Shown here piece by piece: positions 1-38,342 of a stretch of DNA of 38,342 nucleotides; the first letter of the stretch is position 1, and every line of letters begins with the position of its first letter. The stretch lies in NCBI GenBank assembly GCA_016787295.1, contig JAEUUX010000116.1, positions 1-38,342 on the forward strand. Direction: 5' to 3'. The notes beneath the pieces were generated by a model. That model ran no database searches and was not told the origin of the DNA. It saw only the letters and a list, made by a program, of their open reading frames with translations. Position numbers and translations under genes: made by a program. This DNA comes from Chitinophagales bacterium. GTDB lineage: Bacteria; Bacteroidota; Bacteroidia; Chitinophagales; UBA2359.

Positions 1-1
1 T

Positions 2-208
2 AATGACATAAGCATCGAAAAAACAGAACAACAAACTTTAACAGTGGAATTTTTTATAAACAGAGGTTTTTTAGACCACTATTCTGCTTTCCTATATACT
101 GATGATCCGGGAACGATACAAACCTTTGATAAGGAAATTATGGATACTATACATAATACTCACCGCAAACAAAAATTAGAAGAAAATTGGTATAGGGTGA
201 GTTATTGA
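2..208 (+). CDS. 3' end of an unidentified gene (partial)
   Basis: An open frame enters from the left edge and runs 68 codons to a TGA at 206-208. The visible C-terminal part is hydrophilic, rich in acidic and aromatic residues (for example GFLDHYSAFLYTDD), with no membrane segment. The start lies outside the window and I recognise no family. It is followed by a 179-bp gap before the next gene on the same strand, so it could be upstream in the same transcription unit, but nothing shows this. Confidence 0.5.
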   Translation, partial: NDISIEKTEQQTLTVEFFINRGFLDHYSAFLYTDDPGTIQTFDKEIMDTIHNTHRKQKLEENWYRVSY

Positions 209-387
209 GTTGTTATATGATGGCTACAGCGGCATTGGTAAGGAACAAACATCAAAAGTGCAATATTTTAAAATATTAAATCAATAGGAGATGTATCAAA
301 AATTCTTTTTTTTGACGCAAAGTGTAATAATTCATTGGATAGATTCGTTATAGTACCTTATTGATGCGTATATAAAAATCAGGAAAA
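209..387. other. Intergenic region before the exosortase locus
   Basis: AT-rich spacer. It holds a perfect 16-bp AT-only palindrome at 262-277 and an AGGA ribosome-binding-like element at 381-384 just before the ATG at 388. I see no clear TAnnTTTG promoter box; TACCTTAT at 354-361 is the nearest match and lacks the final G. Confidence 0.3.
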
Positions 388-1743
388 ATGAAAAAATCAA
401 TTCTGTTTTTGTTAATCACTGGCTTTATTTGGCTTAAACTTACTGCCCAGAATGAATTTGAGATATATCCGAATGGATTTATCTATAGCGACCAAACAAT
501 GCTTAAACTACATCATATTGTAGATTCGCTCAATTTGAAATATAAAAGTTGCAATTTGAACCAAGTCTACTATTCTCCCTACCAAACATTTGGGCATATT
601 ATAGTCATCGATTCAACTATTAAAGAAGCCCAAAGAGATATCGACAAAGGTATTGGTTTTGAGAAATTTTTAGAGAAATACCCCCATGCACAAGTACGCA
701 AAAATACACTCATTGTTAAACAAAAATATGACCATTATTATCAAGACGCTCCAGACATTGAAATGGTGTTTTTTAGGGAACATAGTTTAAAAGAATACTT
801 TGGTGGAACAATCATCAAAGAAAACAAAAATGATTTATACCATCATCCTCAAAAAAACAGTTGGCTGCATGATTATCATGGAGACTATACCGACAAACTT
901 GTTGCCTTTTATTTTCCCGAAGCATTTCAATCCCAACCATTAAAAGCTAAATATGCTCAACAAATAGGCTATGCCGACTGCCTTATCGATACACTTACAC
1001 CCAAACTGAAAAAAGATGCTCAAATAGGTAAATTTGAAAAACCTGAAGACCTTTACTGCTTGTCAAAAATAGAAAAAACAGCGCTGCTCGAACAAATCCG
1101 AAGCATAGAAGTTATCGGGTATTGTAGTATGGATTCCAAACCACGACAACATGCTGCTACAATTGCTATGCTTTCTGCCGAAACTGCTAATTGGGAAGTT
1201 TTTTTAAAATCTCATTTGGATATTATGAACGACCATTTTGTGCGAGCGAGCGATGGTGATTATGCTTGGGGAAGAAGAAAAACGTACATTAAAGAATTAG
1301 AAACATTAGATATCAATGTTGTCGATTTATTATTTGGTATTGCGTTGACGATAGAAAATGCTGCTACCAATCACTATTATGGCAGTGTTGGGCGCATTGG
1401 TAGAGCCATCGCAGAATCCAAAGACAAAGATTTTTTTAAACAACAACTGCTACAGATGATATCAGACAACGAATTAGATTATCACAATCGCCTGCAAATG
1501 TATAAGCTATGTATGTATCTCAACTACTACAATGATAATACTGCTGAACAAGAAACTACAGAACAACAGTTGCTATATGCAGTAGCATCTTTACCTAATT
1601 CTTTGCTATTGGAATCGCAACAAAAAAGCAATCTTTGCCCTCCCGAAGACCCCCAACCTACCAATTTTCCATATACAACCATAGTAACCTATACCATTGT
1701 ATTGGCACTATTACTGTTGCTTTGGTTAATCAACCGATTGTGA
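388..1743 (+). CDS. Secreted protein with C-terminal exosortase-type sorting tail; predicted XrtK cargo
   Basis: A 451-residue protein of no family I recognise. Residues 1-20 form a Sec signal peptide (MKKS, hydrophobic core, likely cleavage after LTAQ or LTA). The long middle is soluble, mixed charge, with several Trp/Tyr/His-rich stretches and a helical C-terminal half. Residues 417-422 read CPPEDP, followed by a hydrophobic helix at about 431-448 and a lone Arg450 near the end. This order (Pro/Glu motif, helix, Arg) is the layout of PEP-CTERM-like sorting signals. The next gene, an exosortase, begins at a GTG that overlaps this stop codon (GTGA), so the two are probably translationally coupled. 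I infer that this protein is the enzyme's dedicated substrate; an ordinary C-terminally anchored periplasmic protein is the alternative. Confidence 0.7.
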   Translation: MKKSILFLLITGFIWLKLTAQNEFEIYPNGFIYSDQTMLKLHHIVDSLNLKYKSCNLNQVYYSPYQTFGHIIVIDSTIKEAQRDIDKGIGFEKFLEKYPHAQVRKNTLIVKQKYDHYYQDAPDIEMVFFREHSLKEYFGGTIIKENKNDLYHHPQKNSWLHDYHGDYTDKLVAFYFPEAFQSQPLKAKYAQQIGYADCLIDTLTPKLKKDAQIGKFEKPEDLYCLSKIEKTALLEQIRSIEVIGYCSMDSKPRQHAATIAMLSAETANWEVFLKSHLDIMNDHFVRASDGDYAWGRRKTYIKELETLDINVVDLLFGIALTIENAATNHYYGSVGRIGRAIAESKDKDFFKQQLLQMISDNELDYHNRLQMYKLCMYLNYYNDNTAEQETTEQQLLYAVASLPNSLLLESQQKSNLCPPEDPQPTNFPYTTIVTYTIVLALLLLLWLINRL

Positions 1744-2402
1744 TAAGTTGTTTTTACAAAGAACTACCAAAAATCCTAACAACAATAACAACACCTCTTA
1801 TTGTCCATACTACTCTCCAATTTCATCAATTGGCAATTTTATTATTATTGTTCATACCCTTTACCGCCATGCCAACTAATAACCTGCTATATTACTTCTT
1901 AACAGTTGGAGTTTTCATACTCCTAAAGTTGGGTTATATTAATGCTAACAATGACCAACTATTATTTCTATTACAACCTGTGAACAAACTTATCGAATTG
2001 TTAATGGCTTCACAAGCAGTGTACTCACCCGAAAAAGGATATTATCACCCCGATTTGAACATAACTTTTGACAAATCTTGTTCGGGATATAATTTTTGGG
2101 CTTTGTCTTTCCTGATTTTCTCTTATCTTATGCTACAATATATAGAAAAACCATGGCAGAAGTTATTGAATACTGTCTTTGTACTATTTGCAACTTATCT
2201 ATTTACAATATTTGTCAACACCTCCCGCATAATAGCCGCATTAGTAGCACAAGAACAGGCAAAATACTTCTTATTACCACATCATCATTCATTGCTTCAC
2301 ACCGCAATTGGCATCATCACTAATTTATCTTTTCTTATTGTGGCATATTATATGTTCGAAAAATTATTAAAGCAGTTCTATTACCATGGAGAATCTACGT
2401 AA
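1740..2402 (+). CDS. xrtK: Exosortase, probably exosortase K (XrtK)
   Basis: Multi-span membrane transpeptidase-like protein of about 220 residues. The exosortase signature residues are visible in order: Cys114 in FDKSCSGYNFW, Arg163 in FVNTSRIIAAL, and His187 in HTAIGIITNL (numbered from the GTG), each next to hydrophobic helices. The short length and the SCSGYNFW context fit exosortase K of Bacteroidota rather than the longer EpsH/XrtA enzymes. Exosortases are thought to cut C-terminal sorting tails and pass the protein on to a surface anchor. I chose GTG 1740 because it overlaps the upstream stop by four bases; the frame stays open further upstream to 1635, but that part overlaps the preceding gene and reads as non-homologous sequence. 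The next gene overlaps its 3' end by 17 bases. Confidence 0.8.
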   Translation: MISCFYKELPKILTTITTPLIVHTTLQFHQLAILLLLFIPFTAMPTNNLLYYFLTVGVFILLKLGYINANNDQLLFLLQPVNKLIELLMASQAVYSPEKGYYHPDLNITFDKSCSGYNFWALSFLIFSYLMLQYIEKPWQKLLNTVFVLFATYLFTIFVNTSRIIAALVAQEQAKYFLLPHHHSLLHTAIGIITNLSFLIVAYYMFEKLLKQFYYHGEST

Positions 2403-3030
2403 CTCCAAATGGCTATTTTTAGTTAATACCTTGCCTATAATACTACTATTTATTTTAGGTAGCAATCAGTTTTTTCTTATTAAAACCTTGCTGACTCCCG
2501 AAGGAGTACAATTGTGGTATTATTTTGCCATCAGTTTAATTGGTATAGGACTTTTAATTTTTTTGTATGCCTTATATTTAACCAAGCAAAACAAAATAGT
2601 TTCAGTATGGTATAGCCCTATCGCTTTCTTAATCCATATTTTATTTATCTTTCTGCACCTTTCCTATTCCGACAAGATGCTGCCCTCTTCCATTCCGCAA
2701 TGGTTGATATTAGATACAGGTTTTTTGTATGTTAGCACTTTTCTTATGTCAACTCTTGCCTATAGCGTGCTTGTGATAGTTGTATATCTTACTCCTTCCA
2801 ACAAAGACCACAGTATTGGTTTCAATTTTTTTAGCGCTTTAAGCGTACCTATCATTGGTTATGTCTTTACTCAAACTGCTCAAGCTCTTGTACACATTTT
2901 AGCTAACGATTTCCTTACATATACTATGTTTATCGTCATAATTACTTTAGTTCTTGTTTTTTTGTTTTTCATAACAAGATCCATGACAATGCTATTTATT
3001 ATGTTCATGAATAACAAAAACAAAGTGTAG
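2386..3030 (+). CDS. Six-helix membrane protein resembling the N-terminal domain of MSEP-CTERM proteins
   Basis: 214 residues with about six membrane helices (roughly 9-31, 44-66, 76-95, 106-135, 146-170, 178-207) and almost no soluble part. The opening (NSKWLFLVNTLPIILLFILG), SIPQWLIL near residue 104 and STFLMSTLAYSVLVIVVYLT near 116-135 recall, from memory, the membrane head of MSEP-CTERM proteins, which are about 900 residues long and are partners of exosortase K. Here the frame ends at TAG right after the last helix, with further stops behind it. The large soluble part and the sorting tail are absent. It overlaps the exosortase gene by 17 bases, so the two are one operon. It may be a stand-alone domain with an accessory role in sorting, or a decayed gene. 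Confidence 0.6.
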   Translation: MENLRNSKWLFLVNTLPIILLFILGSNQFFLIKTLLTPEGVQLWYYFAISLIGIGLLIFLYALYLTKQNKIVSVWYSPIAFLIHILFIFLHLSYSDKMLPSSIPQWLILDTGFLYVSTFLMSTLAYSVLVIVVYLTPSNKDHSIGFNFFSALSVPIIGYVFTQTAQALVHILANDFLTYTMFIVIITLVLVFLFFITRSMTMLFIMFMNNKNKV

Positions 3031-3084
3031 GGAAGCCATTAGTATACTTGTTTCTCTTCATTACTTGAAATACAATATTTTAAA

Positions 3085-3408
3085 ATGCACCATATTTCCT
3101 TATCCCAAGCTCATCAAAACCTACAAGATAGCGGCGAACTATTTAAAGTGCTATTTCAGCATGGAACTTTGTCCGTCGAATTCTATCAACCCCAGTTTGT
3201 CGACCAACAGCAACCGCATTCGCGCGACGAAATATACCTTATTGCCACAGGACGGGCATCTTTTGTAGGTGGTGCTCAAATAGTACAAGTACAAAAAGGC
3301 GATTTTTTATTTGTGCCGGCTTATGAAGCACACCATTTTTTCGATTTTTCTCCCGATTTTGCTGTTTGGGTCTTTTTTTATGGTGTTGAAGGCGGCGAAA
3401 AACAATAA
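3085..3408 (+). CDS. Small single-domain cupin protein
   Basis: 107 residues forming one cupin barrel. Motif 1 is PHSRDEIYLIATGRA with His45 and Glu49 as metal ligands; motif 2 is GDFLFVPAYEAHHF with His83 as the likely third ligand. There is no signal peptide, so it is cytoplasmic. The substrate cannot be read from the sequence: such short cupins include sugar isomerases, dioxygenases and sensor domains. A gap of 54 bp separates it from the exosortase locus and 41 bp from folB. Confidence 0.75.
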   Translation: MHHISLSQAHQNLQDSGELFKVLFQHGTLSVEFYQPQFVDQQQPHSRDEIYLIATGRASFVGGAQIVQVQKGDFLFVPAYEAHHFFDFSPDFAVWVFFYGVEGGEKQ

Positions 3409-3449
3409 ACTCATCCTATTTTATTGATTATATAAATTTTTTTTTGACT

Positions 3450-3803
3450 ATGTTGTTAGCTATAGAAGGTATGCATTATTATGCCTATCATGGTTACTAT
3501 CCCGAAGAACAAATAATAGGTTGTTGGTATACTATTGATGTCTATGTCACTGCTGACTTTGAGGCTGCACACAATGACCATCTATCAGATACATTCAATT
3601 ATGAACAAATAACAGCTTTTTGTTCCACTACCATGCAAACACCAGTGCAATTGGTAGAACATCTGACACAAAAAATATGGGACGGTTTGGCACACCTCTA
3701 CCCTACTGCTACCGCCTTAAAAGTGCGCATTAGCAAACATCATCCTCCATTGATCAACCACATAGAGAAAATTTTTGTAGAAATCGATAAAAAAATGCGA
3801 TAA
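3450..3803 (+). CDS. folB: Dihydroneopterin aldolase FolB
   Basis: 117 residues, the normal length. FolB converts 7,8-dihydroneopterin to 6-hydroxymethyl-dihydropterin and glycolaldehyde in folate synthesis, as a cytoplasmic octamer. Visible landmarks are YYAYHGYYPEEQIIG with catalytic-region Glu20, VEHLTQKIW with pterin-anchoring Glu70, and VRISKHHPP with catalytic Lys96. A TTG six bases upstream is also in frame, but the ATG at 3450 matches the family start. It is the last protein gene before tRNA-Cys and stands apart from other folate genes. Confidence 0.9.
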   Translation: MLLAIEGMHYYAYHGYYPEEQIIGCWYTIDVYVTADFEAAHNDHLSDTFNYEQITAFCSTTMQTPVQLVEHLTQKIWDGLAHLYPTATALKVRISKHHPPLINHIEKIFVEIDKKMR

Positions 3804-3806
3804 AAT

Positions 3807-3837
3807 TTGGTTATTCCAAAAACTCTCCTTACCTTTG
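3807..3837 (+). promoter_or_regulatory. Bacteroidota-type promoter of tRNA-Cys
   Basis: TTG at 3807-3809, exactly 20 bases, then TACCTTTG at 3830-3837. This matches the -33/-7 consensus (TTG / TAnnTTTG) of the primary sigma factor in Bacteroidota. The predicted start is a few bases downstream, just before the tRNA at 3855. Confidence 0.75.
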
Positions 3838-3854
3838 CACCGCTTTACAGTGAT

Positions 3855-3925
3855 GGTCGGATGGCCGAGAGGCTAGGCAAGGCTCTGCAAAAGCTTCCAC
3901 AGCGGTTCGAATCCGCTTCCGACCT
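3855..3925 (+). tRNA. tRNA-Cys (anticodon GCA)
   Basis: A 71-nt cloverleaf. The acceptor stem is GGTCGGA/TCCGACC, the D-arm GCC/GGC, and the anticodon stem AGGCT/AGCTT with loop CTGCAAA, giving anticodon GCA. The variable loop is four bases and the T-arm is AGCGG/CCGCT with loop TTCGAAT. The unpaired base at 3925 is T, and U73 is the identity base of tRNA-Cys. No CCA is encoded. The short variable loop rules out tRNA-Ser. Confidence 0.93.
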
Positions 3926-3934
3926 CTTCAAAGC

Positions 3935-3972
3935 AAAACTTGGTAACACATCTTGGTTGCCAAGTTTTTTTT
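3935..3972 (+). terminator. Rho-independent terminator after tRNA-Cys
   Basis: A 13-bp stem (left arm 3935-3947, right arm 3956-3968, one G-T pair) with an 8-base loop, followed by a run of T. It ends the tRNA transcript and also shows that in-frame start codons of the next gene inside this hairpin are not used. Confidence 0.85.
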
Positions 3973-4027
3973 GTCAGTATACCCACTCTTTGTCGCATTT
4001 TTGTCGTTTTATCCCATCTATCCTCCC

Positions 4028-5233
4028 ATGAATCAGCTATATCCATCAATCATTTTACAACCCAAAGGCGTAGTATCGGTAGAACGTCGCCACACTTGGA
4101 TTTTTTCGGGTGCTATCCGCCGCATCGAGGGCAAAGTGGCAGAAGGCGACATCGTGGAGGTGTGCAGTCCCGAAGGTCGATATTTAGCAACAGGACAGTA
4201 CCAAGCAGGAGGTAGTATTAGGGTGCGCCTCCTGACCTTTGAGCAGCAACTCATCGACCATGCCTTTTGGGTAAAGGTTTTGCGGCGTTGTTATGCCTAC
4301 CGTACTGCCTTGGGTATTACTATTCTTCACTCCTCTACCAATATTTTTCGGTTGGTGAATGCCGAAGGAGATGGTTTGTCGGGTTTGATAATTGATATGT
4401 ACAATGGCGTTGCTGTTGTGCAAGCACATACTGTTGCTATGTGGCTGTCGCGCCATGCTATTGCTGCTGCATTGTGCGAAGTTTTTGGCAGCGATTTGCG
4501 GGCAGTCTATACCAAAAGCAAAGAGACGGTAAGCGGTGGTGTAGGTGGCAATATTGCAGTAGAAAACGCTTATTTGTGGGGCGAGCAATTGCCTAATGTG
4601 GTGGGAAAAGAAGAAAATTTATCTTTTTGGGTAGATTGGGAACGCGGACAAAAAACAGGTTTCTTTATTGACCAACGCTATAATAGAACTTTGTTACAAC
4701 ATTTTGTGGCAAACAAAACTGTTTTGAATGCTTTTTGCTATTCAGGTGGTTTTTCGGTAGCTGCATTGGCAGGTGGTGCAAACATGGTGCATTCGGTTGA
4801 TGCGTCGGCGAAGGCTATTGAGTGGTGTGAGCAAAATGTAGCGCTAAATGGTTTCGGAACAGAACGACACAAGGCTTTTTGTAGTGATGTTATGGCTTTT
4901 TTGCAACAAAATCAGCACCAATATGAGGTCATGGTGCTTGACCCACCTGCTTTTGCCAAACACATTGAGGCTCGCCACAAAGCTGTGCAAGCCTATAAAC
5001 GATTGAATGCACTGGGGTTGCAACAGATTGCTAAAGGTGGCTTTTTGTTCACGTTTTCTTGTTCGGCAGTTGTTGACCGTCAGTTGTTTTATGATACCGT
5101 GACGGCTGCTGCCATTTCGGTGGGACGACAGGTGCGAGTGGTGCATCATTTGTCGCAAGCACCCGATCATCCTATTAATATCTATCACCCAGAGGGACAT
5201 TATCTGAAGGGTTTGGTTTTGTATGTGGAATAG
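4028..5233 (+). CDS. rlmI: Class I SAM-dependent 23S rRNA (cytosine-C5) methyltransferase, RlmI family
   Basis: 401 residues, close to the 396 of E. coli RlmI (YccW), which makes m5C1962 in 23S rRNA. The N-terminal part (about 8-75) fits a PUA RNA-binding domain. It is followed by a linker domain and a Rossmann methyltransferase domain from about residue 190. SAM motif I is NAFCYSGGFSVAA (235-247) with the acidic SVDAS strand (257-260), motif IV is VLDPPAFAK (303-311), and FTFSCSAVV carries the likely catalytic Cys345. I chose ATG 4028 because the earlier in-frame GTG at 3953 lies in the tRNA terminator. The gene converges on rel. The exact target base is by family. Confidence 0.85.
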   Translation: MNQLYPSIILQPKGVVSVERRHTWIFSGAIRRIEGKVAEGDIVEVCSPEGRYLATGQYQAGGSIRVRLLTFEQQLIDHAFWVKVLRRCYAYRTALGITILHSSTNIFRLVNAEGDGLSGLIIDMYNGVAVVQAHTVAMWLSRHAIAAALCEVFGSDLRAVYTKSKETVSGGVGGNIAVENAYLWGEQLPNVVGKEENLSFWVDWERGQKTGFFIDQRYNRTLLQHFVANKTVLNAFCYSGGFSVAALAGGANMVHSVDASAKAIEWCEQNVALNGFGTERHKAFCSDVMAFLQQNQHQYEVMVLDPPAFAKHIEARHKAVQAYKRLNALGLQQIAKGGFLFTFSCSAVVDRQLFYDTVTAAAISVGRQVRVVHHLSQAPDHPINIYHPEGHYLKGLVLYVE

Positions 5234-5270
5234 CATTGTTTTTTTTTTTGTTGGTAATCAGACAAAAATT

Positions 5271-5393
5271 TTCGGGTAGCGAAGCGCGTTAGGGATGCGG
5301 AGGGTGGCGTTAGCCAGTGCGGAGAGCAACGCAGCACCAAGCGTAGCGAAGCCCGTAGCAGCCCGACCCGCAGGGAAACGCCCAAAAAATAAT
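5271..5393 (+). repeat. Dispersed intergenic repeat, copy 1
   Basis: GC-rich 123-bp element in an AT-rich spacer. Its ends match a second copy at 8297-8411: a left block with GCGAAGCGCGTTAGGG and a right block from GCGTAGCGAAGCC to the CAAAAAATAAT end, including CCCGACCCGCAGGGAAACGC. The middle differs but holds hairpins at similar places: TGGC-GTTA-GCCA (5305-5316) and GTGC (5317-5320) with GCAC (5334-5337). No coding capacity is evident. Confidence 0.85.
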
Positions 5394-5436
5394 TATTTAT
5401 TATTGTATTTGCTTGTCCATGTTGGACAACATTATT

Positions 5437-5485
5437 AAAACACCAATGCAACACCTTTATGAGGTGTTGCATTGGTGTTTTTTTT
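5437..5485. terminator. Bidirectional terminator between rlmI and rel
   Basis: A perfect 20-bp inverted repeat (5437-5456 and 5462-5481) with a 5-base loop. On the plus strand a T run to 5485 follows. On the minus strand the stem ends in four T. It sits one base from the rel stop codon and ends both convergent genes. Confidence 0.9.
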
Positions 5486-8072
5486 AGTCACGCTTGATTT
5501 GATCAACAGAATGGATACCTTCGAGGCTTTTAAGGCGTTTCATTAGTTGTTTGCCTTGTGCTTCTGTGGCTACATAGACTTCGATTTTTCCTTCGAAAAT
5601 ACCGTCCATGCTGTCAAACGAAATAGAACGCATATTGAGCTTGAGTTCGCCCGATATTAGGTTTGAGATTCTGTTAACAACCCCTACATCGTCAATTCCT
5701 TTAATATAAACAGGCAACAAATATAGCAAATCTTTGTTTTTTGACCATTTTATGTTGACAATACGATAGGGATAGCGGTGATGGTCGGGTGCATTGGGAC
5801 AATTGGTGCGGTGGATTTTGATACCATTGCCAATCGTCAAGAAGCCATAGACAACATCGCCGGGTTGTGCATTGCAACATTGAGCTGTGCCATAGTCAAT
5901 GCGGTCGGCAAAACCTTCAAAGATGCTAATGCCGTCCTGAAATACATCTTGGTCTTCAATACCTTTGAAGGAGCTTTCGTCGCGTGAAGGTGCGGGGGGT
6001 TTGCTGTCTTTGGAGGGAAACACAAAACGGTCGCCGACAACTTTGAGTTCTTTAAATCTGTTCCAATCAAATTGTTCGGCACCAATGCTTGCTAAAAAAT
6101 CTTGTGAATCTTTATACTTAAAATACACTTGCAGTTCGTTGACAACATCGTTGCTGAACTTCACCTTGAAGTTATTGGTCAAACGGCGCTGTAGCATTTC
6201 CTCGCCTGCTTTGGCGTTTTCGCGCAAATTTTGCTCTTTTTCATAGTTAATCTGGGACTTAATTTTGTTGCGTGCCTTGGAAGTAACCGCAAAATTGAGC
6301 CATTCGGGTGTGGGTTTAGCTTTTTTAGACGTAATGATTTCTACTTGTTCACCATTTTTGAGTTTGTAGGAAATGGGATATAATTTGCCATCTATCTTAC
6401 CTCCAATGCAGGTGCAACCCAAATCGGTGTGTATAGCAAAAGCAAAATCGAGTACGGTAGCACCTTTTTTGAGGGTCAGAACTTTGCCTTTGGGTGAAAA
6501 AACAAAAATTTCTTGTTCATACAAGGTATGTCTTATGTCTGTCACCAACTCAATAGAACTTTTGCTATTATCCTTCAATTGTTCGCGAATTTCGTTGATC
6601 CAATCGTTGAAACCTTTAATAGCAGTGGCGTTTTTATTATCTTCTTCCTCCGTATTGGTGTCTGTTGTTACTTGGTCGATGTTTTTGTTTTTGCCTTTTC
6701 GCACCAATTTGACTTCTTTGGCATCGGTTTTTGGTGTATTTTTAGCACTTTTGGTATCAGCGTTATTCGATTTGGCGGATTTGTTGTTTGTTCCTGAGTC
6801 TTTGTAAATCCAGTGTGCTGCTACGCCTTTTTCTGCAATGGTGTCCATTCGTTCGGTACGGATTTGGACTTCTACCCATCTGCCGTCGCTGTTCATTACG
6901 GTCACATGCAACGATTCATAACCATTGCTTTTGGGTTTGGTGACCCAATCGCGCAAGCGTTCGGGTTTGTAGTGGGGATATAGCCATGTAACGGCATGAA
7001 AAGCAGACCAACAAAGGTGGTGTTCTGTTTCGTAGTCGGGTGGGCAATCGATGACAATTCTGATAGCAAATAAGTCAAAAATATCCTCAAAAGGGACGTT
7101 TTTGGTGTGTATTTTGTTGTAAATGGAATAGATGTGTTTGGGTCTGCCAAAAATTCTAAATTTTTTGATTTCTCCTTTTTCTTCTATTCGTTCTTTAATG
7201 GGTTCTATGAAATCTTTGATGTAGCGTTCGCGTTCGTTTTTTTTGGCTTCCAATTTTCGAGCGATTTCTTTGTACTCTACATTGGCAGTATATTTGAGAC
7301 AAAGGTCTTCCAACTCCGATTTTATAGCATATAAACCCAAGCGATGTGCTATGGGAGCATAGAAAAACAAAGTTTCGTCCGATATGCTACGTTGCTTTTT
7401 GGGTGGCATGGAGTCCATTGTTCTCATATTGTGTAGTCGGTCGGCAATTTTGATGATGATTACACGAATATCATCACCAAGAGTCATAATGATTTTGCGA
7501 ATATTGTCAGCTTTTTCTATCATTTCGCGTCGTACTGTTTCGGCGCGTTCTGTTTCTTCGCTGTCGGTGTTGGTATTGACCAAAAGCGATTGTTTGTTTT
7601 TGTCTTTCAAGACGGTTCTAATTTTGGTTAGACCGTCGACGATGTGTGCTATTTTGTAGCCAAAATCTCGTTGCAAATCGGCTACGGTGATATTGGTATC
7701 TTCGACAACATCGTGGAGCAGGGCGCAAACGACCGATACGGTTTCTAAGCCGATTTCGTTGACCACAATGCGTGCTACTTCGATGGGGTGCAAGATGTAT
7801 GGTTCGCCGCTTTTGCGAAACATTCCTTCGTGCAGTCCATTGGCTAATTGAAAGGCTTTGTCGATGAGTTCAACATCTGCCTCTGCTGCAATGCGGTTGT
7901 TGCGGGCATAGTGTTGCCTAAAGTCGCTTATCAAACTATCGTATGCCTCTTGGATGCGTTTATCGGGAGAGACAAGCGATTGTGGGGTAGTATGGTTGGG
8001 GGCTACATCGGCTTGCTCCAAAGAAGTAGATATGGTTTTCTCCTCTGCAACATAGTTGGGGTCTTTTTGCAT
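5484..8072 (-). CDS. rel: Bifunctional (p)ppGpp synthetase/hydrolase, RelA/SpoT (Rel) family
   Basis: About 862 residues from the ATG at 8072; the 19 codons upstream do not look conserved. Rel makes and degrades the stringent-response alarmone (p)ppGpp in the cytoplasm. Domains in order (numbers from this ATG): HD hydrolase with HPIEVAR, ALLHDVVEDT (about 117-126) and KIADRLHNMRT (about 208-218); synthetase with GRPKHIYSIYNKI (about 309-321) and KPKSNGYESLHVTV (about 379-392); TGS near 515-580; ACT at the end (about 785-862). An intact HD motif points to a bifunctional enzyme. It is longer than the roughly 740 residues usual for Bacteroidota because of a 40-residue N-terminal tail, an insert of about 25 residues after ltKIRTV in the HD domain, and a Lys/Asn/Asp-rich insert of about 60 residues between synthetase and TGS. 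Confidence 0.93.
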   Translation of the reverse strand: MQKDPNYVAEEKTISTSLEQADVAPNHTTPQSLVSPDKRIQEAYDSLISDFRQHYARNNRIAAEADVELIDKAFQLANGLHEGMFRKSGEPYILHPIEVARIVVNEIGLETVSVVCALLHDVVEDTNITVADLQRDFGYKIAHIVDGLTKIRTVLKDKNKQSLLVNTNTDSEETERAETVRREMIEKADNIRKIIMTLGDDIRVIIIKIADRLHNMRTMDSMPPKKQRSISDETLFFYAPIAHRLGLYAIKSELEDLCLKYTANVEYKEIARKLEAKKNERERYIKDFIEPIKERIEEKGEIKKFRIFGRPKHIYSIYNKIHTKNVPFEDIFDLFAIRIVIDCPPDYETEHHLCWSAFHAVTWLYPHYKPERLRDWVTKPKSNGYESLHVTVMNSDGRWVEVQIRTERMDTIAEKGVAAHWIYKDSGTNNKSAKSNNADTKSAKNTPKTDAKEVKLVRKGKNKNIDQVTTDTNTEEEDNKNATAIKGFNDWINEIREQLKDNSKSSIELVTDIRHTLYEQEIFVFSPKGKVLTLKKGATVLDFAFAIHTDLGCTCIGGKIDGKLYPISYKLKNGEQVEIITSKKAKPTPEWLNFAVTSKARNKIKSQINYEKEQNLRENAKAGEEMLQRRLTNNFKVKFSNDVVNELQVYFKYKDSQDFLASIGAEQFDWNRFKELKVVGDRFVFPSKDSKPPAPSRDESSFKGIEDQDVFQDGISIFEGFADRIDYGTAQCCNAQPGDVVYGFLTIGNGIKIHRTNCPNAPDHHRYPYRIVNIKWSKNKDLLYLLPVYIKGIDDVGVVNRISNLISGELKLNMRSISFDSMDGIFEGKIEVYVATEAQGKQLMKRLKSLEGIHSVDQIKRD

Positions 8073-8296
8073 ACAATATCTTTTTTGAGGGTTAATGTTT
8101 AATCGGAAAAGTGTTTTTCGGAGGGGCAAAGGGTTTTGATTATTGAAATAGGGAGTAAAAGTAGTGTTTTTTTCTTAATTGTGAATGCTTTACCATGTTT
8201 TTTTGTAAAAAAACAATGTTATGGGCATGATTTTTTTATGTTTGGGGTACTAATTTTGGGGTTTAGCTATCAAAAAAGAGTTGTAAAGAAAAAAAG

Positions 8297-8411
8297 TTCG
8301 AGTGGCGAAGCGCGTTAGGGATTGTAGGGGCAGCCGTTAGGCTGGTGCTTGCACCGAAGCGTAGCGAAGCCCCGTAAAGCCCGACCCGCAGGGAAACGCC
8401 CAAAAAATAAT
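8297..8411 (+). repeat. Dispersed intergenic repeat, copy 2
   Basis: A 115-bp element in the same orientation as copy 1 (5271-5393), placed on the other side of rel. The end blocks match copy 1 closely. The middle holds CAGCC-GTTA-GGCTG (8331-8344) and an overlapping GGTGC-TT-GCACC hairpin (8344-8355). The first has the same GTTA loop as copy 1 on a different stem. Confidence 0.85.
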
Positions 8412-8476
8412 ATTGTTTTGATATATTTTATGTGTACATTTTGGGACTATAGAAGTGGTGATGGTGTTTTGTGGTG

Positions 8477-8484
8477 CAAAGATA
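8477..8484 (-). promoter_or_regulatory. Possible rel promoter, -7 box
   Basis: TATCTTTG on the minus strand fits TAnnTTTG, but no TTG lies 19-21 bases upstream. If used, the leader to the rel ATG is about 400 nt and includes repeat copy 2. Confidence 0.35.
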
Positions 8485-8526
8485 AGGCAAAATAGTTATT
8501 TTTTGTTCATGTATATAGGTACTTTA

Positions 8527-8559
8527 GCCGCAATCTATGCAAGGTGCTTAGATTGCGGC
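8527..8559 (-). terminator. Hairpin after apaG, possible terminator
   Basis: An 11-bp perfect stem (8527-8537 and 8549-8559), with two more G-C pairs inside the 11-base loop. It lies 40 bp after the apaG stop. No T run follows on the minus strand, so termination here is uncertain; RNA stabilisation is the alternative. Confidence 0.45.
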
Positions 8560-8598
8560 ATTGTTTGAGGAGGGTTTATAGAGCAAATTGCTTGCGGT

Positions 8599-8988
8599 TT
8601 AATTCATTTTGAAAGGTGCGATAAGGCTAAATAGGGGTATTTCGGCGCTGAAAGTTTCTTGTGTTTCGGGATTTTTTATGGTATAGTGTCCCCACATTTT
8701 GCCTATTTCTGTGCTTAATTGACAGGCTGAGATGTATTGATACATGCCCATTGGTGCTATGAGGGGTTGTTTGCCCACAACGCCTTCGCCTTCGATTTTG
8801 CGCTCCATACCATACGCATCTTTGATTGTCCAGTATCGATACGTTAGTTGTAGGTTGCAAGTATTGTAGTTTTCGATGGTTATTTTGTAGGCAAACACAA
8901 AGGTATTGAGTTGTGGTTGGGAATGTTGTGGTTGATATAGACTTTCGACACTTACTTTTATTCCTTTTGTAATGGCTGTTGGACTCAT
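8599..8988 (-). CDS. apaG: ApaG family protein
   Basis: 129 residues, the family's normal size, all one ApaG (DUF525) immunoglobulin-like fold. Landmarks are FVFAYKITIEN, LTYRYWTIKDAYG and the glycine motif GEGVVGKQPLIAPMG, then MWGHYTI. ApaG is linked to Co2+/Mg2+ resistance and diadenosine tetraphosphate levels in enterobacteria, but its biochemical role is unsettled. It has no signal peptide. It lies 16 bp after gmk on the same strand, so the two are probably cotranscribed. Confidence 0.9.
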   Translation of the reverse strand: MSPTAITKGIKVSVESLYQPQHSQPQLNTFVFAYKITIENYNTCNLQLTYRYWTIKDAYGMERKIEGEGVVGKQPLIAPMGMYQYISACQLSTEIGKMWGHYTIKNPETQETFSAEIPLFSLIAPFKMN

Positions 8989-9004
8989 AGCTGGCTTTTG
9001 GAGG

Positions 9005-9676
9005 TTAAAGAGTGGCTGTTAGTTTTTGCCATTCAAAAAAAAAGTTGGTGGTTTCGGGTGTATTAGGTTCTGAGGGAGTTAGATCGGCGGTCAAAAAATT
9101 GGTAACGATTTGGTAGGCTTGTTGTTTGGCTACTTCGAGTTGGTCGTTGATGATGGTTACATCAAATCGGTTGGCATATTCCAGCTCGATAATGGCTTTT
9201 TGCAAGCGTTGCTGTAACGTGGCATCGGTTTCGGAGTTTCGTCCGACGAGGCGCGTTTTGAGGGCTTCGATGGAAGGAGGTTTGACAAAGATGGTTAGCG
9301 CGTCTTTACCATAGCATTTTTTGATGTTCAGAGCGCCTTGCACATCGACATCAAAAATCACGCTTTTGTCCATATCGAAAATACGTTGGATTTCGCTTTT
9401 AAGTGTGCCATAGTAATTACCATCATAGACTTCTTGATATTCCAAAAATTCGCCTGTTTCTACGCGTTGTAGGAATTGGTCTTTGGTAATAAAATAGTAG
9501 TCATAGCCGTCTTTTTCGCGTTGACGGCGCTGTCGGGTGGTGGCAGATACTGAAAATGCCAATACCTCGTTTAACTCGCTCATCAAGTGTCTAACAAGCG
9601 TGGTTTTGCCCGCACCAGAGGGAGCAGTAAAGATAACAAGTTTGCCTTTCACGTTGAATTGAATTGGGTTATACAT
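9005..9676 (-). CDS. gmk: Guanylate kinase
   Basis: 223 residues from the ATG at 9676. It phosphorylates GMP to GDP in the cytoplasm. The P-loop is TAPSGAGKTT (17-26), followed by SVSATTRQRRQREKDGYDY, the GMP-binding region of the family, then FLEYQEVYDGNYYGT and VIFDVDVQGALNIK. The frame is open up to an ATG at 9781, but that codon lies inside the hairpin after infB and the added 35 residues look unrelated to the family, so I use 9676. The C-terminus is about 15 residues longer than in typical Gmk. Confidence 0.93.
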   Translation of the reverse strand: MYNPIQFNVKGKLVIFTAPSGAGKTTLVRHLMSELNEVLAFSVSATTRQRRQREKDGYDYYFITKDQFLQRVETGEFLEYQEVYDGNYYGTLKSEIQRIFDMDKSVIFDVDVQGALNIKKCYGKDALTIFVKPPSIEALKTRLVGRNSETDATLQQRLQKAIIELEYANRFDVTIINDQLEVAKQQAYQIVTNFLTADLTPSEPNTPETTNFFFEWQKLTATL

Positions 9677-9761
9677 TTTGGAAAAAGAGTTGGCTACACC
9701 AAAAACTTGCTCATTTTTGTGCTTGTAGTGACATTCATAAAGGGTATGTGCTATTGCAAAA

Positions 9762-9792
9762 CAAGCCAAGCCGTTTTTCACAGCTTGGCATG
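9762..9792 (-). terminator. Hairpin terminator after infB
   Basis: GCCAAGC (9765-9771) pairs with GCTTGGC (9783-9789), with two more outer pairs around an A-A mismatch. On the minus strand it follows the infB stop by 6 bp and is followed by the T-rich TTGTTTT. Moderate strength. Confidence 0.55.
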
Positions 9793-9798
9793 TTTTTA

Positions 9799-12700
9799 CT
9801 ATAGGGTTCGTTTAACGCTAATTTCGTCAAAACCTTCTATGAGGTCTCCGACTTGTATGTCTTGGAAATTTTTGATGGCAATACCGCACTCCATACCCGA
9901 AAAGACTTCTTTTACATCGTCTTTGTAGCGCTTGAGGGAGGCAATGGTGCCTGTGTGCATGATGATACCGTCTCGCAAAAGGCGTATTTTGGTATCGGGT
10001 TTTATTTTGCCTTCGGTGACTAAGCAACCTGCGATGGTGCCCACTTTGGTGACTTTAAACACGTCGCGCACTTCGACGGTGCAAGCGAATCGTTCTTCGA
10101 ACTTAGGCTCGAGCATACCTATCATCGCTGCTTTCACTTCGTCGATAGCTTGGTAGATGATAGAGTAGGTACGCACATCGATGTTTTCGTCTTCGGCGTT
10201 TTTGCGTGCTTTGGGTGTTGGGCGCACCTGGAAGCCGATAATAATGGCATCGGAGGCGCTTGCCAGCAATACATCGGTTTCGGTAATAGCCCCTACGCCG
10301 CGATGTATGATTCTGACTTGTATTTCTTCGGTAGATAATTGTAGCAGGGAATCGGACAAGGCTTGTACAGAACCGTCCACGTCACCTTTGATGATGAGGT
10401 TAAGTTCCTTGAATGTGCCTAATGCTAAACGTCTGCCGATTTCGTCGAGGGTGATGTGACGACGTGCGCGTTGCTGTTGTTCGCGGATAATTTGTTCGCG
10501 TTTGCTGGCAATTTGTCGGGCTTCTTGTTCGTCGAGCAACACGCGGAATTTTTCACCTGCCTGTGGCGCACCACCCAGACCTAATATCTGAGCTGGACCT
10601 GATGGACCTATTTTTTTGACTTTTTTACCTACTTCGTTGAACATTGCCCGTACTTTACCGGAGTATTGTCCGCACAAAATAATGTCACCTACTTGTAGAG
10701 AGCCATTTTGTACCAATAAGGTGGTGATATAACCTTTGCCTTTATCTAAGGTAGCCTCTATGACCGAGCCGCCGGCTAATCTATCTGGATTGGCTTTAAG
10801 TTCGAGTAGTTCGGCTTCTAAGAGAATTTTTTCGAGCAGTTCGTCTATGTTAATACCTTTTTTGGCAGATATTTCTTGCGATTGGTATTTGCCGCCCCAT
10901 TCTTCTACTAACAAATCCATCTGTGCCAATTGTTCGCGAATGCGTTCGGGATTGGATTCGGGACGGTCTATTTTGTTAATAGCAAAAATCATAGGCACAT
11001 TGGCAGCGCGCGCATGGCTAATTGCCTCTTTGGTAGTGGGCATCACGCTATCGTCGGCTGCAATAACAATAACTACAATATCTGTTACTTTTGTACCACG
11101 CGCCCTCATTGCTGTAAAGGCTTCGTGACCGGGAGTGTCCAAAAAGGTAATTTTTTTGCCTGATTGTGTGGTAATTTGATAAGCTCCGATGTGTTGGGTA
11201 ATACCTCCTGCTTCGCCTTCTACCACTTTGGTTTTGCGGATATAATCCAACAAAGATGTTTTTCCATGGTCAACGTGTCCCATGATGGTCACGATGGGAG
11301 GACGCTCGACAAGAACAGCAGGGTCGTCGGCAACTTCTTCAAATTCAATTTCTTCTTCTGTAGCGCCAATAAACTCTACTTCGAAATTAAATTCAGAAGC
11401 TACTAATTCAATTAATTCTGCATCGAGGCGTTGGTTGATAGTCACGATAATACCTACTGCAAAGCAAGTAGAAATAACTTTAGTAGCAGTAATGTCCATC
11501 AACTTGGCTAATTCGCTTACTGTTACAAATTCGGTAACATGTAGTATATTGGTAGGAGCATTGGCTTCTTCCTGTCTTTCTGCATGAATATCTCGTTTTT
11601 GTTTTCGTAACTTAGCTCGGGTGTTTTTAGGTCTAGCACCGCCGCTAAGTTTAGCCATAGTAGCTCTGATTTTGTCTTGGATTTCTTTTTCGCTAACTTC
11701 TGTTTGTCCTTGTGCTTGTTTGTCTCGGTCGGCTTTCTTTTTGGTGACCTGTGGTGTGGGGCGTTTCTTTTCAACGACACCTTTGTTTTGTGCTTGGTTC
11801 TGATTTTGCGCTTTGTTCTGATTTTGATTATCCTTTCCGCCGCGCCCTTGCCCTGGTTTGTGTTGGTTGTTGTCTCTGCCGCCGCCGCCGCGTCCTTGTT
11901 GACCGCCGCCGCCTTGATTTTGTTGATTTTGTTGATTCTGTTGATTGCCACCAGCTTGAGGACGCTTGTTTTGAGCATTTGGATTTTGCTCTGCTGTCGT
12001 TGTACTATCGGTATTAACTTTTTTGTCTACCTTAATACGTTTGCGTTTTTTCTTTTTCTCGTGGTCGCTGTCTGTCCCACTATTATTGGCATTTTGCGAG
12101 TTGTTATTATTGGCAGCATTAGGTGTGCCTTTTTGTGGTTGGTTTCTGCGGTCGTTTTGGTTGTTGTTATTAGCACCTTTATTGGACTCGCCTCCACTGC
12201 CCTGTCTGTTGTCATTTTTCTGCTTATTAATGCGTTTGTCTTTTTCCTTTTTCTTATCTGCAACTCGGTCGGGACGCGTTCGAAAGTTCAGGCTATCGAG
12301 GTCTATTTTACCTACCACTTTAGTTCCTGTGACACCATAGCTTTCGATGGTATCGGCTCTAAAGAGTTCTTGGGTTTCGGTATCAGGAGTTTCCTCTTTG
12401 CTTTTGGATTGTTCCTCAATAGGTTTTGCTGCTATTTCGGTAGTATTTTTTTGTTTTTGTTGTTCCCTATTGTCTTTTCCTCCTTTCTGCTTATCTCCTT
12501 TATTTCTATGAATAGGTTTGAAATCGAGGGGCATCGCATCAAACTCGTCAAACATAGCATCGATATCGCGTGCAGGCGGTACCATTACAGGTTCTTCAAC
12601 AACAATGGGTTTAGGTTTAGGCGCTCCATTACCAGCCTTTTGAATAGGCTTTTCCTCTTGTGGTTTTTTGTGTTCTTCCGAAACTTTTTCAATACCATCT

Positions 12701-13101
12701 TTATGAGGATTATTGGAATTAACGTCCGTTTTGGGTTTTTCTTTGCTAAGAATAGGTAGTTCTTCTTTCAACGGTTGGGATTGTGGTGAAGTTTCAGTCA
12801 CAACATTGTCCGTCTTACTTTCTACATGCAAAGGTGCTTTGTTAGAGTTGTCTGTTTCGTTTTTTTCAGTTTCTTTGATAGACGTTGTCCTCAAATGAAC
12901 TTGTTCTGCTCTTTCTTTTTCTTTTTTTTCGCGCGCAAAATCGCGCTCCAAAACCTCATACATCTCTTCAGAAAGTTTGAAAGTAGCTTTATTATCTACA
13001 TCGAAACCTTTCTTTTTAAGATGTGCGGTAATGGTTTCCGTACCTACATTAAATTCTTTAGCTGCTTGAGCTAATCTAACACCTTTGTTGTTGCCTGTCA
13101 T
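9799..13101 (-). CDS. infB: Translation initiation factor IF-2
   Basis: 1100 residues from the ATG at 13101 (a TTG three codons earlier is also in frame). IF-2 is the GTPase that brings initiator tRNA to the ribosome. The first 25 or so residues ([20 protein letters not shown]) form an IF2-N module. There follows a disordered region of about 400 residues with Lys/Glu blocks and then an Asn/Gln/Gly-rich tract at about 325-445. A second IF2-N module ([15 protein letters not shown]) comes before the G domain, with [12 protein letters not shown] (near 607), [15 protein letters not shown] and NKID. The EF-Tu-like domain 2 and the C-terminal tRNA-binding domains are complete. It is third in rimP-nusA-infB, a conserved order. 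The N-terminal half is longer than in most bacteria. Confidence 0.97.
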
Positions 13102-13337
13102 GTAGTCCAATATCTGCGTGAAATAATCTCGAATACCCAGATTAAATAGTTTTTGGGATTAAAGAATATAGTTTATTTATAAAATACGTATTTTTTTAAT
13201 ATACTCCTATTCTACTAATTATTAGTCGAACAAGAGGCGTGAGTGTGGGCAAAGTATAGTGATATGAGCATAAAATTAGGCATTGTCACCCAATAGATAC
13301 ATAACAAGGTGTTTGTCATAAGCCATTAAGCCATATA

Positions 13338-14612
13338 TCAGTTTTCCTTGTTATTGCCTTCTTCTTCTTCGTCGCTATCAAATTCTTCTTCGATAACGCG
13401 CAACACATCACGCACGGTTTCTTCCTCCAAATCGGTACGGCGTACCAATTCGTCAAGGTTTAGACTTAACACACTACGAGCTGTATCACAGCCAATTGCT
13501 TTGAATTGGTCGATGACCCATTGGTCGATTTCGTCCGAAAACTCGTCTAATTCTATGTCATATTCTTCTTCTTCTGAATCGCGATAGACATCGATTTCGT
13601 AACCTGTCAATTTACCTGCTAATCGAATATTGACACCATTTTTGCCAATCGCCAGCGAAATTTGGTCGGGATTAAGAACAACCGAAGCTCTTTTGCGGTC
13701 TTCGTTGATATCGATAGAAACAACTTTGGAAATAGCCAAAGCGCGTTGTATGAACAAACGAACATTAGATGTATACTGAATAACATCTATGTTTTCGTTG
13801 CGCAATTCTTTTACGATACCCAATATTCGTGAGCCTTTCATACCCACACAAGAACCCACGGGGTCTATTCTCTCGTCAAAAGACTCCACTGCAACTTTAG
13901 CTTTCTCTCCTGGTTCGCGAGCAATTTTGCGAATAGCTATCAAACCTTCTGCTATTTCGGGTACTTCTGCTTCCAAGAGTTTTGCCAAAAAAGAATTGTC
14001 AGTACGCGAAAGAATAACACGGGGGGTATTGTTTCGCAGCTCCACTTTTTTGACGATAGCCTTAATTGGGTCGCCTTTTTTATAAAAATCGGCGGGAATG
14101 TGCTCTATTTTGGGCAAAACGAGTTCGCTTCCGTCGTCGTCTAACACCAATAGTTCTTTTTTCCAAACTTGGTAGACTTCGCCATTAATGACATCGCCCA
14201 CGCGGTCGCTATATTTTTTGTATAGTTCATCTTTCTCCAATTCCATGATGCGCGACTTAAGCGTTTGGCTTGCTGCCAAAATAGCTCTGCGCCCAAAAGT
14301 ATCTAAGCCAATGGGTTCATACAACTCCTCTCCCACCTCAAAATCGGCTTCGATTTTAGTAGCTTCTGAATAGGCAACTTGTTGATTAGAGTCTTGCACT
14401 TCGCCATCTGCTACGATTTCGCGTCTGCGCCAAATTTCGAGGTCTCCTTTATCGGGATTTACAATAATATCAAAATTTTCGTCATTACCATACTTTTTGC
14501 GCAACAAAGTTTTAAATACGTCTTCAAGAACGCGCATCATGGTATGACGATCTATATTTTTAAATTCTTTGAATTCCGAAAAGGATTCGATAAGCACTAC
14601 GTTTCCTGCCAT
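13338..14612 (-). CDS. nusA: Transcription termination/antitermination factor NusA
   Basis: 424 residues from the ATG at 14612; eight more upstream codons are open but do not fit the family start. NusA binds RNA polymerase and nascent RNA to control pausing and termination. The N-terminal polymerase-binding domain covers about 1-125, then an S1 domain (RVGDVINGEVYQVWK), KH1 with DERIDPVGSCVGMKGSRI, and KH2 with AIGKNGVNIRLAGKLTGY. The end is an acidic helical tail (EEEFDSDEEEEG) with no room for the double repeats of enterobacterial NusA. It lies 64 bp after rimP and 236 bp before infB. Confidence 0.96.
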   Translation of the reverse strand: MAGNVVLIESFSEFKEFKNIDRHTMMRVLEDVFKTLLRKKYGNDENFDIIVNPDKGDLEIWRRREIVADGEVQDSNQQVAYSEATKIEADFEVGEELYEPIGLDTFGRRAILAASQTLKSRIMELEKDELYKKYSDRVGDVINGEVYQVWKKELLVLDDDGSELVLPKIEHIPADFYKKGDPIKAIVKKVELRNNTPRVILSRTDNSFLAKLLEAEVPEIAEGLIAIRKIAREPGEKAKVAVESFDERIDPVGSCVGMKGSRILGIVKELRNENIDVIQYTSNVRLFIQRALAISKVVSIDINEDRKRASVVLNPDQISLAIGKNGVNIRLAGKLTGYEIDVYRDSEEEEYDIELDEFSDEIDQWVIDQFKAIGCDTARSVLSLNLDELVRRTDLEEETVRDVLRVIEEEFDSDEEEEGNNKEN

Positions 14613-14676
14613 AGTTGATTTATTGGATAAACGCACAACAAGTTATTTTGGCGTTGTTGATGGAATATAGAATGGA

Positions 14677-15159
14677 TTAAAATGTGATGGTTTTTTGGGT
14701 AGAAATGATTTGTTCGAGCGGAATAATAACCGTTTGAATTTCTTTTTTCTTGTTTTTAGGATTTTTGCTATGGATATGTTGCTCGACCGTAATGGCTTCT
14801 GGTGTTGCTGCTAAAAGCACGCCTTCCACATCAACACCATTTTTTTGTTTAACCAAAATGGTGCGTCCTATGTTTTTGGGATATTGGCGAAAAACCTTGA
14901 AAGGAGTGGTCAATCCGGGCGAAGATACCTCCAAATTGTAATTAGTAGGAACGAGTTGTTCTTCTTCTAAATACTTTTCGAGAAAACGGCTCACCTCGGC
15001 ACACACATCAACTGTTAATAGTTCATCGCTTTCTATAGCTACTTCGATGTTTTGTGGGTTAGTAGCATCTACGTTTACCAAAAAACAATCGGAGTTCGCA
15101 AATTTTTCGTTCAATAAGGCTTCAATACGAGCCTCTATTGCACTTTTTGTCACCATCAT
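14677..15159 (-). CDS. rimP: Ribosome maturation factor RimP
   Basis: 160 residues, normal length. RimP helps assemble the 30S subunit. The N-terminal alpha/beta domain ends in the family motif NYNLEVSSPGLTTPF, followed by a small SH3-like beta domain (ILVKQKNGVDVEGVLLAA). Two adjacent ATG codons at 15159 and 15156 could both start it. It is the first gene of rimP-nusA-infB, directly behind a clear promoter. Confidence 0.95.
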   Translation of the reverse strand: MMVTKSAIEARIEALLNEKFANSDCFLVNVDATNPQNIEVAIESDELLTVDVCAEVSRFLEKYLEEEQLVPTNYNLEVSSPGLTTPFKVFRQYPKNIGRTILVKQKNGVDVEGVLLAATPEAITVEQHIHSKNPKNKKKEIQTVIIPLEQIISTQKTITF

Positions 15160-15184
15160 TATTTAGAGTATACTATTTTGGGCG

Positions 15185-15215
15185 CAAAGTTAGCGGTATT
15201 TTTGGAATTTAGCAA
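15185..15215 (-). promoter_or_regulatory. Promoter of rimP-nusA-infB
   Basis: On the minus strand TTG (15215-15213), exactly 20 bases, TAACTTTG (15192-15185). It matches the Bacteroidota consensus and lies 26 bp before the rimP start, so the 5' leader is only about 15-25 nt. Confidence 0.8.
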
Positions 15216-15304
15216 TGAAAGTGTTTAGTTTTGCCATTTTTTATACAATTTGTTGTATAATAAGCCTTCAAACGGCAATTCTATTCAATTGATGACTAAT
15301 AGAA

Positions 15305-15340
15305 TAGCCAACAAAAACCAAAAAATGGTTTTGTTGGCTA
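15305..15340 (-). terminator. Hairpin terminator after rplQ
   Basis: A 15-bp stem (15305-15320 and 15326-15340, one bulged base) lies 45 bp after the rplQ stop and before the rimP promoter. The T content after it is modest (TTCTATT). It most likely ends the ribosomal superoperon transcript. Confidence 0.6.
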
Positions 15341-15385
15341 CTCCGTTGCTGAAGAATCAGCAGCAATAGGTAATAGCAATTGCCG

Positions 15386-15862
15386 TTATTCGGACTCAGA
15401 CTCAGAAGCATCACTTTTTCGTTTAGCTCCGCCTCTTCGTGTACGGCGTTTGCGCTCTGTAGTTGCTGCCTCGATTTGTACGTTTTTATTAGCAGTATAA
15501 GTGGCATTATAGTCTACCAATTCGAGGATGCACATTTCGGCATTATCTCCCATTCTAAATCCTGTTTTAAGGATTCGAGTATAACCTCCGGGACGATCCA
15601 TGATTCTCATAGACACTTCGTCAAAAAGCACTTTGGTACTTTTTTTATCTTGGAGATAGGAGAATACAGTACGGCGCGATTGCGTAGTATCGTCTTTTGA
15701 CTTAGTAATAAGTGGCTCGACGTATTTTTTCAAGGCTTTTGCCTTAGCAACAGTCGTATTAATACGCTTGTTGATGATGAGCGATGAAGCCATATTCGAC
15801 AACATGGCATCGCGATGAGAGGCGGTTCTCCCGAGATGGTTTATTTTTTTTCCGTGTCGCAT
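15386..15862 (-). CDS. rplQ: 50S ribosomal protein L17
   Basis: 158 residues. The N-terminal 115 or so are the conserved L17 core, opening [20 protein letters not shown] and with [20 protein letters not shown]. The C-terminal 40 residues are a family-typical basic/acidic extension ([20 protein letters not shown]). L17 lies near the peptide exit tunnel. It is the last gene of the alpha operon, 81 bp after rpoA. Confidence 0.97.
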
Positions 15863-15943
15863 AACCGGTTGGTATTAATAACACCCTATGGGTAGCTTTG
15901 TTAAAAAAATGGGTTGGTTACGATAAGAGTATAATTCTTTTTT

Positions 15944-16942
15944 TTATTCTTCATCTACTTGATAACGAGACAGATCCATGCCAAAATGTAATCCTTTTTC
16001 GTTGATAAGTTCTTCGATTTCCATCAAAGACTTTCTACCAAAGTTTCGGAATTTGATAAGAGCTTGTGTATCATACGATACTAATTCGGACAAGCTATTA
16101 ATTTTGGCTGCTTTAAGGCAGTTGTATGCCCTAACAGATAGGTCGAGGTCTTCAAGCGGAGTTTTGAGTAATTTGCGCATATGCAATACGTGTTCATCGA
16201 CAACATCTTCGTCTTCTTTGATTTTAATATCAAAAGTGATATTTTCGTCGGAGATAAGCATCAGGTGTTGGATTAGAATACGAGCAGCTTCTTTAATAGC
16301 ATCTTCGGGGTGTATAGTACCGTCCGTTTTGATTTCTACTATTAGCTTCTCATAGTCTGTTTTTTGTTCGACGCGCGTATTTTCGACTTTGTACATTACA
16401 TTTTTGATAGGTGTGTAGATAGCATCTATCGGAATAACTCCATGTACCCAGTCTTTGGCTTTATTTTCTTCGGCGGGAACATAACCTCTCCCTTTCTGTA
16501 TAGTTAGTTCGATTTCTAACTGTACAGAAGCTTCCATATTGCAAATCACCAAATCGGGGTTCATTATTCGAAAAGCGGCGGTATGTCTTTCGATGTCACC
16601 TGCTTTAAATTGTGATTGGTTTTGAATGGTAACGAAAATCCTTTCGTTAGTCAATTCATCATCTTTCACTACTTTTTTGAACCTTACCTGTTTGATGTTC
16701 AATATAATTTCGGTTATGTCTTCTATGACTCCTCTAATGGTAGAAAATTCATGGTCTACGCCGCTGATTTTGATACTAGTGATTGCATAACCTTCTAAGG
16801 AAGACAGCAATACGCGACGCAAAGAGTTGCCTATGGTCACTCCGAAGCCGGGTTCGAGCGGGCGAAATTCAAATACGCCTTCGAAATCGGTGGTTTTTTG
16901 TGCGCTAATTTTTTCGGGTTTTTGAAAGGCGAGAATTCCCAT
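15944..16942 (-). CDS. rpoA: DNA-directed RNA polymerase subunit alpha
   Basis: 332 residues, standard length. The N-terminal assembly domain shows [20 protein letters not shown] and [16 protein letters not shown]; the C-terminal domain (about 255-325) has [20 protein letters not shown] and [16 protein letters not shown], the helix-hairpin-helix that contacts upstream promoter DNA. Two copies of alpha form the scaffold of RNA polymerase. The gene sits between rpsD (133 bp) and rplQ, as in most bacteria. Confidence 0.98.
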
Positions 16943-17075
16943 TACTTGTATGAATTTAAAATATTAGAAAATAGAGCATTCGAGCAACTTATGACTCTTT
17001 ATAGGAGCAAAAATGGCTGGCGACATTCTATTGAGGCTAACCAACTTGCCTCCTACTAATAGCAGTAATATACTA

Positions 17076-17681
17076 TTATTTGGAGTATAGCTCTACAATC
17101 AACTGTTCGTTGATGTTTTCGGGAATTTGCTCTCTTTCGGGATAGGCAATAAATGTTCCTACACTAGTAGCAGTATTCCAATCTAACCAAGGATACTGTT
17201 TGCCTTTTTTGCCCAGAGACGATTTGATGAAATCAAGTTCTACTGACGCACCTTTGATACCAACAATATCGCCAGGACGTAATAGGCAAGAAGGAACGTT
17301 CATTATTTGACCATTCACCGTAATGTGGCGGTGAGAAACCATTTGGCGCGCACCACGACGAGTATTTGATAAGCCTAAACGAAAAATAACATTATCTAAA
17401 CGCGATTCTAACAACTGAAGCAATACTGCACCTGTCACACCATGTTTAGAACTTGCTTTTTTGAACAAGTTACGGAACTGACGTTCTAAAACACCGTAAG
17501 TATATTTGGCTTTTTGTTTTTCTTTTAGCTGTGCGCTATATTCTTTAACCGCTTTGCGTTTTTGCGCTAAACCATGCTGACCGGGAGGATAGTTTCTTTT
17601 ATCAAAAGAACGATCAAACCCGAAAATTGGCTCACCAAATTTACGAGCGATTTTTGTACTTGGACCTCTATAACGTGCCAT
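17076..17681 (-). CDS. rpsD: 30S ribosomal protein S4
   Basis: 201 residues. It opens [20 protein letters not shown] and has the S4 RNA-binding module in the middle ([20 protein letters not shown] and [15 protein letters not shown]). No zinc cysteines are present in the N-terminal region, so it is the zinc-free form. S4 starts 30S assembly on 16S rRNA and in some bacteria represses the alpha operon. The 116-bp gap to rpsK upstream shows no obvious regulatory fold. Confidence 0.97.
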
Positions 17682-17797
17682 ATATTGTAAAAGAAATTTA
17701 CTTTCTTTGGGTATTAATGAAGTTTAATTTGTAAAATAGAATAGAAACTGCTATCTTTTTTTAATGACAGCAACAACCATATCAAAAATCGAGCCTA

Positions 17798-18190
17798 CTA
17801 CACACGGCGACGTTTAGGCGGTCTACAGCCATTGTGTGGTAGTGGAGTAACATCGTGAATAGTCATAACGTCTATGCCAGAACCAGCAATAGTACGAATA
17901 GCCGACTCACGACCCGAACCAGGTCCTTTAACAAACACATCAACACGCTTTAAACCTGCTTCAGAAGCCACTTTGGCAGCATCAGAGGCTGCTACTTGGG
18001 CGGCGTAAGGGGTATTTTTTTTAGATCCGCGAAAACCGCCTTTACCCGCTGTCGACCAAGATATAACTTGTCCTGTTTGATTTGTAAAGGAAATGATGAT
18101 ATTATTGAAACTGGCTCGTATATAAGCGCGTCCTTCTGCTTCTACTTTGACGACGCGTTTTTTGACCGCTTTTTTCTTTGTTTTTGCCAT
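17798..18190 (-). CDS. rpsK: 30S ribosomal protein S11
   Basis: 130 residues from the ATG at 18190, which begins [21 protein letters not shown] start twelve codons further upstream is open but adds sequence foreign to the family. Core motifs are [37 protein letters not shown] and the C-terminal [17 protein letters not shown]11 forms part of the 30S platform. It lies between rpsM (110 bp upstream) and rpsD. Confidence 0.97.
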
Positions 18191-18300
18191 ATTTGGTGGA
18201 ACAATAGTTTGGGGCAAGCATACCACTCATTAGCTGCATTTCAACATTGGCAATAAGCCTTTGGCAAAACACATGACATGCTTCCTGATAGAACAAATGA

Positions 18301-18678
18301 TTATTTTTTGGCTGCTTTCTTTTTGTTAGCCACTGTTTTCTTTCTACCTTTACGGGTACGAGAATTGGTACGAGTACGTTGTCCGCGCAAGGGAAGTCCT
18401 TTACGGTGACGGATACCACGATAACACCCAATATCCATCAAACGCTTGATATTGGTTTGAACTTCGGAGCGCAATTCACCCTCTAAGGTGTACTCGCTCG
18501 CTGCCGCACGAATACGGTTTAGTTCATCATCGTTCCAGTCTTTAACTTTTTTTGCATGTTCTACACCGGCGGCGGTGAGAATGTCTTTGGCACGCGATTT
18601 TCCAATACCATATATATAGGTCAATCCAATATATCCTTGTTTAAATCGCGGCAAATCGATACCTGATATACGCGCCAT
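18301..18678 (-). CDS. rpsM: 30S ribosomal protein S13
   Basis: 125 residues, normal length. It opens [20 protein letters not shown] and has the helix-two-turn-helix [11 protein letters not shown], then [20 protein letters not shown] and a basic tail ([16 protein letters not shown]) that reaches the P-site tRNA. It starts 3 bp after rpmJ, so the two are tightly coupled. Confidence 0.98.
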
Positions 18679-18681
18679 AGT

Positions 18682-18798
18682 TTATCCTTGTCTTTGTTTG
18701 AATTTGGGATTCTTTTTGTTAATAACGTAGAGTTTACCTTTGCGACGCACTATTTTACAGTCCGCACTACGTTTCTTAATTGAAGTTCTAACTTTCAT
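18682..18798 (-). CDS. rpmJ: 50S ribosomal protein L36, zinc-free form
   Basis: 38 residues starting [20 protein letters not shown] and ending NPKFKQRQG. Length and both ends are those of L36. Of the four zinc ligands of the classical form (Cys11, Cys14, Cys27, His33) only Cys14 remains; the others are Ser, Asn and Phe. This is the cysteine-poor version common in Bacteroidota, so no zinc ribbon is expected. It lies 55 bp after infA and 3 bp before rpsM. Confidence 0.96.
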
Positions 18799-18853
18799 TG
18801 TAATTAATGAGATTTGCGTTAGTAGTTAATAAAATTGCGATACTGCCCGCTGA

Positions 18854-19072
18854 TTACTTATAACGATAAGTAATGCGTCCTTTGGTAAGGTCGTATGGAG
18901 ACATTTCTACAGCTACCTTATCACCCGGAAGTATTCTAATGTAGTTGAGACGCATTTTACCTGCAATGTGTGAAATGATTTCATGTCCGTTCTCCAGACG
19001 AACCCTAAAAGTAGCATTGCCTAATGCTTCTATGACAGTGCCGTCTTGTTTAATAAGATCTTTTGATGACAT
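18854..19072 (-). CDS. infA: Translation initiation factor IF-1
   Basis: 72 residues, exactly the usual size, one OB-fold. Landmarks are [39 protein letters not shown] and [11 protein letters not shown] at the end. IF-1 blocks the ribosomal A site during initiation. It lies 45 bp after map. Confidence 0.98.
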
Positions 19073-19117
19073 ACAAACATATATTTATGACAATAAATTA
19101 AATAACAACACTACCAT

Positions 19118-19924
19118 TTATTCGATAGGAGTCAATGCAGGATTGTTTTTTACAGCCTCCTCTATGAAAGCAAACGTAGAAAGTATATCGGCTTGTTTTT
19201 TTCGCACCACGATAGTATGCTCAAAATGGGCAGAAGGTTTTCCGTCGGAAGTAACAATAGTCCATTGGTCTTCTTTCTTTAAAATTGTCTTTTTACCCAA
19301 ATTAATCATTGGCTCAATGGCAATGACCAAACCTTCCAGCAGTTTGGGACCTTTACCACGTTGTCCGTGATTAGCCACAACAGGGTCTTCGTGCAATGAA
19401 CGCCCTACGCCATGCCCCACTAACTCTCGAACAACACTAAAACCATTTTTTTCGCAATACTGTTGTATGGCAAAGCCGATGTCTCCGATTCGTTTACCAG
19501 CAACAGCCTGCTCTATACCTTTATAGAGTGATTGTTTGGTAACAGATAACAATTTTAGGTATTCAGGTTTTGTTTCTCCGACACAATAAGTATATGCGGA
19601 ATCACCATGAAAACCATTGGCATATACCCCACAATCTATAGAGACTATATCGCCATTTTTAATTGCATAATCACCCGGAATACCATGAACTACCTCTTCA
19701 TTAATAGAAATACACAAAGAAGCAGGAAAACCATTGTAATTTTTAAAACTTGGTATAGCTTTATGGTCACGTATAAACTCTTCTGCCACCTTATCTAAGG
19801 TTTTGGTTTGTACGCCTTCTTTCAAAATAGCTGCTACTGTGGCATGGGTTTTGCCTACTAATTGGCAACTATAACGAATTAATTCGACCTCTTCGTTGGT
19901 TTTATAGTATATTTGTGATGACAC
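19118..19924 (-). CDS. map: Type I methionine aminopeptidase
   Basis: 268 residues. It removes the N-terminal methionine from new proteins. The five metal ligands of the pita-bread fold can be placed: two Asp in DCGVYANGFHGDSAYTY, His in GHGVGRSLHEDP, Glu in AIEPMINLG and Glu in FEHTIVV. There is no N-terminal zinc-finger or SH3 extension. The start is a GTG at 19924, as no ATG is available upstream in frame near secY. It sits 67 bp after secY. Confidence 0.96.
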   Translation of the reverse strand: MSSQIYYKTNEEVELIRYSCQLVGKTHATVAAILKEGVQTKTLDKVAEEFIRDHKAIPSFKNYNGFPASLCISINEEVVHGIPGDYAIKNGDIVSIDCGVYANGFHGDSAYTYCVGETKPEYLKLLSVTKQSLYKGIEQAVAGKRIGDIGFAIQQYCEKNGFSVVRELVGHGVGRSLHEDPVVANHGQRGKGPKLLEGLVIAIEPMINLGKKTILKKEDQWTIVTSDGKPSAHFEHTIVVRKKQADILSTFAFIEEAVKNNPALTPIE

Positions 19925-19991
19925 AATTTAAATTTTTAAGATAGCACTTATATTTTGTATAGCTAAAAACAAGTAAAGAAACGGATGGGGA

Positions 19992-21359
19992 TTAGTTCAT
20001 ATATTGATTTGAGCCTTCCAAGGAAGCACTATAGCGTCCTTTAATGCGCGACCCTCCTTTCATCAAGCCGTCATACTGACGCATCAACAAATGACTTTCT
20101 ATTTGTTGAAGAGTATCTAACATAACTGCAATAGCAATCAACAAAGATGTACCACCAAAGAAAGAAGCAAATTGGTCAGTCACGCCTGCTCTTGAAGCAA
20201 AGGCGGGTAGAATAGCTACCAAAGCTAAACCAACAGCACCGGGCAAAGTAATGCGCGAAGTTACCTCATCAATATAATCCGCAGTAGGTTGTCCTGGTTT
20301 AACGCCGGGGATAAAACCATTGTTACGTTTCATATCTTCTGCCATTTGGGTTGGATTAACTATAATGGCAGTATAGAAATAAGTAAACAAAACAACTAAT
20401 GCAAAGAAAATAACATTATACCAGATGGTATGGTCATAACGACCGCCAGCCATCATGGACTGCATAAGTGGAGAATTTGGTGCTAATTGAGCCACAAAAG
20501 AAGGGATAAACATCAAAGCCTGTGCAAAGATGATGGGCATTACGCCTGCTGCATTCACACGTAAAGGAATAAATTGGCGCTGTCCGCCATATTGTTTATT
20601 ACCAACAATGCGTTTAGCATATTGAACAGGAATTCGTCTAACACCTTGTACTAATAATATAGTACCTAAAACGATAAGGGCTAAAATAACCAATTCTACG
20701 GCGAAAGCGATTAAACCACCGCCACCACTTGCCATTTTCTGTTGAAATTCGGCGAAAAAGGCAAATGGCAAACGTGCCATGATACCTGCCATAATCAGCA
20801 TAGATGTTCCGTTACCTATACCTTTATCTGTAATTCGCTCGGCTAACCACAAACAGAAAATAGTTCCTGCTGTCAATGTAAACATGGTGGTTAGGGTAAA
20901 CAAAAAAGGATTGATAGATGCAGGAATAGCATTAGTAGCGATATTACGCAAAAAAGTTACGTATGCGATTCCTTGAAAAACAGCCACACCAATAGTTAGA
21001 TAGCGCGTCAATTGATTTAATTTTTTACGACCGCTTTCGCCTTCTTTTTGTAGTCGTTGAAAATAAGGAATGACCAAAGTAACTAACTGTATGGCAATGG
21101 AAGCTGATATGTAGGGCATGATTCCTAACGCAAATACCGAAGCACGCGTAAATGAACCACCTACAAACACATCTAACAAACCTAATATGCCACCGCTGCC
21201 TGAAGTTGCCAAAGCACTCAACCCTTGTGGATCAACACCGGGAAGTACGATGAACGAACCGATACGATAAACGAAAACAAGCATTAGCGTTAGCACGAGT
21301 TTATCGCGTAACTCCTCTATGCTAAAAATATTTTTTATTGTTTCAATAAAGTTTTTCAT
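19992..21359 (-). CDS. secY: Protein translocase subunit SecY
   Basis: 455 residues with about ten membrane helices. SecY forms the protein-conducting channel of the inner membrane. Landmarks are VFVYRIGSFIVLPGVDPQGL at helix 1, the plug region SGSGGILGLLDVFVGGSFTR, MPYISASIAIQL, NGTSMLIMAGI and RNNGFIPGVKPGQPTADYI. The cytosolic tail is short (SRIKGRYSASLEGSNQYMN). It lies 40 bp after rplO in the spc part of the cluster. Confidence 0.97.
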   Translation of the reverse strand: MKNFIETIKNIFSIEELRDKLVLTLMLVFVYRIGSFIVLPGVDPQGLSALATSGSGGILGLLDVFVGGSFTRASVFALGIMPYISASIAIQLVTLVIPYFQRLQKEGESGRKKLNQLTRYLTIGVAVFQGIAYVTFLRNIATNAIPASINPFLFTLTTMFTLTAGTIFCLWLAERITDKGIGNGTSMLIMAGIMARLPFAFFAEFQQKMASGGGGLIAFAVELVILALIVLGTILLVQGVRRIPVQYAKRIVGNKQYGGQRQFIPLRVNAAGVMPIIFAQALMFIPSFVAQLAPNSPLMQSMMAGGRYDHTIWYNVIFFALVVLFTYFYTAIIVNPTQMAEDMKRNNGFIPGVKPGQPTADYIDEVTSRITLPGAVGLALVAILPAFASRAGVTDQFASFFGGTSLLIAIAVMLDTLQQIESHLLMRQYDGLMKGGSRIKGRYSASLEGSNQYMN

Positions 21360-21399
21360 ACGAAAAAAAGGAAAGTTTTAAGTTTTCGTATGCACCGGA

Positions 21400-21852
21400 T
21401 TATATGACCGTTGCTGTACCACCTGCACTTTCAATAGCTTGTTTAGCTTTTTCACTAAATGCGTGAAGGCTAACACTAACGGCAGAACGAAGTGTTCCAT
21501 TGCCCAATACTTTAACTTTATCGCTACGTCGGATAACGCGCAATTTGCGAAGCACTTCCGCATCAACGCTGCTAAGGTTGTGTTTGTCTACCAACCGTTG
21601 CAACTCGCTCAAGTTAAGTGGGCTATACTCAACTCGGTTAATATTTTTGAAACCTCGCTTAGGCAAACGCATCTGGATGGGGGTTTGACCACCTTCAAAA
21701 TTGCGTTTCTTTTTATAACCAGAGCGCGATTGATCACCTTTGTGACCGTGTGTAGCCGTACCACCATGACCCGAACCTTGACCGCGAGCAATACGTTTGC
21801 TGCGTTTCATGGAGCCTGCGGCTGGCTTTAAATGGCTTAATATGCTGCTCAT
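21400..21852 (-). CDS. rplO: 50S ribosomal protein L15
   Basis: 150 residues. The Gly/Arg/Lys-rich N-terminal extension (RIARGQGSGHGGTATHGHKG, then SRSGYKKKRNFEGGQTP) runs into 23S rRNA; the C-terminal globular part ends FSEKAKQAIESAGGTATVI. Starts 2 bp after the rpmD stop. Confidence 0.97.
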   Translation of the reverse strand: MSSILSHLKPAAGSMKRSKRIARGQGSGHGGTATHGHKGDQSRSGYKKKRNFEGGQTPIQMRLPKRGFKNINRVEYSPLNLSELQRLVDKHNLSSVDAEVLRKLRVIRRSDKVKVLGNGTLRSAVSVSLHAFSEKAKQAIESAGGTATVI

Positions 21853-21854
21853 TG

Positions 21855-22034
21855 TTATGCTTCTTCTACTTTTAACAAATGTTGAACTTTGGCAACCATA
21901 CCTCTCAGTTGAGGCGTGTCATTATGTACAACTGTCTGGTGCATTTTGCGTAAACCTAAAGCAATTACAGTTTGTTTTTGCGTTTTAGGTCGGTCAATTG
22001 TACTTTTTACTTGAGTAATTTTTAACTTGCCCAT
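21855..22034 (-). CDS. rpmD: 50S ribosomal protein L30
   Basis: 59 residues beginning [20 protein letters not shown], with [20 protein letters not shown] and ending [14 protein letters not shown]. This is the full bacterial L30 fold, a single ferredoxin-like domain at the 50S surface. The gene is separated from rpsE, its usual upstream neighbour, by a foreign gene (22072-22677) but keeps its tight link to rplO. Confidence 0.97.
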
Positions 22035-22071
22035 TGCTAGTCAAAATTGTTTTATTTTAAAAAGAATGTAC

Positions 22072-22677
22072 TCATGCTTTTTTAGGGCGAAACCGATACT
22101 TTAAGGCTAACGAAATTGGTGCTAATCGCGATAAACCACCATTGTAGTTGGCATAATAGTTGGGCTTGAGTGGCACGTCACCGCGCAATTCCAACTGATA
22201 CCATGACCGACTATATGAAGTGGCTAGCGAAGCAACACTGTATCCGTGTTCTCTATTAAGTCTGATATTATTGCCTTTACCAATATACACCCAACCATAA
22301 GCCGCATGAAAAGCTATTTGGTAATTAGTCTTGCGAACTGCCAAATATTCTGCTTCTACATAGCTTTGGGTATACAATTTGGTAATGCCATAGTAGTTCG
22401 AATTGGCATGAAACAGCGAATCTTGTTCTATTTTTCCTAATGACAGATTAACATCTTGTCGCAAATTGAAAGCCCATGCTTTGGTGGGATTAGCAACGCG
22501 AATTTCAAACAACCCGCCATTTAGATAGTCAAACAAAGTGTGTTTAACACCAATACCCAGACTAATATCATACTTGGTATTGTCTTGTGAGAAAGCAACA
22601 CCTGAAAACAAAACAAACAAAAACGACAAAAATTTAACTTTTGCAGTGTTTAAATTCGTTTTTTGCCATTGCATCAT
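22072..22677 (-). CDS. Exported, outer-membrane-barrel-like protein inserted in the spc operon
   Basis: 201 residues, family not recognised. The first 30 form a signal peptide (Lys-containing start, FLSFLFVLFSGVAFS, likely cut before QDN). The mature part alternates polar and aromatic residues in strand-like stretches (YDISLGIGVKHTLFDY, AFHAAYGWVYIGKG, YQLELRGDVPL) and ends LAPISLALKYRFRPKKA, the usual look of a small outer-membrane beta-barrel or transport-linked lipid-binding protein. It lies 9 bp after rpsE and 37 bp before rpmD on the same strand, so it must be cotranscribed with them. A non-ribosomal exported protein here is unusual. Function unknown. Confidence 0.8.
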   Translation of the reverse strand: MMQWQKTNLNTAKVKFLSFLFVLFSGVAFSQDNTKYDISLGIGVKHTLFDYLNGGLFEIRVANPTKAWAFNLRQDVNLSLGKIEQDSLFHANSNYYGITKLYTQSYVEAEYLAVRKTNYQIAFHAAYGWVYIGKGNNIRLNREHGYSVASLATSYSRSWYQLELRGDVPLKPNYYANYNGGLSRLAPISLALKYRFRPKKA

Positions 22678-22686
22678 ATTCTCCTT

Positions 22687-23205
22687 TTAGCCATTAAAGA
22701 CTTTATCTAAGCTAATCTTGCGGCTACGCGATACAGCAAGTGGGTCGCGCAACAAACTAAGTGCATTGATAGTAGCTTTCACTACGTTGTGTGGGTTAGA
22801 TGAGCCGTTAGATTTGGCGATTACATCGGTCACACCAGCACTTTCAAGTACTGCGCGCATAGCACCACCAGCGATCACGCCTGTACCTTTGGCAGCAGGA
22901 CGGATAAGTACTTTAGCAGCGCCATATTTTCCTAATTGTTCGTGAGGGATAGAGCCGTTGCGGATAGGTACTTTAACAAGGTTTTTCATCGCATCTTCTT
23001 TTCCTTTGTCGATGGATTCTGTTACCTCGCGGGCTTTGCCCAAACCTTGACCAACAACGCCATTGCCATTGCCTACTACCACGATGGCAGAAAAGCTGAA
23101 TGTTCTACCACCTTTGGTTACTTTGGCAACTCGGTTGAGTGCCACCATTTTGTGGTGTAGTTCACCTGCGTCGTTGGGCTTAACTCTTTTTAAATTATCT
23201 GTCAT
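22687..23205 (-). CDS. rpsE: 30S ribosomal protein S5
   Basis: 172 residues. The double-stranded RNA-binding half shows [20 protein letters not shown] and [17 protein letters not shown]; the C-terminal half has [20 protein letters not shown] and [14 protein letters not shown]5 takes part in decoding accuracy and mRNA unwinding. It starts 17 bp after rplR. Confidence 0.98.
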
Positions 23206-23222
23206 TGGATTTTTTAATAGTT

Positions 23223-23579
23223 TTAGAAGTTAAGTCCTGCTTCGCGCGCGCCTTCTGCAAGCGATTGCACACGACCATGATAGAGATAACCGCCACGGTC
23301 AAATACTACTTGGCTCAAGCCAGCAGCCTTGGCACGTTCTCCGAGCAACTTACCTGTTAGTTTTGATGCTTCGGATTTGGTTATTGTTTGAGAGGCGATG
23401 CTCTGTTCAGTAGACGATGCCGACACGAGGGTGTGTCCTTTGGTATCATCTACTATTTGAGCATAGATATATTTATTACTGCGAAAAATAGATATACGCG
23501 GACAAGCAGTTGTACCGCTTATTTTCTTACGTATTCTACGTTTAATTCGCTGTCTTCTATAGGCTTTACTGACAACCAT
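23223..23579 (-). CDS. rplR: 50S ribosomal protein L18
   Basis: 118 residues. A basic N-terminus ([18 protein letters not shown]) is followed by [18 protein letters not shown] and the C-terminal [18 protein letters not shown]18 binds 5S rRNA together with L5. It lies 99 bp after rplF. Confidence 0.97.
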
Positions 23580-23678
23580 GACTGTTTAATAGTTTGGTTC
23601 AATGTATCCTTTGTAGGAAAAGGGCATTGAAAAATAGTCATAAAATAAGAGCAATGAGAGTGCAACGAGAAAAAGAAA

Positions 23679-24248
23679 CTATTTTTTACCACCTTTGCCT
23701 GATGATTTACCTGCTTTACGACGAAGGATTTCGCCAGTATATTTAACCCCTTTACCTTTGTAGGGTTCGGGTTTGCGGAAAGAACGGATTTTGGCAGCTA
23801 CTTGACCAAGTAATTGTTTATCCGAGCCTTCGAGGATAATCATAGGGTCTTTACCTTTTTCAGAAACGGTGCTAACTTTTAGTTCTTTGGGAACAACAAA
23901 ATAAATAGGGTGAGAATAACCAAGTTGTAACTCGACGATTTGCCCGCGAAAGATATTCGCACGAAAACCGACACCCACTAATTCTAATTGTTTTTTGAAG
24001 CCGTCTGTTACACCGGTGACCATATTATTGAGCAAAGCACGATAAAGACCGTGCATAGCTTTGTGGCGTTTTTGGTCAGTAGGGCGCACCACTTTAAGGG
24101 TAGAGTCTTCCAATTCGACCGTAATATCGGGGTCTAATTGTTGTTTTAACTCGCCTTTGGGACCTTTTACTGTAACGACATTGGCTTTATCTACGCTTAC
24201 ACTTACGCCATTTGCTAAGGCAATGGGCATTTTACCGATGCGTGACAT
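23679..24248 (-). CDS. rplF: 50S ribosomal protein L6
   Basis: 189 residues with two similar L6 domains. It opens MSRIGKMPIALANGVSVSVD; the second domain carries KPEPYKGKGVKYTGEILRRK, the signature that contacts the sarcin-ricin region, and the tail is basic. It lies 20 bp after rpsH. Confidence 0.97.
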   Translation of the reverse strand: MSRIGKMPIALANGVSVSVDKANVVTVKGPKGELKQQLDPDITVELEDSTLKVVRPTDQKRHKAMHGLYRALLNNMVTGVTDGFKKQLELVGVGFRANIFRGQIVELQLGYSHPIYFVVPKELKVSTVSEKGKDPMIILEGSDKQLLGQVAAKIRSFRKPEPYKGKGVKYTGEILRRKAGKSSGKGGKK

Positions 24249-24268
24249 ATAACTAAGTTGCTTTTAGA

Positions 24269-24676
24269 TTAATAAATTAAGCAAAGAATTTCACCTCCAA
24301 CATTCAATTGGCGGGCTTCTTTATCGGTCATAACGCCTTTGGAGGTAGATACAATGGTAATACCTAATCCGTTGATGACGCGGGGAAGTTCATTGGCACT
24401 GCTATATTTACGAAGCCCTGGACGGCTATAGCGTTTCAAACTTTTGATAGCCGACTCTTTGGTAGTAGGGTCGTATTTCAACGCAATTTTGATAACTCCT
24501 TGTCCATTAGGAGTATCATCAAATTTGTACCTAAAGATATAACCTTTATCATACAAAATCTCGGTAATCCTCTTTTTCAAATTTGAAGCGGGGATTTCCA
24601 CTATTGTATGATGAGCCATTATCGCATTGCGAATGCGCGTCAGGTAATCTCCTATCGGATCCGTAATTGCTGACAT
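24269..24676 (-). CDS. rpsH: 30S ribosomal protein S8
   Basis: About 135 residues from the ATG at 24676 ([20 protein letters not shown]); ten more upstream codons are open but are not family-like. The C-terminal RNA-binding part has [20 protein letters not shown] and [21 protein letters not shown]8 organises the 16S central domain and in E. coli represses the spc operon. Here it is the first gene behind an internal promoter and a structured leader of about 260 nt. Confidence 0.96.
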
Positions 24677-24814
24677 AGTATATTTGCGATTTATATGGTT
24701 ACGCAATTGTTAAGGAACTCAAACTGTTAGTTCTGTAATAGGGTGGGCAAAAAAGAGGTGCCAGAACCACTTAGCTTGAGGAATTAGATATGAAAGGCGA
24801 TGTTAGGAATCGCA

Positions 24815-24847
24815 CACAACGGGCAGGTAGGATAAGCCCTAATTGTG
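24815..24847 (-). promoter_or_regulatory. Leader hairpin upstream of rpsH (proximal)
   Basis: CACAA (24815-24819) pairs with TTGTG (24843-24847); inside it GGGC (24821-24824) pairs with GCCC (24836-24839), separated by a 1/3-base internal loop and closed by an 11-base loop. Such a two-helix element in an r-protein leader is a candidate protein-binding site. Confidence 0.45.
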
Positions 24848-24855
24848 CAGAATAT

Positions 24856-24888
24856 AAGTAGAAACAAGCAAGGTTGTTATTTCTACTT
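24856..24888 (-). promoter_or_regulatory. Leader hairpin upstream of rpsH (distal)
   Basis: A perfect 9-bp stem (24856-24864 with 24880-24888), extended by CAA/TTG (24865-24867 with 24874-24876) across a 3-base bulge. It lies about 55 bases after the predicted transcription start. Confidence 0.45.
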
Positions 24889-24946
24889 CAAGTACATAAA
24901 CAAGCCAACACACTATAAGTAAGTGCGTTTTCGGGTTTTGCGGGTG

Positions 24947-24977
24947 CAAAGGTACGCTTTTTTTCAATAGCGTCCAA
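24947..24977 (-). promoter_or_regulatory. Internal promoter driving rpsH and the spc/alpha genes
   Basis: On the minus strand TTG (24977-24975), exactly 20 bases, TACCTTTG (24954-24947). A full match to the Bacteroidota consensus with the same spacing as the tRNA-Cys and rimP promoters of this window. Confidence 0.8.
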
Positions 24978-25124
24978 CTTTTTTGTGCTTTTTTTTGAAA
25001 AAAAAGCATACTATATCCATTTTTTTTAAAAAGATGGTTATAGGTAATAAATTTTCATGCTAAAACACTTCAAAATTGACCAATACTGTTGGAATAGTGT
25101 CCTTATTAGCACGCTGCAAAGATT

Positions 25125-25394
25125 TTACCAACTGGCTTTTGTCACACCGGGTATTTTGCCTAATGAAGCCATGTCGCGGAATTTGATACGTGAAATACCA
25201 AAATAGCGGATATAGGCTCGTGGGCGACCTGTCAATTTGCAGCGATTGCGCAAGCGAACAGGAGAAGCATTACGAGGCAATTTGTCTAATGCCTCATAGT
25301 TGCCTTCTTCTTTTAATTGGGCGCGTTTTTCGGCATATTGTTTAACCATTCTTTCGCGCTTAAGTTGACGGGCGTTTACTGATATCTTAGACAT
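25125..25394 (-). CDS. rpsN: 30S ribosomal protein S14, zinc-free form
   Basis: 89 residues, the long type without the CxxC zinc motif. The conserved C-terminal half reads [20 protein letters not shown] and [18 protein letters not shown]. Its ATG shares a base with the rplE stop (TAATG), so translation is coupled. It is the last gene before the 448-bp gap. Confidence 0.97.
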
Positions 25395-25963
25395 TATTGC
25401 TGTTTAGTATTTTTGTTTTTAAATGGCATCCCTAAGTGTAACAATAGGGCGTATGCTTCTTTATCTGTTTGGGCAGAGGTAACAAAAGATATGTCCATAC
25501 CCATCAATTTGGTAATTTTATCCAAATCGATTTCGGGGAAGATAATTTGTTCTGTAACACCTAACGTATAGTTACCGCGTCCGTCGAAACTTTTATCATT
25601 CACACCTTGAAAGTCGCGCACACGTGGCAAAGCCACTGCCAACAATCTATCCAAAAACTCCCACATTCTTTCGCCACGAAGTGTTACTTTAACACCAATG
25701 GGAATAAACTCACGAAGTTTGAAGTTAGATATCGCCTTACGTGCAATGGTTGGCACTGCTTTTTGACCTGTGATGGTGGTCATTTCTTTGGCAGCTACGT
25801 CAATCATTTTTTTGTCTTGTGTGGCTTCGCCTACACCTTGATTGACACAAATTTTGAGCAAACGAGGGGCTTGCATCACTGATGTATAGCTAAATTCTTC
25901 CATTAATTTAGGAACAACCTCGTTGCGATATTTGGTTTTTAATCGTGGTATGTAATTTTCCAT
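25394..25963 (-). CDS. rplE: 50S ribosomal protein L5
   Basis: 189 residues. Core motifs are [40 protein letters not shown] and [21 protein letters not shown]5 binds 5S rRNA and touches the P-site tRNA. It starts 4 bp after rplX. Confidence 0.98.
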
Positions 25964-25967
25964 GTTA

Positions 25968-26315
25968 TTAATTAATTACCTCCCCTGATTTTTTAGCGTA
26001 ACGAACAGATTTACCATTAACAGATTTGCGTCCGATTCGGGTGGGTGCGCCTGTAGCTGGGTCTATGAGCATTAATTTGCACATAGGCACCATGGCAGGT
26101 ACTTTGTCGATACGTCCTTGAGTATTCTGGGCAGTAGGTTTTTGGTGTTTGGTAACAATATTCACACCTTCTACAATTGCCCTACCACTTTTGGTATCAA
26201 CACCCAATACGTGACCGCGTTTTCCTTTATCATCACCAGAAAGTACTACGACGGTATCTCCTGTTTTGATATGATATTTAGGTTTAAACCGTTTGCTTTG
26301 GTTAGAATTTTTCAT
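25968..26315 (-). CDS. rplX: 50S ribosomal protein L24
   Basis: 115 residues. A KOW motif near the start ([20 protein letters not shown]) is followed by [20 protein letters not shown] and [14 protein letters not shown]24 initiates 50S assembly. It lies 126 bp after rplN; that spacer shows no clear promoter or hairpin. Confidence 0.97.
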
Positions 26316-26441
26316 ATGTCATTCATTGTTTGCGGCAACTCTTAAAAAATGCCTATATAAACTGAACTATACAGAGGTTGATATTGTAGGAAACCTATTT
26401 CCCCAATTCAACATGAAAGACGGAAGGGCAGTGGTTCGCTA

Positions 26442-26810
26442 CTACAGCACTTCGGGAGCCAAAGAGACGATACGTGCAAAACCTTTATCACGCAATTCGC
26501 GTGCTACTGGTCCAAATATACGTGTTCCGCGTGGGTCGCCATCTTTGTTTACCAGCACACAAGCATTATCGTCAAAAGAGATATAGCTACCATCTTTACG
26601 ACGCACTTGTTTGCGGGTTCGTACCACAACAGCTTTCGATACCGAGCCTTTTTTAGCCCCTCCTGACGGGAGTGCATCTTTAACGGCAATGACAATCGTA
26701 TCACCCACACTGGCATAACGACGCTTTGAGCCGCCAAGCACCCTAATACAAAGTGCTTCTTTGGCACCACTATTATCGGCTACGCGTAGCCGCGATTCTT
26801 GTTGTATCAT
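26442..26810 (-). CDS. rplN: 50S ribosomal protein L14
   Basis: 122 residues, exactly the universal length. It opens [20 protein letters not shown] and has [20 protein letters not shown] and [21 protein letters not shown]14 lies at the subunit interface. It starts 9 bp after rpsQ. Confidence 0.98.
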
Positions 26811-26819
26811 GGCAATAAA

Positions 26820-27080
26820 CTATTTTGCTCTTTCGATAATCTCGACCAAGCGCCAGCATTTGTTTTTGCTCAGTGGGCGAGTTTCCATAATGCGCACAAC
26901 ATCTCCAACATGACAGTCGTTGTTTTCGTCATGCGCAAAGTATTTTTTAGACTTTTTGAGATATTTACCGTAAATCGGATGTTTGATTTTACGTTCAACT
27001 GTTACTGTAATGGTCTTTTGCATTTTATTGCTATGCACCACACCGATACGTTGTTTTCGAAGGTTTCTTACTTCAGACAT
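26820..27080 (-). CDS. rpsQ: 30S ribosomal protein S17
   Basis: 86 residues, OB-fold. Landmarks are [40 protein letters not shown] and MEPRP-type sequence seen here as [20 protein letters not shown]17 helps early 30S assembly. It lies 55 bp after rpmC. Confidence 0.97.
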
Positions 27081-27135
27081 TGTCTATAAAAGTATTTAGG
27101 TGAGAAACATATCCGCCACATCAAGGCGGGCATGA

Positions 27136-27360
27136 TTAGCCATTATCAACTGTTTCGGCAATTTCGCGGGCGCGCAACTCCGTTTTTAAGCGAGCAATGT
27201 CTTTGCGCAATTTGCGCATAACACTTGGGTTGCTCAACAAAGATACAGCATGGCTAAAGCGGGCTTTCTGCAATTGCATTTCGGTAGCGTATACCTGTTC
27301 TAGCAATTCGTCCGTAGAAAAGCTTTTGAGATCGGGCTTTGTATTTTTTTTCGTTGCCAT
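27136..27360 (-). CDS. rpmC: 50S ribosomal protein L29
   Basis: 74 residues, two-helix hairpin. Core is SFSTDELLEQVYATEMQLQK, then NPSVMRKLRKDIARLKTELR. L29 lies at the exit tunnel and helps dock SRP and trigger factor. It starts 10 bp after rplP. Confidence 0.95.
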   Translation of the reverse strand: MATKKNTKPDLKSFSTDELLEQVYATEMQLQKARFSHAVSLLSNPSVMRKLRKDIARLKTELRAREIAETVDNG

Positions 27361-27370
27361 TGTTATTGAC

Positions 27371-27790
27371 TTATTCTTGGTAATCGCGGCGAGTTACCAT
27401 TTTGGTTTTAATCGGCAATTTTTGTCCGCCAAGGCGCAAGGCTTCTTCAGCTAATTTTAAAGGAACGCCTTCTACCTCAAACAAAATACGACCAGGATGG
27501 ACTACGGCAACCCAATGATCTGGGGCACCTTTACCCTTACCCATACGTACTTCTTGTGGTTTTTTGGTAACAATTTTATCGGGAAATATCTTGATCCAGA
27601 CTTTTCCCTCCCTTTTCATATGACGCGTTAGGGCTATACGAGCCGACTCAATTTGTCGGTTAGTAATTAGTGCTGGCTCGAGGGCTTTTAGACCAAAGGT
27701 GCCAAAAGACAACTCATAACCACGCGATGAATTACCTTTGACGCGCCCTTTTTGCATCTTTCTATATCGGGTTCGTTTGGGTTGTAACAT
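27371..27790 (-). CDS. rplP: 50S ribosomal protein L16
   Basis: 139 residues. It opens [20 protein letters not shown], with [20 protein letters not shown] and [20 protein letters not shown], the region around the hydroxylatable arginine of the family. L16 positions the A-site tRNA. It lies 24 bp after rpsC. Confidence 0.98.
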
Positions 27791-27814
27791 ATAACACTAA
27801 GGTTGTTTAGGTGG

Positions 27815-28504
27815 TTATTTTTTCTTTTTGCGTTGTTGTTTTTTATCCTTCGGCTGTTCGGGTGCGAGATTAGGTCGCATAAAAACTTCACCTCTAGATA
27901 TCCACACTTTGATACCTATTTTACCATAGATGGTATGGGCTTCTTTCCAAGCGTAGTCTATGTCACAACGGAAAGTATGCAAAGGGGTTTTTCCTTGTTT
28001 AAACTCTTCGGTACGAGCCATTTCTGCCCCACCGATACGTCCAGAGATACGCACTTTAATACCTTCAGCACCCGACCGCATAGTCGAGGCGATTGCCATT
28101 TTTATAGCACGGCGATAGTTAATACGTGCTTCCAATTGTTTAGCTATCGTTTCGCCAACGATGGGTGCTTCCAATTCGGGTTTACGTATTTCTACGATAT
28201 TAATCTGAATATCTTTTTTAGTAAGCTTTTTTAGCTCTTCTTTGATACGGTCTACTTCGCCGCCGCCTTTACCGATAATGATACCGGGGCGTGCCGTGTG
28301 GATATTGATGGTTACGCGTTTGGATTGGCGTTCGATAACGATTTGAGAAATACCGCCTTTTGAAATACGGGCATGAAGGTACTCTCTAATTTTCTCATCT
28401 TCTACCAATTTATCAGCAAATTCGCTGGGTGATGCGTACCAATTCGACTCCCATCCACGAATGTAGCCTAATCGATTAGCTATTGGGTTGACTTTTTGTC
28501 CCAT
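27815..28504 (-). CDS. rpsC: 30S ribosomal protein S3
   Basis: 229 residues. An N-terminal segment [20 protein letters not shown], a KH domain with [20 protein letters not shown], and a C-terminal domain with [20 protein letters not shown] and [15 protein letters not shown]3 lines the mRNA entry channel. The tail is Lys-rich. It starts 38 bp after rplV. Confidence 0.98.
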
Positions 28505-28542
28505 ATTGTTATGTGCTTAACTTTTGGCTTTTTGAAATTTGA

Positions 28543-28941
28543 TTAGGACTCAGTACTATCTTCGTTTGTCGATTCTGCCACCACAGCTTTTGCTGAACCG
28601 TCTTTGGTATCTACAATAATGGTCACATGATTCGAACGTTTGCGGATACGATGGGCGCGACCATGCGGGGCAGGACGATGACGTTTTAGGGAGGCACCGC
28701 CATCAACGAATATAGTTTTTACATACACCTCTTCAATATTGGCATCGCTATTTTCTGCTTTATTCGTCCAATTAGCCATTGCTGACAGCAACAGTTTTTC
28801 CAAAGGACGTGCGGCATGGTTAGGCGTGAATTTTAGAATACCTAGGGCATCGCTGGCTTTTTTGCCACGAATAGCATCGGCAACAAGGCGCATTTTTCGA
28901 GGTGATGTAGGATAGTCTCTGAGCTTCGCAACAGCTTCCAT
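28543..28941 (-). CDS. rplV: 50S ribosomal protein L22
   Basis: 132 residues. Core motifs are [40 protein letters not shown] and the tunnel loop region [21 protein letters not shown]22 lines the exit tunnel. The last 15 residues form a short extension. It lies 61 bp after rpsS. Confidence 0.97.
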
Positions 28942-29002
28942 ATTGGATATAATTGAGTTGTATACGGGTTATTAACGATGGTTTTTAAACCATTAGTAGC
29001 TA

Positions 29003-29269
29003 TTATTTTTTCTTAGCTGCGTGACCTTTAAATTGGCGAGTAGGCGAAAATTCTCCTAATTTATGACCCACCATATTCTCGGTCACAAACACTGGGATAA
29101 ATTTATTGCCATTATGGACTGCAAAGGTATGCCCTACAAAATCGGGAGTAATCATAGAGGCACGTGACCATGTTTTGATCACAGTTTTTTTGCGCCCGCT
29201 ATTCATGTTATCCACCTTTTTTTGCAGTTTATGATGCACATAAGGTCCTTTTTTTAACGATCTTGCCAT
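29003..29269 (-). CDS. rpsS: 30S ribosomal protein S19
   Basis: 88 residues. It opens [20 protein letters not shown], then [20 protein letters not shown] and [21 protein letters not shown]19 sits in the 30S head with S13. It starts 18 bp after rplB. Confidence 0.98.
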
Positions 29270-29287
29270 ATTATTATGTTAGATTAT

Positions 29288-30121
29288 TTATTTTTTACCA
29301 CCCTTAGCTTTGCTAATAATTAGGCGCGAAGAGGGTTTATGTACATTACGTGTTTTTTGACCTTTAGCATACACACCTGTACGCGAACGTGGGTGTCCAC
29401 CTGATGCACGTCCTTCGCCACCACCCATAGGGTGATCCACAGGGTTCATTACCACACCACGAACACGTGGTCTTCTTCCAAGCCAGCGGCTACGTCCTGC
29501 TTTACCAGACACTTCGAGGCTATGGTCTGAGTTAGATACCACACCAACAGTAGCCATGCAAGTCATCAATACCATACGACTCTCACCCGAAGGCATACGC
29601 AAAACGGCATATTTACCATCTTTAGCGGCTAATTGTGCGTATGTTCCAGCACTACGAGCAAAACAACCGCCCTTACCAGGGTGAAGTTCTATATTGTGCA
29701 ACATAGTACCCAAAGGCATGTCGCGCAATGGTAGTGAATTTCCTAAATCAGGAGAAATGTTTTCGCCTGATAAAACTTTCATACCCACTTTCAAGCCTTC
29801 TGGAGCAATGATATAGCGTTTTTCTCCATCGGCATAAGCAATTAATGCAATGAATGCACTGCGATTGGGGTCGTATTCAATAGTTTTTACAGTTCCCGGA
29901 ATATTGTGTTTGTTGCGTTTAAAATCGATAATACGATAGCGTTGTTTATGACCGCCGCCTCTGTTACGAGTTGCGCGACGACCGCTACTATTACGACCAC
30001 CTGTTGAGCCGCCTTTGGCAAGTAGGCTTTTTTCGGGTGTATCAGTAGTAATTTGGCTAAACGAATTACCAATTTTATGACGTGTACCGGGGGTAACAGG
30101 TCTAAATTTTCTAATTGCCAT
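29288..30121 (-). CDS. rplB: 50S ribosomal protein L2
   Basis: 277 residues. Core motifs are [40 protein letters not shown] and the C-terminal peptidyl-transferase region [20 protein letters not shown]. The universally conserved His of [13 protein letters not shown] is present. It lies 83 bp after rplW. Confidence 0.98.
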
Positions 30122-30204
30122 TGTTTTTATTGGGGGATACTTATCGGTTATCCAACCTTAATAGAAATAGTTAAACAAAAACTGAAAATGCAAAGTCATT
30201 TAAA

Positions 30205-30507
30205 TTATGACTGTGTATCATCATCATAAAAGTTAATATCGCCTTCAGCTAATGTGATGATAGCTTTTTTAACGGATACAGTACGACCTTGAATAATACC
30301 TTTTTTGGTATAGCGTCTTTTTACTTTGGTAGGAGCAATCAAAGTGCTTACCTCAGCAACAGTCACGGCGTACATTTCCTCTATCGCTTTCTTAACCTCA
30401 ACCTTGTTGGCTTTTTTGTCTACAATGAAAGTATATTTTCGTTGTTTTTCTACCAATTTATTAGATTTTTCGGTAAGAAGCGGTCTGATGAGAACATCTC
30501 TGGACAT
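30205..30507 (-). CDS. rplW: 50S ribosomal protein L23
   Basis: 100 residues. It opens MSRDVLIRPLLTEKSNKLVE, then YTFIVDKKANKVEVKKAIEE and YAVTVAEVSTLIAPTKVKRR. L23 forms the docking site for trigger factor and SRP at the tunnel exit. It starts 30 bp after rplD. Confidence 0.97.
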   Translation of the reverse strand: MSRDVLIRPLLTEKSNKLVEKQRKYTFIVDKKANKVEVKKAIEEMYAVTVAEVSTLIAPTKVKRRYTKKGIIQGRTVSVKKAIITLAEGDINFYDDDTQS

Positions 30508-30537
30508 GGTATAAAATGGTATTAAGAAGGTGATGTA

Positions 30538-31158
30538 TTACTGACCGCCAAAACCTTTCAAAGCGCTTTCGCTGATGATTAAGGTTTTACAGTTCAAAAT
30601 ACTGTATGTATTAAGAGTATTGAGGGTTGCCAAACTTGTGCGAGGAATATTGCGCAAAGACAACCACACGTTTTGTTCTACTTTATCGGTCAATAACAAG
30701 GTTTTTTGGTTTTCAACACCCAAATTTTTCAACACCTTCACGTATGCTTTGGTTTGGGGTTGATCAAAGTGCAAATCCTCGATGACGATAAGTTCGTTGT
30801 TTTTTACTTTATAGGACAAGGCAGATGCCCGAGCCAATGCACGTACTTTTTTGTTCATCTTTTCAGAATAGTCACGTGGTTTAGGACCGAAAACACGACC
30901 ACCACCTACGAACACGGGGCTTTTGATACTACCCGCACGCGCACCGCCAGTACCTTTCTGGCGTTTGATTTTTTTGGTAGAATACGCCACTTCCCATTTT
31001 TCTTTGGCTTTGTGTGTACCTTGACGTTGGTTAGCCAAGTATTGTTTAACTGCCAAAAAAAGCACGTGGTCGTTAGGTTCAATACCAAACAAATTATCGG
31101 GTAGTTCTACGTGTCTGCCAGTAGGTTGTCCATTACTATTTAATACTGCTACTTGCAT
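30538..31158 (-). CDS. rplD: 50S ribosomal protein L4
   Basis: 206 residues. The extended tunnel loop is seen as KRQKGTGGARAGSIKSPVFV and GGGRVFGPKPRDYSEKMNKK; the C-terminal Rossmann-like part has VKNNELIVIEDLHFDQPQTK. In E. coli L4 also represses the S10 operon by binding its leader. It starts 33 bp after rplC. Confidence 0.97.
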   Translation of the reverse strand: MQVAVLNSNGQPTGRHVELPDNLFGIEPNDHVLFLAVKQYLANQRQGTHKAKEKWEVAYSTKKIKRQKGTGGARAGSIKSPVFVGGGRVFGPKPRDYSEKMNKKVRALARASALSYKVKNNELIVIEDLHFDQPQTKAYVKVLKNLGVENQKTLLLTDKVEQNVWLSLRNIPRTSLATLNTLNTYSILNCKTLIISESALKGFGGQ

Positions 31159-31191
31159 CGCAATAAGTTTTTTTGATGTTTAAAGGAGCCG

Positions 31192-31812
31192 TTATTTTTT
31201 TTCAAGAATAACATACGAGCCGTTATGTCCCGGAACTGCCCCGCGTACTAAAATAAGATTTTTATCTGGTAATATTTTAACGATTTGTAGGTTTTTTACC
31301 TTTACTTTAACGCCTCCCATACGTCCTGCCATACGCATGCCTTTAAACACGCGGGAAGGAAACGAGGAAGCACCTATCGAACCGGGTGCGCGAAGACGGT
31401 TGTGCTGACCGTGTGTGCGCATACCTACACCACTAAAGCCGTGGCGACGAACAACACCCTGAAAACCTTTACCTTTTGAAGTACCAATGGCGTTTACTTT
31501 TTCGCCTTCGGTAAAAATATCTACTTCAATAGTTTCGCCAAGGTTTCTTTCAATCGGAAAATCTCTAAATTCTACGATTTTTTTCTTAGGTGTTACGCCT
31601 GATTTTTCGAAGTGACCTTTCAAGGGTTTGGTCACATTCTTAGGTTTAGCATCGTCAAATGCCAATTGTAAGGCGCTATAGCCATCTTTTTCGACGGTGC
31701 GCACTTGCGTAACATAGCAGGGACCTGCTTCGATAACGGTCACTTGTAATTGTCTGCCGTTATCTCCAAAGAAGCTGGTCATACCCACCTTTTTTCCGAT
31801 AATACCTTTCAT
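31192..31812 (-). CDS. rplC: 50S ribosomal protein L3
   Basis: 206 residues. It opens [20 protein letters not shown]; the central finger shows [40 protein letters not shown] and [13 protein letters not shown]3 helps nucleate the 50S and reaches the peptidyl-transferase centre. It starts 3 bp after rpsJ. Confidence 0.98.
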
Positions 31813-31815
31813 TGT

Positions 31816-32121
31816 TTACACTTTGATTTCTACATCTACACCGCTGGGAAGTTCCAACTTCATCAGCGAATCGATGGTTTTTTGGGTAGAACTATAAATA
31901 TCTAACAACCTGCGGTAGGTACATAGTTGAAACTGTTCACGCGACGATTTATTAACGTGCGGAGAACGGATAACCGTAAATATTTTCTTTTCAGTGGGCA
32001 ACGGAATAGGACCCGATACAACTGCCCCTACTGAACGAACAGTTTTTACGATTTTTTCGGCAGAACGGTCTACCAAGCTATGGTCGTAAGATTTTAGTTT
32101 GATGCGAATACGTTGTGTCAT
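31816..32121 (-). CDS. rpsJ: 30S ribosomal protein S10
   Basis: 101 residues from the ATG at 32121 ([20 protein letters not shown]). The frame is open to an ATG at 32178, but that codon lies in the loop of a strong hairpin and the added 19 residues are not S10-like. Further motifs are [20 protein letters not shown] and [14 protein letters not shown]10 (NusE) serves both the ribosome and transcription antitermination. It is the first S10-operon gene, 93 bp after fusA. Confidence 0.97.
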
Positions 32122-32149
32122 TACGAGACGGTTTATTCGTTTATAGACA

Positions 32150-32206
32150 ACACCTTTTTTGGCATGGCAATTGGTCATTGTTGCTTACCATGCCAAAATT
32201 TGGTGT
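32150..32206 (-). promoter_or_regulatory. Strong hairpin between fusA and rpsJ
   Basis: An 11-bp perfect stem (32157-32167 with 32188-32198), extended by a 5-bp outer helix (32150-32154 with 32202-32206) across a T-rich internal loop; the loop is 20 bases. It starts 8 bases after the fusA stop and ends about 28 bases before the rpsJ ATG. On the minus strand A, not T, follows the stem, so it is not a rho-independent terminator. Confidence 0.65.
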
Positions 32207-32214
32207 AAATAATA

Positions 32215-34338
32215 TTAATCTAAAATTCTTGCTTTGCCTGATTTTGCAATAACAGCCTCAGCAATACTATTGGGAGCAGGAGCATAATGAGAAAACTCCA
32301 TGCTCGACGTAGCACGACCCGAAGTGATAGTACGCAAGGATGTTACGTATCCAAACATTTCTGAAAGTGGAACTTTGGCTTTTACAACTTGTGCATTACC
32401 CTTGGTTTCCATACCTTCCATAATACCACGGCGACGGTTCAAGTCACCCATCACATCGCCAGTATATTCATCGGGAGTAATAACTTCCAATTTCATGATC
32501 GGCTCAAGAATTTGGGCACCTGCATTGCGACAAGCATTTCGGTATGCCATACGAGCTGCCATTTCAAAAGAGAAAGAATCGGAGTCAACTGCGTGGAAAC
32601 CACCATCGTATAAACGAACGCGAAGGCTTTCCATTTCATAACCCGCCAAAGGACCATTTTTCATAGCCTCACGGAAACCTTTCTCAACTGCTGGAATGTA
32701 TTCGCGGGGTACAGAACCACCAACGATTTCATTCACAAATTGCAAACCGTTTTTGATTTCGTTAGTCTCTGGGTCAGGAAGGGCAGGCATTACTTCGATA
32801 TGAATATCGGCATATTTACCACGACCACCTGATTGTTTTTTATAAACTTCACGGTGTGCATACGCTTTGCTGATAGACTCTTTGTAGTTAACCTGTGGCG
32901 CACCTTGGTTACATTCAACCTTAAACTCACGACGCAGGCGATCTACAATGATTTCTAAGTGCAACTCACCCATGCCACTAATAACTGTTTGAGCTGTATC
33001 TTCGTTGTAGGCAACTTTGAAAGTAGGATCTTCTTCTGCCAATTTTGCCAATGCCATACCTAATCTGTCCAAATCTTTTTGGGTTTTAGGTTCAATTGCC
33101 AAAGAAATTACTGGTTCTGGGAACGACATACTTTCTAAGATAACAGGTTTGTCTTCAAAACAGATGGTATCACCTGTACGAATATCTTTGAAACCAACAC
33201 CTGCTGCAATATCGCCTGCTTCTACTGCTTCGATAGGATTTTGGCGATTGGCGTGCATTTGATACAAACGTGAAACGCGTTCTTTTTTGCCGCTACGTGT
33301 GTTCAATACCGCAGTTCCTGCATCTAATTTGCCTGAATAGACACGCATAAAAGTCAAACGACCTACATACGGGTCAGTAGCAATTTTGAATGCCAAGGCT
33401 GCAAAAGGTTCGTTTACACTTGGAGCTAAAGAAATTTCTTCTTCTGTATCAGGATTGATAGCCAATACCGCATCTACATCTAAAGGAGAGGGCAAATAGG
33501 TAACAACTGCATCTAAGGCTGCTTGTACGCCTTTATTTTTGAAAGACGACCCACAAAACATTGGGATAATTGCCATATCGATGGTAGCTTTGCGGATAGC
33601 AGTTCGCAACTCATCAGGCGTAATTGAATCGGGGTCATCAAAGAATTTTTCCATGATGTGGTCATCGTAGCTTGCTACGGCTTCCACCATTTTTTCGCGA
33701 TACTCTTGTACCAAATCAACCATATCAGCAGGAATAGGTACTACATCGTAGGTCATTCCTTGGGTTTGGTCATGCCAAACAATGGCTTGATTAGTAATAA
33801 GGTCAACGACACCTTTAAAAGTCTCTTCTGCACCGATAGGCAATTGAAGTGGAACAGGGTTAGCGCCTAATACAGATTTAACTTGGTCAACAACACTCAA
33901 AAAGTCGGCACCAACACGATCCATTTTATTCACAAAACCAATGCGAGGTACTCGATATTTGTTTGCTTGACGCCAAACGGTTTCTGATTGTGGCTCAACA
34001 CCACCTACAGCACAGAATAATGCGACTAAGCCGTCTAAGACGCGCAAAGAACGTTCTACTTCTACTGTAAAGTCGACGTGACCGGGAGTATCAATGATAT
34101 TGAAGTGATACTCTTCGTCTCTGTATTTCCAATGTACTTTGGTGGCAGCAGACGTGATAGTAATACCACGTTCTTGTTCTTGTTCCATCCAGTCCATTGT
34201 TGCAGCACCTTCGTGAACCTCACCAATTTTGTGGGTCACACCCGTATAATATAGAATACGTTCGGTGGTAGTGGTTTTGCCTGCGTCGATGTGTGCAGCA
34301 ATACCAATATTTCGGGTATATCTAAGATCCCTTGCCAT
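32215..34338 (-). CDS. fusA: Elongation factor G
   Basis: 707 residues, full length. EF-G moves tRNAs and mRNA after peptide-bond formation and, with RRF, splits ribosomes. The GTPase motifs are [39 protein letters not shown] and VNKMDR; domain IV contains [13 protein letters not shown], and the C-terminal domain [20 protein letters not shown]. It follows rpsG by 121 bp and lies directly before rpsJ. The tuf gene often found here is absent. Confidence 0.98.
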
Positions 34339-34459
34339 TTTACTTGGGGTGATAGAGATATGTGGTTATTTAATAATTATTTATCCATTAAAAAGCATCT
34401 AAGAAAGTTGCTCTTGGGGATTTTTCTATTGAAGAGAAAACAGAATGTTGTGGTACCCA

Positions 34460-34927
34460 CTACACGCGGAAGTGAGCAAATGCTTTGTTTGCTTCTGCCA
34501 TACGGTGCATATCGTCTCTACGTTTAATAGACGCACCTTCATTTTTAGAGGCAGCGATGATTTCTGCCGAAAGTTTGTCTGCCATAGATTTGCCTGTACG
34601 TTTGCGAGAGAACATAATTAACCATTTCATGCCCACAGAGATGCGACGATCAGGACGGATTTCAGTAGGAATTTGAAAGGTTGCTCCACCAATACGACGG
34701 CTACGAACTTCCACAGTAGGCATTACATTATTGAGGGCTTTTTTCCATATTTCATAACCATCTTCTTTGGTTGAATCAGACACTTTATCAAGCGCTGCAT
34801 AAAAAGAAGTAAAAGCTATGCTTTTTTTGCCGTCCCACATTAACATATTCACAAAACGAGTCACAAGTGGGTCTTGGAAACGCGGGTCTGGCGAAAGCGG
34901 ACGTTTTTTTGCTCTTTGCTTACGCAT
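34460..34927 (-). CDS. rpsG: 30S ribosomal protein S7
   Basis: 155 residues. It opens [20 protein letters not shown], then [40 protein letters not shown] and [19 protein letters not shown]7 organises the 16S 3' domain and in E. coli represses its own operon by binding the rpsL-rpsG spacer. Here that spacer is unusually long and folded. Confidence 0.97.
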
Positions 34928-34961
34928 ATTTTTGGATATTTTTTTAACAAAAAGATATTAT

Positions 34962-35022
34962 AACTCCCTTGCACAATAATACAAGGACAGTTCAATAGGT
35001 TGTGGGTTATAGAATGGGAGTT
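34962..35022 (-). promoter_or_regulatory. Structured element directly upstream of rpsG
   Basis: AACTCCC (34962-34968) pairs with GGGAGTT (35016-35022), closing a 47-base interior. An alternative CCTTG/CAAGG helix (34967-34971 with 34982-34986) would compete with it for bases. It ends 34 nt before the rpsG ATG. Confidence 0.45.
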
Positions 35023-35155
35023 TGATTTTGAGAACGAATTAAAAAAATAGTTATATACAGTAAAAAGCGCTTTAATTTATTGGTTGTTTAGGACTATAAA
35101 ATAGTTGCAGCAAAGACATTAGGAGAGAATTATGCTGCGCTGTGGGTTGTTGTCC

Positions 35156-35190
35156 GCTATAATTATCTCGGGGAAGTGAGATGTTATAGC
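35156..35190 (-). promoter_or_regulatory. Hairpin in the rpsL-rpsG spacer
   Basis: A 13-bp stem with one G-T pair and one bulged T (35156-35169 with 35178-35190) and an 8-base purine-rich loop. No T run follows on the minus strand, so it is not a classical terminator. Confidence 0.5.
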
Positions 35191-35305
35191 AAGGAGGGGA
35201 AAATATAATACCCTAAACAAACTACATAATTACAAACTACAAAGCAAATTATCATTAGCTTGCTTTATGTTGCACTATCTAAAAACACTTTAACCTAATT
35301 ACAAT

Positions 35306-35731
35306 CTATTTTTTCTTACCTTTTACTGGAGCACCTTTGCCTTTTGCGGCTACTTGTCCTGGTTTAGGACGTTTTGCACCATATTTAGAACGACTCTTAC
35401 GACGACCATCTACACCGCCTGTGTCTAAACTGCCGCGAACGATATGGTAACGCACACCGGGCAAATCTTTCACACGACCACCACGCACCAAAACCATAGA
35501 GTGCTCTTGGAGGTTATGTCCTTCACCAGGGATATAGGCAATAACTTCTATACCATTGGTCAAGCGAACTTTGGCTACTTTGCGCAAAGCAGAGTTAGGT
35601 TTTTTAGGTGTAGTAGTATATACTTTGGTGCATACGCCACGTTTTTGCGGACATTTGTCCAAGGCTTTTGATTTAGATACGGAACGTTGAATTTCGCGCC
35701 CAACACGTATCAATTGCTGGATAGTAGGCAT
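35306..35731 (-). CDS. rpsL: 30S ribosomal protein S12
   Basis: 141 residues from the ATG at 35731 ([20 protein letters not shown]); twelve more open codons upstream are not S12-like. Decoding-centre motifs are [20 protein letters not shown] and [20 protein letters not shown]; the two lysines whose change gives streptomycin resistance are both the wild-type residue. A basic tail ([12 protein letters not shown]) makes it longer than the 124 residues of E. coli. It is the first gene of the str-S10 block. Confidence 0.97.
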
Positions 35732-35865
35732 TATGTTATCGGCTATTTTTTTTATCAAAAAATACAAGTACTTCCTTTTGTCAATTCATTTAGTGGAGCT
35801 TTAAAATTACACCTACAAAAAATACCATCTTACAATAGGCAAGTTTTCTTGTTTTTTCAGCGGTG

Positions 35866-35873
35866 CAAAGGTA
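35866..35873 (-). promoter_or_regulatory. rpsL promoter, proximal -7 box
   Basis: TACCTTTG on the minus strand, identical to the boxes at tRNA-Cys and rpsH. No TTG is found 19-21 bases upstream, so the -33 part is poor. The predicted leader to the rpsL ATG is about 130 nt. Confidence 0.55.
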
Positions 35874-36041
35874 AGCCTTTTATTTAGTTTTTGGTATACT
35901 ATACAAACTTTTCTCACTTATTTTTCGTCAAGAAAAACAAGTGGCTAATAAACAAAAAGAAATTGTTAAAAATTTAGGAAGGAAAGGAATACTTGGGGGA
36001 CTTTTAGGAACAAGACAACACCTTGTCCTTTAAAGCGGGTG

Positions 36042-36049
36042 CAAAGGTA
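36042..36049 (-). promoter_or_regulatory. rpsL promoter, distal -7 box
   Basis: A second TACCTTTG on the minus strand, 176 bp upstream of the first. It lies in the same GGGTGCAAAGGTAC context (plus-strand view) as the rpsH promoter. The nearest TTG is only 12 bases upstream. Confidence 0.5.
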
Positions 36050-36080
36050 CAAAGGTTTTTTCAATTTTCCTACAGTTTGC

Positions 36081-36113
36081 ACCAAAAAAAAACTTTTTTT
36101 TTTATTTTTTGGT
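36081..36113 (-). terminator. AT-rich hairpin after thrB, weak terminator candidate
   Basis: ACCAAAAAA (36081-36089) pairs with TTTTTTGGT (36105-36113) around a T-rich loop, 33 bp after the thrB stop. The stem is mostly A-T, so the call is weak. Confidence 0.3.
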
Positions 36114-36146
36114 AATATTGTTTCTTTTATTGCTTACCAAAGGTTA

Positions 36147-37073
36147 TTATAAACAAATTTCGGCTCCTTTAGGGTTGATTTTGGAGACGAACACCTGATA
36201 GGTAATGCTCTTAGACTGTAGGACTTTGCCTATTAGCTCGCCCACTTGCCGCGCCCTAACTTGACTATCGCACAAAGCATACATGGAAGGACCAGAACCC
36301 GAAATACCAAATCCAATAGCTCCACCATAAAGTGCCGCTTTTTTGCATCGGTCAAATTCGGGTATGAGTGGCGCACGATAAGGCTCCGCAAAAGCATCGT
36401 TCAAGCTTCTGCCAATCAAGGCAAGGTCGTTGGTATAGAGTCCTGCTACCAAACCTGCCAGATTAGCGGTTTGTGTAATACCGTCTTTCATCGGAATTTG
36501 CTTGGGTAATATATTGCGGGCTTCTTTGGTCAATATCTCCACATCAGGATGCACCACTACTATATATATATGTTGTGGCACGGGCAACTGCACAACGTCC
36601 AGCGGTTGATAGCTGCGGATAAGGACAATGCCTCCCAACAAAGAAGGAAATACGTTGTCGCCATGTGCTGTGCCGCTCGCCACTTTTTCGCCTGCCAACA
36701 CAAAAGGCAAAAGTTCTTTTTTGCTAAATGGCTCACCCAGAAGGGCATTAGCAGCCACTGTTGCAGCTACGGCGCTGGCAGCACTCGAACCCAAGCCACT
36801 ACCCAAAGGCATTTTTTTGTGCAGAAAAATGTCGATGCCTTGTGTGCTGTCCAATTGTGCTAAAAGGGCAATGACGGCGGCTCCTGCTGTGTTGTCAGCT
36901 GCCACCAAAGGTAATTTGCCGTTGTCGCCCGTAATCTGTGCCATCTGTACTTGGTTAAGGTCGTTTAGTTGCACACTCACCTCGTCGCCAACATGGTCTA
37001 TCGCTAAACCCAATACATCAAAACCGCAACTTAAATTGGCAACAGTTGCAGGGGCAAATGCGGTAATCATCAT
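36147..37073 (-). CDS. thrB: Homoserine kinase
   Basis: 308 residues, GHMP kinase fold. It phosphorylates homoserine on the way to threonine. The opening FAPATVANLSCGFDVLGLAI and the ATP-binding loop MPLGSGLGSSAASAVAA (88-104) are typical of ThrB, as is the C-terminal GISGSGPSMYALCD. Two adjacent ATG codons (37073, 37070) can start it. thrA and thrC are not in this window; the gene stands alone between a terminator and the rpsL promoters, on the same strand as the ribosomal cluster. Confidence 0.95.
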   Translation of the reverse strand: MMITAFAPATVANLSCGFDVLGLAIDHVGDEVSVQLNDLNQVQMAQITGDNGKLPLVAADNTAGAAVIALLAQLDSTQGIDIFLHKKMPLGSGLGSSAASAVAATVAANALLGEPFSKKELLPFVLAGEKVASGTAHGDNVFPSLLGGIVLIRSYQPLDVVQLPVPQHIYIVVVHPDVEILTKEARNILPKQIPMKDGITQTANLAGLVAGLYTNDLALIGRSLNDAFAEPYRAPLIPEFDRCKKAALYGGAIGFGISGSGPSMYALCDSQVRARQVGELIGKVLQSKSITYQVFVSKINPKGAEICL

Positions 37074-37108
37074 TTTTTTGTGCTTAGTTTTTTAGAAAAA
37101 AATAGGCA

Positions 37109-37157
37109 TAAAAAACAGTTCTAAGCGCAGGAAGTAACTTGCTTGCTTAGAACTGTT
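37109..37157 (-). terminator. Rho-independent terminator upstream of thrB
   Basis: A perfect 13-bp stem (37114-37126 with 37145-37157) followed on the minus strand by a run of six T-class bases (TTTTT then TATG). It lies 112 bp after the stop of the unknown gene at 37270-37740 and insulates thrB from it. Confidence 0.8.
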
Positions 37158-37261
37158 ACTATTGGTGCTTTTTATTTTGCAAGAATGGCAATAACTTTTA
37201 AAAACAAATTTTGAAAAGAAACTACACAACACTACAAGTAATTTATAGCAAATTGAAAGTG

Positions 37262-37389
37262 TTTTTGAATTACTCTCTGCCTTCTGTTTGCTGCTTCAAC
37301 AACTCCCAATACTCAGGTTTTACATACTCATTAGGTACGCATGACCATGTGTCTAACTTGGACGGTGGTATTATGCCAGGTATTTGGCA
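37262..37389. repeat. 128-bp duplicated segment, copy A
   Basis: Identical to 37797-37924 except for one base (37279 G versus 37814 C). It covers the last 40 or so codons and the first bases after the stop of the gene at 37270-37740. The one difference is silent (GGC/GGG). Confidence 0.95.
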
Positions 37390-37740
37390 GGATATGTATT
37401 TAATAAAAAAATACCTAAACTCTGTGAAAAAATAAATAACATCGTTTGTTGGCACTTCTAAAGGCGGTAAACCAGATACAAATTCGCAATCCAAAACACA
37501 TTTTTCCCTATAAACTATCAAACTTGAATCATTTCTACCTAAGTTTTTTGTAGGAGTTTGTATTTTTCTTTGTTCATTCAGTTCTATCAAAATTGCATCA
37601 AACTCTTCTATTTTGCGGCATACATCTTGATAGTACTGAAATACTGCATAGACATCACTTGGTTCAAAATAAAACAAAATACTTGAATAGCTTCGGGAAG
37701 GATAGGTGCTAATATAAAAAGAAAGGTTTTTAATAAGCAT
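37270..37740 (-). CDS. Unknown protein, paralog A with duplicated C-terminus
   Basis: 156 residues, acidic and aromatic-rich, no signal peptide and no membrane helix that I can see. Residues 1-117 (for example SILFYFEPSDVYAVFQYYQD and VIYFFTEFRYFFIKY) differ from the neighbouring gene. The last 39 (SCQIPGIIPPSKLDTWSCVP, then NEYVKPEYWELLKQQTEGRE) are the same. I recognise no family. The small size, paired copies, and a constant tail behind a divergent body remind me of immunity-protein arrays next to polymorphic toxins, but no toxin is in the window. Its gene lies 64 bp after paralog B on the same strand and ends before a terminator. Confidence 0.7.
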   Translation of the reverse strand: MLIKNLSFYISTYPSRSYSSILFYFEPSDVYAVFQYYQDVCRKIEEFDAILIELNEQRKIQTPTKNLGRNDSSLIVYREKCVLDCEFVSGLPPLEVPTNDVIYFFTEFRYFFIKYISCQIPGIIPPSKLDTWSCVPNEYVKPEYWELLKQQTEGRE

Positions 37741-37796
37741 GATTCATTAATTTAATTTGGAAATGCTGAAATTATTCTTTCAGAAATTGTGCCATA

Positions 37797-37924
37797 TTTT
37801 TGAATTACTCTCTCCCTTCTGTTTGCTGCTTCAACAACTCCCAATACTCAGGTTTTACATACTCATTAGGTACGCATGACCATGTGTCTAACTTGGACGG
37901 TGGTATTATGCCAGGTATTTGGCA
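37797..37924. repeat. 128-bp duplicated segment, copy B
   Basis: Second copy of 37262-37389, offset by 535 bp in the same orientation. Identity stops abruptly at the left of codon SCQ in both genes, and it extends a few bases past the stop codons. Confidence 0.95.
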
Positions 37925-38209
37925 AGAATAAAGTAATAATAGCCACTCTCTATATTCGACTAAAACGTTCAAGAATGTTACTGTATTGATATAAAGCGGT
38001 TCTGTATAACCAGGCAACAAAACTGTTAAGGCTATTTCATTTGTTGTTACATCAAAAAATGAAACTTCCTCACCAGGTATTTGCTTAGAAACACCTGTAC
38101 TTAAAACAGTTTCAATATCTGAAATTAGTTCATTAATCCTATTTAATGAGTTAAATACAAATACATAGAAGCCAAAATATTCATTTTCTGGGTAAAAATA
38201 AAGGCTCAT
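37805..38209 (-). CDS. Unknown protein, paralog B with duplicated C-terminus
   Basis: 134 residues from the ATG at 38209 (MSLYFYPENEYFGFYVFVFN); a TTG four codons earlier is also in frame. The N-terminal 95 residues share only a general aromatic, acidic character and a similar Tyr/Phe-rich helix before the tail with paralog A, while the last 39 are identical. No signal peptide or known motif is visible. It reads away from the transposase-like gene that starts at 38272, and the short spacer between them holds that gene's promoter. Confidence 0.65.
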   Translation of the reverse strand: MSLYFYPENEYFGFYVFVFNSLNRINELISDIETVLSTGVSKQIPGEEVSFFDVTTNEIALTVLLPGYTEPLYINTVTFLNVLVEYREWLLLLYSCQIPGIIPPSKLDTWSCVPNEYVKPEYWELLKQQTEGRE

Positions 38210-38216
38210 AATGCGT

Positions 38217-38247
38217 TTCAAGTTGCTAGAAAAGTTCGTACCTTTGT
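38217..38247 (+). promoter_or_regulatory. Promoter of the transposase-like gene
   Basis: TACCTTTG at 38240-38247, with TTC instead of TTG exactly 20 bases upstream (38217-38219). The ATG follows at 38272. Confidence 0.55.
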
Positions 38248-38271
38248 AGCTCTTTTAAACGTTAATTTCTA

Positions 38272-38342
38272 TGTTATTTAATATTACAAATTTAGTAGAT
38301 GACCGTAATTGTTACGAAGTAATACGGGAGTTACGTTGGTCT
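38272..38342 (+). CDS. Start of a probable IS1595/ISXO2-type transposase (partial)
   Basis: Only the first 23 codons are in the window. The sequence MLFNITNLVDD, then NCYEVIRELRWS, resembles the N-terminus of IS1595-family transposases, where a leucine-rich helix ends in LRW just before a CPxC zinc ribbon. The zinc ribbon and catalytic DDE region lie beyond the edge, so the call rests on a short stretch. Confidence 0.5.

Follow-up and report, generated by a model that had tools for sequence, protein, structure and literature searches.

A reduced exosortase K/MSEP-CTERM cassette in a Chitinophagales genome, with a possible change of client

How is an exosortase supplied with a substrate when its gene stands in a compact locus of three genes, and is the secreted protein encoded directly upstream its dedicated cargo or only a neighbour? 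In the window (the whole stretch of 38,342 nucleotides of a Chitinophagales contig that was analysed here), this question is raised by three open reading frames, all on the + strand, at positions 388-1743 (451 aa), 1740-2402 (220 aa when counted from GTG 1740) and 2386-3030 (214 aa). The original prediction had taken them for a minimal exosortase K locus with a dedicated candidate substrate. The three genes are real and lie exactly where it had placed them, and both the exosortase K and the tailed secreted protein directly upstream of it are borne out; what does not survive is the conserved partnership between the two. The source genome (5.4 Mb, fragmented into 296 contigs) was the sole representative of its genus in our searches, and the three-gene arrangement is known from this one genome. 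Further along the window, at 3855-3926, lies a tRNA-Cys gene (gca), flanked by a folB-like gene and a gene for an rlmI-like methyltransferase (gene names assigned by eye).

The middle gene is, by the curated model TIGR04287, an exosortase K (XrtK) with a predicted protease or transpeptidase activity. Its product scores 140.4 bits against this model (cut-off 55; 141 bits in the genome search), which settles the exosortase claim of the original prediction in its favour, and it is the sole match in the 5.4-Mb genome, at the thresholds used, to the general exosortase/archaeosortase model TIGR04178. The family context claimed for Cys114, Arg163 and His187 of the 220-aa frame also holds, these residues (C71, R120 and H144 when counted from ATG 1869) being invariant across the 20 aligned XrtK rows; we take them to be the catalytic residues. 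The start of the enzyme is another matter. The TIGR04287 match covers the 220-aa frame only from residue 47 onwards, 21 of the 27 other XrtK loci have a longest frame of 165-192 aa, and in L062 and L216, two of the three closest relatives, this frame opens with a GTG at QT-KN, which aligns with the MPTNN encoded from ATG 1869 (in L032, the third, the frame is longer). Homology thus favours ATG 1869 over GTG 1740, giving an XrtK of 177 aa at 1869-2402 and a gap of 125 nt after the stop codon of the upstream gene. The codon-usage score of 1744-1868 (0.046) is no worse than that of XrtK itself (0.011), so that codon usage speaks against neither start. The GTGA overlap that had been proposed to couple cargo and enzyme depends solely on the 220-aa form, and is therefore doubtful.

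In order to see what normally accompanies this enzyme, XrtK was searched in 60 relatives, in 396 genomes of the order and in 395 genomes of the class (a first scan of genome contigs with the XrtK protein had found no relative). At E <= 1e-8, XrtK occurs in 20 of the 396 order genomes and in 9 of the 395 class genomes, the window's genome being included in both counts; one of the 19 other order loci (G073) falls just below the TIGR04287 cut-off with 54.2 bits, and weak matches below the cut-off from the search of 60 relatives (G012, G027, G029 and G054) were left out. The gene next downstream of XrtK encodes an MSEP-CTERM protein (TIGR04286) in 25 of 26 testable relatives, namely at 17 of 18 testable loci of the order (19 other loci, with G004 excluded at a contig edge) and at all 8 other loci of the class, the latter being visible only as far as a flank of about 1.5 kb. 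In G004 a full-length MSEP gene lies on another contig than XrtK. The exception, G315, carries XrtK without an MSEP match anywhere in its genome; its enzyme (L066, 6877-7401) scores over the cut-off and no neighbouring ORF there has a sole C-terminal helix. The MSEP-CTERM protein is thus the usual neighbour of XrtK and, presumably, its dedicated target. The genes upstream of XrtK differ between loci (only L037 and L039 look alike), and none of the 128 neighbouring ORFs at the 19 other XrtK loci has a tail like that of the window's upstream protein.

Two of the 17 order MSEP genes reach contig edges (G243 at 631 aa and G002 within the tail), and in the 15 complete MSEP tails that were aligned an M-S/T-E-P motif invariably stands ahead of the hydrophobic stretch. 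By hydropathy, the full-length G057 protein carries 11 transmembrane segments in its N-terminal region; further on come a weak match to VIT (494-583, E 0.0011, under the Pfam cut-off) and, at 913-931, the helix of the tail. At one locus (L218 of G564, 1-1493) the MSEP gene is read in two frames (profile positions 1-326 and 343-520), through a frameshift or a sequencing error, and other frames of 732-835 aa (L225 of G269, L226 of G016, L227 and L228 of G004) match only positions 478-577 or so of the MSEP model, its VIT-like part.

Against this background, the third gene of the window (2386-3030) is identified by its sequence as the first 200 or so residues of an MSEP-CTERM protein. Its product scores 77.3 bits against positions 2-198 of the 920 of TIGR04286, below the cut-off of 150; the original prediction had rightly counted the six helices of a membrane protein, but missed that they are a truncated MSEP-CTERM N-terminus. 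The gene stands where this region is expected, next after xrtK and overlapping it by 17 nt, as at 7 of 18 other loci measured, including the nearest ones (G057, G243 and G559); the remaining spacings range from a 125-nt overlap to a 369-nt gap. The product keeps TM1-6 of 11 and stops in the TM6-TM7 loop, whereas TM7-11, the VIT-like region and the MSEP tail, with its motif, helix and basic end, are gone, so that a protein of about 940 residues is reduced to 214 and about 730 residues, sorting tail included, are lost. No other MSEP piece was matched anywhere in the genome, a search of the genome with a profile of MSEP tails gave matches at chance level (best E 0.42) and without the motif, and a tblastn search of the window for a remnant of the missing part gave only scattered matches at E 0.046 or worse.

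What is left of the MSEP protein diverges in step with the enzyme. The retained module is 49% identical to that of G057 over 200 residues (XrtK: 48%), it retains all seven residues that are invariant in 18 rows, and the 17 comparisons of XrtK and MSEP divergence that involve the window lie within 1.3 s.d. of the line obtained from 136 pairs of other homologs, which indicates that the module has not decayed faster than XrtK. Both proteins, nevertheless, have diverged beyond their sisters (L032 and L062). The module departs at 6 of 36 conserved columns (2 of 37 and 1 of 36 in the sisters). Of the 25 columns of XrtK conserved at 70%, 5 are changed in the window, as compared with 1 of 23 in each sister and a range of 0-13 over all other rows, and the end branch in the XrtK tree measures 0.55 as compared with 0.15-0.35. 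These extra departures fit a changed specificity and, equally, a constraint that has relaxed. At the end of the truncated gene, the final 20 codons are not coding-like (score -0.098). The module was modelled as a six-helix bundle (pLDDT 82.5), for which a fold search returned no match at E <= 0.001.

The origin of the cassette is probably foreign. The window's XrtK groups with those of G057, G243 and G559, which belong to three other families (support 99/93), and none of the seven XrtK rows from the window's own family falls in this group; together with a G+C content of 34% at the three-gene locus versus 41% in the remaining window, this is most simply read as horizontal acquisition.

The 451-aa protein encoded upstream (388-1743) belongs to an uncharacterised family: no NCBIfam model matches it at E <= 1, and no Pfam match clears its cut-off. 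It combines an N-terminal signal (signal-peptide-like, as judged by eye and alignment) with a helix at its very C-terminus, and its AlphaFold2 model (pLDDT 81.6) consists of an alpha/beta N-terminal part, a helical C-terminal part, an unstructured linker (416-428) and a terminal helix (429-450). Foldseek against the PDB found nothing at E <= 0.001, and the best VIA-align result (Z 8.3) is to a designed helical repeat, mostly over residues 203-417, and does not amount to a convincing fold assignment. A split MSEP gene, with the upstream protein as its C-terminal half, was considered and rejected, the upstream protein having no MSEP match.

Homologs of this protein occur in 11 other genomes of the 396 in the order. 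The named-genome collection gave 157 stretches with a homolog, the best 80 of which were examined (79 under Bacteroidota group names, and one Candidatus Kapaibacterium). These 80 include one homolog cut before its C-terminus (L182), one that ends early (L163) and four that apparently repeat members of the order set (L147, L171, L188 and L197, for G343, G261, G016 and G269); the alignment holds ten rows from the 12 order genomes, G016 (cut at a contig edge) and G092 (a 111-aa fragment) being left out. At L017 (G343, 28-2472) the homolog lies in a single 814-aa frame, with about 400 extra residues upstream and no Met at the usual start.

By the test that the original prediction set for itself, whether homologs occur mostly where there is no exosortase, a conserved partnership fails. 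None of the best 80 of the 157 homologs has XrtK or MSEP nearby (flanks of 4 kb or shorter), and 10 of the 11 other order genomes with the protein are without a TIGR04178 match at E <= 0.01 (G150 has one), so that the homologs live mostly in genomes without an exosortase and a conserved cargo-enzyme pair is rejected. The protein and XrtK, present in 12 and 20 of the 396 order genomes, are shared solely by the window's genome; with about 0.6 shared genomes expected and one observed, there is no association either way. The 451-aa protein accordingly stands as a candidate XrtK substrate for this genome alone, and its family cannot be called a conserved cargo of XrtK.

What makes it a candidate is its C-terminal suffix, residues 411-451 (1618-1740; QQKSNLCPPEDPQPTNFP), a private transmembrane extension consisting of a Pro-rich linker that includes Cys417, the helix 429-450 and an NRL end. 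The tail that the original prediction called sorting-type is real and coding: its score of 0.226 in the frame of the protein (core 0.176; other frames -0.258 and -0.056) exceeds the 95th percentile for wrong frames (-0.017). It has no M-S-E-P motif ahead of its helix, and its single basic residue is the Arg of the LINRL end. Among the best 80 of the 157 homologs, none of the 79 C-termini that are visible is hydrophobic, and the highest 19-residue Kyte-Doolittle mean within the last 60 residues reaches 1.19 as against 2.38 in the window's protein; the suffix is thus seen solely in the homolog beside XrtK, a single positive case. Of 445 ORFs in a sample of 14% of the genome, 5 have a C-terminal helix and no internal one, the window's included (it passes narrowly, at 1.56 for a limit of 1.6), and a looser rule gives 9 of 489, again with the window's included, so that such a tail beside the only exosortase would be a coincidence of 1-2%; with the internal-helix rule dropped, 30 of the 445 ORFs have a C-terminal helix of some kind. 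A search of the genome for the same tail gave two matches (E 0.79 and 1.5), the latter in the interior of a 610-aa frame.

A derivation of the suffix from an MSEP tail was rejected, a profile comparison aligning one column (probability 7.8%). Cys417 (window 1636-1638), which stands before the helix in CPPEDP, recalls the Cys of MYXO-CTERM signals as they appear in the excerpt of PMC11980579, with chance an equally possible source of the likeness.

The anatomy of the locus is that of a reduced XrtK/MSEP cassette. Our leading explanation, held tentatively, is that the target has been cut down to its membrane module and that the enzyme may now serve the unrelated neighbour. The original MSEP target would have lost its sorted part, the six-helix module would have persisted, free in the membrane, as a partner of XrtK, and the enzyme would now cleave or transfer the upstream protein at its new suffix, thereby releasing it or re-anchoring it outside the inner membrane. 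The shortened target, together with a neighbour's tail that is absent from the examined relatives, suggests such a change of clients without proving it, and the switch agrees with two patterns described for sorting enzymes, "sequence suffix" and "dedicated system" (PMC3237569, as far as the extract goes). It is weakened by the lack of an MSEP motif, the lone Arg at the terminus, the signs that constraint has relaxed and the restriction to a single instance. A competing account, somewhat less probable in our judgement but a serious one, sees a cassette in erosion, with MSEP truncated by a deletion, XrtK an orphan on its way to being lost and the tail nothing more than a C-terminal membrane anchor, without a part in sorting. 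A tail with neither MSEP nor a basic cluster, the chance-level MSEP-tail matches, the divergence of enzyme and module beyond their sisters and the precedent of G315, which likewise has XrtK without an MSEP match, all agree with it. Against it, the frame of XrtK is open and its conserved Cys, Arg and His are in place, the MSEP fragment ends in an inter-helix loop with its invariant residues kept and diverges no faster than the enzyme, and sole C-terminal helices are uncommon in this genome and absent from the 79 homologs with visible C-termini among the best 80 of 157.

The upstream gene might also be a bystander, with XrtK and the six-helix module serving another substrate or forming a membrane complex, as may also hold for XrtF and the protein associated with it. 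The persistent 17-nt overlap of the two genes and their divergence in step would agree with this, as does the existence of exosortase-associated proteins, for example that found with xrtF (PMC10936215, in the portion available); we consider it unlikely, given that the truncated MSEP protein has no sorting tail of its own and that the genome search with the MSEP-tail profile yielded nothing with the motif, a search that is blind to tails of other kinds. As for the conserved dedicated cargo family, coupled to its enzyme through GTGA, on which the original prediction was built, the two genes are indeed adjacent and on the same strand, and the upstream protein is tailed; with none of 80 homolog loci near XrtK and none of 79 visible C-termini tailed (best 80 of 157), with the XrtK start favoured at 1869 and with the variable genes upstream of XrtK elsewhere, this account is very improbable.

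Returning to the change of clients, its most specific form would be a splitting of the target, in which the N-terminal module became a partner subunit in its own right, the sorted domain was lost and the neighbour gained a sorting suffix of a non-MSEP kind. We regard this full scenario as rather doubtful, but, if true, it would mean that the retargeting of a sorting enzyme has been caught at a single locus, and that the N-terminal module of MSEP proteins is a partner of the enzyme and not cargo. The literature searched makes no mention of exosortase K or MSEP-CTERM, and we found in it no explanation for the long N-terminal membrane region of the target. With helices one to six parted from the sorted region and a newly tailed protein beside the enzyme, the locus offers a direct test of the role of the module, as well as of the latitude with which an exosortase recognises its signal. 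Even if the tail is merely an anchor, the locus still shows the erosion of a dedicated sorting pair.

Among known systems, the closest is the XrtK/MSEP-CTERM pair itself (TIGR04287/TIGR04286), with which the locus shares an enzyme over the cut-off and a downstream gene whose start and 17-nt overlap equal those of the closest relatives, and from which it differs in a downstream protein cut to 214 residues, with neither VIT-like region nor MSEP tail. The VIT-domain target of XrtN (TIGR04477) is matched by one MSEP protein at residues 188-587 (56.7 bits, under the cut-off of 250), but this shared region lies almost wholly within the part that the window has lost. In the same phylum, Flavobacterium johnsoniae likewise has an exosortase gene, xrtF, beside an exosortase F-associated gene; according to the excerpted text of PMC10936215, both were found in a colonisation screen and deleted, and mutants were affected in colonisation and biofilm formation. 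XrtF is, by its name, a member of another exosortase subfamily. The upstream protein, finally, resembles the substrates of the PEP-CTERM, GlyGly-CTERM and MYXO-CTERM systems, insofar as the available parts of PMC3237569 and PMC11980579 describe them: a signal peptide, a folded part, a linker and a terminal helix are placed on an otherwise tailless family. As in the dedicated sorting systems covered by the same two partial sources, moreover, the gene of the enzyme adjoins that of the tailed protein. The difference lies in the suffix, which has no known motif and ends with a lone Arg where a basic cluster would be usual.
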